Shown here in pieces: positions 1-64,000 of a stretch of 64,000 nt of DNA (the first letter of the stretch is position 1; every line of letters starts with the position of its first letter). The stretch lies in NCBI GenBank assembly GCA_013813715.1, contig JACCRF010000121.1, positions 1 through 64,000 on the forward strand, read 5' to 3'. Under the pieces are notes generated by a model, which saw only the letters and a list, made by a program, of their open reading frames with translations, did not search any database and was not told the origin of the DNA. The stretch comes from Gemmatimonadaceae bacterium (GTDB lineage: Bacteria; Gemmatimonadota; Gemmatimonadetes; Gemmatimonadales; Gemmatimonadaceae). A program made the position numbers and the translations under genes.

Positions 1-441
1 CTCGCGATCGCCTGCGATATCGTGATCGCGGCTGACAACGCCTCCTTCATCCAGTCGTTTTCGAAGATCGGCCTGGTTCCTGACACCGCTGGGACTTTCT
101 TCCTTCCTCGCGCCATCGGTCTTCCGATGGCTACGGCGCTCATGATGACGGGCGAGAAAATCACCGCTCAGCGCGCCCACGAGCTCGGGATGATCTACAA
201 AGTCGTTCCGGCGGATTCGCTCGACGACGAGGCCATGAAGCTAGCGCGGCAGATCGCCGAGATGCCGACGAAGGGGCTTGGATATACCAAGCGAGCGCTG
301 AACGCCTCGCTCGCGAACGACCTCGAGGCGCAACTCGAGATGGAGGAAGAGCTCCAGCGCGAAGCGGGCCATACACTCGACTTTGTGGAAGGCGTCGCGG
401 CGTTCCAGGAAAAGCGCAAGCCGCAATTCAGGGGACACTGA
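1..441 (+). CDS. paaG: PaaG-like enoyl-CoA isomerase (5' end outside window)
   Basis: This is the C-terminal half of a crotonase-fold protein; the reading frame is open from base 1. The run IGLVPDTAGTFFLPR matches the PaaG signature, in which the Asp of the VPD motif (residue 28 of the visible part) is the catalytic residue of the ring-1,2-epoxyphenylacetyl-CoA isomerase. A longer crotonase C-terminal helix region follows. PaaG converts the epoxide made by PaaABC(D)E to the oxepin-CoA in aerobic phenylacetate degradation. It ends three bases before paaH, so the two are almost certainly cotranscribed. A general enoyl-CoA hydratase role is the alternative. The start codon is not visible. Confidence 0.85.
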   Translation, partial: LAIACDIVIAADNASFIQSFSKIGLVPDTAGTFFLPRAIGLPMATALMMTGEKITAQRAHELGMIYKVVPADSLDDEAMKLARQIAEMPTKGLGYTKRALNASLANDLEAQLEMEEELQREAGHTLDFVEGVAAFQEKRKPQFRGH

Positions 442-444
442 CCG

Positions 445-1626
445 GTGGCTCCGCTCGGCCGGGAATCGAAGGTCGGCATCGTCGGAGCAGGCGCGATGGG
501 CAGCGGAATCGCCCAGGTTGCCGCTGCCTATGGGCATTCTGTAATGCTGGTCGACACACAGCCAGCGGCAATCGCGTCAGCCCTGGCGGGGATCGAAAAG
601 AATCTCGCGCGGAGCGTCGAGAAAGGGCGATTGACGAGAGACGAGACAGAAAAGATACGAGGACTCATCTCGAGCGCCCTCGATATCGATGCACTAGACG
701 CATGTGGGCTGGTTATCGAAGCGGTGGTCGAGGATCTCGAAGTCAAGCGCGACCTGTTCGCACGGCTGGAGCAAATCGCGGGCACCGACGCAGTTCTGGC
801 CACCAACACGTCCTCGCTTTCCGTTACCGCTATCGCCAGCGCCTGCGCGCGGCCGGACCGCGTGATCGGCGTGCATTTCTTCAACCCGCCGACGATCCTT
901 GCGCTCGTCGAGATCGTGCCCGGGCTGGCGACCGATTCCACTGTGACATCGAGTGTCCAGGCGCTCGTCGATGCGTGGGGGAAGACGACCGTCCTGGCGT
1001 CGGACACTCCCGGATTCATCGTCAATCGCATCGCGCGGCCGTTCTATGGTGAGGCACTCCGCATCCACGAGGAGGGCGTCGCTGACATGGCGACGATCGA
1101 CTGGGCAATGCGCGAAATCGGCGGGTTCAGAATGGGGCCGTTCGAGCTGATGGACTTCATCGGGATTGACGTCAACCTCGCGGCAACCCGGTCGGTGTAC
1201 GAGGCGACCTTCCACGATTCGCGGTTCCGTCCGTTCCTCGCGCAGCAGCGCCTCGTCGACGCTGGCCTGCTCGGGCGCAAGTCCGGCCGCGGGTTCTACG
1301 ATTACTCTCCGGGAGCAGTGAAGCCCGAGCCGCACACCGACGCGGAACTGGGCCAGATGATCTTCCGGCGAATTCTGTCGATGCTTATCAACCAGGCCGC
1401 CGATGCCCTGTACTACCGCATCGCCACAGCAAGGGACATAGATAAGGCGATGACGCTGGGCGTGAATTACCCAAGAGGATTGCTTGCCTGGGCCGACGAG
1501 CTCGGGATTCCCGAGACCGTGAAGTGGCTCAGCGCCTTGCAGGAGTTCTACGGGGAGGAGCGGTATCGGCCGAGTCCGCTGCTCAAGACCATGGCCGCCG
1601 ACGGATTCACGTTCTTCAGCGGCTGA
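445..1626 (+). CDS. paaH: 3-hydroxyacyl-CoA dehydrogenase (PaaH-type)
   Basis: The 393-residue protein begins with an NAD-binding Rossmann domain (GAGAMG at residues 14-19). It then shows the HFFNPP motif, whose His (about 144) pairs with Glu156 as the catalytic dyad, and two C-terminal 3HCDH helical domains. It oxidises 3-hydroxyacyl-CoA to 3-oxoacyl-CoA; in the phenylacetate route the substrate is 3-hydroxyadipyl-CoA. It is longer than single-domain fatty-acid enzymes (about 280 aa) and shorter than E. coli PaaH (475 aa). The GTG start lies three bases after the paaG-like stop. A role in general beta-oxidation cannot be excluded, but the paa genes nearby favour PaaH. Confidence 0.88.
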   Translation: MAPLGRESKVGIVGAGAMGSGIAQVAAAYGHSVMLVDTQPAAIASALAGIEKNLARSVEKGRLTRDETEKIRGLISSALDIDALDACGLVIEAVVEDLEVKRDLFARLEQIAGTDAVLATNTSSLSVTAIASACARPDRVIGVHFFNPPTILALVEIVPGLATDSTVTSSVQALVDAWGKTTVLASDTPGFIVNRIARPFYGEALRIHEEGVADMATIDWAMREIGGFRMGPFELMDFIGIDVNLAATRSVYEATFHDSRFRPFLAQQRLVDAGLLGRKSGRGFYDYSPGAVKPEPHTDAELGQMIFRRILSMLINQAADALYYRIATARDIDKAMTLGVNYPRGLLAWADELGIPETVKWLSALQEFYGEERYRPSPLLKTMAADGFTFFSG

Positions 1627-1646
1627 GAGCGAGTATTTTTCACCGA

Positions 1647-3740
1647 ATGACAGGAACCATCGCCTCGGAACACACGTCCGACCTGGGCTCGATCAATCCC
1701 CGCTTCGACTGGAAGCGGATCGCATATCTGCTTCTCGCTTCACGCGGGCTCGACGACACGGAGGAGACCCGCCTCCTGCCCGAGAAAAAGGTCGTGTATC
1801 AGTTCTCGGCGCGCGGGCACGATCTCGCGCAGATCATCCTGGGATCGCTCATCGATGAGCGGCACGATGCGGTGGGCGCATATTATCGCTCGCGGCCGTT
1901 GCTGTTGACGCTCGGGCTGTCGCTGGAGGATGCGTTCGCGGGGCCGCTCCGGAAGTCGGGCGGATTCAGCGACGGCCGGGACATCGGCGTGGTCTGCAAT
2001 CTTCCGAGCCGCGACGGACCGATCGTTTTGCCGATGTCGGGCGACGTGGGCTCGCAGTACACGCCCACAGTGGGGTGGGCGCAGGCGATCACCTACCACC
2101 GTGACGTGCTCGGCGACCGTTCGTGGGACCGAGCGATGGCCGTGGTGCTTGGCGGGGAGGCATCTGCCGCAACAAACGGGTTCTGGTCGGCTTTGACAAT
2201 CGCGACGACCCTGAAGCTACCGATCCTTTTCTATATAGAAGACAACCGTTTCGGGATCTCAGTACCAAGTGAGCTACAGACCCCGGGTGGCAATATCGCG
2301 TCGAATCTGGCGTCATTCCGGAATCTCTATATAAGGGAAGGTGACGGGTCGAATCCCGCCGAGTCGGCGGCGCTTTTCGAGGAGTTGACCGGGCATGTGA
2401 GAGCAGGGAAGGGTCCCGCCCTGCTCAGGCTGGACGTGCCGCGTCTTTGCGGCCACTCGGGACAGGATACGCAGGCCTACAAATCCGAAGACTGCATTGC
2501 CGACGAGAAGGCGCGCGATCCCTTGCCGAAGCTGTACCGCTACCTGGTGCCGTCGTTGCTGTCAGAGATCGAGTGGAACGAGCTCGAGGTCGAGGTGGCG
2601 CGGGATGTTGCGGCGGCCCTCGACGGTGCGCTGAACCGGCCCGAGCCCGACCCTTCGAAGGTCACCAGGTACCGGTTCGCCGAGCCTGGCGATTTGCAGC
2701 TTGTTGGCGGCTTGGCGCCCAGCGGGCACGAGTTTCCGAAGGGCAGCGAGACGCCCGTGCCGGAGGCGCAACGCACGAACATGCTTACCGCAATCCGGCG
2801 CACGCTCGAGCACGAGCTGCGCACGAATCACAGGATGCTCGTGTTTGGAGAGGATATCGGCCCGAAGGGCGGGGTGCACGCGGCGACCATGGGGCTTCAG
2901 GATGCGTTCGGCGACAAGCGCGTCTTCGATACAAGTCTTTCGGAAGAGGGGATCATCGGCCGTGCGGTTGGAATGGCAATCGCGGGTCTGATGCCGGTGG
3001 CCGAGATTCAGTTCCGCAAGTACGCCGACCCCGCGACGGAGCAGCTCAACAACTGCGGGACGATGCGATGGCGGACGGCAAACCGGTTTGCTGCGCCGAT
3101 CGTGGTGAGGATGCCCGGCGGATTCGCAAAGGTCGGCGACCCGTGGCATAGCGTTTCGGGCGAAGTCATGTGGGCGCATGCCATCGGTTGGCAGATGGTA
3201 TTTCCTTCGAACGCCGAGGATGCGGTGGGATTGCTTCGCTCGGCGCTGCGCAGCGACAATCCGACCATCTTTTTCGAGCATCGTCACCTGCTCGATGGTC
3301 CGTGGGCGCGGCGGCCGTATCCGGGTGATGACTATATCATTCCGATGGGCAGGGCGAGGGTGACACAGGCGGGGGACGCGCTGACCGTGGTGACCTGGGG
3401 AGCGATGGTGGAGCGGTGCGAGCTGGCGGCGAAGCGTACCGGCGAGTTTATAGAGATCGTCGATCTTCGTACAATCTCACCGTGGGACAGCGAAGCCGTG
3501 CTGGAATCGGTGCGCCGAACACGGCGCTGCCTGATCGTGCACGAAGATGGAATTACTGCCGGATTTGGCGCGGAGGTCGCGGCGGTTGTGGCGCAGGAGG
3601 CGTTTTTCAATCTCGACGCTCCGATTAGGCGACTCGCGATTCCCGACGTTCCGGTGCCGCACAACTTCGGCCTTATGGATGCTGTTGTGCCGGGTGTGGA
3701 GTCGATCGCCCGGCTAATGACCGAAGTGCTGGAAGCGTAA
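1647..3740 (+). CDS. Fused alpha/beta E1 component of a 2-oxoacid dehydrogenase
   Basis: This 697-residue protein carries both E1 subunits in one chain. The N-terminal half (about 20-330) is the thiamine-diphosphate alpha part; its TPP motif runs from GGEAS (169) to EDN (198-200), with GGE in place of the usual GDG. The C-terminal half (about 370-697) is the transketolase-like beta part, with FGEDIGPKGGVH near its start. It decarboxylates a branched-chain or similar 2-oxoacid and acylates the E2 lipoyl arm. I chose the ATG at 1647, 21 bases after paaH, because the upstream frame overlaps paaH and reads as non-homologous sequence. It is followed six bases later by E2. No E3 gene is visible here. 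Confidence 0.85.
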   Translation: MTGTIASEHTSDLGSINPRFDWKRIAYLLLASRGLDDTEETRLLPEKKVVYQFSARGHDLAQIILGSLIDERHDAVGAYYRSRPLLLTLGLSLEDAFAGPLRKSGGFSDGRDIGVVCNLPSRDGPIVLPMSGDVGSQYTPTVGWAQAITYHRDVLGDRSWDRAMAVVLGGEASAATNGFWSALTIATTLKLPILFYIEDNRFGISVPSELQTPGGNIASNLASFRNLYIREGDGSNPAESAALFEELTGHVRAGKGPALLRLDVPRLCGHSGQDTQAYKSEDCIADEKARDPLPKLYRYLVPSLLSEIEWNELEVEVARDVAAALDGALNRPEPDPSKVTRYRFAEPGDLQLVGGLAPSGHEFPKGSETPVPEAQRTNMLTAIRRTLEHELRTNHRMLVFGEDIGPKGGVHAATMGLQDAFGDKRVFDTSLSEEGIIGRAVGMAIAGLMPVAEIQFRKYADPATEQLNNCGTMRWRTANRFAAPIVVRMPGGFAKVGDPWHSVSGEVMWAHAIGWQMVFPSNAEDAVGLLRSALRSDNPTIFFEHRHLLDGPWARRPYPGDDYIIPMGRARVTQAGDALTVVTWGAMVERCELAAKRTGEFIEIVDLRTISPWDSEAVLESVRRTRRCLIVHEDGITAGFGAEVAAVVAQEAFFNLDAPIRRLAIPDVPVPHNFGLMDAVVPGVESIARLMTEVLEA

Positions 3741-3746
3741 TCGACG

Positions 3747-5012
3747 ATGACGGATCTGATCGACGTTACCGTGCCTGTCGGGCAGGCTGAGGGAACCGAG
3801 TCTGTTGTGTCGACGTGGTTCAAAACTGTTGGCGAGGTCGTGAGCGAGAACGAGCCTCTGCTCGAGATCAGCACCGACAAAGTGAACATGGAAGTTGCGG
3901 CTCCGGGAACGGGGCGGTTGTCGGAGATACTGAAGCAGGAAGGCGAGCAGTTTGAGCCGGGTGCGGTGCTGGGGCGGATCGAAGTCGGCGAACCGTCCGG
4001 TGTTGCGGCGAAGGATGGGGCGGGGGCGTCGCCAAAAAGCTCACCAGAGCCGGATGCCACCGAAAGGTCGCGACCTGTCACCGCGGCAGGCGGCGCGGGT
4101 GCATCGAGTGAGCTGAGTCCAGCCGTCCGGCGTTTGTTGAAGGAGCACGACCTCGATGCGTCGCAGATCGCGGGGAGGGGGAAGAGCGGACGGATAACCC
4201 ATCAGGACGTGCTGGATTTTCTTGCGCGCGAGGTCGCGAGTGATGTCGGCATTGGGGGCGCGTTCGTCGCTGATACAGCTGATTTCTCGCGGCCGGGCGC
4301 GGCGCCGGCGAAACCGGCGATTCCCGGCCGGCTGGTTCCGCACACGCAGATGAGGAGAAGCATCGCGCAGCACATGGTTCAGAGCGTTGCGACGGCTCCG
4401 CATGTTACAAGCGTCTTCGATGCCGATCTGTCGGCGATGATCGCGCACCGCGACGCGCACGGGGGGGATTTCGAGTCGCGGGGCGCCAAGCTCACGTACA
4501 CTGCGTACTTTGTCCAGGCGGCCGTCGAGGCGCTGAAGGAAGTGCCCGAGGCCAACGGCCGCTGGCAGGACGACGGGCTCGTGGTCTTCGATGACATCAA
4601 TGTCGGCATTGCGACGGCCCTCGGCTCGGGCGGCCTGATTGTTCCCGTGATCACGAAGGCGCAGGATCTCGATCTGTTCGGAATCGCCAGGCGGCTTCAG
4701 GATCTCACGGAGCGGGCGCGGAGCGCGGCCCTCGATCCGCGTGAGGTGCAAAATGGGACGTTCACCATCTCGAATCACGGCGTCAGCGGAAGCCTCATCG
4801 CGACGCCGATCATCATCAACCAGCCACAGTCGGCCATCCTCGGCGTCGGGAAGGTCGAGAGGCGCGTTGTCGCCGAGGGATCAGGGGCCGATGAGCGGAT
4901 GGTGGTGAAACCGATGTGTTACGTGACGCTCACCATCGATCACCGCGTGCTCGACGGGTTTCAGGCGAATAAGTTCCTGACGAAGTGGGTGCAGGCGGTC
5001 GAGGGGTTCTAG
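3747..5012 (+). CDS. Dihydrolipoamide acyltransferase (E2)
   Basis: The 421-residue E2 has one N-terminal lipoyl domain with the lipoylated Lys45 in STDKVNMEV. An Ala/Gly/Pro-type linker follows, then a peripheral-subunit-binding domain (about 121-160), and the catalytic acyltransferase domain ending in DHRVLDG, where His399 and Asp403 are the active-site residues. It transfers the acyl group from lipoamide to CoA and forms the core of the 2-oxoacid dehydrogenase complex. It follows the fused E1 gene by six bases, so the two form an operon. Substrate (branched-chain versus pyruvate) cannot be read from sequence; the acyl-CoA catabolic context favours branched-chain acids. Confidence 0.9.
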   Translation: MTDLIDVTVPVGQAEGTESVVSTWFKTVGEVVSENEPLLEISTDKVNMEVAAPGTGRLSEILKQEGEQFEPGAVLGRIEVGEPSGVAAKDGAGASPKSSPEPDATERSRPVTAAGGAGASSELSPAVRRLLKEHDLDASQIAGRGKSGRITHQDVLDFLAREVASDVGIGGAFVADTADFSRPGAAPAKPAIPGRLVPHTQMRRSIAQHMVQSVATAPHVTSVFDADLSAMIAHRDAHGGDFESRGAKLTYTAYFVQAAVEALKEVPEANGRWQDDGLVVFDDINVGIATALGSGGLIVPVITKAQDLDLFGIARRLQDLTERARSAALDPREVQNGTFTISNHGVSGSLIATPIIINQPQSAILGVGKVERRVVAEGSGADERMVVKPMCYVTLTIDHRVLDGFQANKFLTKWVQAVEGF

Positions 5013-5074
5013 TGATGCTACACCTGGGCGAGCAATCAGCCGCGCGAAGGTGAACGATACGTACGTGCACGGCT

Positions 5075-5233
5075 ATGATTGAGGGCGTTCGCGCCGCCGC
5101 CCTCGAGGCCGGTATTATCGAGCCTGAGGCTTTCGATGCAGGCGTCCGGGATCTCTATCGAACCGCCGAGGCGGATGGGGTCTTCTCCTACACGTTTTTC
5201 AAGGGCGTGGGAGCGAAAACGAGGCGCACCTGA
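5075..5233 (+). pseudogene. Remnant of a SAM-dependent methyltransferase C-terminus
   Basis: A 52-codon reading frame encodes a segment with EAGIIEPEAFDAGVRDLYRT followed by a YTFFK motif. This resembles the last 50 or so residues of class I methyltransferases. An in-frame stop sits 24 bases upstream of the ATG and nothing of the Rossmann core precedes it, so this is probably a decayed fragment left in the gap between E2 and the cupin gene. A genuine small protein is possible but less likely. The rest of 5013-5329 holds nothing else that I recognise. Confidence 0.4.
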
Positions 5234-5329
5234 CCCGATAACCCGCGTCGGGCAGTCGTCTTGCAAATGGCACGACCGCATGCCCATGTTTGCGTCCAAC
5301 ACGCATATCGTCGACCGGCGGAGTCTCTC

Positions 5330-5710
5330 GTGAGCGATCCGGCAACCTACCCCTACGCAACGCACCTGGACGTCAAGTTCCCCAGCCTGAGCCTGGTGGA
5401 CGTCCCTGCGCTCGTGAAAGCCTGCACCGACCCGTGGTATAACCAGACGCTTTGCAGGGTTAATGATTCAGTCGTTCGGCTTGGAGTCGTACAAGGTGAG
5501 TATCATTGGCACAAGCACGACAACGACGATGAGTTCTTCTTCGTGCTCGACGGGCACTTCGTCATCGACCTCGAAGATCGATCGATCGACCTCGAGCAAC
5601 ACCAGGGGTTTGTCGTTCCCAGGGGTGTCGTACACCGCCCCCGCGCCCCTGACCGGGCCGTCATTCTCATGGTTGAAACCACCGCAATCGTTCCAACTGG
5701 AGACGCGTGA
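5330..5710 (+). CDS. Small cupin-domain protein
   Basis: This 126-residue protein is a single cupin barrel. The first cupin motif is visible as EYHWHKHDNDDEFFFVLDG, with the two His, Glu and Asp positions expected of a metal site; a second motif with a histidine follows in VPRGVVHRPRAP. Such mannose-6-phosphate-isomerase-like proteins bind metal and small ligands, and the function here is unknown. I chose the GTG at 5330 because the upstream in-frame sequence from 5261 does not resemble cupins. It stands downstream of the methyltransferase remnant and ahead of a small membrane protein gene. Confidence 0.75.
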   Translation: MSDPATYPYATHLDVKFPSLSLVDVPALVKACTDPWYNQTLCRVNDSVVRLGVVQGEYHWHKHDNDDEFFFVLDGHFVIDLEDRSIDLEQHQGFVVPRGVVHRPRAPDRAVILMVETTAIVPTGDA

Positions 5711-5732
5711 CAAAGAGTTACGGGCGTTCTCC

Positions 5733-6080
5733 ATGACGCATCGTGTTCCCTTGTTCGTCGTCGCATGCGGGCTGGCCGGCCTGGGCGGCGCACTGGGATC
5801 GATCGTCGGTAACGCCGCAGGTACGAGCGGACTGTACGCCGGCGGCGTTATCGGTGGCATACTAGGCGCCGTCGGCAGCGCCGCCGTGGCGAGGGCGCGC
5901 AAGTGGATTCCAGACGACCGATTCCTGGGTACAGCGCTGGGCGCCAGTGTCGGATTTCTCGCCGCGGCCGCGATCGCGACACAGACTCTCGGCAGTCCCG
6001 TTGGACCGGTTCTCAGCACTCTACTGGTCGGCTTGGGCGCGCTGCTTGGTGCGGGGCGACGCGGTGCGACGGAGGAATGA
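5733..6080 (+). CDS. Small glycine-rich membrane protein
   Basis: The 115-residue product is dominated by hydrophobic Gly/Ala-rich segments: about 6-24, 33-55 and two more in the C-terminal half. These are typical of a small integral membrane protein with three or four helices. I recognise no family. The ATG at 5733 follows the cupin stop by 22 bases in the same direction, so cotranscription is likely. An N-terminal extension of the frame into the cupin gene is out-of-frame shadow and was excluded. Confidence 0.55.
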   Translation: MTHRVPLFVVACGLAGLGGALGSIVGNAAGTSGLYAGGVIGGILGAVGSAAVARARKWIPDDRFLGTALGASVGFLAAAAIATQTLGSPVGPVLSTLLVGLGALLGAGRRGATEE

Positions 6081-6269
6081 GGACGCGCCGAAGGATTTTC
6101 ACGCGAGTTGCCTCCCAGCAGCGAACGGCTGAGCCACAATCAGCGTCAGTTGATTCTGCCTGCTGCACACGCATCATCACAGCGCGGGCCGAGATCGCTC
6201 GCAACGCGCTGTGGCACGAACGATTTGCCCCTGTCCGTTCATGTCTTACGCGAGGTAGTGGCGCCAAGG

Positions 6270-7088
6270 CTAGCGAACCAGTGCCGTCGCCCAAATAGCT
6301 CGGTGATCGCTGCTTCCCCGCACATCGAGCACCGTGCCAGCGGCCGCGCGGTCCGGCATTCTCAGTCCCTTGAAAAAGATGTGATCCAACCGGCCGCCAC
6401 GTGCCGTCCGTGGCCCATTCTCCGTGGGCCACGCGTACCCCATCTCACGCGCCACACGGCCGATGGAGCCGCTGTTCATGTCTCCCCCGATGACGACGGC
6501 CGGATATCTCGACGCGTCGGAGAGTATGGCGCGGAGCTGGGTGCGCCGCGCACCGGGGCTGACATCGAAGAACGTGCTCAGGTGAGTCGAGTAGACACGC
6601 ACCAGCGATTCACCGAACCGTATCGTCGCGGCCGTCGCCGTGCGCTGCGTGCCGCCGAGTCGTGACACGTGAGGAAGCACGAGTTTGGAATCCTCCACGA
6701 TCGGCCAGCGCGACAGCACGGCATTGCCGAAAGGCCGGCGTGTTCTCAGATGAAAGGTCGCGGGATAATAGACATACCACATCCCGAACGCCTGGGCGAC
6801 GCGCTGCGTACTGATCGCGTCCATCTCCTGGAGGAGGATAATGTCCGCACCGCGCAGCGGCGGCTCCGACGAAAGCACCGCGACCGCGCTGTCAACGCCA
6901 ACGCCGTACGCGATGTTGAAGGACACGACGCGCAGCGTGTCGGACTTCCCCTTCTCGCCCGAGGGAGATAGGCGCGGGCCGCCAATGTGTCGTGGGCCGT
7001 CGGGGGCGCGATAGTTCTGTTGAGTCCAACACCCGGTGACGAAGGGCAGAGCGAAGAGCAGTGCCCCGAACTGGCGCGCGCGCATCAA
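6270..7088 (-). CDS. Endonuclease/exonuclease/phosphatase-family lipoprotein
   Basis: The 272-residue protein begins with a lipoprotein-type signal peptide ending FVTGC. It then shows the EEP fold in order: SFNIAYG (metal-site Asn), LLQEMD (metal-binding Glu), a central YSTHLS His, GGDMNS (catalytic Asp-Met-Asn) and the terminal SSDHRAIW. Members cleave phosphodiester or phosphate esters; the substrate here is unknown, and the lipobox suggests action in the periplasm or at the membrane. The gene starts six bases after the stop of the SIMPL gene and probably shares its transcript. The stretch 6081-6269 downstream holds no gene that I can see. Confidence 0.8.
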   Translation of the reverse strand: MMRARQFGALLFALPFVTGCWTQQNYRAPDGPRHIGGPRLSPSGEKGKSDTLRVVSFNIAYGVGVDSAVAVLSSEPPLRGADIILLQEMDAISTQRVAQAFGMWYVYYPATFHLRTRRPFGNAVLSRWPIVEDSKLVLPHVSRLGGTQRTATAATIRFGESLVRVYSTHLSTFFDVSPGARRTQLRAILSDASRYPAVVIGGDMNSGSIGRVAREMGYAWPTENGPRTARGGRLDHIFFKGLRMPDRAAAGTVLDVRGSSDHRAIWATALVR

Positions 7089-7094
7089 TCGTGA

Positions 7095-7824
7095 TCAGGG
7101 AACTCGCCGCGCGATGAATTCCCAACGCACCGAGGCGACCGCGCTGACGGTCAGGTCGGCAGGTGTGAGATTGGTTGGAACTGGGCTATCGCTCCTCAAG
7201 ACACCGCTGCTCACGACAATGCTCTCCCGCATGAATGCGCCGGGCGACATCGACGTCGATAGCGCGGTAAGCTTGCCGAGGGAGCCACCCGCTGCGGCAG
7301 CGAGCGCCTCTGCGTCGAGACGGGCTTCCCTCACGGCAATCGCCAGGGCCCGGCGACGCGCTCCCTCGACGTCGGGCCCGAGGAACTGCACTGGCAGTAC
7401 CTGCGTCGCGCCCACGGAGAGGGCGACATCGATGAGCCTGCCGACGTCGGCGATGCGCGGAACTTCGATACGGAGTGTGTTGCGCGCCATGAATCCGTCG
7501 GGCCGCCTCCTGTTGTTGCTGTCATCATAGGCCTGCGCGACCGAATAACCGCCGTTGGTCAGCTCGGCCGGCTTCACACCTGCGGCGTGAAGCGCTGCAA
7601 TGGTCGCGTCCACTTTTCGCGCGTTGTCAGTTGCCGCCCGCGCGGCCAGCTGCGCCCTGCTCTCGACAGTCACGAGGAGAACAGCGCGGTTCGGCGTGAC
7701 GTTGACCTCGCCTCTGCCGGTTACGGAGACCTCTGGACCGATCGGTATCGGCGGAGCTTGCGCCAATTACGGTGGGCGATATGGCGAGCGTGGCCGCGAT
7801 GGTCAGCCTGATGAAACAGCGCAT
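7095..7824 (-). CDS. Exported SIMPL-domain (DUF541) protein with a reading-frame break
   Basis: The uninterrupted frame covers 7095-7766, beginning at a TTG right after an in-frame stop. It encodes a SIMPL/DUF541 domain, recognised by VSVTGRGEVNVTPNRAVLLV and the following beta-alpha repeats. In the neighbouring frame an ATG at 7824 opens a good signal peptide (MRCFIRLTIAATLAIS). Removing one T of the pair at 7767-7768 joins the two and gives a normal export signal ending ...PTVLAQA. The true gene is therefore probably 7095-7824 with a one-base insertion or sequencing error; initiation at the TTG would give a protein without a signal. SIMPL proteins are periplasmic and mostly of unknown function. 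It lies upstream of the EEP lipoprotein gene. Confidence 0.7.
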
Positions 7825-7919
7825 GTGCGAGCTCCTGTGTGCGGTACTGGTCAGTCAATAATACCGCGTTTGCAGTGAGTGCTCGCGAGAGACAGACCTC
7901 CGGCAGGCAGGGATAGAGC

Positions 7920-8204
7920 TCAGGGAGAGAGGCCCAGTCGTCGCAGCGCTTCAGCGGCCGAGGGAAGGCCGGGCCTTATCTCCAGAGCCTTCCTGTAGGC
8001 GGCGATGCCGGCTTCCCGCTGCCCGTCGGCAAGGAGCCCTTCGCCGAGGCTGTCCCACGCGTTTGCTGATCCGGGAAACGCGCGCGGAATGGCGAATGCA
8101 TGCGGGGTCGTCATGGTTGGTTGGACGTTCGGACCCGGCAGAAAGTTTCCGGGGCCGTGGCGCGCGCGATCCATTACGGTGACTCGCGCACGATTCGTGA
8201 ACAA
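7920..8204 (-). pseudogene. TPR-domain fragment, probably a gene remnant
   Basis: The C-terminal 50 residues of this 94-codon frame form one clear tetratricopeptide unit (SANAWDSLGEGLLADGQREA and YRKALEIRPGLPSA). Such a unit commonly ends longer serine-hydrolase or TPR proteins. The N-terminal 45 residues look like non-coding sequence, and the OsmC gene starts 49 bases beyond. The most likely reading is the truncated 3' end of a lost larger gene; a short functional TPR protein is the alternative. Confidence 0.4.
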
Positions 8205-8253
8205 GTAGCATCTTCTGAGCGGAGACCACGACTACCCATCATTTTCGAGGCGA

Positions 8254-8742
8254 ATGGCAAAGACCCACGAGTATGCAACCCGGCTGACGTGGAATGGCAA
8301 TCTCGGCACCGGAACATCGACTTACGCCGGCTACGGCCGCGACTACACGGTGGTTATTGACGGCAAGCAGGAAATTCGCGGAAGCGCCGACCCCATGTTT
8401 CGCGGCAGCGCGGAGCTTCACAATCCGGAGGATCTGTTCGTCGCGGCGATCGCCGCGTGCCACATGCTCAGCTACCTGGCGCTGTGCGCGAGGAAAGGAG
8501 TCTCTGTGATGGCGTATGAGGACAGCGCAGCCGGTGTGCTCGCCCTGAGCGCGGACGGAGGAGGAAGGTTCGAGCAGGTGACATTGAATCCCGTCGTGAC
8601 GATCGCCAATGCAGACAACGAACCGCTTGCACTCGCCTTGCACGACGAGGCGCACAAGCTGTGCTTCATCGCTGCATCGTGCAGCACGCCCATACATCAC
8701 ACCGCAACAGTGAAAGTTTCTGGCGGAGGCGAGGCGCGTTAG
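8254..8742 (+). CDS. OsmC-family peroxiredoxin-like protein
   Basis: This 162-residue protein matches the OsmC/Ohr fold: an N-terminal beta region, the motif NPEDLFVAAIAACHML with the peroxidatic-type Cys69 and nearby Glu59, and a second cysteine motif near Cys143 (AASCSTPIH). Such proteins reduce organic hydroperoxides in the cytoplasm using a cysteine pair. The start is the ATG at 8254; the length is normal for the YhfA/OsmC-like branch. Substrate and regulator are unknown. It is a single + strand gene between opposing genes. Confidence 0.85.
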   Translation: MAKTHEYATRLTWNGNLGTGTSTYAGYGRDYTVVIDGKQEIRGSADPMFRGSAELHNPEDLFVAAIAACHMLSYLALCARKGVSVMAYEDSAAGVLALSADGGGRFEQVTLNPVVTIANADNEPLALALHDEAHKLCFIAASCSTPIHHTATVKVSGGGEAR

Positions 8743-8791
8743 TGAAGGACCTCGCGATTGAGCTGGAAAACCGCCCGGGCGCATGCGGTTG

Positions 8792-11501
8792 TTATCGCCC
8801 GACCCACCACGTGGCCTTGACGACGAACACGTTCTCCGGCTGGATTGCCCACAGATCCTGGAAGTCGCGGCCGAAATCGAACTCGCCTGACGATACGGAT
8901 CCGAACCGGCTTTGCTGCCAGACGAAGAAGAGCGCCGAGCCGGGACGATACTCCCACCGCACCACCGCATTGCCCCGGAGCGAGCGCCGATTGAAGTCAC
9001 GGTCGGAGAAACTGAAAGACGGTGCGGGGCTCGTTCCATCCGGATCGACAGTGTATCGGCCCGTTGCGTCATCGCGCGAAATCGTCCCCGCGTCCTTGCC
9101 ATAAATCTCGAACTCGAATTCCCGGGGTCTCGCGAATTCCTTGTAATCGGTGAAATCAGCCGCTGCCAGGAGCGGCTGCGCAAAGAGCTGAAGCGACAGC
9201 TTCGGGGTGAAGGTCCAGTCCACGCGCGTCACCATCGACAACTGACGCTGATCCAGCGTCGCGAAGACGTAGCGTGAGCCGTAAGTGTCGGCGGCGAGCG
9301 GATCGGCGACCCGGGTGACGAACTGCCCCATCGCGTGCGTACGATTCCACGAAGGCGACAGCGTGATTCGAAGAGCCGTCGTCGGGCGCAGCGTCGCCCG
9401 GGGGCTGATCGTCACACCGCGTCCGCCCGCGACGTTGTACGAGTACGACGAGTAAATCCCGTACGTGTAGCGCTTGCGGCGGTCGGACGAGATCTCTCCC
9501 TGAATCCCGCCCCCTTCTACCACGCGCGCCAGCGGACCGCCACGAGTGAGATCGTCGTCATACACCGGCGGACGCCAGTCGAGACGCATGAATACGTTCC
9601 AGAAATTCGGCAGTTCGGCGACAGTGATCGATCCGACTCCGTTGAACGTCATGTCGCCGTCGAAAGTCCACGTTGGGTTCCAGAACAGGAACTGTCCCCA
9701 GTTCCGGAGATACTTGCTCGGCTTGTTCTCGTTGTACAGGATGATCGGCGACAGCGATCGCATGTCGGTCTCGCCCAGGAATCCCGCCTCGTTGATCTCG
9801 AATCCGGGATTGTACTCCTGGTATGTGAGCGTTCCCGTCCAATGCTCACCCGAGAGCTTGGCGAACGCCATTTCCGCGACGTAACCGGTGAGCGAGATCT
9901 TCGTCGGATCGCGGCGGAAGCGTTCTCTGTCGGGACGCTGGAAGTACCGCGCCGGCGACGTCTGCAGCGCGTCGATCGCCTCGGCGCTTCCCATGTTGTG
10001 ACTGACCGCCACTGCGCCATCGAACGCCCAGGTTCGATTGCCCCACGCGTGGTTCCAGTCGAAACCTGCAACGTACGCCGCCTTGCGGAAGATGGGCTCG
10101 AGCGCTGCGTCGTCGAGATCGCGGTTCACCGCCGTAAGGCCGACTCCCAGCGTGGTGTTGCCCTCCCGTATGTCGCGCTTGAGTCGACCGACGAAGTAAT
10201 TCGCCAGTGGCTCGACGGTCTCGCGCCGATCGCTGCCATCGATGGCTCGGATGCGGGCCTCCTCCTTCATGGTCACTGCATCGAGCAATCCTATCGACCA
10301 GCCTCCGCGGCTTCGACCGGTGAGCTTGGTGGCCGCCGCGATCGTCGTCTCGAACGGCGCGTCGACGAACGCGACACTCGAGCCACCAATGAAGCGCTGC
10401 GGCTCGCGGCCAATTCGCCGGGAATGAAGGAAGGTGTATCCGTTCGAGGAGTTCTGCGATCGTATATCCCCGAACCGGAAGATGCTGCCGCCTTCGACGA
10501 AGAAGGGCCGTCGCTCGGGGAAGAACGTCTCGAACGCGGAGAGGTTTACGACTGCCGGATCGACTTCGACCTGTCCGAAATCAGGATTGATCGTCGCATC
10601 GAGCGTGAGGTTGCTGGTGATGCCGTACTTGAGATCGAGCCCGACGCCCGGGGCCACTTCGTTCCTTTTCTGGAATGGATGGTTCGCCGCCGCGGCTGGA
10701 TGCTCGTTTTTCGCCAGCGCGTAAGGAATGAGCTCGAGGCGCCGCGGCGAAGAAAGCCTGCCAAGACCGGTGAGATGTCCGTAACGGTGCACACCCTGCT
10801 GTTGTGTCTTTGGCGTGAAGGCGGAGAAGGCAACCTCGGCTTTTCGCGCGATCTTCCGTCCGAGCTGCAGACCCCACGTCTGATCGGGCTGGTTCCGGTT
10901 GTAACGGAGCTGCGAGAGAGGAATGCGGAATTCGGCAGTCCATCCAGCCGAATCAACAGTTGCGTCGCCCTCCCACACGGCATCCCACGAGTTGTCCTGT
11001 GAGCCCGACGGACTGATGGTCGCGTCGCGCCGTGCACCGGCAGGCGAGAGGCGGAAGATCACAGCGCTCAGGTGATCGTGATAGCTGTCGAAGGTGACCT
11101 CGACGAGGTCGCCTTCTATGAACTCGTCTCGCCGGGCGAGCTGTGACTGAATCGCGCGAGGATCGCGGTCGTAGAGACGCATGCCGACGTAGACCGCATC
11201 GTCGTCGACGAGGATTCGCGCCTCCGTCCGCTCGGACACCGGCTGCCCTTCGTTTGGATCGTATTGGCGAAACTCCGTGACAGGAGTCGCCGCCTGCCAT
11301 GCGGCCTCGTCCATTCGGCCGTCGATCTGAACGGATCCGTTGCGCCTTGCCGCGACCGCGGTTGCTGCCTGGTTATTGGGGTCTCGCGGTCTCAGCGGCG
11401 GGAGCAGCGGAAGTTTGCGCAAACGCCGAGCGGGCGGCAGATGCGATCGCGAGACTCGCTGACCCGGCAACCGTAGCGGCGAGAGCGACTGTTCGATTCA
11501 T
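8792..11501 (-). CDS. DUF5916 outer-membrane protein with N-terminal CBM9-like domain (frame break near start)
   Basis: The continuous frame runs 8792-11470 (892 aa). From about residue 40 it shows a carbohydrate-binding family 9-like domain (VQIDGRMDEAAWQAA... and DDDAVYVGMRLYDRDP). A long beta-strand-rich DUF5916 barrel follows and ends in a terminal aromatic-rich strand. The first 35 residues are not protein-like. A proper signal peptide (MNRTVALAATVAGSAS...AFAQT) lies in the adjacent frame from an ATG at 11501. Removing one base of the GGGG run at 11379-11382 joins the frames, so I take 11501 as the real start. The family is found in outer membranes of Bacteroidota and Gemmatimonadota-like bacteria; its function is not established. 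Confidence 0.75.
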
Positions 11502-11613
11502 AAGGGGAACCCGGGGAGGAGACGCCCGACTGCGGGGAATTGGACAGTACGAGGCGATAGAAGGTTTTGTTCGAGGGCATTGCGCATTGGATCCCATGCT
11601 GAATAATCAACAG

Positions 11614-11629
11614 TGCTGAATTTTCAGCA
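11614..11629. promoter_or_regulatory. Short palindrome upstream of the DUF5916 gene
   Basis: The 16-base sequence TGCTGAATTTTCAGCA has 7-base inverted arms, and a further TGCTGAAT copy lies about 18 bases to its left. It sits about 115 bases upstream of the inferred start at 11501, in an A+T-richer patch of the gap 11502-11764, so it could be an operator or part of the promoter. No regulator is identified. The rest of that gap holds no gene that I can see. Confidence 0.3.
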
Positions 11630-11764
11630 ACGACGCCGATTTGTCAAGAGCGACGCGCGCGCAGCCCGGACCTTCTCTTGGGTGAGCCCTTCGATGATGC
11701 CTCGCCTGGAAGCGAGGACCAGTTCCCGATTATGTACGAAGTGCGATGCGCGGCGGAGTCGCCG

Positions 11765-12361
11765 TTATGCCGCGCTAGTCGGCCCTTGCGGCCCGCTATG
11801 CTTCGCGGCCATCAAGCCCGGAGCGACGACCAGAATCATCACGATAACGAATCCCACGAGGCCAAGCTCCGGTAGCGGAATCGGCGAGAGTATCCGCGCG
11901 CCGAAGAGAAGCGCGAATGCAACCGCCGACGCGATGAACCTCATCCCCATCCGTTCGGCGAACAGCAGCGCGACGACTCCAATCGTGATCGCGAGCACGA
12001 CCATCGCGGCGATGTACGCTGGCGCACGCAACACTCCCGAGTCCCAGGCCTGAAGTGATCCCATCACGAGAATCAGCACCATGCCCCAAAGCTTTTCGTT
12101 TCTCATTGTGAGCTCCTTTCTCAGGTGAAGCCGCAGCATGTGCGGCGTAGAACGAAGCAGCTGGCCCCAGAGCCAGCGGCGCGCGGCCCGTTCACCAACG
12201 CGCGGGGTCACCACGGTGCGCGCCTCTTCCAGCAGATCGCCGATAAGCTCGTCGCGATACGGCGCGGGCAGCAGCATCACCATCAACCGCTCGGTTCGCG
12301 GAGCGTGAAAAGTCGTCGTCGCCGGCGGTGACGCGTGCGACGTGACACGGGTCGAGGTCAT
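11765..12361 (-). CDS. Permease-prefix-like membrane protein paired with PadR
   Basis: The 198-residue protein has a soluble N-terminal part. Its segment PAPYRDELIGDLLEEA, followed by an Arg-rich RRWLWGQLLRS, resembles the prefix domain found on MacB/FtsX-like permeases. About four hydrophobic helices follow (roughly 92-190). No permease core is present, so this is a stand-alone prefix/membrane protein. Its ATG overlaps the PadR stop codon by four bases, which implies translational coupling. In related genomes PadR regulators are often followed by such membrane proteins. Function unknown. Confidence 0.6.
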   Translation of the reverse strand: MTSTRVTSHASPPATTTFHAPRTERLMVMLLPAPYRDELIGDLLEEARTVVTPRVGERAARRWLWGQLLRSTPHMLRLHLRKELTMRNEKLWGMVLILVMGSLQAWDSGVLRAPAYIAAMVVLAITIGVVALLFAERMGMRFIASAVAFALLFGARILSPIPLPELGLVGFVIVMILVVAPGLMAAKHSGPQGPTSAA

Positions 12362-12705
12362 ATTCCGGCGCCCGCCGGTCGCGGTATCCCCGCAACACCT
12401 TCACGCATCCGGTCCATTGCCTGGATGCCTTCGTTGAGGGCTCTCACGCCGGGTGCAGTGAGGCGAAAGAACCGCTTCGCACGCCCTCCCCGCGCCTCAG
12501 ACCCGGGAGCCGCGACGGAAGTCGTGTGACCCTTGGCTTCGAGCCGGTCGAGCGTTGCGTAGACGGCGCCGAGCGAGATGCCACGGCCGGTTCTCTCCTC
12601 GATGGCACGTCTCACCGTCATGCCGTACGCCCCGTCGCCAAGCCCCGCGACGGCGAGCATTACGAGCTGCTCGAATGCTCCGGGTAAATCGGGTTGCTTC
12701 GCCAC
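12358..12705 (-). CDS. PadR-family transcriptional regulator
   Basis: The 115-residue protein is a winged-helix PadR regulator. It has the typical start LPGAFEQLVMLAVAGLGDGA, the recognition region GRGISLGAVYATLDRLEAKG and a wing followed by a C-terminal dimerisation helix. The GTG start at 12705 is preceded by GGAGA at a normal distance. It is cotranscribed with the overlapping membrane protein gene, which it probably controls together with itself through the palindrome at 12723-12737. The inducing signal is unknown. Confidence 0.88.
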   Translation of the reverse strand: MAKQPDLPGAFEQLVMLAVAGLGDGAYGMTVRRAIEERTGRGISLGAVYATLDRLEAKGHTTSVAAPGSEARGGRAKRFFRLTAPGVRALNEGIQAMDRMREGVAGIPRPAGAGI

Positions 12706-12722
12706 GTTCGGTCTCCGCGTAA

Positions 12723-12763
12723 TTCTACATTGTAGAAATAGCGGGGATCGTGCAGCCTGTCAA
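12723..12763 (-). promoter_or_regulatory. Predicted PadR promoter and operator
   Basis: On the minus strand a TTGACA hexamer (12758-12763) is followed, after 17 bases, by TATTTC (12735-12740). A perfect palindrome TTCTACATTGTAGAA (12723-12737) overlaps the -10 element and lies 18 bases before the PadR start. The ACA-TGT arrangement resembles known PadR operators, so autoregulation is likely. Confidence 0.5.
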
Positions 12764-12873
12764 TGGTCGTGCAACCGGTCAATTGGAAGCGACGACCCCC
12801 GCTGGCGTGACGGCGGGATGCAGGCAAATTCGAGGACGGACCAGTAAAGAAGCTCGAAGCTCGGAGGAGCGAG

Positions 12874-14214
12874 ATGGAACAGGAGGCCGAAAATTTGCTG
12901 GCGGCATTCATCCGGGCGGCGTGCGTTCCGCGCGATGCCTCGCACGGGTCGGGAACGCTCGCCGCGGCCAACGCAATCCTCGCGGCGCATCCGCAGATCG
13001 GCCGTGACGACATCCACGCCGCGGCCATACTTGGCAGCCATGAAGCCGTAGGCAGGCTGCTCGGGGCAGACGCGGGAGGGGCAACGCGGCGCGGAGGCCC
13101 CTATGACTGGGATGCGCTCACTCACCTCTGCTTCTCGCGTTACCTGCGCATCGATCGCACGCGATCTGAGGATTTCGTCCTCGCAGCCAGGTCGCTGCTC
13201 GAGCACGGCGCCAATGCCAGCACCGGGTTCCATTGGAACGGCGAGTTCGAGTCGGCGATATACGGCGCCGCCGGGATAGCTCACGACGCCGAGCTGACGC
13301 GCCTTCTTCTGGAGCACGGCGCTGATCCGAACGACGGTGGCGAGACCGAGTATCACTCGCCAGAGGGATTCGACAACGCCGCAATGCAGGTGATAGTGGA
13401 GAGTGGCAAGCTCGCTCCGTCAGGCCTCCTTACGATGCTGGTTCGCAAGCTGGACTGGACCGACTTCGACGGGGCGGAATGGCTTCTCACACACGGGTCG
13501 GATCCGAATCTGGTAAGCCATTGGGGTGACACCGCATTGAACCACGCCCTTGGCCGCGACAATCCTCTGCGATTCATCGAGCTCCTCCTGGATCACGGTG
13601 CGGAGCCCGCAGCCACTTCGAAAAACGGCCTGTCGGCTATTGCCATGGCGGCAAGGATGGCGCGCGCTGATGTGCTCGGACTGTTCGAGCGGCGCGGCTT
13701 CTCAACCGATCTCGGCGGAGACCACGCTTTCCTCGGCGCCTGCGCACGTGGCGACATGGACACTGCGCGAAGCATGGTTGCGGCCGATCCGAAGATTGTC
13801 GCCCGGCTGGAGAGTCAGGATGCGGGGTTGCTCGCCTACGCGGCGGGCGCTGGCAATACGACCGCCGTAGCGCTCATGCTCGACCTGGGCTTCGATATCA
13901 CGTCGAGAACGAGCAAGGCCGGAGCATCCGAAGACACGGCGCTGCACGTCGCGGTCTGGCGCGATCGCGTTACGACGGTCAAGCTCCTCATCGATCGCGG
14001 CGCCCCTCTCGAAGTGACGAACAAGAGAGGCGAGACGCCGCTCGCGCGCGCGGTTCGCGCGCTGGTCGAGCCGTCCGAGTGGACGCCGCATGACTCAGTC
14101 GATCTCGTCGCTGCTCTCCTTGGCGCGGGTGCACGCGCGGATGCGGTGCGGCACTTTCCCTCTGGCGTTGCGGCAGCCGACGAGCTGTTGCGAAGCTTTG
14201 GCCGAGGAGCGTGA
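12874..14214 (+). CDS. Ankyrin-repeat protein
   Basis: The 446-residue protein is built of ankyrin repeats across most of its length. Clear units include LLLEHGADPNDGGE, LLDHGAEPAATSKNGLSAIA, the HVAVWRDRVTTVKLLIDRGA region and KRGETPLARAV near the C-terminus. There is no signal peptide, so it is probably a cytoplasmic protein-interaction scaffold. A strong ribosome-binding site (GGAGGAG) precedes the ATG at 12874. It is divergent from the PadR operon and alone on its strand until the small SRPBCC-like gene. Partner unknown. Confidence 0.8.
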   Translation: MEQEAENLLAAFIRAACVPRDASHGSGTLAAANAILAAHPQIGRDDIHAAAILGSHEAVGRLLGADAGGATRRGGPYDWDALTHLCFSRYLRIDRTRSEDFVLAARSLLEHGANASTGFHWNGEFESAIYGAAGIAHDAELTRLLLEHGADPNDGGETEYHSPEGFDNAAMQVIVESGKLAPSGLLTMLVRKLDWTDFDGAEWLLTHGSDPNLVSHWGDTALNHALGRDNPLRFIELLLDHGAEPAATSKNGLSAIAMAARMARADVLGLFERRGFSTDLGGDHAFLGACARGDMDTARSMVAADPKIVARLESQDAGLLAYAAGAGNTTAVALMLDLGFDITSRTSKAGASEDTALHVAVWRDRVTTVKLLIDRGAPLEVTNKRGETPLARAVRALVEPSEWTPHDSVDLVAALLGAGARADAVRHFPSGVAAADELLRSFGRGA

Positions 14215-14275
14215 CCGTGACGTGGATCGCGACGTGTGCTTGCGCAGACGGACCGCAGGTTAGCGACCGCTCATA

Positions 14276-15013
14276 ATGTTTGGCTCGGCGGTTGTCTACA
14301 TCGGGCTGGTCGTAGCTGCGGCAGGGTTGGCCACGGTCATCAGGCCGCTGCGACGACTGGGCGTGGCCACGCGCCGACGGGGACTCGGCATCGCGGCTAC
14401 AGGTGTCGGACTCGCCTGTATCGGACTGTTTCTTCCCTCGACGGAATCACGAGTGACGCGGAAAACGACCCGGCTCGACGAGTACATTCCGGTATGGCAG
14501 TTCCGGGAGTTTCATACCATCGAAGTCGCGGCACCGCCGCGTGCGGTATTCGAGGCGATCAAGAAAGTTCGGGCTGACGAGATTGTGTTCTTTCGCGCGC
14601 TGACCTGGATTCGGCGTGGTGGCCAGGAAGGCTCGGAAGGCATATTGAACGCAGGTTCGCGGAGGCCGCTGATAGATGTGGCAACGAGCAGTGGCTTCGT
14701 CCGGCTCGCCGAAGACGTTCCGCAAGAACTCGTGATCGGCACGGTTGTGGCGGCGCCGCGGGGCTACCGTGGAAAGCTGACGCCCCAAGTTTTTCAGAAG
14801 CCATTGCCGCCGGGGTTCGCGATCGCCGCGATGAATTTCCTCGTTACCCCGATTGGCTCGAATCGCTCTCTTGTCTCTACCGAGACGCGAGTGTTTGCCA
14901 ACAGTCCGGCTGCACGCAGACGATTCGCCGTGTACTGGCGGCTCATCTACCCCGGAAGCGCGCTCATCCGACGGATGTGGCTGCGCGCTGTTCAGCAGCG
15001 CGCCACCGGTTAG
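14276..15013 (+). CDS. Membrane-anchored SRPBCC-like protein
   Basis: The 245-residue protein begins with two hydrophobic helices (about 4-22 and 40-56). A soluble region follows that looks like a START/SRPBCC ligand-binding fold: FHTIEVAAPPRAVFEAIKKV is the usual first strand and helix, and the terminal FAVYWRLIYPGSALIRRMWL is the long C-terminal helix. Such proteins bind hydrophobic ligands. The last four bases overlap the 3' end of the convergent GntR gene. Specific function unknown. Confidence 0.6.
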   Translation: MFGSAVVYIGLVVAAAGLATVIRPLRRLGVATRRRGLGIAATGVGLACIGLFLPSTESRVTRKTTRLDEYIPVWQFREFHTIEVAAPPRAVFEAIKKVRADEIVFFRALTWIRRGGQEGSEGILNAGSRRPLIDVATSSGFVRLAEDVPQELVIGTVVAAPRGYRGKLTPQVFQKPLPPGFAIAAMNFLVTPIGSNRSLVSTETRVFANSPAARRRFAVYWRLIYPGSALIRRMWLRAVQQRATG

Positions 15014-15822
15014 GGAGCCGGAGGTTTGCCGTCTTCCATCGAAGCCGGCAGGGCTGCCTCCATTACTATAGAAGAAGACGGTTCGTCTGAAGGGGAAGTC
15101 GGTTCACCAGGAGGTTCTGCCGCTCGCCCGGACGTATCCGCGGCCGTCCCACGAACGGCGGGACGCGACAACGATTTCTTCATGGGTTCGATTCCCTCGA
15201 GCCAGTGAGCCTTGAGGAGTCGGGCTGCACGCTTCAGCTTGCGATTTTTCAGTTGGCGGACGATGTCGCGGTGCTGGCGCGCAGCCGCGACGACGTGGGA
15301 AGCCTTCACCGTGTGCGCGTGCTGATACCGGCTGAGGAGTTGCTTGAGGCGGGCGATAATTCCGGCGAGCTGACGCGATGGGTTGTCCCCTAACAGCATC
15401 GCGTGCCATTTGGCATCAATCTCCAGCGCCTCGGCGGGCGTTATCTCCGCGGTCGCGAGGCGGGCGTTGATGCCGTCGAGTTCCTCGAGGACTTTCGGTG
15501 CAGGCCTTCCCTGAAGCCGGAGGGCGAGCCTCTCGAAATGTCCGAGGAGCATGTACAGTTCTTCGGCCTCATCGGGTGTAAGCGAGAGTACGCGGAAGCC
15601 TTTCCGGGGGTCCGATTCTATAGGCGCCTCACCTTCGAGGGACAGGAGCGCTTCCCTGATCGGGGTCTGACTAACGCCGAGTTCGCGGGCGATGCTGCTC
15701 TCGTTGAGGCGCTCGCCAGGCGCAAAGCGGCCGGAGATGATGCGAGCGGTCAGCTCGTCGCGGAGCGCCGCGCGGAGAGGGCGGCGGGAAGGGGTTATAG
15801 AGTCGGGCGGCGATGCGTCCAT
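15010..15822 (-). CDS. GntR/FadR-family regulator
   Basis: The 270-residue protein has an N-terminal GntR winged helix (ALRDELTARIISGRFAPGER, then VSQTPIREALLSLEGE) followed by an FCD-type all-helical effector domain. A Ser/Pro/Glu-rich tail of about 50 residues has no clear fold. FCD regulators sense small carboxylic acids or CoA esters. The gene lies 93 bases downstream of paaD on the same strand, so it may control the phenylacetate genes in the way PaaR/PaaX do elsewhere; this is inference from position. The ATG at 15822 is the only reasonable start. Confidence 0.8.
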   Translation of the reverse strand: MDASPPDSITPSRRPLRAALRDELTARIISGRFAPGERLNESSIARELGVSQTPIREALLSLEGEAPIESDPRKGFRVLSLTPDEAEELYMLLGHFERLALRLQGRPAPKVLEELDGINARLATAEITPAEALEIDAKWHAMLLGDNPSRQLAGIIARLKQLLSRYQHAHTVKASHVVAAARQHRDIVRQLKNRKLKRAARLLKAHWLEGIEPMKKSLSRPAVRGTAADTSGRAAEPPGEPTSPSDEPSSSIVMEAALPASMEDGKPPAP

Positions 15823-15915
15823 TTGTACCTGTGTCGACGTGTTCGAAGCTTCAATATGCTATAGAGGCCTACGGCCCGCCACCCATAACGCCAAAATACT
15901 GAGGATTGACCGCGG

Positions 15916-16428
15916 TCAGAAGCTCTTGAAATGGTCGAATGGTTGGCGGCAGGCGTTGCAGAAGTGAATCGCCTTACACGCTGTCGATCCGAACTCGCTC
16001 TTCTCAACGGTATTCGCCGACCCGCAGAAAGGACATTCCACGGCTGGCCGAGCCCGCCGCAGGTTCACCAGGTCAGTGATGCTGCCGCTGGATACCTCGA
16101 CCATGCCAGGCGGCGCAATTCCGTATTCCCTCAGTTTCCGCTTCGTCGCCTCGCTCAGCCAGTCGGTGGTCCACGGCGGCGAAAAGGCCGTCTGAACCCG
16201 CACATTCGCAAAACCGTGTGCCTCGAGAGTGGAAACGATCTCTCGCTCGATAACCTGCAGCGCGGGGCAACCCGAGTACGTGGGAGTCACCGTTACCCAC
16301 AGCTCATCGCCGGCGAACGCGACATCCCTTACGATGCCGAGCTCGACAACGTCGATCACCGGCAGCTCCGGATCCTTGACCTCGGCGAGGATCTCGAGGA
16401 TCTCTTCCTTCGACGCCGTAAGGGCCAT
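15916..16428 (-). CDS. paaD: PaaD, 1,2-phenylacetyl-CoA epoxidase maturation subunit
   Basis: The 170-residue protein has an N-terminal MIP18/DUF59 domain (VKDPELPVIDVVELGIV and the YSGCP motif with Cys54). The C-terminal zinc-ribbon-like part has CPFCGS (Cys132, Cys135) and FCNAC (Cys157, Cys160), the PaaD hallmark. It is thought to help assemble iron-sulfur or diiron centres of the PaaABCE monooxygenase. The ATG at 16428 overlaps the paaC stop by one base pair set (ATGA-type coupling), which fixes the start; upstream frame sequence is paaC shadow. Confidence 0.92.
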   Translation of the reverse strand: MALTASKEEILEILAEVKDPELPVIDVVELGIVRDVAFAGDELWVTVTPTYSGCPALQVIEREIVSTLEAHGFANVRVQTAFSPPWTTDWLSEATKRKLREYGIAPPGMVEVSSGSITDLVNLRRARPAVECPFCGSANTVEKSEFGSTACKAIHFCNACRQPFDHFKSF

Positions 16429-17288
16429 CACCACTCCGCCCCGGGATGCGACCGCGCCACGATCTGCATCTCGGCCAGCATATGGCCAAGGAACTCGGTG
16501 TGCTTCCCGTTGCGCCCTCCGCCGATCATGTAGCTGTCGGCGGGCATGACGAGCGTCGAGCGTCCCATCACTTCTCGCACGACACCGTCCCATTGCGGCT
16601 TCAGAGCCGTCAGGTCGGGACCGATGCCGTGCTCCTGCATCTCTATATCCACCGCGTCCGGACGAAACATCTCGGGCGTGAACCGCCAGAGGTCATCGAG
16701 CGCCTTTTGCGCTCTCGCGTGGCTCTCATCGGTGCCGTCGCCCATTCGCACCACCCATTCGCTGCTATGCCGCACATGGTACCGCACTTCCTTAAACCCT
16801 TTTGCCGCAATCCCCGCCAGCTCCCTGTGCGCGCCCTTCTGAAGCTGCTCGAGGACGTGATAACTGTACACGTCGAAAAGGAACTGCCGCACGATCGTGT
16901 ACGCGTAGTCGCCCTTGGGAAGCTCGACAATATGGAGGTTCCGGAACTCCCCCCCGTCACGGAAATAGGCCAGCGCATCCTCGCTGCGCCCCTTGCCCTC
17001 GATCTTTCCCGCGAGATTAAGCAGCAGCGTGGCCTGGCCGACGAGATCCAAAGCGATGTTGGCAAGCGCGATGTCCTCCTCGAGAATCGGCCCGTGGCCG
17101 CACCACTCGGATAGTCGGTGCCCGAGCACGAGCCGGTCGTCGGCCAGGCCGAGAAGGAACGGAAATAGCTTAGGGGGAGAAGAGGGAGCAATGGGAGAAG
17201 AGGGAGTAAGGGGGCCAAGCTCGTTAGAAGGGCCAGAGGACCTAGACGCGGCGGACGTGATCGGTCTGGTTTCGCGCATGCGACTCAA
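16428..17288 (-). CDS. paaC: PaaC, epoxidase structural subunit
   Basis: The 286-residue protein is the ferritin-like, non-catalytic partner of PaaA. From about residue 38 it shows FLLGLADDRLVLGHRLSEWC and LEEDIALANIALDLVGQAT, typical of PaaC. The family normally starts near this point; the first 35 residues are a Ser/Pro-rich run (around TPSSPIAPSSPP) encoded by a GGGAGAAGAGGGAG-like repeat at 17170-17215. That run looks like repetitive DNA captured into the reading frame. The start at 17288 overlaps the paaB stop by four bases. Confidence 0.92.
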   Translation of the reverse strand: MSRMRETRPITSAASRSSGPSNELGPLTPSSPIAPSSPPKLFPFLLGLADDRLVLGHRLSEWCGHGPILEEDIALANIALDLVGQATLLLNLAGKIEGKGRSEDALAYFRDGGEFRNLHIVELPKGDYAYTIVRQFLFDVYSYHVLEQLQKGAHRELAGIAAKGFKEVRYHVRHSSEWVVRMGDGTDESHARAQKALDDLWRFTPEMFRPDAVDIEMQEHGIGPDLTALKPQWDGVVREVMGRSTLVMPADSYMIGGGRNGKHTEFLGHMLAEMQIVARSHPGAEW

Positions 17289-17650
17289 AAACCCTTGAGG
17301 CCGCGAGGGATCTTATAGAACTGGGGATGCCTGTAGATCTTGTCCGCGCCGGGGTCAAAGAACGGGCCGGCCTCGTCGCTCGGCGAAGCGGTGACGGAGT
17401 TGGACTGAACGACCCAGATGCTCACGACCGCGCCGCGCCTCGCGTACACGTCGCGCGCGTTCTGAAGGGCCATCTCGGCGTCGGCCGCGTGCACGCTGCC
17501 GGCGTGCTCATGTGGATCGCCTCCGGTTTTCTGCGTGAACACCTCCCACAGCGGCCACTGAGTCTCGCCTTCCGGCGCCGATCCATTCCCCCCGGGTTTG
17601 GCTCCCGGTATCGCCGGCGTCCTTCCCTTTGCGTCGCGCGCCTCGGCCAT
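17285..17650 (-). CDS. paaB: PaaB, epoxidase subunit
   Basis: The 121-residue protein has the small PaaB fold: QWPLWEVFTQKTGGDPHEHA, then GSVHAADAEMALQNARDVYA and the terminal YRHPQFYKIPRGLKGF. PaaB bridges PaaA-PaaC heterodimers in the phenylacetyl-CoA epoxidase. About 30 non-conserved residues precede the domain. The start at 17650 is nine bases after the paaA stop and its own stop overlaps the paaC start, which gives a tightly packed paaABCD operon. Confidence 0.93.
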   Translation of the reverse strand: MAEARDAKGRTPAIPGAKPGGNGSAPEGETQWPLWEVFTQKTGGDPHEHAGSVHAADAEMALQNARDVYARRGAVVSIWVVQSNSVTASPSDEAGPFFDPGADKIYRHPQFYKIPRGLKGF

Positions 17651-17659
17651 GGCGAATTG

Positions 17660-18628
17660 CTATGCGGCCGGGGACTGCGCCGCGCGCTGCTGCTTCGAGG
17701 CGTAAGCCTCGGCGGCCTCGCGCACCCATCGCCCGTTCTCGTGGGCGTCGCGTCGCGCCTGGAGACGCTCTCGATTGCAGGGACCGTTGCCTTTGACAAC
17801 AGCCCAGAACTCTTCCCAGTCTATCGGGCCGAAATCGTAACTATTGGTCTCGGGATTCAGCTTGAGATCGGGATCCGGCAGCGTCAGCCCGACCGCCTCG
17901 GCCTGCGGTACCGTGAGATCTATGAAGCGCTGCCTCAGCTCGTCGTTCGTCTTTCGCTTCACCCGCCAGCGCATCAGCTCGGCCGTGTTCGGAGAGTCTG
18001 TGTCACTCGGGCCCAGCATCATGAGCGAGGGCCACCACCAGCGGTTCACGGCATCCTGCGCCATCGCCTTCTGCGCCGGCGTCCCGCGGGCGAGCGTGGC
18101 AATGATCTCGTATCCCTGCTTTTTGTGAAAGTTCTCTTCCTTGCAGATGCGGATCATGGCCCGCGCGTACGGGCCGTACGATGCCTTTGCGAGGACTGTT
18201 TGATTCACGATCGCGGCGCCGTCCACGAACCATCCGATGACGCCGATGTCGGCCCAGGTGAGTGTGGGATAGTTGAAGATGCTCGAGTACTTCGCCCTGC
18301 CGGAGAGGAGCTGGTCAACCAGCTCGGCCCGGTCGATGCCTAGCGTCTCGGCGCCGCAATAGATGTATAGCCCGTGGCCGGCCTCGTCCTGCACCTTGGC
18401 CAGAAGCGTCATCTTTCGGCGGAGGCTGGGCGCCCGGGTGATCCAGTTCCCCTCAGGGAGCATGCCGACGATTTCGGAATGCGCGTGCTGGGACATCATT
18501 CGGATGAGCTGGGTGCGGTAACGCTCGGGCATCCAGTCCTTGGGCTCGATGGTCTCGCCGTTGGCAATGCGTGCCTCAAAGGCGGCGTTGAGGTCTTCGT
18601 CTGTCGTCGCTGCTGGCTGCTTTTCCAT
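17660..18628 (-). CDS. paaA: PaaA, catalytic diiron subunit of phenylacetyl-CoA epoxidase
   Basis: The 322-residue protein carries the carboxylate-bridged diiron ligands: Glu52 (HAHSEIVG), the EAGH motif with Glu82 and His85, and the ENFH motif with Glu165 and His168. It epoxidises the ring of phenylacetyl-CoA using O2. I chose the ATG at 18628 because residues from here ([13 protein letters not shown]) match PaaA N-termini, while the upstream frame does not. It is the first gene of paaABCD. Notably, no paaE reductase gene follows in this operon. Confidence 0.95.
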
Positions 18629-18813
18629 GACCTTTTCCCGGGACTGACGGCAACCGTTCTTTGTGACGGCGGCGCGCCACATTTCAAACCTATCGGCGAC
18701 TACGTCAAAAAGTTAGCCGCGCGCGTCCGACATGGTGTAAACTTCAACTGCATAACGAGTTCCGGGCGCAGACTATCCTGGTCGCGCGACGCATCGCATT
18801 CATTCGCAAGCAA
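18629..18813. promoter_or_regulatory. Divergent control region between paaA and a crotonase gene
   Basis: The 185-base gap separates paaA (minus) from the crotonase gene (plus), so it should hold both promoters. On the minus strand a TTGACG is visible about 80 bases before paaA, without a convincing -10. I could not pick out a clear GntR operator. Confidence 0.35.
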
Positions 18814-19590
18814 TTGACAAACCCAGAAATACCCGCGACCGCCGCCGGCCGCGTGGTCTCGAGAACCTCAGCCGGCATTGCTACCATCACGTTCTCCCAC
18901 CCAAAGAGCAACTCGCTGCCCGGGGTGCTGCTCGTCGAGCTGGCGCGCGCAGTAAGCGTGGCGGGAGCCGACCCGGCGGCAAGGGTGATTCTGCTGCGCA
19001 GCGAGGGCGACACGTTCTGCGCCGGCGCATCGTTCGCGGAGCTTCAAAACATTTCCGATGCGAGCGGAGGAAAGCGTTTCTTCATGGGGTTTGTGAATCT
19101 CATTCTCGCGATGATCCGCGCGCCGAAGTTCGTGGTGACGCGCGTGCAAGGCAAAGCGGTCGGAGGAGGGGTGGGAATCGTGAGTGCGTCCGACTATGCG
19201 ATCGCCGCCCGGGGTGCGTCGCTCAAGCTGAGCGAGCTCGCCGTAGGGCTCGGGCCGTTCATCGTCGGATTGCCCATTCAGAAGAAGATCGGGATGGGGG
19301 CGTTCAGCGCCATGTCGATTGACGCCGACTGGCGCGACGCGGACTGGGGATACAGGCACGGATTGTACGCCGAGTTGCACAGCGACGTCGCATCGCTGGA
19401 CGCAGCGGTTGGGAAGCGCACCGAGACGCTCGCCGCGAGCAATCCCGACGCGATGGCTCAGCTCAAGAAGGTCTTCTGGGAGGGAACAGAGAACTGGGCA
19501 GAACAGCTCGCGTCGCGTGCTGCGATGAGCGGCACGCTTGTGCTCTCGGAGTTCACGAGCGAAGCCGTGGGTCGGACCGGTCCGAAATGA
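18814..19590 (+). CDS. Enoyl-CoA hydratase/isomerase family protein
   Basis: The 258-residue protein has the crotonase fold: FCAGASFAEL (first oxyanion-hole region), GKAVGGGVGIVSASDYAIAA (second) and KLSELAVGLGPFIVGLPIQK. The usual GGTQRL after the catalytic-Glu region is replaced, as in the methylglutaconyl-type branch, and a Glu is present in LSEL. It may serve as PaaF or in branched-chain acid breakdown, in keeping with the divergent paaABCD and the 2-oxoacid dehydrogenase nearby. The start is taken as TTG at 18814, since no ATG or GTG fits the N-terminus. Confidence 0.75.
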   Translation: MTNPEIPATAAGRVVSRTSAGIATITFSHPKSNSLPGVLLVELARAVSVAGADPAARVILLRSEGDTFCAGASFAELQNISDASGGKRFFMGFVNLILAMIRAPKFVVTRVQGKAVGGGVGIVSASDYAIAARGASLKLSELAVGLGPFIVGLPIQKKIGMGAFSAMSIDADWRDADWGYRHGLYAELHSDVASLDAAVGKRTETLAASNPDAMAQLKKVFWEGTENWAEQLASRAAMSGTLVLSEFTSEAVGRTGPK

Positions 19591-19678
19591 GCTCCTTGTA
19601 TCCAGCTCTCGAGGGACGGAGCGGCACGGCCTGCGACTCGGGTAGCCGCGAAAGCTGACCCCAGCGGTGAGAACCAAG

Positions 19679-19708
19679 AAGGGCACGCCTCTTTCGAGAC
19701 GTGCCCTT
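19679..19708. terminator. Probable bidirectional terminator
   Basis: AAGGGCACG (19679-19687) and CGTGCCCTT (19700-19708) form a 9-base stem with a short inner TCT/AGA stem. The hairpin lies between the 3' ends of two convergent genes (crotonase at 19590 and the M56 gene at 19833). The T tracts are weak on both sides. Confidence 0.55.
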
Positions 19709-19832
19709 GCCATTTAGCGCTTTACGCGATGAGGGGCCTTGTCACCGATGCGGAGATGCTATCCGTTTGGCCCTGCGTGCGCGAGGGGCCCGTGCGCGGT
19801 GATGGTGACGGGCGTCCGGGTCGCTTCGACCG

Positions 19833-22673
19833 CTACCGGTCGTTCAGTATCTCGACCGCACGGCTGCGCATGGCGGGCTCGCGATGCGAGCGCGCTACCT
19901 CTCGCACTGCTCCGATGCCCGCATCGTCGTTCAGCTCTCCGAGCAGCTCGAGGGCCCGCAGCCGCATCTCCACGCTCGCGTCGCTCGCCATCACCGACCT
20001 GAGCATGACGATCGCGGTAAGCGGTCTCATGCTCTCTGCGTGAACCTCCAGCGCGCGGCGCCTGAAGTCGACCTCGTCACGTCCATGCACAATCGACGCG
20101 AGAGCCCTGGCTGAAGCGCCGCTCTCGGACTCACCGAGCGCTTCCAGCGCAGCCTTCCGCAGATCGGTCTCGCCGGAACCGCGTGCGACTTCGATCAGCG
20201 CCTCGATCGCGGCGGGCTCGTCGTGAAAGCCGCCGAGTGTCTCGAGGGCCTTCATCCGCACTTCGATGCTCGGGTGGCTTCGGGCGATCGACCGAACAAC
20301 AGCAAGCGCCGCTGCGTCGTCCACCGTCTCTCCCAGTGACTCGACCGCCTCGATCTGCACCCTGCGAGACGGATTGGAGTTTGCGAGATCACGCAGCATG
20401 GATACGGCTCTCGCGTCATGGACCTCCGCAATTGTCTCTACCGCCTCCGCGCGGATCGACTCGTCCGGGTCAGTGCGCACGACCTGCATCAGTACCTCGA
20501 GCGCCCGGGACCCAGGCTCGGAACCTCCGATCGCCTCTACCGCCTTGCGGCGGACGTCTGGCGAAGGATCGCTTCGCGCGAACTCCATGACGACGCGAAA
20601 CCCCTTACCATCGGGCATGGTCGCCAATGCCTCGACGGCTTCCCCCTTGAGCTGCGAATCACTGGTACCGCGGACAACGCGCGTGAGGTAATCGACGGCA
20701 CGTTGATCGGTTCGATGTCCGAGCGCTTCGATAGCCGTGCGCTTCTGATCGTAATCGGCAACTGTCGAAGCGAACGAGATGAGAGAGTCGGTCGCCGGCG
20801 GTGACTCCATGTGCGAGAATGCCTCGATGGCCTCTTCCCGTACGCCACTCGACCGGTCGCTTCGAACCGCGCGCGACAGAGCGCCGATTGCGCGCGGATC
20901 GCGCTGCCTTCCCAGCCACTCCGTGGCTTCACGTCGCACATCTTCGGGCTCGCTCCGCGATTCGAGCAGCCCTATCAGAATCGGTACGACCACATCGGGT
21001 GACTGATGCACGCCGACCGCGGCAACAAGATCACGGCGGATGTCGTTCGTACGGGCGCGCGGCGTGAGCGACCTGATCATGTCCACGCTCTCGGTGTCAG
21101 TCGCTGAATCGAGCCAGATGACCGGCCGCGCGTTGAAGTAGACCGGAATACTGAAGCTGCCGACGTGCACGCGCTCGATTCTTCTGCCCAGCACGCCGTC
21201 GTTCATAAGCATGAAGATCGCGGTGGAATACGGCGAGTGCGGGCCGGCGATGGGTGTGAGCGGGACACCATGAAACGTGAACGCAGATAGATCGCCCGCA
21301 CCCATGTGCATGTGTCCGGAGATAGTGACGTCCCCGTCGATGCGCACGGGGATGTCGTCCGCATAATATCGGGACTTGCCGGTCTCGTCGCCCGCGACGA
21401 GATAACCGATCCAGTAACTGCCTCCGATGCCGCGTGCCCGCTGATCCGCCCAGCGCCAGCGATCGGCAAGTGATCCGGTGGTGGGAGCTCTCACGACATT
21501 CGCGGGTCCTGCCTTCGAGGGATCGGGCTGCGCCCGCTTTTTCTCTGTGGTGTCGGACTCGCCGGCCTGAACGATCGGCGAAGGGGTGAGCGAAGCCTGG
21601 ATCACAGTTCCCGTTGCTTCGCGGCCGGTGAACAGAGCGGCCGAGATGGTAATCACACCAGCTATCCAGCGTGGACCGAGCTCGATGTGCGCAGGCCCGC
21701 CGCTCAGCAGGCGCTTTGCTCTTCTGAGCAGCGATCCGCCTGTTGCAGCCGCGGCGAGGCCAAACCCCGCGGTGCGCGATTCCTCGAGGACAAGCAATGT
21801 CTCGGTATACGAAGCGGCACTGCCGCCACAGGTCGCGACCGCGATGTCGTCGCAGCAGCTCTCGCGCTCGTCACGGATGCGTTCGGACAGCCATCGCGCA
21901 CCGGGGTGGTAGAACAGCAGCGTCTCGATGACGGTCTGCGCGAGGTTGACCACGAAGTCATAGCGCCTGATGTGGGCTAGCTCGTGTGCGAGAAGCATGT
22001 CGATTTGGAGCGGTGTAAGTCCGGTGACAAGGCTCACGGGCACGACAATGACCGGGCGCAGGGCACCGATAACGAGGGGGACGTCGACGCGGATGGACTC
22101 GAGCACCCTTATCCGCTCCGATATGCCAAGCCGGTCGGCGAGCGAGCGAACGCGCGCGAGCAATTCGGGGGCGGCCGCCGATGTGCCGTGGCGGGTGATG
22201 CGCCGCGTGCGGGCAAGGCCACCGATGAGCTGGAGTGACGTGAGCAACAGTCCGAGGAGCCAGGCGGTCACGATCCAGGGCATGGCACGGACGATAGATG
22301 TGACGAGTCCCGAACTCTCTGATGGCGACCGACGGGCGCTCTCGTCGACAGTCGAAGGGGCGCCAGAGAGAGAGAATGTCGTACGCTCGAGCGCGGTTGC
22401 GCCCGGGTCAGGCTCATTCACCTGCTTGGACGCGTTGCGTTCACCGGATTGCGCACTCACCGAATTGACCGCCACCGTCGGGGGAACCGCCATTCGCAAT
22501 GCCGTCGCCAATGGCAGCGCTGCCATTAGAATCAGAAAACCAAGCCCCATGGCGTAGCGCGCGGCCGGCGGCGATCGGCGCGCGAGGAAAAACGCGAGTG
22601 CGGCCAGAGCGGCGAGGAAGCCACCCTGCCACACCGAGTGTATGATCGCCCAACCGATGATCTGCGTAGTCAT
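19833..22673 (-). CDS. BlaR1-like M56 metallopeptidase fused to HEAT repeats
   Basis: The 946-residue protein starts with a multi-pass M56 peptidase domain: membrane helices near 6-30, 42-62 and 131-150, the zinc motif HELAH (His230, Glu231, His234), and a third-ligand region with Glu271 in RDERESCCDD. A further helix lies near 335-350, then a linker of about 180 residues. Residues from about 525 to the end form twelve or so HEAT repeats, with repeating patterns such as VRRKAVEAIG and IRAEAVETIAEV. BlaR1/MecR1 proteins cleave or inactivate their BlaI partner on sensing a signal. Here the penicillin-binding sensor is absent and HEAT repeats take its place. Its start overlaps the BlaI-type gene by four bases. 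Confidence 0.85.
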   Translation of the reverse strand: MTTQIIGWAIIHSVWQGGFLAALAALAFFLARRSPPAARYAMGLGFLILMAALPLATALRMAVPPTVAVNSVSAQSGERNASKQVNEPDPGATALERTTFSLSGAPSTVDESARRSPSESSGLVTSIVRAMPWIVTAWLLGLLLTSLQLIGGLARTRRITRHGTSAAAPELLARVRSLADRLGISERIRVLESIRVDVPLVIGALRPVIVVPVSLVTGLTPLQIDMLLAHELAHIRRYDFVVNLAQTVIETLLFYHPGARWLSERIRDERESCCDDIAVATCGGSAASYTETLLVLEESRTAGFGLAAAATGGSLLRRAKRLLSGGPAHIELGPRWIAGVITISAALFTGREATGTVIQASLTPSPIVQAGESDTTEKKRAQPDPSKAGPANVVRAPTTGSLADRWRWADQRARGIGGSYWIGYLVAGDETGKSRYYADDIPVRIDGDVTISGHMHMGAGDLSAFTFHGVPLTPIAGPHSPYSTAIFMLMNDGVLGRRIERVHVGSFSIPVYFNARPVIWLDSATDTESVDMIRSLTPRARTNDIRRDLVAAVGVHQSPDVVVPILIGLLESRSEPEDVRREATEWLGRQRDPRAIGALSRAVRSDRSSGVREEAIEAFSHMESPPATDSLISFASTVADYDQKRTAIEALGHRTDQRAVDYLTRVVRGTSDSQLKGEAVEALATMPDGKGFRVVMEFARSDPSPDVRRKAVEAIGGSEPGSRALEVLMQVVRTDPDESIRAEAVETIAEVHDARAVSMLRDLANSNPSRRVQIEAVESLGETVDDAAALAVVRSIARSHPSIEVRMKALETLGGFHDEPAAIEALIEVARGSGETDLRKAALEALGESESGASARALASIVHGRDEVDFRRRALEVHAESMRPLTAIVMLRSVMASDASVEMRLRALELLGELNDDAGIGAVREVARSHREPAMRSRAVEILNDR

Positions 22674-23056
22674 CGTGCACCCCGCGAAAGTTCGTTGAGT
22701 AGCCGGCGGATCTTCTTCAGGTCTTCGGGCGACGCCTGCTTGTCCGAGAGGGCCTGCATGACGAGCCTGGCAGCGGAGCCATCGAACGCCCGATCAAGGA
22801 GATCAGACACCAATCGCCGCTTTATCGATTTTTCCTCGACCGCGTGAGAATAAACGTGAGATCGCTCCGACTCATTCCGCGTCACGAGCCCCTTCTCGGC
22901 CATCACCTGCATGGTCTTGAGTACGGTGGTGTACCCGATGTCGCGCTTTCGTCCCAGCGCGTCGTGCACCTCGCGCACTGTACGCGGCCCTCGTCTCCAG
23001 AGGATTCGCAGTATTTTCAGCTCTCCGTTCGAGGGAATCTGCGTGCCGCGACTCAT
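22670..23056 (-). CDS. BlaI/MecI/CopY-family repressor
   Basis: The 128-residue protein is a winged-helix BlaI-type repressor (IPSNGELKILRILWRRGPRT, then GYTTVLKTMQVMAEKGLV). Its C-terminal dimerisation helices are normally the target of the M56 peptidase partner. I chose the ATG at 23056, with GGAGAG upstream; the longer open frame to 23224 runs through the promoter. It probably represses its own operon through the palindrome at 23101-23117. Confidence 0.88.
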   Translation of the reverse strand: MSRGTQIPSNGELKILRILWRRGPRTVREVHDALGRKRDIGYTTVLKTMQVMAEKGLVTRNESERSHVYSHAVEEKSIKRRLVSDLLDRAFDGSAARLVMQALSDKQASPEDLKKIRRLLNELSRGAR

Positions 23057-23084
23057 GCCATGCTCTCCAGGGGTGTCCGCTCCT

Positions 23085-23117
23085 AATCTACGAATAGGCT
23101 CGTACTTGGCAAGTACG
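23085..23117 (-). promoter_or_regulatory. Predicted promoter and BlaI-type operator
   Basis: On the minus strand TTGCCA (23107-23112) and TAGATT (23085-23090) are separated by 16 bases. The near-perfect palindrome CGTACTTGGCAAGTACG (23101-23117), with 8-base arms around a single centre base, covers the -35 element. The start codon of the repressor lies 29 bases downstream of the -10 element. Repression by the BlaI-type protein would block polymerase directly. Confidence 0.5.
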
Positions 23118-23151
23118 AAGCTTCCCGTAGACTTGTAAGGTTTCTGTACCG

Positions 23152-23652
23152 TCAAATCCTGTTTTCTTTGGGCTGCGGTGGACGCTCCTGAATCTGTGCG
23201 TGAGGCCGTTCGCCGTCGTCCCAATCGCCGGACCAGTCACGAAGCCCCAGGCTGACTGTCACGGAAACCGTGTTGAGAAGAATCTCGTGACGCGCTGTTA
23301 CGGCGAGCCGGCCCAGGTGATGGTCATCCCCTCGATATCCGGCGCTATATCCCGTGATCCCGACGGCGGCACTCAGAACCTCCCGTGAGAAGACGATTGG
23401 AGCCGCCAGTCTTTCCTGAGGTCCGAATCCCTTACTGGGACTGATGAATACTGACCCTGTACGGATCTCCATGCCAACCTCCTCGAGACCGTCCCGTTCG
23501 CGGAAGGCCGGGAATCCGGGGCGATTCGCGACAACGACCCCTAAACCAGTGCCTGGCGCGCAATATCCTTCCACGTTGAGCACGTGTATCGAAACTGTGG
23601 AAAGCCGCCGTAGATATTGGCCCGCCGGAACTGTCCAGCAAGCGCGCACCAC
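23152..23652 (-). CDS. Uncharacterised protein, possibly a truncated outer-membrane protein
   Basis: A 166-codon frame from a GTG at 23652 is open. Its middle and C-terminal parts alternate polar and hydrophobic residues (GVVVANRPGFPAFRERDGLE and ARHEILLNTVSVTVSLGLRD), as in outer-membrane beta strands. The end, however, is charged and irregular, and a stop lies a few codons upstream of the GTG. It could be a broken barrel protein or a genuine small one. I recognise no family. Confidence 0.35.
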   Translation of the reverse strand: MVRACWTVPAGQYLRRLSTVSIHVLNVEGYCAPGTGLGVVVANRPGFPAFRERDGLEEVGMEIRTGSVFISPSKGFGPQERLAAPIVFSREVLSAAVGITGYSAGYRGDDHHLGRLAVTARHEILLNTVSVTVSLGLRDWSGDWDDGERPHAQIQERPPQPKENRI

Positions 23653-23720
23653 GTCGCGCCCCCATTCTTGCTAGTAGCAATCTCCGCAATCTCCCGGCAA
23701 CATCCGCTCAACCTTTCCAG

Positions 23721-25118
23721 ATGGATCAGTTGAACACTTCCAGCCGAAGAACCTTTCTCAAGGACTCGCTCCTCTGCTCAGGGGCCGCGCTTCTTGCACC
23801 TTCGCTGGGCGGCCTCGTCGCCTGCGCAAAGCCGGTGGGCGGCGCTACGTCCGGTTCGGCTCCTGCGGCAAATGGTGATGCGGGCGGCTACGGCCCGCTC
23901 ATCCAGGCAGGGCCCGACCTCGAGTTGCCTCCGGGGTTTCGCTACACTGTGATCAGTGCCTCTGGACTTCCCATGTCGAACGGGCGTCCAACCCCGAACG
24001 CCTTCGATGGAATGGCGGCGTTCGCGCTCCCGAATGGCAACGTCAGGCTGCTGCGGAACCACGAGAACCGCGATCTCCCCGCCCGGCAGAAGCTCAAGGG
24101 CGACCCCGCGCTCGCCTACGATTCGAGAGCAGGCGGTGGCGTCACCTCGCTCGAGGTTCGCATTCCGTCAAACGGCCCACCGGTACTGGTTCGCCAGTTC
24201 GTCGCGTTGAGCGGAACGATTGTCAACTGCGCCGGCGGACTGACGCCATGGGGGAGCTGGCTCACCTGCGAAGAAAGCAGCCAGGGGGCCGAGTCCGGGT
24301 GGGGAAAGGAGCACGGCTACGTGTTCGAGGTGCCCGCCGCGGCCGAGTCCGAAGTAAAGCGCGATCCGCTCAAAGGGATGGGAAGGTTCATCCACGAAGC
24401 CGTCGCGGTCGATCCCGCCACCGGCATGGTCTATCAGACAGAGGACAGGCCAACGGCAGGATTCTATCGATTCATACCGAGGACGCGTGGAAGGCTCGCC
24501 GATGGCGGCACACTTGAGATGCTCGCTCTCAGGAACCGCCCCAACTACGACACCGCGATCGGCCAGACAGTGGGCCGGATTCTGCGGGCATACTGGGTTA
24601 CCATCGCCGAGCCAGATCCGAAGTCGGCGGCCATCGATCTCGCTGCTGTCTACAGCCAGGGCTTCGCGCAGGGTGGCACGCGCTTCTCGCGCCTCGAGGG
24701 CTGCTGGTTCGGCGACAAGAGCATCTATTTCAACGCCACCGACGGAGGCAGCGCCGGGGCGGGGCAGGTATGGCAATACCGTCCGACCGATAGCAACGAA
24801 GGAGACCTTGTTCTCGTGTTCGAGTCACCGTCGCGCGAACTCCTCGATCGGCCCGACAACATCACCGTCAGCCCGCGCGGCGGGCTCGTAGTCTGCGAGG
24901 ACGCTGCGCCTGAGCAATACGTGCGCGGAATCACGAAAGACGGGCGCATCTTTAATTTCGCGCGAAACATCGCGAACACGACGGAGTTTTGCGGGGCGTG
25001 CTTCAGCCCCGATGGACGCACGCTTTTTCTCAACATTCAGGGATCGACGCGCGATGAGGGAACGGTCCCCGCGATGACCTTCGCGGTGCAGGGGCCGTGG
25101 GAGAGAGGGGCGCTCTGA
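23721..25118 (+). CDS. PhoX-like DUF839 protein with TAT signal
   Basis: The 465-residue protein begins with a twin-arginine signal (SSRRTFLKDS, then a hydrophobic stretch ending near ACAKP), so it is exported folded. The body matches the DUF839/PhoX beta-propeller family: FDGMAAFALPNGNVRLLRNH, the TCEESSQ motif with metal-binding Glu residues, HEAVAVDPATGMVYQTED, and ETE-type LEGCWFGD. Canonical PhoX is a calcium/iron-dependent alkaline phosphatase; this may be a phosphatase or a related hydrolase. The gene stands alone, with repeat sequence directly after its stop. Confidence 0.8.
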   Translation: MDQLNTSSRRTFLKDSLLCSGAALLAPSLGGLVACAKPVGGATSGSAPAANGDAGGYGPLIQAGPDLELPPGFRYTVISASGLPMSNGRPTPNAFDGMAAFALPNGNVRLLRNHENRDLPARQKLKGDPALAYDSRAGGGVTSLEVRIPSNGPPVLVRQFVALSGTIVNCAGGLTPWGSWLTCEESSQGAESGWGKEHGYVFEVPAAAESEVKRDPLKGMGRFIHEAVAVDPATGMVYQTEDRPTAGFYRFIPRTRGRLADGGTLEMLALRNRPNYDTAIGQTVGRILRAYWVTIAEPDPKSAAIDLAAVYSQGFAQGGTRFSRLEGCWFGDKSIYFNATDGGSAGAGQVWQYRPTDSNEGDLVLVFESPSRELLDRPDNITVSPRGGLVVCEDAAPEQYVRGITKDGRIFNFARNIANTTEFCGACFSPDGRTLFLNIQGSTRDEGTVPAMTFAVQGPWERGAL

Positions 25119-25175
25119 CCGGTAGCCGTTACCCGTGACCGGTTGCCAGCTACCCGTTGCCCGTTGCCCGTTGAG
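25119..25175. repeat. Short GGGTAACGG-type repeat array
   Basis: The segment contains several imperfect copies of a CCGTTACCCGT / CCCGTTGCCCGTTG pattern, directly after the PhoX-like stop and running into the 3' end of the convergent AI-2E gene. There it encodes the unusual C-terminal RATGNG. A similar pattern lies at 39801-39870. Confidence 0.5.
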
Positions 25176-26238
25176 TCGCGGAGGACTCTTCAGTAGCAGC
25201 ATCAACTGTTGCGTTTGGCCCGCTGTCGCTCATCAGCCGCGCGATCCATCGCGATTCCTCAAAGCTCTCGAACAGCGACTTCGCCGCGATCGAGAGCGGC
25301 ACCGCGACCAGCGCGCCGAGCGGCCCCAGGACCCATCCCCAGAACAGCAGCGATAGCACGACAACGATGGGCGAAAGATCGAGCGTCTCTCCCACGAACC
25401 GCGGCTTCACCACGTTGTCCACCAGGAAATTGATCAGCGTGTAACCGCCGATCACTATCACTGACCGCGTGAACCCGAACTCGATCAGCGCAAGCAACGC
25501 GGGCGGAACGAGCGCGATCATGAAGCCGATGTTCGGAACGAAGCTCAGCAGAAACGACAGAACGCCCCAGAGAATCGCGAAGTCCACGCCGAGCACGAAC
25601 AGCAGGATCGTGTTGAGCACCGCTGCCACCAGTCCGAAGATGGAATTGAGGACGACGTAGCTCCGAATGTGCTCGCCGAATCGCGTGAACTGCTCCGCCG
25701 CGCTCGATGAAGTCAGCGCCGACCGCAGCTTCTCCGGATACCGCATCGCCTCCAGCATCATGAACGCCATCAGCAGCACGAGCACGATAAGAGTGCCTGC
25801 CGTCTCCGTGAGATTCCGTATGATGTTCAGCGTGTATCGGATGATGCTGCTCGGCTGAAGTACATCGCTCGAGAACAGCCGCGCCGTGTTGATGGGAAGA
25901 TCGGACAATTTCGCGCGGATCAGATCCTGAAGGGCGGCGATCCGCGGCTGATATTCCGGCAGCTTGTCCTGGAGCTGGATAAGCGACGCCCACACCAGTG
26001 CGACGAACAGCCCGATGCCGACAATTCCGATCACGATGCCGGTGAGGGCGGCGACGCTCGGCCGCCACCCCCGCTGCCGCAACCAGTCCGAGCCCGGGCT
26101 CCATGCAATCGTGATCATCAGCGCGACGAGAATGGGCCCGATCATGTCGGCCGCAGCGCGCATCCCGGCGAGGACTATGAAGGCGCTGGCCGTGGTCAGG
26201 AGAAGCCTTCCGATGGATCTCGTCTGAACTTCGGTCAT
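25150..26238 (-). CDS. AI-2E-family transporter
   Basis: The 362-residue protein shows the AI-2E (PerM/TqsA) pattern: paired N-terminal helices, a soluble helical segment around 75-120, and a later block of five or so helices. The conserved NIGFMIALVPPALLALIEFG and the YTLINFLVDNVVKPRFVGET motif are present. Members export small molecules or act as sodium/proton antiporters; the substrate is unknown. The last residues are encoded by the short repeat array. Confidence 0.85.
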   Translation of the reverse strand: MTEVQTRSIGRLLLTTASAFIVLAGMRAAADMIGPILVALMITIAWSPGSDWLRQRGWRPSVAALTGIVIGIVGIGLFVALVWASLIQLQDKLPEYQPRIAALQDLIRAKLSDLPINTARLFSSDVLQPSSIIRYTLNIIRNLTETAGTLIVLVLLMAFMMLEAMRYPEKLRSALTSSSAAEQFTRFGEHIRSYVVLNSIFGLVAAVLNTILLFVLGVDFAILWGVLSFLLSFVPNIGFMIALVPPALLALIEFGFTRSVIVIGGYTLINFLVDNVVKPRFVGETLDLSPIVVVLSLLFWGWVLGPLGALVAVPLSIAAKSLFESFEESRWIARLMSDSGPNATVDAATEESSATQRATGNG

Positions 26239-26259
26239 GAGCCGCTAATTTAGGGCTTC

Positions 26260-26425
26260 ACCGCAGAGAACGCAGAGAATCGCAGAGAACACAGGGAACG
26301 ACGCACTTCTTGGGGGGTTCGCGGGCCTATAGCCCGTCTCCTGACAACGCCGCCTTTACCCTTTTTGACAGCCTTTGACGGCTCCTTTCTTTGTGATCCC
26401 TGCAATCCTCTGTGTTCTCTGCGGT
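26260..26425. repeat. Inverted-repeat-bounded intergenic element
   Basis: ACCGCAGAGAACGCAGAGAA at 26260 and its imperfect inverse ending at 26425 match over 26 bases with three mismatches. They enclose about 114 bases; more CGCAGAGAA copies follow the left arm. The arms could fold into one long hairpin. Only short implausible frames are present. The remainder of the 26239-26694 gap holds a small CGGCGA/TCGCCG hairpin just before the bactofilin promoter region and nothing else that I can identify. Confidence 0.55.
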
Positions 26426-26694
26426 AAGGCACTCCGTTTTTTTCTGGGGTGCGCGTGACTAATTGCCCTCGGAAATTGTCCGGAGCGCGGGACGCGCCAT
26501 TGTGACATGTCGGGTTCCCAAGCGCGCAACTTGCGGTATTTTTCGAGGCGCATGCGGGGACTCGCGCGCAACCCCATGTGAGATCAGTCAGGCAGCGCAG
26601 AGAACTCCCTTCGGCGACAATCGAAAATCGCCGCTGTTCCGCTGACTGTAAGAACCCTGCTCACCCTCTGCGCATACTGTAAAGGAGCCAAGTC

Positions 26695-27213
26695 ATGGCA
26701 ATCTGGAAGGAACAGCCCCCCACCAAGAAGGAGCCGATGCTGATGCCGCAGGATCCCGCCACACGCAGCGACGACGCATTCAGCAGCAGCTCGTCCTCCA
26801 ACTACGACACGCCGCGACGCACGACGCAGCGGAACGACGCGAAGGAAACGCTGATCGCGGCCGATCTGACGATCGAAGGCAAGATCGAGGGCGCCGGACA
26901 CGTGCGTGTCGCCGGCCGCTTCAAGGGTGATGTGAACGTGGAAGGCAACCTCACCATCGAGCAGGGCGCCAAGGTAACCGGCGGAGTACGCGCCAGCACG
27001 GTGACCATCGCGGGCGAGCTGGAAGGCAACGTCGATGCCGCCTCACGCGTTGAGCTCCTCGATTCCGGCGTTCTCAACGGCGATCTCAAGGCTGGTTCGT
27101 TGACTGTGGCCGCCGGTTCGCGGATGCGTGGTCAGGCAGAATTCGGATGGGAAGAGAAGCAGCAGCGCACGGCCAGTTCCACCTCCAGGACGGAGGTCGG
27201 CGCCGGTACATGA
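26695..27213 (+). CDS. Bactofilin-family cytoskeletal protein
   Basis: The 172-residue protein has a flexible polar N-terminus, then the bactofilin beta-helix domain (about 44-150) with repeats of the form LTIEGKIEGAGHVRVAGRF, VTIAGELEGNV and LLDSGVLNGDL. Bactofilins self-assemble into filaments near the membrane and serve in cell shape and envelope synthesis. A good ribosome-binding site (AAAGGAG) precedes the ATG at 26695. The stop overlaps the start of the zinc-ribbon gene by four bases, so the two are translationally coupled and probably functionally linked. Confidence 0.88.
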   Translation: MAIWKEQPPTKKEPMLMPQDPATRSDDAFSSSSSSNYDTPRRTTQRNDAKETLIAADLTIEGKIEGAGHVRVAGRFKGDVNVEGNLTIEQGAKVTGGVRASTVTIAGELEGNVDAASRVELLDSGVLNGDLKAGSLTVAAGSRMRGQAEFGWEEKQQRTASSTSRTEVGAGT

Positions 27214-27569
27214 GCACCGCGGGTCAGGGAACCGCGGGAAAGACGCGCAACTGCCCGCATTGCCGGGCGACCATTCTCGAAAGCGCCAGCACCTGTCCGG
27301 TGTGTCGCGGCCACCTGCGGTTCGATCCGCACAGGGCGCGGACGCTGCCCAGCTTTACGCCACTGCGAGTCGAGGGAACCATTCGCCACCCGCCGGTTGG
27401 CGAGGTATGGGAATACTCGGTTGTCGTTTCGATCAGGAACGAGCGCGGTGAGGAAGTTGCGCGTCAGATCGTCGGTGTGGGTGCGCTGGGGGCGACGGAA
27501 CAGCGCACCGTCAGTCTCGCCGTGGAGGTATTCACCCCGGCTTCAGCGGCCGCAGCAAAGAAGCGCTGA
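27210..27569 (+). CDS. Zinc-ribbon protein coupled to bactofilin
   Basis: The 119-residue protein starts with a zinc ribbon (CPHC...CPVC, Cys pairs near 15-18 and 29-32). A compact beta-rich domain follows (PLRVEGTIRHPPVGEVWEYS) and the tail is Ala/Lys-rich. The ATG overlaps the bactofilin stop (ATGA). The function is unknown; coupling suggests it works with, or assembles alongside, the bactofilin. Confidence 0.7.
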   Translation: MSTAGQGTAGKTRNCPHCRATILESASTCPVCRGHLRFDPHRARTLPSFTPLRVEGTIRHPPVGEVWEYSVVVSIRNERGEEVARQIVGVGALGATEQRTVSLAVEVFTPASAAAAKKR

Positions 27570-27736
27570 GACCCCGCATGGCACGCTATCAGGCCTCGGA
27601 GAGAGAAGCCAGGTACCGCAAAGCGAGGGAATGGGGGCTTCCTCCAGGCTAGAGAAGCGATGGTCGACAGTGGGCGCCGAGGCCCACAGTTACGTCGCGT
27701 CAGTTCACGTGGTGAAGAGATAAAGAAGCCGGGCGC

Positions 27737-27844
27737 TCATGGATCGGGCAGCGAGTACGCAATGACGTAGTCGCCGCGCCCGAACGCCTCTCCGCCGCCC
27801 GCCGCGATAACGACGTACTGCCGTCCCTTCCATTCGTATGTCAT
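27737..27844 (-). pseudogene. Detached C-terminus of the PQQ dehydrogenase
   Basis: A 35-codon frame reads MTYEWKGRQYVVIAAGGGEA and then FGRGDYVIAYSLPDP. This is the usual closing segment of PQQ-dependent dehydrogenases. It is in a different frame from 27841-29724. A one-base gain in the GGGTGAACTGCC region near 27890 would restore a continuous gene ending at 27737. Both an assembly error and a real mutation are possible. Confidence 0.6.
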
Positions 27845-29724
27845 CGGCGTCGCACGGCCGCCGGCCGGCAGTTCACCCTCCACAACTCACGCCCCGTCGC
27901 GGTATCGTACGCGCGAATCGCTCTGTCCAGTGTCGCGGCGACGAACACGAGGCCCGACGCAGTGGCGATCGGGCCGCCGAGGTTGAGTGAGCCCGGAGCG
28001 CCGGCCGCCCCCGATGGCGACGGCAAGTTGCCGAGTGGAACGTCCCACTCGTGGGCGCCCGTCCTCAGGCTTATCGCCACCAGACTTCCGAACGGCGGCG
28101 GCGTACACGGCAGCCCTGACGGACCGATCAGCAGTCTGCGCCGCATGTAGAATGGCGTGCCGCGCATGCGCGTATACTCGAAGTCGAGCCGCGAGCTCTC
28201 GCGCTGCGCCTCTTCGCGATTGTAGCGGTCGACCGGAATGAGTTGCACCATCGCCGCTACCCGGTTCACCGGGACGACGACCAGCTGCCGCACGTGGTCG
28301 TACGTCACTCCGCCCCAATGCGCGCCGCCGATATTCGAGGGCGTAACGAGAGTTCCCTCCAGTGACGGAGGCGTGAAGGGCCCGTCGTTCCGCAGCGAGG
28401 CGAGCATGTCGCGGCACGCGTTGCGATCGGACTGGGTGGGTCCCCACGCATCGGCTGCTGTGAACCGCTGCGGGCTTATGGGAGGGATGACCGTATTGAA
28501 TGGCTGCGTCGCGGCTGCGCGCTCGCCTGCCACGGTGCTCGCCGGAACCGGCCGCTCCTCGACGGGGAAAATCGGCTCGCCGGTCTCGCGATTCAGCACG
28601 AACAACTGCCCCGACTTCGTCGCCTGAATCACTGCCGGGATCATCCGCCCGTCGCGCTGGAGCGTGACGAGCGCGGGAGGCGACGCGACGTCATAGTCCC
28701 ACAAGTCGTGGTGCACCGCCTGAAAGTGCCATACCACTTTCCCCGTCGAGCCACGGAGCGCAACGATGGAGTTCGCGTACCGATTGTCCCCTAACCGCTC
28801 GCCCCCGTAGTAGTCGACGCTCGGGCTGCTCGTCGGAACGAACACGAGATCACGCTCGACATCCACAGCGATGACTGACCATGCGTTAGCAGCGCCCGTC
28901 CGGTGAGCGAGTGGTCCGATCCAGCTCTTCCATTGCGCGTCGGCGCTGTCGCGCGGCACCGGATCCCAGCTCCAGCGAAGCGCTCCGGTGCGTGCGTCGA
29001 ATGCGCGAACCTCACCACTCGCCGCATCGATCCGGTTGTTGTCCGCGATTGCAGACCCAACGACTACTAAATCGCGCAGCACCGCCGGCGGCGATGTAAT
29101 CTGGTACTCGGCGAGCTCGTACGGCGTGTTGTGGAGACCCGCACGAAGATTCACCGTCCCGCCAGTCCCGAACCCGGCGCACGGCCTGCCAGTCGCAGCA
29201 TCGATCGCAATGAGTCTCCCATCGATCGCGCCGAGCATCACTCTCGTCGAGCAGGCGGAGCCCGCCCGCGCGCTCGGGTCACGCCAGAAAGCAACGCCGC
29301 GGTTCGCGAAATCGCCGAAGCCGGCCTGCCGATCGACGCCGGCGTCGAAAACCCACCGCTGCTTTCCCGTTTCGGGATCCACCGCGAACACCCGGCCGAG
29401 CGGTGTCGAGAGATAGAGAGTGCCGGCGATCATCAGGGGCGTCGCCTCGAACCGGGGTTCGCGCCGCGTTTTGAACGCAGTGTCCATCTCGCCCGTCCGG
29501 AACGTCCACGCCACCCGCAACGAGCGCACGTTCGACGGAGATATTGCGGTCAGGGGTGAGAACCGCGCACCGCCTGGATCCCGTCCGTACGCGATCCAGT
29601 CGCCGTGGGCAACCGGAGTCGTTTGCGCTGCGGGTATTTGCGCGGTCGCCGAACAGCCGAGAGACAGCAGGCCAGCGGTGATCCTCGCATTGGTCGAGCG
29701 GATAACGGCTGACGAACAGCGCAT
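27841..29724 (-). CDS. PQQ-dependent membrane/lipoprotein dehydrogenase (3' end frameshifted)
   Basis: This 627-residue protein is an eight-bladed quinoprotein beta-propeller of the glucose-dehydrogenase-like branch. DWIAYGRDPGGARFSPLTAI opens the first blade; HDLWDYDVASPPALVTLQRD and GALRWSWDPVP are typical internal motifs. It would oxidise a sugar or alcohol in the periplasm with PQQ and pass electrons to the respiratory chain. I chose the ATG at 29724, which opens a lipoprotein-type signal (ITAGLLSLGC). The last propeller strand is lost to a frame break near 27890; the missing part continues to 27737. Confidence 0.8.
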   Translation of the reverse strand: MRCSSAVIRSTNARITAGLLSLGCSATAQIPAAQTTPVAHGDWIAYGRDPGGARFSPLTAISPSNVRSLRVAWTFRTGEMDTAFKTRREPRFEATPLMIAGTLYLSTPLGRVFAVDPETGKQRWVFDAGVDRQAGFGDFANRGVAFWRDPSARAGSACSTRVMLGAIDGRLIAIDAATGRPCAGFGTGGTVNLRAGLHNTPYELAEYQITSPPAVLRDLVVVGSAIADNNRIDAASGEVRAFDARTGALRWSWDPVPRDSADAQWKSWIGPLAHRTGAANAWSVIAVDVERDLVFVPTSSPSVDYYGGERLGDNRYANSIVALRGSTGKVVWHFQAVHHDLWDYDVASPPALVTLQRDGRMIPAVIQATKSGQLFVLNRETGEPIFPVEERPVPASTVAGERAAATQPFNTVIPPISPQRFTAADAWGPTQSDRNACRDMLASLRNDGPFTPPSLEGTLVTPSNIGGAHWGGVTYDHVRQLVVVPVNRVAAMVQLIPVDRYNREEAQRESSRLDFEYTRMRGTPFYMRRRLLIGPSGLPCTPPPFGSLVAISLRTGAHEWDVPLGNLPSPSGAAGAPGSLNLGGPIATASGLVFVAATLDRAIRAYDTATGRELWRVNCRPAAVRRR

Positions 29725-29763
29725 GAATGGGGAGACCTGGGAGATTGGTGAGGCGTGGGTGCC

Positions 29764-29805
29764 AAAAAATGAAGGGGGGGGAACTGCACTTGGCAATTCC
29801 CCCCC
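29764..29805 (-). terminator. Intrinsic terminator after the TonB-type receptor gene
   Basis: On the minus strand a stem of GGGGGGGAA and TTCCCCCCC (29775-29783 with 29797-29805), with a 13-base loop, is followed by a T-rich run (complement of the A tract at 29764-29769). It lies between the receptor gene that ends at 29916 and the PQQ dehydrogenase start at 29724. Confidence 0.65.
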
Positions 29806-29850
29806 GCTCAACTCTTCTCGCCAGGCCCGCCGGCCTGCTGGCCTTCCATT

Positions 29851-29914
29851 ACTCCCAATACTCCCACGTCTTGCACAATACTCCCAAGTCTCCCAACACC
29901 CACGTCTCCCAATA
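29851..29914. repeat. Imperfect tandem CTCCCAA-type repeat
   Basis: Six or so degenerate 9-11 base units (ACTCCCAAT, ACTCCCACGTC, ACTCCCAAGTC, TCCCAACACCCACGTC) fill the space immediately after the receptor stop codon. They are not evenly spaced, so this is not a CRISPR array. Confidence 0.5.
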
Positions 29915-29915
29915 G

Positions 29916-32399
29916 TCAGCCCGAAGGGAATCCCGTCGTCGGAGCCGGCTGGTCTTCTGGCCGCGGCTGACGGATCTTCGGTGCCTGGCCGAAGTTGTAT
30001 TGGAAGGTGAGGAACGCCGCACGCACCCCGAACTTGCGCTCGGTGAACTGCATGATGTTGTCGTCACCGGTCCTGATCTTCATTCCCATTGTGTTGAACG
30101 GATCCACGACGCGGAGACTGATGGTCGCCTTGTCGCTCATGATCTTCTGTCTGAGCGAAAGGTTGGCCATCTGCGTTCTGGAGAACTCACCGCGCTCGAT
30201 CTTCGTCGGCGCGCGGTAGAAGTACGACCCCTGAAGCGTCAGCGTCTCCGTCACCTGGGCCGTTCCATTGAAACGCGTCGACCACGTGACGGCATTCGAT
30301 CCGAGAGTGGACTCCGAACCGCCGTCGGTCACCATCTTGAACACGTTGAAGCTGCCGAAGGCGCTGTACTTTTTTCCGAGCCGCAGTTGTCCGTTCACAT
30401 CGGTGCCCCATGAGTTGCTCGTCGCGAGGTTCGTGAAGCTCACCGACGTAACCTCTCGCCCTTCGAAAACGTCCGCCGTGTTGATGTCGACGCGGATGAT
30501 GTCCGTCGTGCGGCGGTAGAACGGCGATAGCTGAAGCGTGCCCAGCTGGCCCGAGCGGGTGAAGCCCAGCTCGAAAGCGTCGGTGTACTCTGGACTCAGC
30601 TCCGGGTTGCCGAGGAACAGGTTGTGAACGTCGAAGAAGACCGGGAATGGGTTCAGCTCCTGCGTTCCCGGCCGTCTGATGCGCCGTGAGTAGCTGATCT
30701 TCGCCTGGCTCGCGTCGCTGAGCTTGTAGTTCGCCACCGCGCTCGGAAAGAGGCTGGTGTAGCTGAACGGGAAGCTCTCCGCGGTTTTCGTCAGCGAGAA
30801 ATCCCGGTTCGCGTACTCGGCGCGCAGCCCGCCCTGGAGCTCGAATTTGCCGATGCCATGGCTCAACACGCCGTACGCGGCCTGCACTTGCTCGTTAAAG
30901 GTGAAGTCGTTACTGAGATCGCTGTCGACCCAGCTGCCGGTGCCAGTCACGTCCTTGCGGACGACGTAGTCGCGATCGAGCCAGCGGCCCGTTCCTTTGT
31001 AACCGGTCTCCAGCTTGGTTCGCTCTGCCAGCGTGCGAGTGTAGTCGACCTGGCCGACAACCTGACGCGTGAGCGCGTCGGTATCGTTGTCTTCTCCTTC
31101 GACCCGGCTCAACGGGTTGGCAAGCGACTGCCGCCAGAGCCGCGTGTGGTCGTCGTCCTTCGAGCGGTTGAGGCGGATCTCCGAGGCGAGCTCGTGCTTG
31201 CGTGGCTCGAGGGTTCGCTTGAAGGCGAGCGTGTAGTCGAACACGAATGCTTTCGCGTCGGTGTCGCGCACCCTGTCGTAGCGATCGAGTAGCGTCCGGG
31301 AACCGTTGAGCTCAGTGTAAGCGCTGACGCTATTGTCGGTCGAGTTTCTGAGGTTCAGCGCGAGGACGTTGGTGAGAACGTCGCGATTGTTGATCTTGTA
31401 GTCGACGGTTGTATTGAAGTTGTGGCCGGTGTTTCCGTTCTGGCCGAGTATGTCCTGTTCGGTGATCGAGAGCGGGACGCGCAGGGCGTTGTAGCGCTCG
31501 CGATCGTTGATCCCGACGATCTCGCGGTCGTCGGAGTTGAATCCGTAGCTGCCGAACAGCGTCCACGGCCCGGTCTGATTGGCGACGTTGCCCGAGCCGT
31601 TGTACCGTCCGGCCGCCGTTGCGGATCCCAGCGTCACGCCTCCGCTCGTGCCGAGGTCGGCGTTCTGCTTGAGGACGATGTTGATGATGCCGGCCATACC
31701 TTCCGGATCGTAGCGGGCGGACGGAGTCGGAACGACCTCGATCCGATCGACGATGCTTGCCGGAATCTGACGCAGGTATGCGGCGAGCTGCGGACCACGG
31801 ATGGGCGCCGGCCTGCCGTTGATCTGAATCGCCACATTCTCGTTTCCGCGCAGGCTCACTTTACCTTCGCCATCGACCTGCACCGATGGAACCGCGTCGA
31901 GCACATCGCTCGCGTTGGTGGCGGTGGCGGCGACATCCTTGGCGCGATAGCTGTTGCGATCGGGCTCGATCGTGACCGCCTCGCGCTCCGCCGTTACTTC
32001 GACGCCTTGCAGCGCGACCGCAACCTTGGAGAGACCGACGTTTACGCTCGCCCGCGGCGACGCGGGATCAATAGTAAACTCCTGGATTTTCGGGCCGTAC
32101 CCGATGTAGGTCGCTCTCAACGTGTACGTGCCGGGACGAAGGCCCTGAATGCGGAACGATCCGTCCGTGCCGGCGATCGCGCCGGCGAGAATCGGTGTCT
32201 CTCCCCTCACCCGCACCGCGATAGATGCGCGGCCGATGGGTGCTTTGATGTCCGCGTCGGTTACCGTGCCGCGGACCTCGCCATTTGCGGCGGCTGCTTG
32301 GGGCGGAGACGACGGAGGTCCGCCGGGCGTCTGCGCGTGAATCGCGCCAGCGCCTCCAGCGAGAATGAGGGCGAGGCCGGCGAACAATGCACGGTGCAT
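29916..32399 (-). CDS. TonB-dependent-receptor-like outer-membrane protein with CarboxypepD_reg domain
   Basis: The 827-residue protein starts with a signal peptide (MHRALFAGLALILAGGAGA...). It continues with a carboxypeptidase-regulatory-like beta-sandwich (EVRGTVTDADIKAPIGRASI through TYIGYGP, about 40-125), then a plug-like region (IVDRIEVVPTPSARYDPEGM) and a long C-terminal beta-barrel. This pattern matches the outer-membrane beta-barrel proteins of the TonB family that take up large or complexed substrates; no clear TonB box is visible. I chose the ATG at 32399 because upstream sequence in the frame is not protein-like. It probably imports nutrients. Confidence 0.85.
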   Translation of the reverse strand: MHRALFAGLALILAGGAGAIHAQTPGGPPSSPPQAAAANGEVRGTVTDADIKAPIGRASIAVRVRGETPILAGAIAGTDGSFRIQGLRPGTYTLRATYIGYGPKIQEFTIDPASPRASVNVGLSKVAVALQGVEVTAEREAVTIEPDRNSYRAKDVAATATNASDVLDAVPSVQVDGEGKVSLRGNENVAIQINGRPAPIRGPQLAAYLRQIPASIVDRIEVVPTPSARYDPEGMAGIINIVLKQNADLGTSGGVTLGSATAAGRYNGSGNVANQTGPWTLFGSYGFNSDDREIVGINDRERYNALRVPLSITEQDILGQNGNTGHNFNTTVDYKINNRDVLTNVLALNLRNSTDNSVSAYTELNGSRTLLDRYDRVRDTDAKAFVFDYTLAFKRTLEPRKHELASEIRLNRSKDDDHTRLWRQSLANPLSRVEGEDNDTDALTRQVVGQVDYTRTLAERTKLETGYKGTGRWLDRDYVVRKDVTGTGSWVDSDLSNDFTFNEQVQAAYGVLSHGIGKFELQGGLRAEYANRDFSLTKTAESFPFSYTSLFPSAVANYKLSDASQAKISYSRRIRRPGTQELNPFPVFFDVHNLFLGNPELSPEYTDAFELGFTRSGQLGTLQLSPFYRRTTDIIRVDINTADVFEGREVTSVSFTNLATSNSWGTDVNGQLRLGKKYSAFGSFNVFKMVTDGGSESTLGSNAVTWSTRFNGTAQVTETLTLQGSYFYRAPTKIERGEFSRTQMANLSLRQKIMSDKATISLRVVDPFNTMGMKIRTGDDNIMQFTERKFGVRAAFLTFQYNFGQAPKIRQPRPEDQPAPTTGFPSG

Positions 32400-32709
32400 G
32401 AGATGACTCTCGGAGAAGAGGAGAAGAGTGGTAGACGAAAGGCGTACGGAGCGTGCCTGCAAGACGCGCCCATAGGCGTTAGTACGAAGTGGCCCGGCAG
32501 AGGTTTCACCGACAAGGGTAAGGCTTTGGTATGGAGGCCCAAGCGTTGCCGTTGGAGCAAAAGGAACGGATGATTCCGCAACGGCTTCTGGCCGCATCGG
32601 CAGACCGAGACACCCGCTTTCCGGCCGCTATCCATTGATGCGGAGTCCAGTCATCGAGATCTATTTTCTACCGCGTTGGTAGCGATATCAATTTCCGGCG
32701 CCGGGAGGC
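32400..32709. other. Divergent promoter gap without a gene
   Basis: The 310-base gap separates the receptor gene (minus) and the cyclase-family gene (plus) and should hold both promoters. A small inverted pair CTACC/GGTAG (32668-32682) sits about 30 bases before the plus-strand start. I see no other structure or gene here. Confidence 0.5.
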
Positions 32710-32712
32710 GTG

Positions 32713-33507
32713 ATGCGACCAAATCTGCTCACTACGCTCGTTCCACTGCTTGCCGCGTGTGCGACGGCGACGCGCACGCCAGTCGATCTCGCATCAGCAA
32801 GCGTAGTGGATCTCACGCACGCATTCGACAGGAACACATTGTACTGGCCGAGCTCTCCGGGCGGGTTCGAGCTGAAGGAGCTGTCGCGCGGGCGCACCCC
32901 CGGCGGGTATTTCTATTCCGCCTATGCGATCGCCGCTCCGGAGCACGGCGGTACGCACCTCGATGCGCCGGTGCATTTCGCGGAACTAGGTGTGAGTGTG
33001 GATGCGATTCCCGTTCGCCAGCTCATCGCGCCCGCGGTCGTGATCGACGTTACCTCGCGCGCGTCCTCGGACGCCGACTACCGTCTTACCGTTGACGACC
33101 TCCGAACCTGGGAATCGGCCAACCGACCGGTGCCGCGAGGGGCGATCGTGCTGCTGAGAACAGGCTGGGGAAAGCGCTACGGAAACAGGAAGGCGTACTT
33201 CGGCGATGACACACCGGGGGCTACGGAAAACCTGCACTTCCCGTCGTTTGGCGCGGACGCCGTCCGCATCCTCGTCAACGAGCGCAGAATCGGCGCCCTC
33301 GGCGTGGATACACCGAGCATCGACTATGGCCAGTCACGTGACTTTATCGTGCACCAGATAACCGCAGCGGCGCAGGTACCGGGGCTCGAGAATGTTGCCA
33401 ATCTGGAGGCGCTTCCGGTCGTGGGGTCGTGGGTGGTCGCGCTTCCGATGAAGATCGCCGGCGGGTCGGGGGGGCCGGTCAGGATCGTTGCGCTTCTGCC
33501 GCGCTAA
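32713..33507 (+). CDS. Cyclase-family (kynurenine-formamidase-like) lipoprotein
   Basis: The 264-residue protein opens with a short lipoprotein signal (LVPLLAACATA). The body is the cyclase/metal-dependent hydrolase fold, shown by VVDLTHAFDRNTLYWPSSPG, the metal motif HGGTHLDAPVHF and GVDTPSID near the C-terminus. Members hydrolyse formamides or cyclic amides in a zinc-dependent way; export of this form to the periplasm is a variation. GGGAGG precedes the start; GTG at 32710 is an alternative three bases earlier. Confidence 0.85.
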   Translation: MRPNLLTTLVPLLAACATATRTPVDLASASVVDLTHAFDRNTLYWPSSPGGFELKELSRGRTPGGYFYSAYAIAAPEHGGTHLDAPVHFAELGVSVDAIPVRQLIAPAVVIDVTSRASSDADYRLTVDDLRTWESANRPVPRGAIVLLRTGWGKRYGNRKAYFGDDTPGATENLHFPSFGADAVRILVNERRIGALGVDTPSIDYGQSRDFIVHQITAAAQVPGLENVANLEALPVVGSWVVALPMKIAGGSGGPVRIVALLPR

Positions 33508-33510
33508 CCG

Positions 33511-33640
33511 CAAAGTCAACGTAGAAAGACAGAGATGCGAGAGGCCAGAAGCATAGCTTCAGGTTGCGAGGGTACGAACCTCGAACCTCGCTACTATTCC
33601 TCTAGCGTCTCGCATCTCTGTCTTTCTACGTTGAACTTTG
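33511..33640. repeat. Long inverted repeat between convergent genes
   Basis: A 32-base arm beginning CAAAGTCAACGTAGAAAGAC (33511-33542) is matched by the inverse at 33608-33640, differing only by one extra T. The 65-base interior has smaller palindromes: GAAGC-ATA-GCTTC at 33548-33560 and GCGAGG...CCTCGC around 33566. It lies between the cyclase (ending 33507) and the M23 peptidase (ending 33664) and could act as a two-way terminator. It shares GAGAGGCCAGAAGCATAG with the element at 53688-53951. Confidence 0.65.
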
Positions 33641-33663
33641 TAGTCCCGTTGTGGGTGCGCGGG

Positions 33664-34578
33664 CTACCATCCCGCGCCGAGCGCGACGAGATCGAGCGGA
33701 TTCACAGTGAGCTTGCCGTAGCGCGCCGACCAGTGCAGGTGCGGCCCCGTGACGCGTCCACTGGCGCCGACGAGGCCGATCTCCTGGCTGCGCTCCACCG
33801 TGTCGCCAGGCGACACGAGCGCGCGACTCAAATGGAAGTAGCCTGTCACAACTCCGCCGCCGTGATCGACGTACACCACCTTCCCCGCCAGAAAGAAATC
33901 GTCGACGAGGGCGACCACGCCCCGATTGGCTGCGCGGACCGGCGCGCCGACTCCACCGCCGAAATCCACGCCGAGATGTCGGCTCGCAACGCGTCCATTG
34001 AACATCCGGCCGGTTCCGAACCGGCTCGTGACCGCGGACGAGCGGGGCCGAAGGAACGAATCCGTCCATTGCCGTTGCGTCGAATGCGCCCGGCGTCCCA
34101 CGTCGCGCGCACGCGCGTTCTCGCGATCGATTCTCGCCTGCGTCTCGGCATCGAGCGGGCGGGTGAAGCGGGGCGCGACCGAGAGGGGCCGGCGACGCGG
34201 GGAACCAGCGCGCCGCGGTGGGCGCGGTATCTTGACCGAAGCCAGCGAAGTGTCCGAGCTGCCCGAGGACCGTTCGATGACGACCCGCGCCTCGACGCTG
34301 TCAGCAGCGTCAACCGGGACGCCGCCGATTGCTCGCCATACTTCTGCTCCGTCGCCGTTCAGAAAATGGAGTGGCTCACCTGCCATTTCGCCGCGGATGG
34401 CAACGATCGAATCGCCACGCACCGGCGATGCAACGAGCGTAAGGCGAACGACCGATCCCGGAGCGGCAATTACTGGCGAGACGGCCAGACGCGGCTGCTG
34501 CGTGCTGCCCTCACTTAGGGCGAGCGTGGAGATCCCGACAATAATCAGTCCGCGTATCAAGTGGCTTGAGGGTGTCAT
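33664..34578 (-). CDS. M23-family metallopeptidase
   Basis: The 304-residue protein has an N-terminal signal-like helix (LIRGLIIVGISTLAL), a beta-sandwich-like region (about 30-110) and an Arg-rich linker. The C-terminal M23/LytM domain shows the zinc motif HLGVDFGGG, YFHLSRALV and the catalytic GPHLHW. It would cut peptidoglycan crosslinks in the periplasm or act as a structural LytM factor; the full zinc set suggests an active enzyme. I chose the ATG at 34578, beyond the hairpin terminator at 34657-34692; upstream frame sequence is non-coding. Confidence 0.88.
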   Translation of the reverse strand: MTPSSHLIRGLIIVGISTLALSEGSTQQPRLAVSPVIAAPGSVVRLTLVASPVRGDSIVAIRGEMAGEPLHFLNGDGAEVWRAIGGVPVDAADSVEARVVIERSSGSSDTSLASVKIPRPPRRAGSPRRRPLSVAPRFTRPLDAETQARIDRENARARDVGRRAHSTQRQWTDSFLRPRSSAVTSRFGTGRMFNGRVASRHLGVDFGGGVGAPVRAANRGVVALVDDFFLAGKVVYVDHGGGVVTGYFHLSRALVSPGDTVERSQEIGLVGASGRVTGPHLHWSARYGKLTVNPLDLVALGAGW

Positions 34579-34656
34579 GCCGTCAGGATACCCCTGCGCA
34601 CCAGAAATGCATCGGAAGAGGAAGACGGGGGCAGCAAAGGGAGACAGGGAGAAGCC

Positions 34657-34692
34657 AAAAATTGGGGGGAACCGTACCAGGTTCCCCCCAAT
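34657..34692 (-). terminator. Strong intrinsic terminator after the cytochrome gene
   Basis: A perfect 13-base stem ATTGGGGGGAACC / GGTTCCCCCCAAT (34661-34673 and 34680-34692), with a 6-base loop, is followed on the minus strand by a T tract (complement of AAAA at 34657-34660). It terminates the multicopper oxidase/cytochrome transcript, which ends at 34760. Confidence 0.75.
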
Positions 34693-34759
34693 CATTTCGT
34701 CACTGGTCGCACCGCTCGCGTTTCCCTTTCACCGCGACCCGGTGAGGATGCTACGCCCT

Positions 34760-35953
34760 TTACCGCGCGCGCTCATTGGTAGTGGGAAAGGGCGCGGGCG
34801 GATGAGTACCGATCTTTGCGACCGTGTACTCGCTTGCCCAGAAATCCGGCGGTCCCTCACTGTCCGCAACCTTGTTGCTCACAGGCTTGACGCCGTTTTT
34901 GAGGTAGGCGGCAATCGCCCACAGCTCCTCGTCAGGCATGTGACGCCATGTAGGCCATGGCATGGGCACGGCCATGTACTTCGGAACCGCCGGGAAGTTA
35001 CCCTGACCCGGTGTGGTCGAAGTGATCTCTACATCGGGTGTCTCTCCGGGCCGGAGACCAAACCGGAGCGCATTGAAGATCTGACGCTCGCTGAAACGGC
35101 CAATGCCTGTCGTATTGTCCGGCGTGAGATTGCGAGGCCGCGTCTTGAACGGGCCAATCTTGAACTCACCGGTCGAGTCTGTCATGCCGGCGAGGTAGCC
35201 CTTAGCCAGCGGATTGGGTCCCCCGCCATGACATCCGGCGCAATCCTTCGTAATGACAAGAGCACGTCCCCGCAGCACTTTTGCCTGATCTCCCTGCCCG
35301 GCCACTTCGTTCGCTGTCGGGTGCGGTGCCACTGGATAAGGACCGATCTTCTCGGCCGTATTCTCACTCGCCCAGAAATCCGGAGGCGCCTGGCTGTCCT
35401 CCACCTTGTTGCTCACCGGCTTGAGGCCGTGCCTGAGGTAGGCGATGATGGCTCGCAAATCCGCATCGGACATGTGACGCCACGCCACCCACGGCATGGT
35501 CGGAGCAAGGTAGTTCGGCTTTGCCGGGTGATTGCCCTGCCCGGGAACGCTCGACGTGATCTCGACGTCCGGTGTCGCGCTGGGTCGCAGGCCGAAACGC
35601 AAGGCGTTGAAGATCTGCCGGTCGCTGTAGCGGGTGATGCCGGTCGCACTGTCGGGCGTGAGGTTGCGCGGCCGGGTCATGAACGGGCCGATCGGAAAGT
35701 CCTGCTGGGGGCTCTTCCAGCCGGCGAGCCAGCCCGGTCCCGCCGGATTTCCGCCCTGGCCATGACAGTCTCCGCAGGCGTTCGACACGACGATGGCCCG
35801 GCCTCGCAGCACCTGCTCCGTCTGCCCCTGACTCGAGGCCATTGTCGTCGTGGCCGGCGCCGACCCACCAGTCTGGCCCATGCAAGCCGCGAAGGAGACG
35901 ACCACCATTGACGATCCGCACGCGCGCCACGAGCTGCTAAGCCACCGCATCAT
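34760..35953 (-). CDS. Dihaem cytochrome c formed by internal duplication
   Basis: The 397-residue exported protein has two cytochrome c domains with haem motifs CGDCH (Cys60, Cys63, His64) and CAGCH (Cys238, Cys241, His242). Each half repeats the same long sequence pattern: RPRNLTPDxxTGIxRxSxRQ, FNALRFGLRP, PGQGN, WRHM and PPDFWASE. The protein is therefore a tandem duplication of about 180 residues. The N-terminus has a signal/lipoprotein-like segment (VVVSFAACMG). It probably accepts or passes electrons in the periplasm. It lies ten bases after the multicopper oxidase gene and likely shares its transcript. Confidence 0.88.
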   Translation of the reverse strand: MMRWLSSSWRACGSSMVVVSFAACMGQTGGSAPATTTMASSQGQTEQVLRGRAIVVSNACGDCHGQGGNPAGPGWLAGWKSPQQDFPIGPFMTRPRNLTPDSATGITRYSDRQIFNALRFGLRPSATPDVEITSSVPGQGNHPAKPNYLAPTMPWVAWRHMSDADLRAIIAYLRHGLKPVSNKVEDSQAPPDFWASENTAEKIGPYPVAPHPTANEVAGQGDQAKVLRGRALVITKDCAGCHGGGPNPLAKGYLAGMTDSTGEFKIGPFKTRPRNLTPDNTTGIGRFSERQIFNALRFGLRPGETPDVEITSTTPGQGNFPAVPKYMAVPMPWPTWRHMPDEELWAIAAYLKNGVKPVSNKVADSEGPPDFWASEYTVAKIGTHPPAPFPTTNERAR

Positions 35954-35963
35954 GTCGTCTCCT

Positions 35964-37400
35964 TTATTTGACTTCGAGAATTGCCATCATCCCGTGATCC
36001 TCGTGATCCAGGATGTGGCAATGCAGCATCCACAGCCCCGGATGATTGTCGAATCGTACGACGAACCGAGCCGTTTCGTGCTTCGGCACGTTGATCGAGT
36101 CCTTCCAGCGCCGGTCTTTCTCCGGCACACCGTTGCGGTCCAGCAGCTGGAACTGGAAACCGTGCAGGTGGAACGGGTGGTCCATGCCGACGATGTTCTC
36201 GACTTCCCAGATCTCGGTCGCACCGAGTTTGGCGGTGACGTCCACTCGGCTCATGTCCATTGTTTTTCCGTTGATGAGCCCCGCCGACAGCGTGATGTTG
36301 CGACGCACGGTCGCCTTCGTCGTGTCGATCGCAGGGATCGAACGCAACATTGCTGGAATCACAACCGGAGGAGCGGGCGGCTGCGTCGTGTAGCGCAGCT
36401 TCAGCACGTCGCGCGGCTTGTTCCAGTCGACGGGGCGCGTCTGCGGCACGTACCGGTCATACGGAAGAGTCTGGAGAACGGTCGTCTCTCCCGGTTTCCC
36501 GCTACCACGCACGAGCAGCTCGACTCGTTCGCTGTTCGAGATGAGAATCTCGTTCATCTCCACCGGCTTCTCGAACAGCCCCCCGTCGGTACCGACCTGC
36601 ACGAAGGTCTGACCCGGGATCGCGAGCCGGAAGATCCGCGCCGCCGAAGCATTGATCACTCGCCAGCGCTGCACCTCGCCGGGACGGATGTCGATCGTCG
36701 GCATCACACGCCCATTCACGAGGATGACGGCGCATTCCCTTCCATTCTCGCGGTCGGTCAAACCCTCGCTTGAGTGCGGGTCGGGGAAGTCAAGCGCGCC
36801 GTCCGGCTGGAATCGGTTGTCGGAGAGAATCAGCAGCTTCTCCGTGAGGGTCGCGGGAAGCGGGTCGTCGGGCGCACGCACGATGATCGCTCCGTATAGT
36901 CCCTTCGCGATCTGGTATCCCGTCTTGTGATCGGGATGCGGATGATACCAGTACGTGCCGGCGCTGCCCGGGCGGAGGGTGAAGGTGTAAACGCGTTTGC
37001 CGCCCGGCGGAATCGGATGGAACGGGCTGCCATCGGATTCGTAGGGGAGATGCATCCCATGCCAGTGCACCGTCGTCTCGACGGGGAGATCGTTGGTGAA
37101 GTGAACTATGACCCGATCGCCCTCGCGAACTTCGAGCGTAGGTCCGGGGAGCTTCCCGTTATAGGCGAAGACATCGGAGATTTTCCCGGGAAGGATCGAC
37201 AATTTCGTTTCCGCAGCCGTCAGCTTCACTTCAACAGTCCGCGGCACGCGGGAGATGTTCGCCAGAGACGGGGGACTCAGCAGGATATCCGAGTCCGGCC
37301 GTGAAGGGCCTTCCGGGAGCTCGCGCGCGTCTGGTGCAGCAAGCATTGCGGGCGAACCCAGCAGTGCCAATACGGTGAGCAGTGTCGCACTTGGGGTCAT
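35964..37400 (-). CDS. Multicopper oxidase
   Basis: The 478-residue exported protein has a signal peptide (LLTVLALLGSPAMLA) and three cupredoxin domains. All four copper motifs are visible: TVHWHGMH, TYWYHPHPDHK, HPFHLHGFQF and HCHILDHEDHGMM; the last holds the type 1 Cys and an axial Met. It oxidises a metal ion or organic substrate and reduces O2 to water; CueO-like copper or metal oxidation is possible. It sits upstream of the dihaem cytochrome in one operon. Direct repeats at 37514-37543 lie about 115 bases upstream. Confidence 0.88.
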   Translation of the reverse strand: MTPSATLLTVLALLGSPAMLAAPDARELPEGPSRPDSDILLSPPSLANISRVPRTVEVKLTAAETKLSILPGKISDVFAYNGKLPGPTLEVREGDRVIVHFTNDLPVETTVHWHGMHLPYESDGSPFHPIPPGGKRVYTFTLRPGSAGTYWYHPHPDHKTGYQIAKGLYGAIIVRAPDDPLPATLTEKLLILSDNRFQPDGALDFPDPHSSEGLTDRENGRECAVILVNGRVMPTIDIRPGEVQRWRVINASAARIFRLAIPGQTFVQVGTDGGLFEKPVEMNEILISNSERVELLVRGSGKPGETTVLQTLPYDRYVPQTRPVDWNKPRDVLKLRYTTQPPAPPVVIPAMLRSIPAIDTTKATVRRNITLSAGLINGKTMDMSRVDVTAKLGATEIWEVENIVGMDHPFHLHGFQFQLLDRNGVPEKDRRWKDSINVPKHETARFVVRFDNHPGLWMLHCHILDHEDHGMMAILEVK

Positions 37401-37513
37401 CTACGTCGTTCCTTTGTCGGCCGGTAACCGTGAGCGCCGCTTGTGGCCGGCCGGCGGCGGCCGGTTGGTTCTGCGTTCCGCTATGCCATCGCACCCAGAA
37501 CAGCCGTAAAAAT

Positions 37514-37543
37514 TTGCAAGCGTCAGACGAAACTTGCAAGCGT
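37514..37543. promoter_or_regulatory. Direct repeats TTGCAAGCGT upstream of the multicopper oxidase operon
   Basis: Two perfect copies of TTGCAAGCGT (37514-37523 and 37534-37543) are separated by 10 bases, a period of 20 bases or two helical turns. They lie in the short gap between the MFS gene stop (37579) and the multicopper oxidase start (37400). Such spaced direct repeats are typical of response-regulator sites; the regulator is not identified. Confidence 0.4.
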
Positions 37544-37578
37544 TTTCCGCTTGTGGCCGCAGCGCCTACCGCAGCCGC

Positions 37579-38976
37579 CTAATAAGTGGAAGAAACGGAG
37601 ATCGCGCCATCGCCGCCCGGAAGGGCCGCCGCTCTTGCCTCTTCCTCCTGAGCCCGCCGCTGGCCTTCCTCGACGTCGACGAAATACAGAATCGCGCCCC
37701 CGACAATGAAGAAGCTGATGACGGCCAGGATTGCCGGACGCATCGATCCCGATTGCCCGATTATGAAATAGAAGAGCAGCGACCCGAGCACGCCTGCGAA
37801 CCGGCTGAAAACGCTGAAGAATCCGAAAAACTCGCCGGACTTGTACGGCGGGATGATGCTCGCGAAGAGCGAGCGGCTCAGCGCCTGCGTTCCGCCCTGC
37901 ACCGTGCCGACGAGCAGCGCGAGAATGTAGAAATGCGTCGCGGTGCGCATGAAGTAGCCGAAAATGCTGATCATGGCGTAGACGACGAGCCCGACGAAAA
38001 TCGCAGGCTTGGTGCCGATTCGGCTCGCCAGCGCCCCGAATGCGAATGAAAACGGAATCCCCACGAACTGCACCAGCAGGATGGCCGCTATCAGACTGTC
38101 CCGCGAAATACCGAGCTCGGTTCCGTATGGCGTCGCCATTCTGGTGATGGTTCCGATGCCATCGCTGTAAACGAGGAACGCGACGAGCATCAGCAACGCC
38201 TGCTTGTATGCGCGAAGCTCCCGGAAGGTCTCGGCAAGGCGGACGAAGGCGATCTTGACCGGGTTGTCCCCCGGCCGCTCGTCGGCCTCCAGCTTCACCG
38301 CAGGCTCCCTTACATAGCGCAACAGGGGAATGGAGAACACAAGCCACCAGATTGCCACCGACACGAAAGCGAGACGCGACGGGAGCGTGCCCGCGAGCGA
38401 CAGGTCTCGAACCACCGGCAGTCCGAAGAGCGCGGGGTTGCTGATCCACGCGAGGTTGAGCGCGAGCAGAATGCCGCCGCCGATGTAGCCAATGGCGTAA
38501 GCAGCGGTCGACACGCGATCCATCTCCTCCTTCTTCGCGACGTGGGGAAGAAGAGACTCGTAGAAGACGTAGCTTCCCTGCATCCCGAGATTCGCCGCGA
38601 TGAAGAGAATGGACGCGAGCATGAGGTCGCCACGCTGAATCAGGAACATCAGAGCGCATGCGGCAACGCCGACGCCCATGAACATCCCGAGCATGCGCTT
38701 CTTGACCGCCGCGTAGTCGGAGATCGTACCGAGGATGGGCGAGAGAACGGTCGTGATCGCAAGCCCGATTGCGTTGGCCAGCGACCAGTACGACGTGGCC
38801 TCGCTTTCCGGGCGGCCGGCGCCGGCGACGGTGGTGAAGAAGATGGGGAACACCGCCACCGCGATGGTCGTCTGCGCCGTTGAGGCCGCCCAGTCGTACA
38901 TCGCCCATGCGCGGAGCTCGCGCCGGTGGAGGCCGAGCGACTTGAGCATTGGATTCAGGCGGGAGTCTTCATCCAT
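37579..38976 (-). CDS. MFS transporter, UMF1/Atg22-type
   Basis: The 465-residue protein has twelve predicted membrane helices and the Atg22/UMF1 opening (AWAMYDWAASTAQTTIAVAV). The central loop region around VREPAVKLEADERPGDNPVK joins the two halves. UMF1 proteins are thought to export amino acids or similar compounds; no substrate can be assigned. The ATG at 38976 fits the family. It is divergent from nothing and lies alone ahead of the multicopper oxidase operon on the same strand. Confidence 0.85.
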   Translation of the reverse strand: MDEDSRLNPMLKSLGLHRRELRAWAMYDWAASTAQTTIAVAVFPIFFTTVAGAGRPESEATSYWSLANAIGLAITTVLSPILGTISDYAAVKKRMLGMFMGVGVAACALMFLIQRGDLMLASILFIAANLGMQGSYVFYESLLPHVAKKEEMDRVSTAAYAIGYIGGGILLALNLAWISNPALFGLPVVRDLSLAGTLPSRLAFVSVAIWWLVFSIPLLRYVREPAVKLEADERPGDNPVKIAFVRLAETFRELRAYKQALLMLVAFLVYSDGIGTITRMATPYGTELGISRDSLIAAILLVQFVGIPFSFAFGALASRIGTKPAIFVGLVVYAMISIFGYFMRTATHFYILALLVGTVQGGTQALSRSLFASIIPPYKSGEFFGFFSVFSRFAGVLGSLLFYFIIGQSGSMRPAILAVISFFIVGGAILYFVDVEEGQRRAQEEEARAAALPGGDGAISVSSTY

Positions 38977-39018
38977 GGCCCGAGTTATACGGCTGGCCGT
39001 ACGCCGAATGCAATCCCG

Positions 39019-39552
39019 CTACTTCGCCGGGCCGAGCCCCTTCTTCCGAATGAACGCTTCGAGTCCGCTCGATGCCTGCGTTCGGATCGCGTTCTGTACC
39101 ATCGGTGTCCAGCCGAGGAGCACTCCTTTCAAACCGAGCGCCTGACGGCTCCACCTGTAAAGGTCGAAGCTGTCGATGTGCGTGCTGATCCTGCCATCGA
39201 AGAACGTGAACGAGGCGTCGATCACGTTGTGTACGCGCCGGCCGGTGCCGGCGAAGGTGTACGTCGCGTCCCAGCGGGCCGTCCCGCCCTCTGGCCCGGC
39301 AGCGATTCCACTCGCCCTGACATCGAGGTCGGTTGCCCGCTCGCAAAGCATCCGCCACATCGCGGCGATCTTCCAGCCGGCGAGGTCACCGAACACCGGA
39401 TCCCGGAACGTGGCACCGGGTGCGTAACAGGCGAACATCGCTTCGTGATCGCGACGCTGGAACGCTGAATAGAACGAGCGGATCAATTCTGCATTGGATT
39501 CCAAAGCGCTACCGGCGAGGGTTCTGACCATTGCGCGAGGTGCGCCGCCCAT
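39019..39552 (-). CDS. SnoaL/NTF2-like protein
   Basis: The 177-residue product has the NTF2-like fold: SALESNAELIRSFYSAFQRR, then CYAPGATFRDPVFGDLAG and AFTFFDGRI-type central strand (FTFFDGRISTHIDSFDLYRW). Many such proteins are polyketide cyclase-like or unassigned ligand-binding proteins. A shorter start at 39531 is equally possible. It follows the small basic-protein gene by 68 bases on the same strand. Confidence 0.75.
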   Translation of the reverse strand: MGGAPRAMVRTLAGSALESNAELIRSFYSAFQRRDHEAMFACYAPGATFRDPVFGDLAGWKIAAMWRMLCERATDLDVRASGIAAGPEGGTARWDATYTFAGTGRRVHNVIDASFTFFDGRISTHIDSFDLYRWSRQALGLKGVLLGWTPMVQNAIRTQASSGLEAFIRKKGLGPAK

Positions 39553-39620
39553 GCGCCATTCTGCGTCCCTGCGCGCTAAGCCTGCCGCGTCTTTGCGTGG
39601 AGAGGCGCTCTGCGGTACGG

Positions 39621-39785
39621 CTATTGGCCGCGCCGGCCGGACTTCGTGGATGTCGAATGAGGCTTTGGCGCGGGCAAGGGCGTAACCGGCTTCGCGGCGG
39701 AAACGGGTTTAGGCTCCTGCGTCGTTCGAAGCGGCGTCTTGACCCTCGAGAAATCCGGGATTGTGCGATTTCCTTTCTTCTTCAT
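39621..39785 (-). CDS. Small basic proline-rich protein (54 aa)
   Basis: A 54-codon frame starts with ATG at 39785 and is preceded by a near-ideal Shine-Dalgarno sequence (TTGGAGG about eight bases upstream). The product is Lys/Arg- and Pro-rich: it begins MKKKGNRTIPDFSRVKTPLR and ends STKSGRRGQ, with no cysteines or membrane segment. I recall proteins of this shape, ending SGRRGQ, from related bacteria, but no function. It is too short for the usual ORF cut-off and easily missed. It lies between the VOC gene and the SnoaL-like gene in the same direction. Confidence 0.6.
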   Translation of the reverse strand: MKKKGNRTIPDFSRVKTPLRTTQEPKPVSAAKPVTPLPAPKPHSTSTKSGRRGQ

Positions 39786-39800
39786 ATGAACCTCCAAGGT

Positions 39801-39870
39801 GAGGACCCGTGACCCGGGTCACGGACAACCGGGTCACGGATACCGGGTACCGGGTACCGGATCTACCGAT
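39801..39870. repeat. ACCGGGT-type repeat array overlapping a gene end
   Basis: Imperfect copies of ACCGGGTCACGGAT / ACCGGGTACCGGGT fill this stretch and cover the last codons of the VOC-family gene, which encode its odd C-terminal DPVPGTRYP. The pattern resembles the array at 25119-25175. Confidence 0.45.
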
Positions 39871-40265
39871 GTCTGAAGCTCGTACCATATCTCGACGAGG
39901 TAACCGTCTCGATCTCGAGCGAAAAGATACGGCTCGCCCGGACAGAAATCGCCCTGTTCGATCACGGTTCCTCCCGCGGCAGCAACTTTCGCCGCGGCGT
40001 CGGCGATTGCCCCCGGCTCGCGCAGGCGGAACCCGAAGTGCGCGATGCTTCCTGTCGCTCCGATCATCTGCCCGGAGTTCTTCGAGCGCTCCAATACGAG
40101 AACGTCCCGCGATCCCGGCGTCTGCGCCTGGATCAGGCCATCGTCGCGATAGACGGCGACCATGCCGAACAGGGCGCGGTAGAACTCGAACGCGCGATCC
40201 ACATCTTCCACGGCGATGGCCAGGTGCGTAAGCCCGAACGTCGGAACGGGCTCGCCTGACGTCAT
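39834..40265 (-). CDS. VOC-family (glyoxalase-like) protein
   Basis: The 143-residue protein has the vicinal-oxygen-chelate fold: FGLTHLAIAVEDVDRAFEFY (first metal His) and the later PYLFARDRDGYLVEIWYEL with a metal Glu. Members include glyoxalases, dioxygenases and resistance proteins; the substrate is unknown. Its start overlaps the TerB-like gene stop. The terminal residues come from the short repeat array. Confidence 0.8.
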   Translation of the reverse strand: MTSGEPVPTFGLTHLAIAVEDVDRAFEFYRALFGMVAVYRDDGLIQAQTPGSRDVLVLERSKNSGQMIGATGSIAHFGFRLREPGAIADAAAKVAAAGGTVIEQGDFCPGEPYLFARDRDGYLVEIWYELQTSVDPVPGTRYP

Positions 40266-40768
40266 GGCCCGGCAGGTTGGTCATCAGGCGGCTCGATGGC
40301 GCCTACCCTCGACGCCGCCGACTGCTTTGCCGCCGAGAGGTATCCTGGCTCGAGGTTCAGAAGATTGGAGATCTTGCGGGTGAGATAGTGCTCGTGATCG
40401 GCGATCTCGCCGTCAGCGAGGGCGACTCCCCACATCAGCTCGGCCAGCACCATCTTCTGCGCCATATCGTACCCGCGGAGAAGGGCAGATGTGAAAGCGA
40501 AATGATCAACTGCGCGTGCCCGTTCGTCGTCGGCGAGTTCCATCACCTGCTGGATCGCTCTGGGTGAGAGCGCGAAGTGGCGCTCGAGCGAACGTTCGAT
40601 ATGCGCGCGCTCCTCGGTGGAGTACTCCCCGTCGGCGTATGCGACGTCGAGCAGCAGGGCGCACGCCGCGAGGTGGAGCGGATCGAGCTCACCGCCAGGA
40701 CTGGCGGTGCGCAGTGACTCGCCCAGCTCGGCGCGGCTGAACATGGAGCGAATGCGATCGGGCAGCAT
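40262..40768 (-). CDS. TerB-like protein
   Basis: The 168-residue protein has the TerB all-helical fold: LHLAACALLLDVAYADGEYSTEER and MWGVALADGEIADHEHYL, with the paired D-G-E/D acidic metal-site motifs typical of the family. TerB domains appear in tellurite resistance and in many stress-associated proteins. I chose the ATG at 40768 and rejected the longer frame, which runs into the promoter gap 40769-41012 shared with the divergent S46 gene. The stop overlaps the VOC gene start. Confidence 0.75.
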   Translation of the reverse strand: MLPDRIRSMFSRAELGESLRTASPGGELDPLHLAACALLLDVAYADGEYSTEERAHIERSLERHFALSPRAIQQVMELADDERARAVDHFAFTSALLRGYDMAQKMVLAELMWGVALADGEIADHEHYLTRKISNLLNLEPGYLSAAKQSAASRVGAIEPPDDQPAGP

Positions 40769-41012
40769 GCAGTCGATTCTAACTGGTAGTGAAGTACTGA
40801 CGCCAGACGTCCCCCGCCGGCAGCGGGCAGCCGGATCTGCCCGGACCTCGCCCGAACCGGGCAATGGGCACAACGCTATGCGGCGGCCGGCGGCGATGTG
40901 CGCCAATACTGGTGGAGTCAGGTTCGATTGTTGAAATTCTTGCTCCCTTGGGATAACCGGCCCCGGTCAGCACGGTGGCCGATCCGCAGGTCCAACGCAT
41001 TCAGGGCATAAC

Positions 41013-43178
41013 ATGATCGCTCCACGTCTCGCTCCGCTCGCAGCAGTCGTATTCGCGGCAGGCGCATGCGCGCCAGCAACAACCGTGCAGACGCCCGCGC
41101 CTCAGCCGGTTGCATCGGGTCCGTCGCAGCCGCGCGTGACGCTCCGGCCAATCGGCTATCGGCCCGAGTTCGGCACGATGTGGACATTCGACGCGCCGCC
41201 GCTCGAATACTGGCGCAGCACCTATAATTTCTCGCCCGATCAGGCGTGGCTCGACCGCGTCCGCATCGCGTCGGTCCGCCTCCCCAACTGCTCGGCGTCG
41301 TTCGTCTCGGCGACCGGGCTGGTTCTCACCAATCACCATTGCATCAGGGAGTGCACGGCTGAGTCGTCGCCCGCCGACACGAATTACATCGAAGCGGGCT
41401 TCGCCGCGCGGACGATGCGGGAAGAGAAGAAGTGCGCAGGCCTGTATGTGGATCAGCTCGAATCCATCGAGAACGTGACGCCGCGCGTACGTGCCGCGAT
41501 CACCGGCACATCTCCGGGGCAACAGGCGTCCCAGCGCACTGCGGTCATCGATGCGATTCAAACGGAGTGCAACCGGCAGACGGGCCTCAACTGCCAGGTC
41601 GTGTCCCTCTATCAGGGCGGGATCTACTCGGTGTACCGATACCGGCGGTACAGCGATCTGCGGCTGGTCTTCGCGCCCGAGGAGCAGATTGCGGCGTTCG
41701 GCGGCGATCCCGACAATTTTACGTATCCGCGCTTCGACCTCGATGCCGGACTGCTGCGTGTCTACGTGAACGATCGGCCGCACACGCCGCAACATTTCCT
41801 GCGATGGAACAGCGCCGGCGCCGCGGAAGGCGAGCCTATTTTCGTCGTCGGCAATCCCGGCTCAACCGGCCGTCTCAATACGCTCGCGCAGATCGAGTTC
41901 CTCCGTGACGTGCAGTATCCGGTGCAACTCGCCGGTTACGATCGCGCCCTCACCATTTTTCGTGCGCTCGAGCGCACCGACCCGACCGCTGCGCGGCGAT
42001 ATCAGAACAACGTCTTCGGTCTCGAGAATTCGCGAAAGGCGGTAACCGGCTATCGATCCGGACTCACGGACTCGGCGAGAATGGCCGCCAAGATCGCTTT
42101 CGAGCGGGAGTTTCGGACGCGGCTGGCGGCTGATCCGCGACTGTCCCGTGAATTTGGCGGGACGTATGACGCGATCGCCACTGCACAGCGGGAGCTGGCG
42201 AGCTTCGATGTACAGCGTCGCTATCGCAGCTTCGGTCCCTCAGCGGCAGGCGGCGGATCGCGACTGCTCACCATGGCCGGCCAGCTCGTGCGAGTTTCGG
42301 CCGAAACGGCTCTTCCCGATTCCGCGCGACTCACGGCGTATCGCGGAAATCTGGCGAACACCATTCGCGCGTCGCTCCTCCGCGAACAACCGATCGATAC
42401 TGCGTTCGAGCGGCTCGCTCTCACGGCGCAGTTGCGAGCTGCGCAGTCGGAGCTGGCGGCTGACGATCCGTTTCTTCGCGCCGCGCTCGCCGGTAGAACG
42501 CCTGAACAGGCGGCAGTAGCGCTCCTCCGTGGTACGCGCGTCGGAGAGCTCGCATTCAGGCGCTCGCTGGTGGAGGGCGGTGTCGCCGCCGTCGCGGCGT
42601 CCGACGATCCGATGATTGTGCTTGCCCGCCAGATCGATCCTCTCAATCGCGAAATGCTGTCGCGGTCGGAACGGCTGACCGCGATCATCACCGCGAACAC
42701 CGAGCGCCTCGGCCGCGCGCTGTTCGACACGTACGGAACCGCCCTCCCGCCAGATGCGACTTTTACGCTCCGCATCAGCGACGGCGTCGTGAAGGGTTAT
42801 CCAAACAACGGAACCGTCGCCCCTTACAAGACGACGTTTTACGGACTCTACGAGCGGGCGGCGGCATTTGACAGCAAGCCGCCGTTCAACCTTCCGGCGC
42901 GATGGGTGGAACGAAGAAGCCGGCTCGACCTCGCGACGCCCTATAACTTCGTGTCCACCGCCGACATTATCGGAGGCAACTCCGGAAGTCCGGTGATCAA
43001 CAAGAACGGAGAAGTAGTCGGCGTCGCGTTCGATTCGAACATCGAAGGCATCGCAAATCGCTTTCTGTTCTCATCGGACGTGCCACGAACGGTGAGCGTG
43101 CACACGCGCGCGATAACCGAGGCGCTGCGCAAGATGTACGACGCTACACGCCTCGCTGACGAGCTCGACGGGAAGTAG
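41013..43178 (+). CDS. S46-family serine peptidase (DPP7/11-like)
   Basis: The 721-residue protein begins with a lipoprotein-type signal (VVFAAGACAP). It has the S46 chymotrypsin-like architecture: the catalytic His in VLTNHHC (108-109), an inserted helical domain in the middle, and the nucleophile Ser657 in GGNSGSPVINKNG. DPP7 and DPP11 release dipeptides from peptide N-termini in the periplasm, supporting growth on proteins. The residue that sets acidic versus hydrophobic preference was not assigned. The 3' end is only nine bases from the convergent DinB gene. Confidence 0.88.
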   Translation: MIAPRLAPLAAVVFAAGACAPATTVQTPAPQPVASGPSQPRVTLRPIGYRPEFGTMWTFDAPPLEYWRSTYNFSPDQAWLDRVRIASVRLPNCSASFVSATGLVLTNHHCIRECTAESSPADTNYIEAGFAARTMREEKKCAGLYVDQLESIENVTPRVRAAITGTSPGQQASQRTAVIDAIQTECNRQTGLNCQVVSLYQGGIYSVYRYRRYSDLRLVFAPEEQIAAFGGDPDNFTYPRFDLDAGLLRVYVNDRPHTPQHFLRWNSAGAAEGEPIFVVGNPGSTGRLNTLAQIEFLRDVQYPVQLAGYDRALTIFRALERTDPTAARRYQNNVFGLENSRKAVTGYRSGLTDSARMAAKIAFEREFRTRLAADPRLSREFGGTYDAIATAQRELASFDVQRRYRSFGPSAAGGGSRLLTMAGQLVRVSAETALPDSARLTAYRGNLANTIRASLLREQPIDTAFERLALTAQLRAAQSELAADDPFLRAALAGRTPEQAAVALLRGTRVGELAFRRSLVEGGVAAVAASDDPMIVLARQIDPLNREMLSRSERLTAIITANTERLGRALFDTYGTALPPDATFTLRISDGVVKGYPNNGTVAPYKTTFYGLYERAAAFDSKPPFNLPARWVERRSRLDLATPYNFVSTADIIGGNSGSPVINKNGEVVGVAFDSNIEGIANRFLFSSDVPRTVSVHTRAITEALRKMYDATRLADELDGK

Positions 43179-43186
43179 GCCTTCCC

Positions 43187-43675
43187 TTACCAGGGCTCGT
43201 CGGCGGTCGGACCATAGATCGACGGCAGCGGAACGTCCACCAGGCGGAGATACACGCTCAGCTGCCCGCGGTGATGAATGAGGTGATTGATGTGTTGCCT
43301 GATCGCCGCCGCGCGGGGTATCGTGAAGAGCACATTCTCGCCGTGCTTGAGCGACCACGGCACGTCGAAGTCGGCGTCGGTCGTTTCGGCGATCGCTTCG
43401 CGAGCCTCGGTCACGTGCTTGTCGAACTGGCCAACGAGAGTGTCCGTCGTCTCGTAACTGTACCCGGAGCCGCCCGCCAGATTGATCTCGGTCTTGCGCA
43501 AAGTGGTCTTCATCCACCCTGGCATTGTCGCCACGAGCTGAGCGAGATGACCCAGCGAGAATGATTTCTCGTGCGGCTTCCACTGCCCCTTCTCACTCGG
43601 CACGCGCTCGAGCAACTTGCGCGTCGTGGCCATCTCCTGATCGAACTCCGGCAGCAGTGTCGCGGAAATTGTCAT
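43187..43675 (-). CDS. DinB-family protein
   Basis: The 162-residue protein is a DinB/YfiT-type four-helix bundle: SLGHLAQLVATMPGW holds the first metal His (43), and INHLIHHRGQLSVYLRL holds the other two. Members are putative metal-dependent thiol-transferases or damage-response proteins of unknown substrate. The gene stands between the convergent S46 peptidase and the downstream kinase gene on the same strand. Confidence 0.85.
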   Translation of the reverse strand: MTISATLLPEFDQEMATTRKLLERVPSEKGQWKPHEKSFSLGHLAQLVATMPGWMKTTLRKTEINLAGGSGYSYETTDTLVGQFDKHVTEAREAIAETTDADFDVPWSLKHGENVLFTIPRAAAIRQHINHLIHHRGQLSVYLRLVDVPLPSIYGPTADEPW

Positions 43676-43719
43676 CTCTTCCTCCCGATCCGAATTTTCG
43701 CAGTGCCGAACGCGAAGTC

Positions 43720-45993
43720 CTACCGCTTCGGCGTGTGGCGGGCAACCAGTGCATCGGCTTCCCCAGTTCTTCCGGTATTCTTCAGAAGCTGGGCGTAGTC
43801 CTTCACTGTTTCAGCGACGTTCGGGTCGAGGGGCCCGAGCGCGCGCAGGCGAATGTCGAGCGCGCGCTGATAGACCGCTTCGGACTCGGCCGGCCGGCCG
43901 GCGTCGCGGAGCATTCCGGCGAGCCCGTTCAGCGTTACTGCGATGCTGGGATTCCCCCGCGTCAGCCGGGTCTCCTTGATCGCCAGCGCGCGTCGGAAGA
44001 GCGGTTCCGCCTCCTTATAACGACCTAGCTTCCAGTACGTCTCCGCAAGATTGTTCAGAATCGCGGCCATGTTGGGATGCGTCGGGTCGAGCGTGCGCTC
44101 GAAAATGCCGCGGGTCCGCTCATACAGCGGCAGCGCGGCGGCGTAGCGACCCTCGCTCCAGTAAATCGCGCCGAGATTGTTCATCACCGAAGCGAGTTCC
44201 GGATGCCCGGGTCCGAGGCGCCGTTCCTGAATCGAGATGCTGCGCCGCATCAGCGGCACCGCTTCCTGGTTGCGCTGCTGCGCCCAGTAGACAACCCCGA
44301 GTCCGGCAAGACTCTTCGCGAGCGCGCGACTTTCGCCGCCGCCGGGCCTTCGCTCGTCGAGACTGATCGCACGCTTGTACATGGATTCCGCTTCGGAGTT
44401 GCGTCCCTGCTTCCAGCGCAACGCAGCGATGCTGCGTACCACGACTGCAGTTGCCGAGTCCGCGGCGCCGGGGAACCGTTCCAGGATTGCGAGAGCGGGC
44501 TGGTAGTGTGATTCCGCCAACGCGAGGTCACCATGGCCCACCAGCGCGTCACCCAGTGCCAACTGGGTTTCGGCCACCGCCGGATCCTCGGCGCCCAGCG
44601 CCCTCTTGCGCGTCTCGAGCGCCGTTTCGAGCTGAGCCCGCGCCGCGTCGTACAGACCGAGGGATGCATATGCAGTCCCGATGGTATGCATCATCCTGCC
44701 CTGAAGCCGCGGCTGCTGGGCCAGATCAACCAACGAGCTTTTCGCCCCGCGATCGAGCAGCTCGCGGGCCGTGATACTGTTGCCCAACGCCTCTCCCGGT
44801 TCCGAAACGCGAAAGAGATTGATCATGAAATCGCTCACCTGGGTCGCTGCGGCGGCCTCTTCGGCCGCGTGGCGTTCCGCGCGCGTGGCGCGGATCAGTC
44901 CCGTTGCCGCGAACACCGCGCTCAATACAAGCGCCAGCACCGCCACCGATGTCGCGGCCACACCAGCCCGGTGCCGTCGGACGAACTTGCCCAGGCGATA
45001 CGCCGAAGTCGGAGGACGCGCCACCACCGGCTTGTGCGCCAGAAAGCGCTCGATGTCGGCGGCGAATCCGGTCGCGGTTTCGTACCGCCGAGAGCGATCG
45101 GGCTCCAGCGCTTTCATTACTATCCAGTCGAGGTCACCCTTCAGGTCGCGCCGCAGGTGCTCGGGATTCGTCCGGCGCGCGTCGGCGATCGCCTTCTGCC
45201 GCTCTCGAACCGCGGTGTACCGCGCGCTCGGCCGCGGCGCGTTCGTATCACCTGAGGCCAGGCGGAATATGAACGCCTGCATCGCCTGCCCCGTCGGTTC
45301 CGCTGGGAGGCTGCCAACGAGCAGCAAATACAGAATGACGCCGAGCGAGTAGATGTCCGTCCGGGTATCGACATCTATTCCGGATGACTCGGCCTGCTCC
45401 GGGCTCATGTAGGCGAGGGTACCGATGGGATATCCCGCCTGCGTGACGAGCGTGTTCTCCGTGAGCCGCATGCCCAGTGCCTTGGCGATGCCGAAGTCAA
45501 TCACCTTCGGCAGCGGCTTCCCGTCCTGTTCGGCGACCAGGACGTTGGTCGGCTTCAGATCGCGATGGATAACTCCCTTCTGGTGGGCGTGCTGCACCGC
45601 CTGGCAGACGCAGATGAAAAGCCGCAGTCTCTCTTCTGTCGAAAGACGCCGGGTGTCGCAGTACTCGGTGAGCGGCAGACCCTTCACCAGCTCCATCGCG
45701 AAGAACGGGTCGCCCTCGGCAGTCTCGCCGGCCTGAAGGACCTTCGCGATCCCGGCGTGATCCATGAGCGCCAGTGCCTGGCGCTCTGCTTCGAAGCGAG
45801 CCCTGATCTCGCGCGATCCGAAGCCGGCGCGCACTACTTTGAGGGCGACGTTGCGCCGGACGGGGCCCGTTTCGGCGGCCTCGTACACCGTGCCCATCCC
45901 ACCCTCTCCCAAGACGCGAACGATCTTGTAAGGTCCGATCCGCTCCGGATACTGGAACGACGACTCAGTCAGTTCCGAATCGACCGTGGGCAC
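43720..45993 (-). CDS. Membrane Ser/Thr protein kinase with C-terminal TPRs
   Basis: The 757-residue protein has an N-terminal Hanks-type kinase domain: glycine loop LGEGGMGTVY, Lys52 in ALKVV, the catalytic Asp145 in HRDLKPTN, and DFG at 166-168. One membrane helix follows at about 343-365, then roughly seven tetratricopeptide repeats (about 410-740). The kinase domain is therefore cytoplasmic and the TPR part periplasmic. It probably senses an external signal. An exported small protein gene lies 32 bases upstream on the same strand. Confidence 0.92.
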   Translation of the reverse strand: MPTVDSELTESSFQYPERIGPYKIVRVLGEGGMGTVYEAAETGPVRRNVALKVVRAGFGSREIRARFEAERQALALMDHAGIAKVLQAGETAEGDPFFAMELVKGLPLTEYCDTRRLSTEERLRLFICVCQAVQHAHQKGVIHRDLKPTNVLVAEQDGKPLPKVIDFGIAKALGMRLTENTLVTQAGYPIGTLAYMSPEQAESSGIDVDTRTDIYSLGVILYLLLVGSLPAEPTGQAMQAFIFRLASGDTNAPRPSARYTAVRERQKAIADARRTNPEHLRRDLKGDLDWIVMKALEPDRSRRYETATGFAADIERFLAHKPVVARPPTSAYRLGKFVRRHRAGVAATSVAVLALVLSAVFAATGLIRATRAERHAAEEAAAATQVSDFMINLFRVSEPGEALGNSITARELLDRGAKSSLVDLAQQPRLQGRMMHTIGTAYASLGLYDAARAQLETALETRKRALGAEDPAVAETQLALGDALVGHGDLALAESHYQPALAILERFPGAADSATAVVVRSIAALRWKQGRNSEAESMYKRAISLDERRPGGGESRALAKSLAGLGVVYWAQQRNQEAVPLMRRSISIQERRLGPGHPELASVMNNLGAIYWSEGRYAAALPLYERTRGIFERTLDPTHPNMAAILNNLAETYWKLGRYKEAEPLFRRALAIKETRLTRGNPSIAVTLNGLAGMLRDAGRPAESEAVYQRALDIRLRALGPLDPNVAETVKDYAQLLKNTGRTGEADALVARHTPKR

Positions 45994-46025
45994 GGTGCTC
46001 TCTCTCGTACGCAGTCGTTACCGGG

Positions 46026-46463
46026 TCACCTGATGATGATAATGTCGGGATCGATGATCACCGTGTCCGACATCGCGGCATCGCGAACACAGATTGCCGA
46101 GACCACGTACTGGTATTTGCTGCCCTTCTCGGCGGCATCGAGTTCCTTCGCGCCGGCTGGCTGGTTCTTCTTGCTCTTGTAGGGCGTTTTTTTCTTGAAC
46201 GGCCACGGCTTGCTGGCCTTCGCCTTCACTTCCATTTCCGTAACATTCGCCGCCGCGTCGAGTCTCCAGTTGATCGAATCGCCTGGCTTCATGCTGATAG
46301 ACCACGGAGTCAGCGAGAAGGAGACGCCGCGTCCGGCAAGGCAGTCGACTCGGACATCTACATTGACAGTCTGAGGACTGCCCTGTGCATCAGCCGAGCC
46401 GTTCGTCTCTATGGCGACAAATACGAGAACTGCACCCAAGATGAGCGGAACTCTGGCGCGCAT
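46026..46463 (-). CDS. Small exported protein upstream of the kinase gene
   Basis: The 145-residue product has a signal peptide (PLILGAVLVFVAIETNGSADA). Its mature part is beta-rich (VDVRVDCLAGRGVSFSLTPW, then WSISMKPGDSINWRLDAAAN), with a basic Lys-rich stretch near KKKTPYKSKKN. A cupredoxin-like fold is possible, but no copper-site set is clear. I chose the ATG at 46463 because the longer frame has no signal. It precedes the kinase gene by 32 bases and may feed its external domain a ligand. Confidence 0.6.
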   Translation of the reverse strand: MRARVPLILGAVLVFVAIETNGSADAQGSPQTVNVDVRVDCLAGRGVSFSLTPWSISMKPGDSINWRLDAAANVTEMEVKAKASKPWPFKKKTPYKSKKNQPAGAKELDAAEKGSKYQYVVSAICVRDAAMSDTVIIDPDIIIIR

Positions 46464-46588
46464 ATGTACTCCGATGGAGGGAGCAGAACAGTGGGAGAGG
46501 CCGGGTTGGGACGCAAGAGCGTGACGGATCCGCGATCGGGCTTCCACCGGGGCGGTCTCGCATGCGCCTTGCACTGACCTCGGCCCAA

Positions 46589-47215
46589 ATGACTCAACAG
46601 ATCCGAGCCATCTTCCTTCTGGGAACCCTCAAGAAAAAGCAGGTACTGTCGCACACACAGGCACTTTGCGAGGTAGTAGCGGAGATTTTCAAGTCTCAGG
46701 AAGACGTCGCCAGCGAGATCGTCCGCCTCCGCGACTACGATATTCAGCCCGGTACAAAGACAGAAATAGACGACGACGACTTTCCAAAGATTCTCGACAG
46801 GATGCTGGCTTCGGACATCATCATCTTCGCTACGCCGATCTGGTGGGGAATTCAGTCCTCGCTCATCCAGAGAGTCATCGAGCGGCTCGACGAGTTGAAC
46901 GATGAGTTGCTCGAAACCGGCAAGTCGGAATTTGCCAACAAGGTGGGCGGGATCGTAATTACGGGAGGGGAGGACGGCGCCGAGCACATCATCGGGAACA
47001 TCCTGAACTTCATGAGCTGGAATGGATTCACGATTCCGCCAGCGCCATCGGTCTCCTGGCTCGGCGAAGTTTCGGATGAGACCAAGGACTCGTTGAAGCG
47101 GAAATTCAAGAGAGAGTCGGTGTATGGTATGGCGAAGACCTTCGCGCGGAACGAAGCGTTTCTTGCGCGACTCCTCAAGCATCATCCTTTCCCCGAGCAA
47201 CCGCAGAGCAAATGA
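46589..47215 (+). CDS. Flavodoxin-like NAD(P)H oxidoreductase
   Basis: The 208-residue protein has the flavodoxin-like fold of NADPH-dependent FMN reductases: AIFLLGTLKKKQVLSHTQAL (flavin-phosphate loop region), ASDIIIFATPIWWGIQSSLI (the typical flavin-ring motif) and a later GGIVITGGEDGAEHI. It probably binds FMN and reduces quinones or flavins. I chose the ATG at 46589; 46562 is an alternative nine codons earlier. Its stop overlaps the start of the next gene by four bases. Confidence 0.75.
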   Translation: MTQQIRAIFLLGTLKKKQVLSHTQALCEVVAEIFKSQEDVASEIVRLRDYDIQPGTKTEIDDDDFPKILDRMLASDIIIFATPIWWGIQSSLIQRVIERLDELNDELLETGKSEFANKVGGIVITGGEDGAEHIIGNILNFMSWNGFTIPPAPSVSWLGEVSDETKDSLKRKFKRESVYGMAKTFARNEAFLARLLKHHPFPEQPQSK

Positions 47216-48426
47216 AACGTGACGGTCTGGTGTGGCTTCTGCCGATGATGATGTTGGGCGCGAGCTCGCTCCCCGCGCAGGAATCTGAGCGGCCCGCCTC
47301 GGGCCCGGGCTTTGGAGGCGTGCTAGCGAAAGTCGAAGGGGTGGCGCGACGCGTCGGCTCTGTGCTCGACAAGCCCTTGCACCCGATTGTAGGCGGTGTC
47401 GGGCCCGGCGGCGGCATCGGGGCGGGGCTCGAGTACAGCGCACCGACTGCGAACCCATGGGAAGCATCCGCGCGCGCGCTCTACACTTTGCGGCAGTACT
47501 GGAGAGCTGAGGCCGTCGCAGGATATCACGGCCGCCGGGCTGAGGTGGAGACATTCGCTCGGGGACGCGACATGTCGCGCCTCGACTTCTACGGTCCCGG
47601 CACCGACAGCGATGTCGACGACCGCACCAACTTTCGACTGCGTGAGTGGGTGATCGGCGGCCATGGCCGCGGGCGTGTATTGCCGTGGCTCGCGGTCGGC
47701 GGCCGGGTCGAGGAGCTATGGCCCGATGTTGATCGCGGCCGCAGGGACTCGCGGCCCAGTATCGAGCAGCGCTTTCAGGAAGCTGACGCGCCCGGCCTCG
47801 GCTCACAGCCGCGCTTTGGCCGCTACGAGGCGTCGTTCGACATCCACGTTCCGCCGGGCGTCGGCGAAGCATTGTATCAGGGCACGAAGTATCGGATGAG
47901 CTACGCGATCTATTCTGACCGGGGGCTCGACCGGTTCAGCTTCCGCAGAACCGAAGTCGAAGCGCAGCAGCGGTTCGCGCTCTTCGGCCCTCACCGTCGC
48001 CTGACGTTGAGCGGATGGGCTTCCACGTCGAACCCAGACGCCGGCAACGCCGTTCCCTTCTATCTTCACCGCACGCTGGGCGGTGACTCAGATGTGCGAA
48101 GCCTGAATGAAGAGCGGATCGGATCGGACGGTACGCAGGCAACCTTGCGCGGGTTCCGCAACCTTCGGTTTCGGGATCGTCATCTTGTGCTGCTGCAGGC
48201 CGAGTACAGAGTGCCGATGTGGGGGCCGGTGGATGCGTCGGTCTTCGCCGATGCCGGCAAGGTCACGAGCCGCCGAGAGGATCTCGATTTTTCGGACCTC
48301 AAGCGCGACTTCGGCTTCGGCCTGAGCCTCATGCGCGGGCCCAAGACCGCCGTGCGCGTGGACGTAGGATTTGGTGGTGGCGAGGGGACGCGGATGTTCT
48401 TTACAGTTGGCGATGTGCTCAAATGA
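47212..48426 (+). CDS. BamA/TamA-like outer-membrane barrel protein
   Basis: The 404-residue protein starts with a signal peptide (GLVWLLPMMMLGASSLPAQ) and continues as a beta barrel of the surface-antigen/Omp85 type. Visible are PGGGIGAGLEYSAPTANPWE, repeated aromatic-ended strands, and a conserved block near LRGFRNLRFRDRHLVLLQAE. POTRA domains appear to be missing, as in small Omp85-like proteins. It is coupled by ATGA overlap with the upstream reductase gene and followed closely by the kinase-like gene. Confidence 0.8.
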   Translation: MKRDGLVWLLPMMMLGASSLPAQESERPASGPGFGGVLAKVEGVARRVGSVLDKPLHPIVGGVGPGGGIGAGLEYSAPTANPWEASARALYTLRQYWRAEAVAGYHGRRAEVETFARGRDMSRLDFYGPGTDSDVDDRTNFRLREWVIGGHGRGRVLPWLAVGGRVEELWPDVDRGRRDSRPSIEQRFQEADAPGLGSQPRFGRYEASFDIHVPPGVGEALYQGTKYRMSYAIYSDRGLDRFSFRRTEVEAQQRFALFGPHRRLTLSGWASTSNPDAGNAVPFYLHRTLGGDSDVRSLNEERIGSDGTQATLRGFRNLRFRDRHLVLLQAEYRVPMWGPVDASVFADAGKVTSRREDLDFSDLKRDFGFGLSLMRGPKTAVRVDVGFGGGEGTRMFFTVGDVLK

Positions 48427-48461
48427 GCGCACTCAACCGGCGGAGACCTGGAAGGAGTACG

Positions 48462-49388
48462 ATGAGCCATCGGCATCTGCGCGTGATTGCGCTCGGCGTT
48501 ATTGGCGTTGCGTGCGCGACCAATCAGCGACCGATCATCAGCCCCGTCCAGATGGCCGAATTGTGGGAGCTGCCAACTGACCTCGAGCGCCGCGACTTGC
48601 TTCGAGGGCCCGTTGGAAGCGGCGGCGCGCTGAACCCGGATGAAGAGTTCGAGTTCAAGGACATCAAGGAGTCGGGGACGCAGCCGGGATACGACGTCAA
48701 GGATTCCAAGGGGCGTGAGTGGAGCGTGAAGCTGGGCCAGGAAGCGCGTACCGAAGTTGTCATGTCGCGCCTCGTGTGGGCACTCGGCTACCATCAGCCG
48801 AGCGTGTATTACCTGCCGCGGTGGACACTCGTTCGCGATGGCAAGAAGACCGTCCATCCGAAAAGCCGGTTTCGTCTCGAAGACGCGAAGAAAGTATCGG
48901 AATGGTCGTGGCGAATGAATCCGTTTTTCGATACGCAGCCACTGGCCGGACTTTACGTCCTCATGGTGATGGTCAACAACTGGGACCTGAAATCACAGCA
49001 GAACGCAGTTTATGAGGTCAAGGAGAGTGAGCCGGGTCCGCGCATTCAGTATGTGGTCAAGGATCTCGGCGCGTCTCTTGGGCGGAGCGCGTGGCCGGTG
49101 CAGGGGACGAAGGACGATCCGGAGGGATTCGAGAAGGAGCCGTTCATCGAGGAGGTTGTCGGCAACCGCGTCCGGTTCGGTTATCAGGGTGCGTGGCTCG
49201 AGCCGCAGTTGGTGAATAGCGCGACGCCGCACGACGTTCGCTGGATCTCGGGATTATTGTCGCGGCTGACTCCGAAGCAATGGAGCGATGCGTTTCGCGC
49301 TGGCGGCTTCAGCGAGGCCGAGGCCGATCGTTACATCAGACGGCTGCGCGAAAAAATCGATGAAGGTCTCAGGGTCGGGGCGTTCTAG
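48462..49388 (+). CDS. Exported protein with kinase-fold-like motifs, uncharacterised
   Basis: The 308-residue protein begins with a hydrophobic segment (VIALGVIGVACAT) that could be a lipoprotein signal, although the lipobox is imperfect. The body shows kinase-like positions in order: Lys90 in WSVKLGQ, Glu98 in ARTEVVMS, a catalytic-loop-like VNNWDLKSQQN (Asp175, Lys177, Asn181), and VVKDLGASLG (Asp201). These resemble HipA/CotH-like atypical kinases. An ideal Shine-Dalgarno (GAAGGAG) sets the ATG at 48462 over the upstream 48423 start. Which substrate it modifies outside the cytoplasm, if any, is unknown. Confidence 0.7.
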   Translation: MSHRHLRVIALGVIGVACATNQRPIISPVQMAELWELPTDLERRDLLRGPVGSGGALNPDEEFEFKDIKESGTQPGYDVKDSKGREWSVKLGQEARTEVVMSRLVWALGYHQPSVYYLPRWTLVRDGKKTVHPKSRFRLEDAKKVSEWSWRMNPFFDTQPLAGLYVLMVMVNNWDLKSQQNAVYEVKESEPGPRIQYVVKDLGASLGRSAWPVQGTKDDPEGFEKEPFIEEVVGNRVRFGYQGAWLEPQLVNSATPHDVRWISGLLSRLTPKQWSDAFRAGGFSEAEADRYIRRLREKIDEGLRVGAF

Positions 49389-49441
49389 GCGCAGCAGGAC
49401 TGGGCGCGCACCCGTTTTCCTTTCGTGCGGCCGCGCGAGAC

Positions 49442-49816
49442 TCAGGTCGGCGGCGGCAAGGTAAAGTGCGGATTCTCGATGAGACCGATCGGGTTGCCGA
49501 ACGGATCCTCGACAGTCGCAACGAGAATTCCGCCGCCGACATCCTGTAGCGGGCTCCGCACCGTCACACCTCGACTGTCCAGGCCAGCGAGCGTTTCCGC
49601 GAGGTCACTGACCCCCCAATAGGCCACCGAGCCGCCGGCCCCGAGCGGCTGATTTTCGACACCGGGGTCAAGGCCCAGCTCGAAGCCGCCCACGTTGAAC
49701 CCCACGTAGAACGGCTCGTCGAAGTACGGCGCGATGTCGAAGGTTGCGCTGTACCACGCTTTGGCGCGGGCGAGATCGGGCACCTTGTAGATGATGGTGC
49801 GGAGGCCGAGTAGCAT
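49442..49816 (-). CDS. VOC-family protein
   Basis: The 124-residue protein has the paired beta-alpha-beta units of the VOC fold: LLGLRTIIYKVPDLARAKAW, FDEPFYVGFNVGGFELGLD and VEDPFGNPIGLIENP, the last holding the usual metal Glu. Its reaction is unknown. I chose the ATG at 49816; the extended frame runs into sequence upstream of the divergent MATE gene. It is convergent with the kinase-like gene. Confidence 0.8.
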   Translation of the reverse strand: MLLGLRTIIYKVPDLARAKAWYSATFDIAPYFDEPFYVGFNVGGFELGLDPGVENQPLGAGGSVAYWGVSDLAETLAGLDSRGVTVRSPLQDVGGGILVATVEDPFGNPIGLIENPHFTLPPPT

Positions 49817-49916
49817 CGGATAGCGATCGTTGGTGGTTGGCGGGTTGCCTCGATATACTGCGCGGCACCCGCGAGTCAAGCAAGGATCTTCCAAGCCCGA
49901 TAGACGAAGCTCGACC

Positions 49917-51356
49917 ATGTCAGAATCATTGAGCGCTACGCCCTCACCGCCTTCCGACTCGCCACCGGTCGCCGCACAGGGAACCTGGCAGGCGATCAGG
50001 GAAGCGCTACGCGGCGCGCACCACGACTACACCGACGGGCCGATCGGTCGCTCAATCTTCCTGCTCGCCGTGCCGATGGTGCTCGAGACGGTGATGGAGA
50101 GCGTCTTCGCCATCGTCGACGTATTCTTCGTCTCGCGGCTCGGCGCCGACGCGGTGGCGACGGTCGGACTCACCGAGTCGCTGATGATCCTCATCTACTC
50201 GCTTGCGATGGGGCTCGGCATCGGCGCCACGGCGACAGTCGCGCGCCGCATCGGCGAGCGCGATGCGAAAGGAGCCTCGCACGCAGCAGCGCAGGCGCTG
50301 ATCCTTGGGCTCGGCATCGCCTTCGTTCTCGGAGTCGCAGGCGTTGTCGCTGCTCCCGCGTTGCTGAGTGTCATGGGTGCATCGCCCGGCGTTATCGCCA
50401 ACGCGGGGTTCACGCGGGTGATGCTTGGCGGCAACGCGACAGTCCTGCTCCTCTTCCTCATCAACGCCGTCTTCCGCGGCGCGGGTGACGCGGTCATCGC
50501 GATGCGTGTGCTCTGGCTCGCCAATGCCATCAACATCGTTCTGGGCCCGCTGTTCATCTTCGGCATCGGCCCTTTCCCGGAGCTCGGGGTTGTCGGAGCC
50601 GCCGTGGCGACCAACATCGGACGCGGCGTCGGCGTCGTGTACGCGGTCAGTCGACTCGTAAGGCCGGGAGGGCGCGTACACGTGGCGCGCAGCGATTTCC
50701 GACTCGACCCTGCCCTCATGTGGCAGATGATTCGCCTCTCCAGTTCAGGGACGTTCCAGATTCTCATCGGAACCGCGAGCTGGATCGGTCTCGTCCGCGT
50801 GATTTCGAGCTTCGGCAGCTCGGCCCTGGCCGGCTACACCATCGGGTTTCGCGTGATAATCTTCGCGCTCCTGCCATCATGGGGACTTGCCAACGCCGCG
50901 GCCACAATGGTGGGCCAGGGGCTCGGCGCGGGCAAACCGGAGCGTGCTGAACGAGCGGCGTGGATCGCGGGCCGTTACAACCTTTGGTTCCTGGGTGCCG
51001 TTGGTGTACTCTTCGTCGTTTTCGCTCCCGCCATCGTTTCAGCGTTCACCGCGGATCCCGCTGTCACCTCGTATGCTGTTTCATGCCTCCGGATCGTTGC
51101 GCTGGGCTTTCCCTTCTACGCGTACGGCATGGTGCTGACGAGCGCTTTCAACGGGGCCGGTGACACCTGGACGCCGACATGGATCAATCTCCTTGTGTTC
51201 TGGCTCTGGGAGATTCCCATCGCTTATGCACTGGCGATTGTCTTCGACATGGGTCCGCGCGGGGTTTACATCGCGATCATGCTCGCATACTCGACGCTGG
51301 CGGTGTTGAGTGCGTGGCTGTTCCGAAAGGGAAGCTGGAAGACACGACGGGTGTGA
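49917..51356 (+). CDS. MATE-family efflux transporter
   Basis: The 479-residue protein has twelve predicted membrane helices in two similar halves, typical of MATE/NorM pumps. Motifs include SIFLLAVPMVLETVMESVFA and FVSRLGADAVATVGLTESLM in the first half, and SSFGSSALAGYTIGFRVIIF with AAATMVGQGLGAGKPERAER in the second. It would export drugs or cations using sodium or proton gradients. The ATG at 49917 was chosen because the upstream frame lacks a hydrophobic segment. It is divergent from the VOC gene. Confidence 0.9.
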   Translation: MSESLSATPSPPSDSPPVAAQGTWQAIREALRGAHHDYTDGPIGRSIFLLAVPMVLETVMESVFAIVDVFFVSRLGADAVATVGLTESLMILIYSLAMGLGIGATATVARRIGERDAKGASHAAAQALILGLGIAFVLGVAGVVAAPALLSVMGASPGVIANAGFTRVMLGGNATVLLLFLINAVFRGAGDAVIAMRVLWLANAINIVLGPLFIFGIGPFPELGVVGAAVATNIGRGVGVVYAVSRLVRPGGRVHVARSDFRLDPALMWQMIRLSSSGTFQILIGTASWIGLVRVISSFGSSALAGYTIGFRVIIFALLPSWGLANAAATMVGQGLGAGKPERAERAAWIAGRYNLWFLGAVGVLFVVFAPAIVSAFTADPAVTSYAVSCLRIVALGFPFYAYGMVLTSAFNGAGDTWTPTWINLLVFWLWEIPIAYALAIVFDMGPRGVYIAIMLAYSTLAVLSAWLFRKGSWKTRRV

Positions 51357-51386
51357 GCGCTCGACTTACCGACTTAAGTTCGGCCG

Positions 51387-51432
51387 GTACGCGTACGTAA
51401 CGAGGACCGCTTGACTACGTAAGAATGCGTAC
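51387..51432. repeat. Inverted repeat after the MATE gene
   Basis: GTACGC and TACGTA (51387-51399) pair with TACGTA and GCGTAC (51416-51432) to form an interrupted hairpin. It lies between the MATE stop and the next gene start. There is no clear T tract, so it may be regulatory rather than a terminator. Confidence 0.35.
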
Positions 51433-51467
51433 CCCGAGAGGGACGCGAACCGTGTATTGTCATTGCC

Positions 51468-52133
51468 ATGACCGAGCCCGCCGTAACCCTCACTGACTAT
51501 GCGATCGCGATCGAGTGCGCGGTTTTCGCGCTTGCGCTCCTTCGCCTCGATGCACGAGACACGGCGATCCGCTCCTGGTTCGTCGCCTTCTTCGCTTCTA
51601 TCAGCGCGGCGTCGTTGCTGGGCGGAACAGTGCACGGATTCTTCGCCGAGGCATCGAGCACTGGTCGGCTAGTTCTCTGGCCGGCGACTCTCCTGTCGAT
51701 TCTCGCGACCAGCCTCGCCGCGTGGACGATCGGCGCCATTCTTCACCTCGATGAACGACGGGCGACCCTCGTCCGACGCCTCGCAATCGCTCAACTACTG
51801 ATTTTTGCCCTCGTCGTGCTGTTCGTTACCAGCAAGTTCTACGTTGCGATCATCGCCTATCTGCCGAGCACGCTGTTTCTCCTCTTCACGCTGCTTGCTG
51901 CATATCGCCGCCGGCCAGATGCCGGGGTGAAATGGGGAGTCACGGGCCTTGCACTCACCCTGGCCGCTGCCGCGCTGCAGCAGCTTGGTGTCGGAATCCA
52001 TCCGGTCTACTTCGATCACAACGCGCTCTACCACGTCATTCAGGGCGTTGCGCTCTGGATGATTTTCCTCGCTGCCAGATCGATCTCGAGTGCCCGGCCG
52101 CCGATTCGGAGGAGCCGTGACCTCACGGCGTGA
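51468..52133 (+). CDS. Polytopic membrane protein with conserved histidines
   Basis: The 221-residue protein is almost entirely hydrophobic, with about seven helices. Histidines sit in GGTVHGFF and in VYFDHNALYHVIQGVALWMI, near the membrane faces, a pattern reminiscent of the CREST superfamily of membrane hydrolases; the family is not certain. The last 17 bases overlap the next gene. Function unknown. Confidence 0.65.
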   Translation: MTEPAVTLTDYAIAIECAVFALALLRLDARDTAIRSWFVAFFASISAASLLGGTVHGFFAEASSTGRLVLWPATLLSILATSLAAWTIGAILHLDERRATLVRRLAIAQLLIFALVVLFVTSKFYVAIIAYLPSTLFLLFTLLAAYRRRPDAGVKWGVTGLALTLAAAALQQLGVGIHPVYFDHNALYHVIQGVALWMIFLAARSISSARPPIRRSRDLTA

Positions 52134-53616
52134 GTTTCTCGAGTTGGCCGCAAGAGCGGGCGCCGCGGCGGTCATCCCTGGCTGTGCGCCGCGTCGTCTG
52201 GCGACGCCGCGAGCCGGCGGCGTTGCCGTAAACGACGTCCACTCCAACCTGAATCCTACACGGGTGCGCGAGATCGTTCGGCCCGATTCCGTCGAAGCCG
52301 TTCAGTCCGTGATTCGCAGAGCGCGCCGCGACGGGCAAGGAGTGTGCGTTGCCGGCGGCAGGCACGCGATGGGTGGCCAGCAGTTCGCGGCTAATGCGAC
52401 GCTCATCGACATGAATGGCCTCGCGCGCGTTATTGAATTCGACCGCGTGGCCGGCGAGATCGAGGTCGAGGCTGGTATTCAGTGGCCTCAGCTCTATAAC
52501 TATCTCGTTGAGAGCCAGGTTAGCGAGAAGCGGCCCTGGGCATTCATTCAGAAGCAGACCGGCGCTGACAATCTGAGCATCGGCGGCGCACTCGCGGCGA
52601 ATGTGCACGGCCGCGGGCTTAAGCTCGCGCCATTTGTGGGCGACGTCGCCGCTTTCACCATCGTGGCCGCCGACGACGTGGTACGCCGCTGTAGCAGAAC
52701 GGAGAACCCCGAAATCTTTCGCGCTGCAATCGGCGGCTACGGTTTGTTCGGTCCCATCGTGAGTGTGCGGCTGCGGCTCTCCCAGCGCCACAAGGTTGAG
52801 CGAATGGTCGAGGTCATCGACCTCGATGACCTCCCGTCAATGTTCGACCGGCGCATAGCTGCCGGCTATCAGTACGGCGACTTCCAGTTCGCCACGCAGC
52901 TCGACCCGAAAGCGCTCCTGCGCAAAGGAGTTTTCTCGTGCTATCGGCCGGTAGCCGACTCGACGCCCATGCCCGTGAGCCGGGCGGCGCTCACCCCGGA
53001 GAATTGGCGCGAGCTGATCCACCTCGCACACGTTGACCGCGCACGCGCTTTTGACGCGTACTCGAGCTACTACCTCACGACGTCGGGTCAATACTACTGG
53101 TCCGACGAGCATCAGATGAGCACGTACATACCGGATTACCACGAGACGCTCGGCGCCCGGCTCGGCGAATATGCGCGGGGCACGGAGATGATTTCGGAGA
53201 TCTACATCCCGCGCGACGCGATTGTCCGATTCCTGGCGGATGTTCGCTCAGATTTCCTCGAACACAGAACTGATCTTATCTATGGCACCATCCGTCTCAT
53301 CGAGCGCGACACCGAGACGATGCTTGCCTGGGCGAAGCAGCCGTACGCATGCGTCATCTTCAACATTCACGTCGCGTCCGATCCGGCAGGCATCGAAAAA
53401 GCGAAACAGGAATTCCGCAGGCTCATCGATCGCGGACTTTCATACGGCGGGAGCTACTACCTCACATATCACCGATGGGCGGAACGGAGGCAGGTTGCCG
53501 CCGCTTATCCTGAGTTCCCGGAATTCCTGCGTCTAAAACGCCGGCTCGATCCGACGGACGTTCTTCAGAGCGACTGGTACCGCCATTATAAGGCGATGTT
53601 TGCTGATCAGCTCTGA
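52117..53616 (+). CDS. TAT-exported FAD-dependent oxidase/dehydrogenase
   Basis: The 499-residue protein starts with a TAT signal (TSRREFLELAARAGAAAVIPG). It continues with an FAD-binding type 4 (PCMH) domain: VCVAGGRHAMGGQQF, then GADNLSIGGALAANVHGRGL, and a C-terminal substrate domain ending near RLDPTDVLQSDWY. Related proteins oxidise aldoses, lactones or phenolics; the substrate is unknown. A strong GGAGGAG lies just upstream of the GTG at 52117, which fixes the start despite the overlap with the previous gene. Confidence 0.85.
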   Translation: MTSRREFLELAARAGAAAVIPGCAPRRLATPRAGGVAVNDVHSNLNPTRVREIVRPDSVEAVQSVIRRARRDGQGVCVAGGRHAMGGQQFAANATLIDMNGLARVIEFDRVAGEIEVEAGIQWPQLYNYLVESQVSEKRPWAFIQKQTGADNLSIGGALAANVHGRGLKLAPFVGDVAAFTIVAADDVVRRCSRTENPEIFRAAIGGYGLFGPIVSVRLRLSQRHKVERMVEVIDLDDLPSMFDRRIAAGYQYGDFQFATQLDPKALLRKGVFSCYRPVADSTPMPVSRAALTPENWRELIHLAHVDRARAFDAYSSYYLTTSGQYYWSDEHQMSTYIPDYHETLGARLGEYARGTEMISEIYIPRDAIVRFLADVRSDFLEHRTDLIYGTIRLIERDTETMLAWAKQPYACVIFNIHVASDPAGIEKAKQEFRRLIDRGLSYGGSYYLTYHRWAERRQVAAAYPEFPEFLRLKRRLDPTDVLQSDWYRHYKAMFADQL

Positions 53617-53687
53617 CTCGGGAGCACGGTAGCGGCTGGGGTTGCGCGTGTTAGAGGTCCGCTCGATGGACGCAACCGAGAGGGACC

Positions 53688-53951
53688 CAGGGGAGAGAAG
53701 CCAGAGGCATAGATGTTGAGTTTCGAGTCAACTCTACCTGCGATCCGATGGTGGCGCATGATACTTTACCTGCGCCCGGTTCAAGGGTGAGGTACGAGTT
53801 GAGCAAATAATCGTGCGATTCTGCCGGCCCCGCCGTTTCTGGCCTCTCGGTGGAGAACGGGATCAATAGTCCTTCCAGGGCGAGGACGTCGCTTGACCGA
53901 CCGTTGTTGCCTCTAGCAACTCGTGACTATGCTTCTGGCCTCTCTCCCCTG
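53688..53951. repeat. Palindromic intergenic element (MITE-like)
   Basis: CAGGGGAGAGAAGCCAGAGG at 53688 and its inverse ending at 53951 match over 25 bases with two mismatches; the arms enclose about 214 bases. A third CTGGCCTCTC copy lies at 53839. Small hairpins inside include GTTGA...TCAAC near 53715 and GTTGC...GCAAC near 53905. The right arm shares the 18-base GAGAGGCCAGAAGCATAG with 33538-33555. No transposase is present. The rest of the 53617-54028 gap holds no gene that I can support. Confidence 0.6.
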
Positions 53952-54028
53952 TGTATTTCTCGGTTGACCTTGTCCAGAAGCCGTGCGAGCAAATTGACCC
54001 CGCTTCGCGAGGCCCCCAAACTTTCCTG

Positions 54029-56176
54029 ATGCCAGCTATAACTCAGCCCGCCATTCCCGAGCGCATTCGCGGCCTGGCCGATGTCGCCAATAACCTGGCC
54101 TGGAGCTGGCACCGCGAAGCTCGCGCCCTGTTCCGTATGATCGACGAAAACCTCTGGCACCTCTACCGCCACAATCCCGTCGACCTGCTCACACACATCG
54201 ATCCGATGCGCCTGGTGGTGCTCGCGACGAACCCGTCCTTTCTGGAGCGATACGACGCAGTGACGCGCTGGCTCGCCGCCGAGACGTCGTTCGAGCATAC
54301 CTGGTTCAGCCGCGCGTATCCCGATCTGCAGGGAAAGACGATTGCCTACTTCTGCGCTGAGTTCGGCCTCCACAGCTCCGTACCGATCTACAGCGGCGGC
54401 CTCGGCGTGCTGGCGGGAGATCACTGCAAGGCAGCGTCGGATCTCGGCGTTCCACTCGTCGGCGTAGGCATTCTCTATCGCGCCGGGTACTTTGACCAGC
54501 GTATCCGGCTCGATGGGTGGCAGGAGGACAGCAACGTCAACTTCGATACGGCGCGCACACCCATCACGGCGCTGGCCGGCCCGGGCGGCGAGCCGTATCT
54601 CGCGACCGTGCAGACGTTCGGACGCAACGTGCACGTGCGCGCGTCGCGGCTTATGGTGGGACGAACGCCCATTATCCTCCTCGACACCGACCTGGAACAG
54701 AACCACGCGGACGACAGGGAGCTGCTCAGCAAGCTTTACGCAGGCGGACCCGCCCTGCGTCTCAGGCAGGAATGGCTGCTCGGCGTGGGCGGCGTGCGCG
54801 TGCTGCGCGCGCTCGGCTACGATCCGTCGGCGTGGCACGCAAACGAAGGCCACGCGTCGTTCATGCTCGTAGAGCGCGTACGCGAGTTGACCGCCGGGGG
54901 AATGCCCTTCGACGAGGCGGTGCGTGTAGTGCGGGCGCCGAGCACCTTCACTACGCACACGCCGGTTCCGGCAGGCCACGACACCTTCGCCCGCGAACAG
55001 ATCGCAAGCTGCGCCGGCCCGGTGTGGGAGGAAATGGGGATCGACCCAGAGACGTTCCTGGCGATCGGCAAGCATCCGGTGCTCGGCAACGACACGTTCC
55101 ACATGACGTCGACGGCGATCCGACTCTCGCGGCGTGTTAACGCCGTCTCGCGCCGCCATGGCGTGGTGACCCGAACGCTCTGGAAGGAGCTGTGGCCGGG
55201 CTACGAAACCGACTCGGTTCCGATCGGGCATGTCACGAACGGCGTGCACCTGGCCACGTGGATGGCAAACCCCGTGATGGCGCTCCTGGACTCCAAGCTC
55301 GGGTCGCATTGGGGCTCGCACTACGTCGAGCCCGGCGCCTGGAACTCCGTCCTTTCGATCGACGACGCCCAGCTCTGGCAGGTGCACCTTGCGCTCAAGA
55401 GCACGTTCATGCGCCTCGTGCGCGAGGAAGCCCGGCATGCCTTCGCTGAGCGCTCTCATGAGGCCGCTCAGCTCGTGGGTTCGGGGCTCCTGCTCGACCC
55501 GGACGCGCTCACGATCGGCTTCGCGCGGAGGTTCGCAACGTACAAGCGCGCCAATCTGATATTCCGCGACGTCGAGCGCCTCCGGGCCCTGCTGGTGAAT
55601 ACGTCACGGCCTGTTCAGATCATCTTCGCGGGCAAGGCGCATCCCGAGGACACCCCGGGCAAGGAGGTACTGCAAAGCGTTCACCACTTCACGCGTGATC
55701 CTCTCTTCGAGGGTCGGGTAGCGTTCCTCGAGGACTACGACATGCACATCGGGCATCTGCTCGTGCAGGGCGTTGATCTCTGGCTGAACCTGCCGCGGGT
55801 GCCGCTCGAAGCCTCGGGCACTAGCGGGATGAAGGCGGCACTCAACGGCGTCCCGCAACTGAGCACGATCGACGGCTGGTGGGAGGAGGGATTCGACGGG
55901 ACCAACGGCTGGGCGATCCCCGAGGCCTCGAGCCACGATGCGGCGGACGCCGAAACGGCGAGCAATCTCTATTCGCTCCTTGAGACGGAGGTTGTCCCCC
56001 GGTTCTACGACCGGGAGGACGGAATACCGTGTGCCTGGGTGACGATGATGAAAAATGCGATACGTGTCGCAGGCGAGAAATTCACTGCGCGCCGCATGCT
56101 CGAAGAGTACGTTGAGAAGTACTACGTTCCTTCGATGACGGCCGCCGTCACACCGGACGATCCACCAACCGCCTGA
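54029..56176 (+). CDS. glgP: Alpha-glucan (glycogen) phosphorylase
   Basis: The 715-residue protein belongs to the thermostable, unregulated phosphorylase branch. It has the N-terminal PERIRGLADVANNLAWSWHR, the long EFGLHSSVPIYSGGLGVLAG region, and the PLP-lysine motif EASGTSGMKAALNG with Lys602. It releases glucose-1-phosphate from glycogen. It lacks the allosteric segments of animal enzymes. I chose the ATG at 54029, past the repeat region. It starts the glycogen gene run on the + strand and is followed six bases later by glgA. Confidence 0.92.
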   Translation: MPAITQPAIPERIRGLADVANNLAWSWHREARALFRMIDENLWHLYRHNPVDLLTHIDPMRLVVLATNPSFLERYDAVTRWLAAETSFEHTWFSRAYPDLQGKTIAYFCAEFGLHSSVPIYSGGLGVLAGDHCKAASDLGVPLVGVGILYRAGYFDQRIRLDGWQEDSNVNFDTARTPITALAGPGGEPYLATVQTFGRNVHVRASRLMVGRTPIILLDTDLEQNHADDRELLSKLYAGGPALRLRQEWLLGVGGVRVLRALGYDPSAWHANEGHASFMLVERVRELTAGGMPFDEAVRVVRAPSTFTTHTPVPAGHDTFAREQIASCAGPVWEEMGIDPETFLAIGKHPVLGNDTFHMTSTAIRLSRRVNAVSRRHGVVTRTLWKELWPGYETDSVPIGHVTNGVHLATWMANPVMALLDSKLGSHWGSHYVEPGAWNSVLSIDDAQLWQVHLALKSTFMRLVREEARHAFAERSHEAAQLVGSGLLLDPDALTIGFARRFATYKRANLIFRDVERLRALLVNTSRPVQIIFAGKAHPEDTPGKEVLQSVHHFTRDPLFEGRVAFLEDYDMHIGHLLVQGVDLWLNLPRVPLEASGTSGMKAALNGVPQLSTIDGWWEEGFDGTNGWAIPEASSHDAADAETASNLYSLLETEVVPRFYDREDGIPCAWVTMMKNAIRVAGEKFTARRMLEEYVEKYYVPSMTAAVTPDDPPTA

Positions 56177-56182
56177 CCGACC

Positions 56183-57700
56183 ATGCCCAGACCCGCCGCG
56201 CGCCGGCGAAGCACTTCTCGTGCGTCACCGCTCCGGTCGGCATCGGGAGATGCCGTCACCGTGGTTCACCTCACCGCGGAATACACTCCGTACGCGCGCA
56301 CCGGTGGGCTCGCCGAAGCAGTGCAGGGCCTCGCGACATTCCAGGCGAAGCAGGGAATCCCTGTCGTCGTGATCGTCCCGCTGTACAGGGTGATCCGCAG
56401 CGCCGCGAAGAATCTCGTGCAGATCGGAACGGAGATTACTGTGTACGTGGGTCCGCGCCGCGAGCAGGTCCGCTTCTTCCGTGATGCCGACATTCAGAGC
56501 GGCCCGACGGTCATCTTCGTCGATCACCCCGGATACTTCGACCGCGAAGGAATTTACGTCGAACGTGGTGCCGACTACCCGGACAACCCGCGCCGCTTCG
56601 CCCTCTTCACACGCGCGGCGCTCGAGGCGATTCCATTGATCGCGAAGGGTCCGGTGCTGGTGCACGCGCACGACTGGCATTCGGCGCTCGCATTCGTCTA
56701 CATGCGATCGTACTCTGATCTGCGCGGGCGCTTTCACGGCACCCCGGCCGTCCTTTCGGTTCACAACGCCGGCTACCAGGGACACTTTTCGCCGGCCGTG
56801 GTCGGCGATCTGGGAATCCCTCCGGAGACGTTCAACTACCATCAGATGGAGTGGTACGGAAAGGTCAACTTCCTCAAGGGCGGCCTCGCCTTCTGCGACT
56901 TCGCGGTGACGGTGAGCCCGAGCCACGCCGAGGAGCTGCGGACGCCTGCGGGAGGCTTTGGCCTGCATGCGATGTTCGCGTCCATGGGTGACAGGTTTCA
57001 GGGAATCACGAACGGCATCGACCAGAGCATCTGGAATCCCGCGACGGACACGCAGGTCAGCGCGAACTTCACGCGCCAGGACACGTCGAACAAGTCAGCC
57101 TGCAAGGCCGCTTTGCAGCGAACCTTCGGGCTGCCGCAACGCAAGCGTGTTCCGATCTTCGGCATGTGCGGCCGACTGGTCAAACAGAAGGGATTCGACA
57201 TCATCCTCGCCAGCGGCGCCCTCAGCGCGCTCGACGCTCAGTTCGTTTTCCTCGGAGAGGGCGACGAGCGATACAAGGCGGGGCTCAGGAGCATCGCCGC
57301 GCGGCGGCCCCAGCACGTGAGCTCGGAATTCATTTTCACCGACAAGGTCGAGCACCGGCTGATCGCGGGCTGCGACCTGTTGCTGATGCCGTCGGAGTAC
57401 GAGCCATGCGGGCTTACGCAGATGCGCGCGCAACGTTACGGTGGCCTGATCATCGGCCGGCGTGTCGGCGGGATCAGCGACACGGTCCACGACGACGCGA
57501 CCGGCTTTTTGTTCGATGCTTTCACTCCGCGCGGCTTCGACCAGGCGGTTGGCCGCGCGCTGCACCGCTACTACGACCCAGGAGCGTGGCAGCCGCGCAT
57601 GTACGAGGCGATGGGCCGCGACTTCGGGTGGGACAGCTCGGCGAGCCGCTACCTCCAGGTCTACCGCCGCGCGCTCGCCGCCGCCAATCCCGAGAGCTGA
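56183..57700 (+). CDS. glgA: Glycogen synthase (GT5)
   Basis: The 505-residue protein has the GT5 glycogen/starch synthase form. The N-terminal nucleotide-sugar motif reads RTGGLAEAV (Arg39 instead of the usual Lys), followed by HAHDWHSALAFVYMR and the C-terminal half with GMCGRLVKQKGFD and EPCGLTQMRA. It adds glucose from ADP- or UDP-glucose to glycogen. A basic N-terminal stretch of about 20 residues precedes the domain. It starts six bases after glgP. Confidence 0.92.
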   Translation: MPRPAARRRSTSRASPLRSASGDAVTVVHLTAEYTPYARTGGLAEAVQGLATFQAKQGIPVVVIVPLYRVIRSAAKNLVQIGTEITVYVGPRREQVRFFRDADIQSGPTVIFVDHPGYFDREGIYVERGADYPDNPRRFALFTRAALEAIPLIAKGPVLVHAHDWHSALAFVYMRSYSDLRGRFHGTPAVLSVHNAGYQGHFSPAVVGDLGIPPETFNYHQMEWYGKVNFLKGGLAFCDFAVTVSPSHAEELRTPAGGFGLHAMFASMGDRFQGITNGIDQSIWNPATDTQVSANFTRQDTSNKSACKAALQRTFGLPQRKRVPIFGMCGRLVKQKGFDIILASGALSALDAQFVFLGEGDERYKAGLRSIAARRPQHVSSEFIFTDKVEHRLIAGCDLLLMPSEYEPCGLTQMRAQRYGGLIIGRRVGGISDTVHDDATGFLFDAFTPRGFDQAVGRALHRYYDPGAWQPRMYEAMGRDFGWDSSASRYLQVYRRALAAANPES

Positions 57701-57710
57701 AGGAGCCGCA

Positions 57711-59378
57711 ATGGATTTCGTCCTCGCGCTGCACAGCCACCTGCCCTACGTGCTGAATCACGGACGCTGGCCGCACGGCAGCGACTGGATATGCGAAGCC
57801 GCCGTGGACACCTACCTGCCACTGATCGACTCCCTGCAGGCGCTTGCGGACGAGGAGATCGCCGCGCCGGTGACGGTCGGCATCACACCGATCCTCGCGA
57901 ACCAGTTGGCGAGCCCGGTCTTTGAGAGCGAGCTGCGACAATTTTTCGAGCAGCGGCTGGGAGCTTGCGACGAAGCCGAAGCAGAGATGCGCAACACCCC
58001 GGACGCGCATCTGATTCCCGTCGTGGGCTACTGGCGCGATCGCCTCGAACGCCTCCTCTCGCTCCACGAGTCCCTCAACGGCAACATCTTGAGCGCGTTC
58101 AGGGATCTCGAAGAGAACGGACGGCTCGAGCTCATCACCTCGGCGGCGACGCACGGGTTCCTTCCACTGCTGGCGCGCGACGAGAGCATCCGCTTTCAAC
58201 TGGCCGTCGGCCGGGACGAGCACGAACGCCTGTTCGGGCGGCGTGCGGCAGGCCTCTGGATGCCGGAATGCGCCTATCGGCCAGCGGGACCCTGGCAGCC
58301 GCTGCCAAGTGCTCGCGCCTATCGCCATCGCGACGGGCTGGAGACGTTTCTAATGGAGGGCGGCGTGCGATTCGTCTTCGTCGACGCGCACCTCGCAAAA
58401 GCTGGCCGGCCCCTTGGCGTTTACGGGGAGCTTCCGACGTCCCCGCACGAGCTGGTGCAGGCCCGGCAGCCGAGAGAGCCCCGCACGCCGCATTCGCCCT
58501 ATCGGCCGTACTGGATAGGGGAGCACGGCCGCCGTCTCGCGCCACGCGCACTAATCCGCGACCCGCGCTCGTCGATGCAAGTCTGGTCGCGACACGGCGG
58601 ATATCCCGGTGACGGCGCCTATCTCGAGTTCCACAAAATCCGGCATCCCGGCGGCCTCAAGATGTGGCGCGTCACGTCGCCGACCGCCGGACTAGGCGCC
58701 AAGCTGGCGTACGAACCGGAGCTCGCGAGCAGCCAGGTGCTGCGCCACGCGACGCACTTCGCCAAGCTGCTCGGACGTGTCGGAGCAACGGTCCGGATGC
58801 AGGGCGGTGAGCTGATCGTCGCGCCATTCGACACCGAGCTGTTCGGGCATTGGTGGTTCGAGGGCGTCGACTTCGTCGAGGAGCTCTACCGGCAGATCGA
58901 CCTGCAGGGCGAAGTTCGGCCGCTCACCGCCTCGTCGCACCTGGACAACGCCCGCTCGGACGACGCACTGCACCTTACCGCCGGCTCGTGGGGAAAGGAC
59001 GGGGACTGGAGCATGTGGCTGAATCCCGAGACCGCGTGGACATGGGAGAAGCTCTGGCCGCTCGAGGAGGAGTTCTGGAGTCTGGCGCCCGAGGGCATCG
59101 GACGGCCGGAGCTGCATTCTGTGCTGGCGCAAGCCGCGCGCGAGCTGCTCCTCGCCCAGTCGTCCGACTGGCAGTTTATCATCACCACCGGCGAGGCCGC
59201 GGATTACGCCGAGGCGCGCATCAGTCTCCACATCGCGGACTGCGCAAAGCTCATGCACGGCCTGCGGGGCGGCGATGGCGATCTCGAGAGCGCGCAGCGG
59301 CTCGCAGGTGAGCTAGCGGTTCGCGACGCTGTCTTCCCCAACATTCTGGATTCTTTGAAGGCGTGTCTGAGCGCGTGA
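57711..59378 (+). CDS. GH57 1,4-alpha-glucan branching enzyme
   Basis: The 555-residue protein is a GH57 enzyme of the branching-enzyme type. FVLALHSHLPYVLNHGRWPH forms the first conserved His region, GLWMPECAY holds the nucleophile Glu186, and FDTELFGHWWFEG holds the acid Asp374. A DUF1957-like C-terminal helical domain follows. It makes alpha-1,6 branches in glycogen. AAGGAG before the ATG at 57711 confirms the start. It is ten bases after glgA and overlaps the next gene by 16 bases. Confidence 0.88.
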   Translation: MDFVLALHSHLPYVLNHGRWPHGSDWICEAAVDTYLPLIDSLQALADEEIAAPVTVGITPILANQLASPVFESELRQFFEQRLGACDEAEAEMRNTPDAHLIPVVGYWRDRLERLLSLHESLNGNILSAFRDLEENGRLELITSAATHGFLPLLARDESIRFQLAVGRDEHERLFGRRAAGLWMPECAYRPAGPWQPLPSARAYRHRDGLETFLMEGGVRFVFVDAHLAKAGRPLGVYGELPTSPHELVQARQPREPRTPHSPYRPYWIGEHGRRLAPRALIRDPRSSMQVWSRHGGYPGDGAYLEFHKIRHPGGLKMWRVTSPTAGLGAKLAYEPELASSQVLRHATHFAKLLGRVGATVRMQGGELIVAPFDTELFGHWWFEGVDFVEELYRQIDLQGEVRPLTASSHLDNARSDDALHLTAGSWGKDGDWSMWLNPETAWTWEKLWPLEEEFWSLAPEGIGRPELHSVLAQAARELLLAQSSDWQFIITTGEAADYAEARISLHIADCAKLMHGLRGGDGDLESAQRLAGELAVRDAVFPNILDSLKACLSA

Positions 59379-60850
59379 CGCGATCGGTGGTGGTGCACGG
59401 CCACTTTTACCAACCGCCTCGCGAGAAGCCCTGGACCGGATTGGTTGACCGCGAGCCGACTGCCGCCCCGTTTCACGACTGGAACCGGCGCATCGAGAGC
59501 GAGTGCTACGCGCCGATGGCGAACGCGCGCGTGCTCGACACCAACGGAAACATTGAGCACCGGGACAACCTGTACGCGGCGATGAGCTTCGACGTCGGGC
59601 CGACGCTCTTTGAGTGGATGGAGACGAGCGCACCGGTGACCTACCGCGCCATCCTGGAGGCGGATCGGATCAGCGCGGCGAGGCTGGGACACGGCAACGC
59701 GATCGCAATGCCATATCACCATACAATTCTTCCACTGGCATCGCGGCGCGACAAGGTGACAGAGGTGCGGTGGGGGATCGCCGACTTCCGGCGCCGCTTC
59801 GGGCGCGAGCCGGAAGGCATGTGGCTGCCTGAAACGGCGGTCGACGAGGAGACGCTCGAGGTGATTGCGGAAGCGGGCATCCGCTTCACCGTTCTCGCGC
59901 CGCATCAGGTGGAGCCCCCTTCTCCCAACGGGCTGCCGCTGCGCTTCCGCGCCGGCAAGGGGCGGGAAATTGCACTCTGCGTCTACAACGGTGTGCTCTC
60001 CGGCGAAATCGCCTTTGGCCGCCTGCTCGCGGACGGCGCGCGGCTCGCGAGTCGCCTGGCGCCTGCCGAGTCTCCCGCCGCGGGCGCGTCTCCAACTGGT
60101 GCCGTCGCCATCACCGCAGCCGCCCTGGATGGAGAGACCTTCGGGCACCATCACCGCTTCGGCGAAATGGCGCTCGCCCGCGCATTCCGGATTGTCGCCG
60201 AGCGCGAAGACGTCCGGATCGAGAACTTCGCCTCGTTCCTCGCCAGGAATCCGCCGCGCAACGATGCGGTGCTGGTCTCGCCAAGCTCGTGGAGCTGCTT
60301 GCACGGAATCGAGCGGTGGCGGTCGGAGTGCGGCTGCCGAATGACATTGAGTAAGCCCACGAGCCAGGCGTGGCGCGGCGCGCTCCGGGAGGGGCTCGGG
60401 TGGCTGGCGGGCGAGCTGCACCAGGTATTCGCGCGCGAAGGACGGGAGGTCTTCTCCGTCGATCCATGGCAGGTGCGGGACGGCTACGGCGAGGTGATGG
60501 GCTCCTCGGCGGCCACCGTGCGAGCATTCGTGGCAGACTCCGTCATGCGGCCCGTTGATGACGCGCGCATCGAGCGCGCGGCCGAGCTGCTCGAGCTCGA
60601 GCGCGGCGCGCTCCGCATGTTCACCTCGTGTGCATGGTTCTTCGACGATCTGGCTCGAATCGAGACGATCCAGGTGCTCCGCTACGCAGCGTTCGCGATC
60701 GAGCTATCGGGTGACGCCGCGCGGCTTGAAGACGGCCTGCTCGCCCGCATTGGCGACGCCACGAGCAACGATGTCGCCGAGGGTACCGGGCGGGACATCT
60801 GGCGGACGAAGGTGAAGCCACGGCATCCGGCGTCCTCCCGCCACGCATGA
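59363..60850 (+). CDS. GH57-family protein with DUF3536-like C-terminus
   Basis: The 495-residue protein is a second GH57 member. VVVHGHFYQPPREKPW is the first motif, GMWLPETAVDEETL holds Glu157 as nucleophile, and ALDGETFGHHHRF holds Asp256. It continues with a C-terminal region of the DUF3536 kind. Its substrate is an alpha-glucan, but whether it hydrolyses or transfers is unknown. It starts with GTG inside the previous gene, and its stop overlaps the next start (ATGA). Confidence 0.8.
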   Translation: MSERVTRSVVVHGHFYQPPREKPWTGLVDREPTAAPFHDWNRRIESECYAPMANARVLDTNGNIEHRDNLYAAMSFDVGPTLFEWMETSAPVTYRAILEADRISAARLGHGNAIAMPYHHTILPLASRRDKVTEVRWGIADFRRRFGREPEGMWLPETAVDEETLEVIAEAGIRFTVLAPHQVEPPSPNGLPLRFRAGKGREIALCVYNGVLSGEIAFGRLLADGARLASRLAPAESPAAGASPTGAVAITAAALDGETFGHHHRFGEMALARAFRIVAEREDVRIENFASFLARNPPRNDAVLVSPSSWSCLHGIERWRSECGCRMTLSKPTSQAWRGALREGLGWLAGELHQVFAREGREVFSVDPWQVRDGYGEVMGSSAATVRAFVADSVMRPVDDARIERAAELLELERGALRMFTSCAWFFDDLARIETIQVLRYAAFAIELSGDAARLEDGLLARIGDATSNDVAEGTGRDIWRTKVKPRHPASSRHA

Positions 60851-62925
60851 CGCGACAGCTGGAAACTCCGGCGCAGCCCTCCCTCGCGAAGCCCCTGGCA
60901 GCCGTCAATCCGCTCCGGTTCGTGTTCGGCGTGCACCAGCATCAGCCCGTCGGCAATTTCGGTTTCGTCTTCGAGGAGCACACTCGCGACGTGTACCGGC
61001 CGCTGCTCGAGCGACTCGTGGAACGGGAATTCTTCCCCATCGTCATGCATCTTTCGGGGCCGTTGCTCGACTGGCTGGAGTCGAGCCACAGCAGTTATCT
61101 CGATCTCGTCGGTGAACTGGCGGCGGCAGGAAAGGTGGAGCTGCTGCTCTCGGGCTACTACGAGCCCGTGCTCGCGGCGCTGCCGCGTGACGACCGTGTC
61201 GAGCAGATACTCTGGATGCACGAGGCGCTCGAGTCGCGCTTCGGCGTCGACGCCACCGGCCTCTGGCTCACCGAGCGCGTCTGGGAGCCGGAGCTCGCCG
61301 CCGATCTCGCCGACGCGGGCGTTCGCTACGTACTCGTGGACGACCGTCACTTTCTCGTGAGCGGATTTCAGCGCGAGCAACTCCACGTCCCCTGGCGCAC
61401 CGAGAGCGACGGCAAGCAGGTCGACGTGCTCACGATCGACGAGCGGCTCCGCTACCTGATTCCCTTTCGGCCGCCGGTCGAGATCGCGGCTTACGTGCGC
61501 GATCTTCGCGAAGCAGGCCAGCCGCTCGCGATCTTTGCCGATGACGGCGAGAAATTCGGAGGCTGGCCGGGCACGCGCGAATGGGTGTACGAGAAGGGCT
61601 GGCTCCGTGACTTCCTGAACGTAATGGAGCGGATGGTGGCGGCGGGCGAGATCGTGATGAGCACCTGTGCCGATGCGATTCAGGCGGTTCGGCCGGGCGG
61701 TCTGGCGTACCTGCCCACTGCTGCCTACCGGGAGATGGAAGCCTGGTCGCTGCCCGCAGTTGCCGCGACGAGACTCGGCGCGCTCGAGACGGAACTCGGT
61801 ACTGAGCGCGTATCCGGGCGCGACGGCGCTTTCGTGCGGGGCGGGCACTGGCGCAACTTCCTCGTCAAGTATCCGGAGTCGAACCGCGCACACAAGAAAA
61901 TGATGGCGCTCTCGGCGCTCTGTCGCAGGCGCGGCGACCCGCCGGAAGCGCGGCGCGCCATCGGCCGCGCCCAGTGCAACGACGCATCGTGGCACGGAGT
62001 GTTCGGCGGCCTCTATCTCCCGCACCTGCGCGAGGCGGTGTGGCTGAATCTCTCGCGCGCCGAAGCGGAGCTGCGTGCGGGCGAGAGCCTGACCGCGGAG
62101 ACGCTGGACTTCGACGCTGACGGCAGCGACGAAGTGTGGGTTCATTCCGCGCGCTTCTCGGCCGTCGTGTCACCCGCTCGCGGCGGCGCTCTCATAGAAT
62201 ACACGATTTTCCGGACCGGGGTCAACTACGCCGACGTTCTGACGCGGCGCCGCGAAGCTTATCATGACACGGCGCTCGCCGAAGCCGCGCGCGCGGTGAA
62301 GGTCGCTCAAGCCACGGCCTCCAGGGTCGACTCGGCACGTGTCGTTGCCGGGACAGCCAGGACGGCCGATGGCTCACGTGAGAGCGCCGACCTGTCGCAC
62401 GCCGATACCGGCGGCGTGGCGAGCATTCACGACCTCGAGGGGTCGATGTCGCTCGTCGAGCGGCCGGCGGTCGATCTCGACGACCGGGCGCTGTTCGTCG
62501 ATCGCGTACTGGGCGCGGAAGTGACGGCCGACCAGCACGCACGGGCGTCCTACACTCCGATCAAGAGCTGGGCGCGTGCTTTACTCGAGTTCGAGGTGAT
62601 ACAGGAGCGCGACGCGGTGGAGGTCGTCTGCGCCGGCGACGGTCTCACAAAACACATTCGCTTTGCCGAGGATGGCTCGATCACCGTTTCGTGGCGTTGG
62701 AATCATTCGGCATTCGAAGCCGGCACCCGCTTCGCCTCGGAGATCTCGCTCTTCCACCCTTTGGAGCTCGAGGCGGCGCCGACCGCGACTCGCTGGGTGG
62801 CGCCTGTCGAAACGGTCGCGAAATCCGAGAAGGGACTCGACCGGACGGTTCAGGGAGAGTCGGTCACTCTACTGTGGAATGCCTCGCTCGGAGGCGCGAC
62901 CCTCGGAGTTCGTCCGATTCCGTGA
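60847..62925 (+). CDS. GH57 alpha-amylase/4-alpha-glucanotransferase
   Basis: The 692-residue protein is a third GH57 enzyme. Its motifs are VFGVHQHQPVGNF, GLWLTERVWEPEL with the nucleophile Glu143, and FADDGEKFGGWPG with the acid Asp at 232-233. The DUF1925/DUF1926-like C-terminal beta domains match amylase/glucanotransferase proteins. It probably reshapes glycogen oligosaccharides. The 3' end overlaps the convergent esterase gene by 62 bases. Confidence 0.85.
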   Translation: MTRQLETPAQPSLAKPLAAVNPLRFVFGVHQHQPVGNFGFVFEEHTRDVYRPLLERLVEREFFPIVMHLSGPLLDWLESSHSSYLDLVGELAAAGKVELLLSGYYEPVLAALPRDDRVEQILWMHEALESRFGVDATGLWLTERVWEPELAADLADAGVRYVLVDDRHFLVSGFQREQLHVPWRTESDGKQVDVLTIDERLRYLIPFRPPVEIAAYVRDLREAGQPLAIFADDGEKFGGWPGTREWVYEKGWLRDFLNVMERMVAAGEIVMSTCADAIQAVRPGGLAYLPTAAYREMEAWSLPAVAATRLGALETELGTERVSGRDGAFVRGGHWRNFLVKYPESNRAHKKMMALSALCRRRGDPPEARRAIGRAQCNDASWHGVFGGLYLPHLREAVWLNLSRAEAELRAGESLTAETLDFDADGSDEVWVHSARFSAVVSPARGGALIEYTIFRTGVNYADVLTRRREAYHDTALAEAARAVKVAQATASRVDSARVVAGTARTADGSRESADLSHADTGGVASIHDLEGSMSLVERPAVDLDDRALFVDRVLGAEVTADQHARASYTPIKSWARALLEFEVIQERDAVEVVCAGDGLTKHIRFAEDGSITVSWRWNHSAFEAGTRFASEISLFHPLELEAAPTATRWVAPVETVAKSEKGLDRTVQGESVTLLWNASLGGATLGVRPIP

Positions 62926-63793
62926 CGTTTGCCGGGCTCGACGTAAACCTGGCCATCAGGCTGGCGAGCAATTCACCCCGCGCGAGCCCGGCGCCGCCCG
63001 GGACGAGGAACGGTAGCGCATGCTGGAAGCGCCGCGCCCACGCCGCCTCATGGTGGCTTCCCTTCTCCTCTTCTACCCACATGAGATCGCGTTCGAGGCG
63101 ATAGCCCTTCGCTTCAAGGACGTCGCGCAGACGCCGCGCGCTGGCGACGTGCCGCTCCCCCTCCATGGCACCCACGTCCAGGTAGAGCTTGCCAGGAGAA
63201 AAGTCAGCCTGTTCGATGAATGCGAAGGTGGCAGATTCCGTGAGCCACAGTGACGGGCTCATCACGCCCGCGAAGCCGAACACCCTGGCATGCCGGAAGA
63301 ACGCGTACAGGCTGATCAGTCCGCCCATCGACGAGCCCACGATGCCCGTGTGCTGGCGGTCGGGGATCGTCAGGTACCGTGCGTCGATGAGGGGCTTTAC
63401 AGTGTGGATGAGGAAGTCGAGATAGAGATCCCCGCGTCCGGGGCCGAGCTCGGGGTGATCGAAGGGGGAGTACTCCGCGAGCCGCTCGTGCCCCATGTTC
63501 GGGATGCCGACCACGATCGCATCCAGCCCTTCGAGGCTCGCCTCGGCCATCGCCATATCGACGTTCCAGCAGCCCGAGAAGCTCGTGGCCGGATCGAACA
63601 GGTTCTGGCCATCGTGCATGTAGATCACAGGATAGCGACGCTTCCTCGCTCCGTATTCGCCCGGCAGCGAGACTAGCAGGTCTCGCTCGTTGTGGAGCTC
63701 AGGGCTGTAAACGGCGCTGATCCGCTCGATCGTGCCGAACGGAGCCTTGGAGCGTGCGCGTCGGCGGCGCAGGTAACTACGTAGTGAGGTCAC
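62864..63793 (-). CDS. Alpha/beta-hydrolase esterase (enterochelin-esterase-like)
   Basis: The 309-residue protein has the esterase D/enterochelin-esterase fold: RRYPVIYMHDGQNLFDPATS, the nucleophile elbow GSSMGG with Ser155, and a terminal SHHEAAWARRF holding the catalytic His. It would hydrolyse an ester; no signal peptide is visible. Its C-terminus overlaps the GH57 gene on the other strand by 62 bases. Confidence 0.85.
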   Translation of the reverse strand: MTSLRSYLRRRRARSKAPFGTIERISAVYSPELHNERDLLVSLPGEYGARKRRYPVIYMHDGQNLFDPATSFSGCWNVDMAMAEASLEGLDAIVVGIPNMGHERLAEYSPFDHPELGPGRGDLYLDFLIHTVKPLIDARYLTIPDRQHTGIVGSSMGGLISLYAFFRHARVFGFAGVMSPSLWLTESATFAFIEQADFSPGKLYLDVGAMEGERHVASARRLRDVLEAKGYRLERDLMWVEEEKGSHHEAAWARRFQHALPFLVPGGAGLARGELLASLMARFTSSPANVTESDELRGSRLRARHSTVE

Positions 63794-63799
63794 GACAGT

Positions 63800-64000
63800 T
63801 CAGCCGGCGTACAAGTGCAGGTCGGTCCCTACCGCGTCGGCGATGTCCATCGTGGTTTGAAGGTCAGGGTGACGCACGCACACGTACCCGTCGGAGAGGA
63901 GCGTCTGCACCCAGTTCCTGCGCGGCGCGCCGATTGGCAGAAGGTCGACGTGCACGATGTGCGGTCCGTAACGCGCTCTCAGGCTGTCCATGCCTTCGAT
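63800..64000 (-). CDS. C-terminal part of an unidentified protein, cut by window end
   Basis: The frame is open from base 64000 to a stop at 63800, six bases before the esterase gene, so it probably precedes it in an operon. The visible end reads VDLLPIGAPRRNWVQTLLSD, then a VCVRHPDLQTT stretch and a DLHLYAG terminus, which I cannot assign to a family. The start lies outside the window; an internal ATG at 63991 is unlikely to be the true start. Confidence 0.6.
   Translation of the reverse strand: MEGMDSLRARYGPHIVHVDLLPIGAPRRNWVQTLLSDGYVCVRHPDLQTTMDIADAVGTDLHLYAG

Follow-up and report, generated by a model that had tools for sequence, protein, structure and literature searches.

The membrane protein BlaR1 is known for sensing antibiotics. 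In the BlaI-BlaR1 and MecI-MecR1 systems of Staphylococcus and Bacillus licheniformis, a winged-helix repressor and its membrane regulator are encoded by a gene pair, with a palindromic site before the regulator gene. The regulator contains a HEXXH...E protease between helices 3 and 4, an autocleavage strand, and a C-terminal penicillin-binding domain after helix 4. The topology of BlaR1 is N-out and C-out with the sensor on the outside (available text of PMC9834060), and the operator of BlaI and MecI is TACA/TGTA (available text of PMC7253601).

Two further repressors, BlaI_1845 and BlaI_0696 from Clostridium thermocellum, both have ordered sites that take four protomers. The single target of BlaI_1845 is its own operon, with blaI and blaR1 in it, and the authors think that these proteins act on beta-lactams (available text of PMC8457756). 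The copper repressors CopY and CopR belong to the same repressor family and use a palindromic operator with TAC/GTA-like halves.

The locus described here lies in a window of 64,000 nucleotides from a Gemmatimonadaceae bacterium (contig JACCRF010000121.1). It shares with BlaI-BlaR1 and MecI-MecR1 every feature of the common plan, the position of the autocleavage strand included, except the penicillin-binding domain, which was not found in the window protein and in place of which stand a beta-rich domain and a HEAT array. It also differs in its operator, TACG-N8-CGTA instead of TACA/TGTA, and in having Ala, not the Phe of S. aureus, at the predicted P1' position of both cleavage strands. The C. 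thermocellum proteins resemble it in self-regulation, for which they provide a precedent by analogy, but their half-sites are of the GTCTAT/GACTAT type and their partners are annotated as BlaR1 (available text of PMC8457756). The CopY/CopR operator, RNYKACANNTGTMRNY, differs from that of the window, and the window BlaI scores 57.1 bits against the CopY/TcrY model (TIGR02698), below the cut-off of 121.95.

The gene pair and its neighbourhood

The original prediction described a BlaI-type repressor gene overlapping that of an M56 peptidase with a HELAH motif and HEAT repeats, and both the open reading frames and the Pfam profiles agree with it (Table 1). The repressor matches Penicillinase_R (PF03965; E 1.7e-28, 99.7 bits, cut-off 22.6) and thus belongs to the BlaI/MecI family. 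Its partner matches Peptidase_M56 (PF05569; E 7.8e-27, 94.6 bits, cut-off 31) and, in eight stretches, HEAT_2 (PF13646; E 5.2e-63, 209.8 bits, cut-off 27.7).

A Pfam scan of the five flanking genes revealed no beta-lactamase, penicillin-binding protein or copper export gene. When 13 loci were compared, BlaI was the only neighbour common to the window and to relatives from other genera; with L044, a locus from the same genus, the window also shares a crotonase-family gene near the operon.

Table 1. Features of the blaI/M56-HEAT operon, in window coordinates
Feature	Position	Strand	Description and basis
blaI	22670..23056	-	BlaI/MecI-type winged-helix repressor, 128 aa, read from ATG at 23056 down to 22670 (ORF check); Penicillinase_R profile, PDB BlaI/MecI matches
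M56-HEAT	19833..22673	-	membrane peptidase, 946 aa; start overlaps blaI stop by 4 nt (22670-22673)
BlaR1-like membrane protease module	21588..22670	-	residues 2-362; model, structure match, profile match
HELAH zinc motif	21972..21986	-	residues 230-234; invariant in 37 sequences
E271	21861-21863	-	third zinc ligand; alignment
Predicted autocleavage strand	21741..21758	-	residues 306-311 (LAAAAT), aligned with that of BlaR1; cleavage inferred
Beta-rich domain	21099..21506	-	residues about 390-525 (~136 aa), between helix 4 and the HEAT array; model
HEAT array	19836..21098	-	residues 526-946, with 13 repeats each about 32 aa long; Pfam, model, structure matches, self-similarity
Operator 1 (distal)	23114..23129	-	TACGGGAAGCTTCGTA; sequence comparison with relatives
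Operator 2 (proximal)	23089..23104	-	TACGAGCCTATTCGTA; sequence comparison with relatives
Promoter-like pair	23085..23112	-	TTGCCA (23107-23112) N16 TAGATT (23085-23090); read from sequence
Palindrome of the original prediction	23101..23117	.	where the inner halves of operators 1 and 2 meet

Domain organization of the M56-HEAT protein

The AlphaFold2 model of the M56-HEAT protein has a mean pLDDT of 81.9 and a pTM of 0.58, so that it is uncertain how the HEAT arm is placed relative to the membrane module. Four long helices (residues 2-30, 36-62, 120-161 and 334-362) form the module, with the protease between the third and the fourth. The model superposes on BlaR1 8exs_A over 252 residues (Z 19.4, rmsd 4.6, model residues 6-312) and on the other BlaR1 structures with Z of 18.6 (8ext), 17.9 (8exq) and 17.4 (8exp), starting at residue 4 or 6 and ending at 312. 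A profile built from 37 M56 relatives matches 8exs and 8exp with E of 1.4e-13 and 1.3e-12. The predicted structure thus has the BlaR1 membrane-protease fold. The protein is outside the blaR1_generic equivalog of NCBIfam, with 65.2 bits against 400 and a match confined to residues 133-294.

The HEXXH...E zinc site is complete and of the BlaR1 type. Residues H230, E231, H234 and E271 are identical in 80 of 80 aligned rows, S. aureus BlaR1 included, as are the equivalents of D246 and R293, while that of R294 is kept in 79. Since the BlaR1-like predicted fold covers residues 6-312, the segment beyond helix 4 is expected to be extracytoplasmic, and by analogy with the topology of BlaR1 the HEAT array, in the position of the BlaR1 sensor, is probably outside the membrane, as the original prediction had placed it. 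Charges just before helix 4 (five K+R, one D+E) favor the inside, those after it (five and four) indicate no decisive side, and no observation puts the array in the cytoplasm.

The array itself contains 25 helix segments in the model from residue 526 to the C-terminus, one long segment holding two helices, which gives 13 A/B pairs; the original count was about twelve repeats from residue 525. Self-similarity of the region is maximal at a lag of 32 (0.201, as compared with 0.142 for the 99.9% level of the best lag in 1000 shuffles). Residues 525-946 align with HEAT and alphaRep folds, among them alphaRep 4zv6 (Z 21.4) and YibA 1oyz (Z 14.8), and a profile search relates the array to NblB (E 1.4e-14). 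NblB, CpcE/F, YibA and the designed alphaRep, which have the same HEAT_2/HEAT_PBS type of repeat, are soluble proteins, unlike the window array, which is joined to a membrane protease. It may bind a protein or a polymer.

The order of M56 followed by HEAT repeats had been recognized from the sequence, but the beta-rich domain that joins them had been overlooked. This domain is present in three of 200 genomes, always within an M56 protein. Folded by itself it yields a model (mean pLDDT 57.8, best Foldseek E 2.5) too poor to judge the fold, and the structure-match list gives good coverage of residues 525-946 and the BlaR1 part alone, so that the absence of other folds from it is uninformative. 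Apart from HEAT-type repeats and a single match below threshold, Pfam reports nothing after the M56 domain, and in particular no penicillin-binding (transpeptidase-like) domain.

The fusion also occurs outside this assembly: full-length relatives are present in other Gemmatimonadota and keep the full domain order even in another family. Within the class, Pfam detects HEAT_2 in 15 of 74 sampled M56 C-termini; a strict custom profile under-counts (8 of 75 fused), and the Pfam figure is used here. Other M56 proteins carry TonB_C, carboxypeptidase regulatory-like or ankyrin C-termini on the same N-terminal module, mostly with a BlaI partner and the same form of operator. BlaI adjoins 82 of 84 M56 ORFs in 80 named loci, the exceptions being L085 and L136, the latter beginning at a contig end. 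Adjacent BlaI is missing for 4 of 30 M56 ORFs of close relatives (L047, L062, L063 and L076) and for 11 of 75 in the class sample. Among the matches listed in the open-access literature, no paper was found that joins M56/BlaR1 with HEAT-repeat receptors or deals with an M56-family metallopeptidase in a Gemmatimonad, which is weak evidence of absence; one review mentions BlaI, BlaR1 and a Gemmatimonad once each.

The strands expected to be cut are recognizable by alignment in both proteins. BlaR1 S283-F284 aligns with an Ala-Ala pair of LAAAAT in M56-HEAT, and the N101-F102 cut site of S. aureus BlaI aligns with a nearly invariant segment that reads Q-A in the window's BlaI. Among 79 pairs, P1' is Ala in 78 BlaI and in 59 M56 proteins, the other 20 M56 proteins having a different residue, while in S. 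aureus it is Phe in both strands. BlaR1 prefers a bulky P1' residue and the F284A form of the S. aureus protein is autocleavage-deficient, so with Ala here cleavage may occur elsewhere or differ. Autocleavage of M56-HEAT and cleavage of BlaI by it are suggested by alignment.

Operators and the extent of regulation

Upstream of blaI, the window has tandem TACG-N8-CGTA sites 25 bp apart over a -35/-10-like pair, with operator 2 overlapping both the spacer and the -10 hexamer, the latter at its first two bases. The -35 position reads TTGACA in three relatives and TTGCGA in one, and the pair would be an active promoter. The palindrome that had been put forward at this place is a real sequence, but it was misread as an operator. 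Relatives keep the flanking TACG-N8-CGTA sites and not the junction, and the palindrome was therefore rejected as a unit. The genome search suggested for it found one exact copy of its 15-bp core, and GTACTTG-N-CAAGTAC with up to two mismatches gave nine sites as compared with eight for the control.

Among 82 blaI ORFs of this lineage, 63 are preceded by a TACG-N8-CGTA site, mostly TACGAA-N4-TTCGTA, in 11 named phyla, and the other 19 lack one; three control patterns gave 0, 0 and 0, and within genes the site occurs at 1 of 82. It is found at 12 of 26 blaI ORFs of close relatives (controls 0, 0, 0) and at 7 of 69 in the class sample (controls 1, 0, 1). The conserved site of this BlaI lineage differs from TACA/TGTA; other BlaI proteins also depart from that operator, which is therefore not a strict mark of the family. 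None of the matches listed in the open-access literature concerns TACGAA-N4-TTCGTA by its title, which is weak evidence of absence.

Control of an unknown regulon, which had also been proposed, is not borne out. In five of ten genomes the tandem operator has a single occurrence, at blaI, 19-50 bp from the start of the BlaI domain (control 0), and among 201 genomes of the order it is found in four, which are the same four relatives. Exact single sites number 26 across 16 genomes as compared with four for a control pattern. In 11 of the 16 there is one exact site, at blaI each time, and in G255 and G314 all sites cluster there, so that in 13 genomes the exact operator occurs only at blaI, pointing to self-regulation as the supported output. 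Two other intergenic sites in Citreicoccus mean that self-regulation alone is not universal.

The window's own predicted operators are imperfect, with one and two mismatches to TACGAA-N4-TTCGTA, and in its genome up to two mismatches give no excess (56 sites, control 54); three other one-mismatch sites (C125:41432, C125:88158 and C179:857) lie inside ORFs. With up to one mismatch, 15 genomes gave mixed results of site against control, for example 8 and 3 in G276, 7 and 3 in G311, 19 and 11 in G313, 5 and 24 in G316, 4 and 4 in G000, and 9 and 9 in G319. The distribution of sites supports a BlaI that acts mainly on its own operon, with weaker or single further sites possible.

Proposed switch and its alternatives

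It is rather likely that the two genes form a transmembrane proteolytic switch on the BlaI-BlaR1 plan, with an exchanged ectodomain and control of its own expression. Judging from the sites, BlaI dimers on the two tandem operators would cover the promoter and keep the operon off. Binding of a ligand to the extracytoplasmic HEAT part would shift the membrane helices, the ligand being most likely a protein, peptide or polymer of the envelope. The cytosol-facing zinc protease would then clear its own autocleavage strand and cut BlaI close to where the S. aureus cleavage site aligns. This would relieve repression, and more BlaI and M56-HEAT would be made. As the exact operator occurs only at blaI in most genomes searched, the main output would be the M56-HEAT protein itself, either as a self-amplifying sensor or as a protein whose working part is the ectodomain or the protease.

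An unlikely alternative is that the HEAT ectodomain is the output and not the sensor, a membrane-anchored scaffold binding envelope proteins while the cue acts on the protease or BlaI. Consistent with this, no other gene is visibly controlled in the five of ten genomes where the tandem operator is only at blaI, the length of the protein varies among relatives (849 to 1006 aa), and a separate HEAT gene with an N-terminal hydrophobic stretch directly follows M56 in the window's own genome (L060) and in L059, L064 (where it was matched, though not by Pfam) and L083. However, the position after helix 4 is that of the BlaR1 sensor, and the full zinc site and autocleavage strand would be needless for a mere anchor. 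There is also little probability that the protease has another main membrane or cytosolic substrate, with BlaI setting its level and the HEAT arm selecting or docking the substrate or a partner. The very different C-termini of M56 domains and the M56-HEAT proteins of L047, L062 and L085, with no BlaI alongside, would fit such a role, whereas the adjacency of BlaI to nearly all M56 ORFs in the named loci and the near-invariance of the BlaI segment at the cut-site position argue against it.

It is very improbable that HEAT arrays are merely easily acquired filler, fused with no specific signaling role. The array does come and go in a tree built from 171 M56 domains, where the HEAT label needs 11 changes, at least eight on well-supported branches; the tree is a quick one, made with strict labels, no mixture model and long-branch warnings, and missed arrays would inflate the count. 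Against this, the full domain order is preserved in another family, and identity of the window array to that of L044 (44% over 418 residues) and L084 (60% over 323 residues) exceeds that of the EL1 loop (20% and 27%) and is below that of the M56 core (60% and 66%).

Beyond the proteolytic switch proposed for this operon, BlaI-M56 may be a signaling chassis found across at least 11 phyla, a tentative view in which a near-invariant TACGAA-N4-TTCGTA operator and matched Ala-type predicted cleavage strands are combined with freely exchanged ectodomains. The regulated product would usually be the ectodomain-bearing protease, and the HEAT type would be an envelope device that senses a protein or polymer, amplifies itself and has nothing to do with antibiotics. 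A search with the 16-bp operator predicts, for whatever genome is chosen, what this BlaI lineage targets (in 13 of the 16 searched, only the blaI operon itself), and makes the idea testable. If the switch is retained and the sensor exchanged in BlaR1 relatives from soil and sediment phyla, beta-lactam sensing would be a special case of a general proteolytic route of signaling from the outside to a promoter.

The M56-HEAT protein and its predicted BlaR1-like fold

Window blaI and the M56 gene overlap by 4 nt. The NCBIfam model blaR1_generic matches the M56 protein over residues 133-294 only, scoring 65.2 bits where the cut-off is 400. Among the five flanking genes scanned, coding for a crotonase-family protein, PaaA (phenylacetyl-CoA epoxidase subunit), a GntR-type regulator, a PhoX-like phosphatase and an AI-2E-type transporter, there is no obvious partner.

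Coordinates of the features discussed (in the window unless a fetched locus, L, is named)
Feature	Position	Strand	Description
blaI	22670-23056	minus	Pfam Penicillinase_R, E 1.7e-28
M56 peptidase gene	19833-22673	minus	Pfam Peptidase_M56, E 7.8e-27, then HEAT_2, E 5.2e-63, 8 stretches
Putative gene upstream of blaI	23152-23652	minus	166-aa ORF without Pfam match; 22 bp separate its end from operator 1
Separate HEAT protein	L060:3896-5317 (G000:C140)		473 aa, N-terminal hydrophobic stretch
M56-PAP2 fusion	L063:2811-4751		M56 peptidase fused with a PAP2-superfamily domain
Long M56-HEAT ORF	L068:6605-12352		1915 aa, M56 at ~990-1320, then HEAT; start position uncertain
Citreicoccus inhibens operators away from blaI	L264:5859-5896		
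	L265:5810-5847		

The AlphaFold2 model, calculated from a 37-sequence alignment of the window protein and translations from related loci, has a mean pLDDT of 81.9 and a pTM of 0.58. The protease is framed by helices 2-30, 36-62, 120-161 and 334-362, with a low-confidence loop (66-117) at the place of EL1 of BlaR1; then come a beta-rich domain (~390-525) and 25 helix segments, counted as 13 HEAT pairs. In VIA-align, residues 6-312 align with BlaR1 (8exs_A, Z 19.4, rmsd 4.6, 252 residues; Z 18.6 for 8ext, 17.9 for 8exq and 17.4 for 8exp) and the remainder with HEAT and alphaRep proteins. The Pfam M56 and HEAT_2 matches and this BlaR1-like portion bear out the original prediction of an M56 peptidase with a HEAT array. 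Since BlaR1 is N-out and C-out with its sensor outside (PMC9834060, excerpt), the HEAT arm should, by analogy with the matched model, be extracytoplasmic. Charge counts before helix 4 agree with this placement and those after it are neutral.

All four residues of the HEXXH...E motif are identical to those of S. aureus BlaR1 in 80/80 aligned rows, as are the equivalents of D246 and R293 (S. aureus numbering), while R294 is kept in 79. The BlaI cut in S. aureus is taken here to be N101-F102. The residues aligned with the S. aureus cuts are A-A in the window M56 and Q-A in the window BlaI. Across 79 pairs, one from the window and the others from 78 of the 80 named loci (retrieved by their similarity to the window M56), the residue after the predicted cut, P1', is Ala in 78 BlaI strands; in M56, Ala stands there 59 times, Phe 8 times, Ser 5 times and another residue 7 times. 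These strands are consistent with an altered specificity common to M56 and BlaI at a cut that is itself predicted. In excerpts of PMC9834060, S. aureus BlaR1 autocleaves between S283 and F284, Phe at P1' of BlaI is almost invariant for BlaR1 cleavage, and the F284A form is autocleavage-deficient, which counts against a simple transfer of the BlaR1 cut to Ala-type strands.

Spread of the fusion and related arrangements

The homologues sought with M56-HEAT architecture exist: full-length relatives that keep this domain order occur in genomes G276 (48% identity), G138, G255 and G215, and in the named Gemmatimonadetes records L084, L085 and L086, the last taken as the same record as the G255 relative. 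The window protein finds a match somewhere in 211/298 genomes of the phylum, many spanning the M56 part only or the HEAT part only. The 390-525 domain was found in 3/200 genomes, every time within an M56 protein.

In a spaced sample of the class, HEAT_2 is the commonest family listed in M56 C-terminal regions (15/74; TonB_C 4, Peptidase_M23 1). In 78 C-termini taken from the 80 named loci, the 25 of 78 families listed include HEAT_2 (11), CarboxypepD_reg (8), TonB_C (6) and ankyrin repeats (5), as well as Secretin and polysaccharide deacetylase (3 each). Such diversity in the C-terminal regions attached to a single membrane protease is unusual. In a tree built from 171 M56 domains the strict HEAT label changes 11 times, at least 8 of them on well-supported branches, so repeated gain or loss of the array is probable.

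The window's genome contains a second BlaI-M56 pair, whose M56 protein carries HEAT (4 stretches) and is followed by the separate HEAT protein of L060. HEAT genes also follow M56 in L059, L064, L083 and L170. No adjacent BlaI was found for the M56-HEAT genes of L047, L062 and L085, and the window's domain order is kept in L047 and L085. The portion of the L068 ORF before M56 is without a listed Pfam family, and the Planctomycetota loci L117, L154 and L161 have at least two BlaI-M56 pairs in a row.

Predicted tandem operators and their targets

Where a palindrome had been read, there are instead two predicted tandem sites upstream of blaI, distal operator 1 and proximal operator 2: TACGGGAAGCTTCGTA, then nine bases, then TACGAGCCTATTCGTA. 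In G276, of the same genus, such sites form a pair spaced by 25 bp; in G138, G255 and G144 the spacing is 24 bp and the spacer contains TTGACA. In G276, G138 and G255 the second site is followed by A/T-rich, -10-like bases. The promoter-like TTGCCA-N16-TAGATT of the window has the same layout, so operator 2 is predicted to cover the promoter spacer. Each of 5/10 genomes has one copy of the tandem pattern (control 0), always adjoining the BlaI domain start, and each of 4/201 genomes of the order, the same four relatives, has one copy of a stricter form (control 0). At L045 and L086 about 6 nt separate the end of the -10-like bases from the blaI ATG, a spacing that suggests leaderless transcripts.

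Scored in the 230 bp that precede the BlaI domain, TACG-N8-CGTA is present at 63 of the 82 blaI ORFs of the 80 named loci (three control patterns 0/82 each; gene interior 1/82). Sorted by NCBI phylum label, it is present in Acidobacteriota (26/32 loci), Planctomycetota (11/14), Gemmatimonadota (7/8), Bacteroidota (7/10), Myxococcota (4/4), Verrucomicrobiota (2/2), Pseudomonadota and Eiseniibacteriota (1/2 each), Poribacteria, Ignavibacteriota and Sumerlaeota (1/1 each) and an unlabelled locus (1/1), and in 0/2 Deinococcota loci. In the wider class sample it stands at only 7/69 blaI ORFs (controls 1, 0 and 1), and thus marks the window's BlaI lineage, not all BlaI. It differs from the TACA/TGTA site known for BlaI/MecI/CopY (PMC7253601, excerpt) and from the GTCTAT/GACTAT-type sites used by two C. 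thermocellum BlaI (PMC8457756, excerpt).

The exact TACGAA-N4-TTCGTA occurs 26 times in 16 genomes and the control pattern 4 times, once each in G313, G314, G318 and G320. Eleven genomes have a single site, in each at the BlaI domain start; the two sites of G255 and three of G314 all cluster at blaI, and G313 and G319 have one additional site each, inside an ORF. The blaI operon itself is therefore the usual detectable target, and the proposed unknown regulon found no support, the exact site being at blaI only in 13/16 genomes. C. thermocellum offers a precedent, a BlaI whose single target operon is its own, with ordered sites for four protomers (PMC8457756, excerpt). Citreicoccus (G312) has four exact sites, including that of its own blaI (L268). 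Neither BlaI nor M56 is close to its two further intergenic operator places. The first is a pair of sites, 31 bp upstream of a 761-aa ORF that has DEAD-box and DbpA domains; at the second, a site accompanied by a neighbour with 1 mismatch lies between a 284-aa ORF and an 852-aa DUF5916/CBM9-like ORF directed away from each other. A small regulon is possible in this myxobacterium, judging from these sites.

A proposed switch with another ectodomain

HEAT arrays usually bind proteins or peptides. The relatives range in length from 849 to 1006 aa, a variation compatible with a flexible binding surface, although it proves nothing. Overall, the findings support a switch of the BlaR1 type whose ectodomain has been exchanged and which is under autogenous control.

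Follow-up and report, generated by a model that had tools for sequence, protein, structure and literature searches.

Three co-directional open reading frames lie on the plus strand of the window, the whole 64-kb stretch of DNA analysed here. The first opens at 46562/46589, and they encode an FMN-reductase-like protein, an Omp85-like outer-membrane barrel and a kinase-fold protein (Table 1). The reductase and barrel genes share the four bases ATGA (47212-47215), and a strong ribosome-binding site precedes the third gene. An earlier note, made from the sequence, had described this arrangement at 46589-49388 as well as a hydrophobic N-terminus of the third product followed by kinase-like positions (Lys90, Glu98, WDLKSQQN and KDLG), and the letters agree with it on both points, with NNWDLKSQQN around Asp175 and Asn181. 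On the minus strand, positions 43720-46574 encode a Ser/Thr kinase with a TPR-like tail and, at 46026-46574, a small secreted protein; the two genes are also neighbours in the congeners L185, L186 and L187. Judged by eye, 53951-62925 appears to hold consecutive genes of alpha-glucan/glycogen metabolism, with phosphorylase-, synthase- and GH57-like members.

Table 1. Coordinates of the genes and predicted features at the locus, and of TLC genes at related loci
Feature	Coordinates	Strand	Remarks
FMN-reductase-like protein	46589..47215	+	Pfam PF03358 (FMN_red), E 5e-17, over the Pfam cut-off
Omp85-like outer-membrane barrel without POTRA domains	47212..48426	+	404 aa, signal peptide
Shine-Dalgarno GGAAGGAG of the kinase gene	48450..48457	+	4 nt 5' of the ATG; from the sequence
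Kinase-fold protein gene	48462..49388	+	308 aa; compact form; likely exported, probably lipid-anchored
Cys18, lipobox-type cysteine (VIGVAC; -3 non-canonical)	48513..48515	+	Cys in 20/50 compact sequences
Lys90, predicted nucleotide-binding lysine (WSVK)	48729..48731	+	50/50; K in every large homologue aligned
Asp175...Asn181 (DLKSQQN), predicted catalytic loop	48984..49004	+	D175 50/50
Asp201, predicted DFG-like metal-binding Asp (KDLG)	49062..49064	+	50/50
TLC gene, L229	9252-11528
TLC gene, L231	9537-11810
TLC gene, L214	3882-6971
TLC gene, L207	12100-14382

A predicted atypical kinase fold in an uncatalogued family

AlphaFold, supplied with an alignment of ten natural sequences, modelled the 308-aa protein with a pLDDT of 82 and a pTM of 0.82; apart from the signal region and a single short loop, no part fell below a pLDDT of 50. 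Kinases filled the top rows of a Foldseek search with this model. In the VIA-align comparison with the PDB the best match was CtkA (Z 12.6), alongside Fam20 (10-11.1), PI4KII-alpha (10.7), a bacterial Ser/Thr kinase (10.4), HipT (10.0), HipA and actin-fragmin kinase (both 9.8) and CotH (9.4); below these atypical kinases (Z 9-12.6) the next rows fall to 5-7. The model thus supports a two-lobed atypical kinase fold of the HipA/CotH/Fam20 sort, the type that the earlier note had proposed.

Sequence searches returned nothing comparable. The window protein had no match in Pfam at E values up to 1 (the CotH, HipA and Fam20C models included), in NCBIfam, in PADLOC, in a plasmid search or, with profiles included, among PDB sequences, and nothing of weight in PHROG. 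Pfam likewise matched neither three compact relatives (E up to 10) nor twelve large ones (E up to 0.1), and NCBIfam holds no model for the compact form. The protein is a member of an uncatalogued family, one without a Pfam or NCBIfam model.

Among the structural matches, HipA and HipT belong to cytoplasmic toxin-antitoxin systems, whereas the window protein carries a predicted export signal, has no HipB-like neighbour that we could see and lacks a HipA Pfam match. The Fam20 secretory-pathway kinases share the fold and the likely location outside the cytoplasm, but they are eukaryotic Golgi proteins with no sequence match to the window protein.

The family comes in two forms, a compact one of about 310 aa found in Acidobacteriota and a large one of about 570 aa (range 545-600) found in the window's phylum and in Acidobacteriota, which are homologous (hhalign E 3.4e-24). 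The compact form occurs in 47 of 396 Acidobacteriota genomes but, among 394 genomes of the class to which the window belongs, only in the window's own. A first scan of genome contigs with the window protein alone as query gave no match. The second used an alignment that included two family variants which are not database sequences and served only for choosing conserved patches; its matches were confirmed with the window protein, and all loci used are database DNA.

Predicted catalytic residues and export signals

Residues were counted in 50 compact sequences, the window protein and 49 others, with 29-51% identity to the window protein where measured. Five positions (K90, E94, D175, D201 and G203) never vary, and 48 of the 50 sequences retain E98, which goes beyond chance; the lysine and aspartates singled out earlier are indeed conserved in homologues. 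The reading of WDLKSQQN as a kinase motif stands for Asp175 and has to be qualified for the residues behind it: the canonical D+5 position holds Gln in the window protein and six others (7/50) and Asn in 42/50, and the window protein's Asn181 falls at D+6, where 44 of the 50 sequences have Asn. All large homologues aligned keep K, D...N and D, with Asn at D+5 throughout, and many of them lack the alpha-C Glu. The conserved catalytic set, taken together with the modelled fold, would fit an active phosphotransferase.

The hydrophobic N-terminus of the window protein ends at Cys18, in a weak lipobox (VIGVAC) with Gly at -3. Compact homologues also start with a hydrophobic stretch, not always followed by a cysteine at the lipobox place (Table 1), and most large homologues carry canonical lipoboxes such as LAGC, LASC and VAGC. 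Judged by these sequences, the kinase-fold protein is likely exported; it may also be lipidated and could reside at the outer membrane.

The barrel-kinase pair

The window barrel matched the Pfam Omp85 model with 29.4 bits against a cut-off of 24 and NCBIfam Omp85_fam with E 1.3e-14, under that model's cut-off. Its 404 aa matched the barrel domain and no POTRA model in Pfam; kinase-linked barrels range from 346 to 506 aa. An AlphaFold model from two sequences reached a pLDDT of 27, and the barrel identity therefore rests on the Pfam match. In each of the seven genomes where a compact kinase is paired with a barrel, the genome-wide best match to the window barrel was the kinase-adjacent one; about two such barrels occur per genome.

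A barrel gene lies immediately upstream of the kinase gene, on the same strand, in seven of 49 compact loci, and the other 42 have no adjacent barrel. In the window's phylum it lies directly upstream at 17 of 19 large-kinase loci, which were found by kinase search alone without use of the barrel. Barrel searches also led to large kinases with the barrel directly upstream (L207, L208, L211, L213 and L214). Paired genes often overlap by 1-4 bases, by one base in L214, which belongs to the window's order. Across nine large pairs the median identity is 40% for the kinases and 28% for the barrels. At L217 (1644-5109), one barrel is followed by two large-form kinases in tandem.

In a tree, a single clade unites the seven compact pairs, and the window pairing stands apart from it. 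Barrel and kinase were therefore either paired long ago or came together on several occasions; the large-form pairs speak for an ancient pairing.

The earlier note had proposed a synteny search for all three genes. Synteny outside this genome was borne out widely, in two phyla, for barrel and kinase and failed for the reductase, which is absent near the compact homologues at all 49 loci and of which a congener lacking both barrel and kinase has a copy with 79% identity. On both counts a three-gene unit that includes the reductase was rejected: the reductase is a local neighbour, ATGA-coupled to the barrel gene here and outside the conserved unit.

The closest relative of the window's kinase, at 50% identity, is L019 from an Acidobacteriota genome. 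Both barrel and kinase were sought in 18 congeners and were absent from all 18, while the flanking genes on both sides are genus-typical, with copies 65-80% identical in congeners. The window lineage therefore probably gained the two genes together. None of the congeners keeps both flanks of the pair together, so there is no clean empty site. In view of the flanking genes' congener copies, contamination of the assembly was rejected.

Other neighbours and a possible phosphoryl donor

In L229, L231, L214 and L207 (Table 1) a co-directional TLC ATP/ADP transporter gene (PF03219) lies directly upstream of the barrel-kinase pair; in L220 and L227 such a gene adjoins the kinase on the opposite strand. 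The family was not found in 14 control genomes and is thus not a common gene. It was not found in the window's genome either, so supply by TLC cannot be general. The TLC/NTT proteins known best are those with which intracellular bacteria and plastids import host ATP; those of the relatives, unlike these classic importers, adjoin a putative envelope kinase. In L214, TLC forms a fusion protein with HEAT repeats and a cNMP-binding domain.

Other genes accompany the compact kinases. DUF4956 lies downstream in 18 of 49 loci, a metallophosphatase is adjacent in eight of 49 (N-termini signal-peptide-like where read), and PPK1 and a DSP-type phosphatase with a signal peptide lie upstream in three of 49 each. 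The 64-kb window contains no metallophosphatase, PPK1 or DUF4956, and neither DUF4956 nor PPK1 was matched near the large kinases of the window's phylum. Together with TLC, these neighbours suggest an envelope kinase module with a supplied phosphoryl donor.

Elsewhere in the window's genome, on contig 175 (L190, 316-4855), a DUF4956 protein, an exported 362-aa protein and PPK1 follow each other in one run. The 362-aa protein has the kinase-like motifs GNTDFSINGLHN and FDFDFSG and no Pfam match; the run thus places a second exported kinase-like protein beside polyphosphate synthesis. PAP2-type phosphatases were matched by Pfam near some kinases (L208, 3338-5107; L020, 4562-5404). L208 also encodes another exported protein, which weakly matches PI3/PI4-kinase, and L211 (9773-11615) has, by eye, a similar pair. 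Thymidylate-kinase-like genes lie 2-3 kb upstream of the compact kinase in L128 (7798-8889, minus strand) and, at 7939-8616, directly behind the kinase in L019.

Discussion

We consider the kinase-fold protein to be an exported, envelope-anchored and active atypical phosphotransferase that forms one unit with the POTRA-less barrel encoded upstream, and put the probability of this reading at roughly 0.6. It best explains the computed evidence as a whole: the kinase fold, the conserved catalytic residues, the export-type signals and the conserved gene pair. The earlier proposal of an envelope kinase working with an Omp85-like barrel thus gains support from modelled fold, invariant residues and synteny. 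Points that weigh against our reading are the Gln at D+5 in the window protein and six other compact sequences, the alpha-C Glu missing from many large homologues, the absence of TLC from the window's genome and of metallophosphatase, PPK1 and DUF4956 from the window, the 42 compact loci with no barrel beside the kinase, the separate position of the window pairing in the tree and the non-canonical lipobox. An N-terminal lipid or signal anchor would hold the exported kinase, of the HipA/CotH/Fam20/PI4K type, in the envelope, most likely on the outer membrane beside the barrel, and its substrate may be an envelope protein or a glycolipid. The barrel, presumably in physical contact with the kinase, could be its docking partner or let the kinase, or what it makes, pass through. 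Phosphorylation outside the cytoplasm might be reversible, with the envelope receiving ATP or polyphosphate as donor, as the neighbours in relatives would suggest. More tentatively, and with more doubt than confidence, we can picture a phosphorylation machine of the diderm envelope in which a lipid-anchored kinase and its dedicated POTRA-less barrel are served, in some lineages, by ATP exported through TLC/NTT and opposed by exported phosphatases.

CotH kinases, known from the Bacillus spore coat, invite another view of the family. They share the atypical fold, and CotH, a polyphosphate polymerase and DUF4956 have been described beside Gram-positive pel clusters (PMC7112168). Compact relatives of the window protein likewise adjoin DUF4956 and a polyphosphate-making enzyme; this type of cluster occurs in some of them and is absent from the window. 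The core could accordingly be a polyphosphate system of kinase, DUF4956 and PPK1 (or VTC), with the barrel as one of several optional partners. The DUF4956 and PPK1 genes at compact loci and the run on contig 175 speak for such a system. The window family differs from CotH in lacking a Pfam kinase match, in its link to a barrel, in having PPK1 as the polyphosphate enzyme and in its lipoprotein-type signal. Against a polyphosphate core, the constant partner in the window's own phylum is the barrel, and no DUF4956 or PPK1 match was seen near the large kinases there. We think such a core unlikely.

The barrel might instead be a surface-export device for the lipoprotein, whose kinase would then act extracellularly on secreted or neighbouring molecules. 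The overlaps between barrel and kinase genes would fit such a device, as would the existence of noNterm, an Omp85 subfamily of the same size (about 400 aa) whose barrels also lack N-terminal domains (PMC4104836). The authors of that study propose a role in membrane-protein biogenesis for noNterm proteins, which argues against export of the kinase, and we hold the export reading to be doubtful. What sets the present barrel apart from noNterm-Omp85 is its conserved pairing with an exported kinase, a pairing that we did not find in the open-access papers searched.

The fold could also bind a nucleotide for other chemistry (AMPylation, glutamylation or polyphosphate phosphotransfer), or serve as a pseudokinase scaffold for the barrel. 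The lack of a PDB sequence match to any solved kinase would agree with this, as would the Gln at D+5 in the window protein, the loss of the alpha-C Glu from many large homologues, and PPK1 and DUF4956 beside several compact relatives. Yet both phyla retain K, D...N and D, which is unusual for a pseudokinase, and the neighbours include two unrelated types of exported phosphatase; a departure from kinase activity appears rather improbable to us. An accidental arrangement of the three genes, with no functional tie between them, holds for the reductase, which is not conserved with the pair. That other genes flank most of the compact homologues would agree with it, but a barrel immediately upstream at 17/19 and 7/49 loci, where a genome has only about two such genes, rules out chance for barrel and kinase and makes this reading very improbable overall.

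The atypical kinase fold and exported kinases of the CotH and Fam20 type are already known. The barrel-kinase(-TLC) module was not found described in the open-access papers searched, in keeping with the earlier note, which knew of no system of such form.

To our knowledge, diderm bacteria offer few examples of protein or lipid phosphorylation beyond the cytoplasm, and their periplasm is regarded as lacking ATP. If the envelope machine pictured above is real, ATP-driven phosphorylation would take place in a compartment held to be ATP-free. With an uncatalogued kinase family linked to a barrel in two phyla, and to TLC in several genomes, the envelope substrate and the phosphoryl donor become testable questions, and POTRA-less Omp85 barrels gain a candidate partner.
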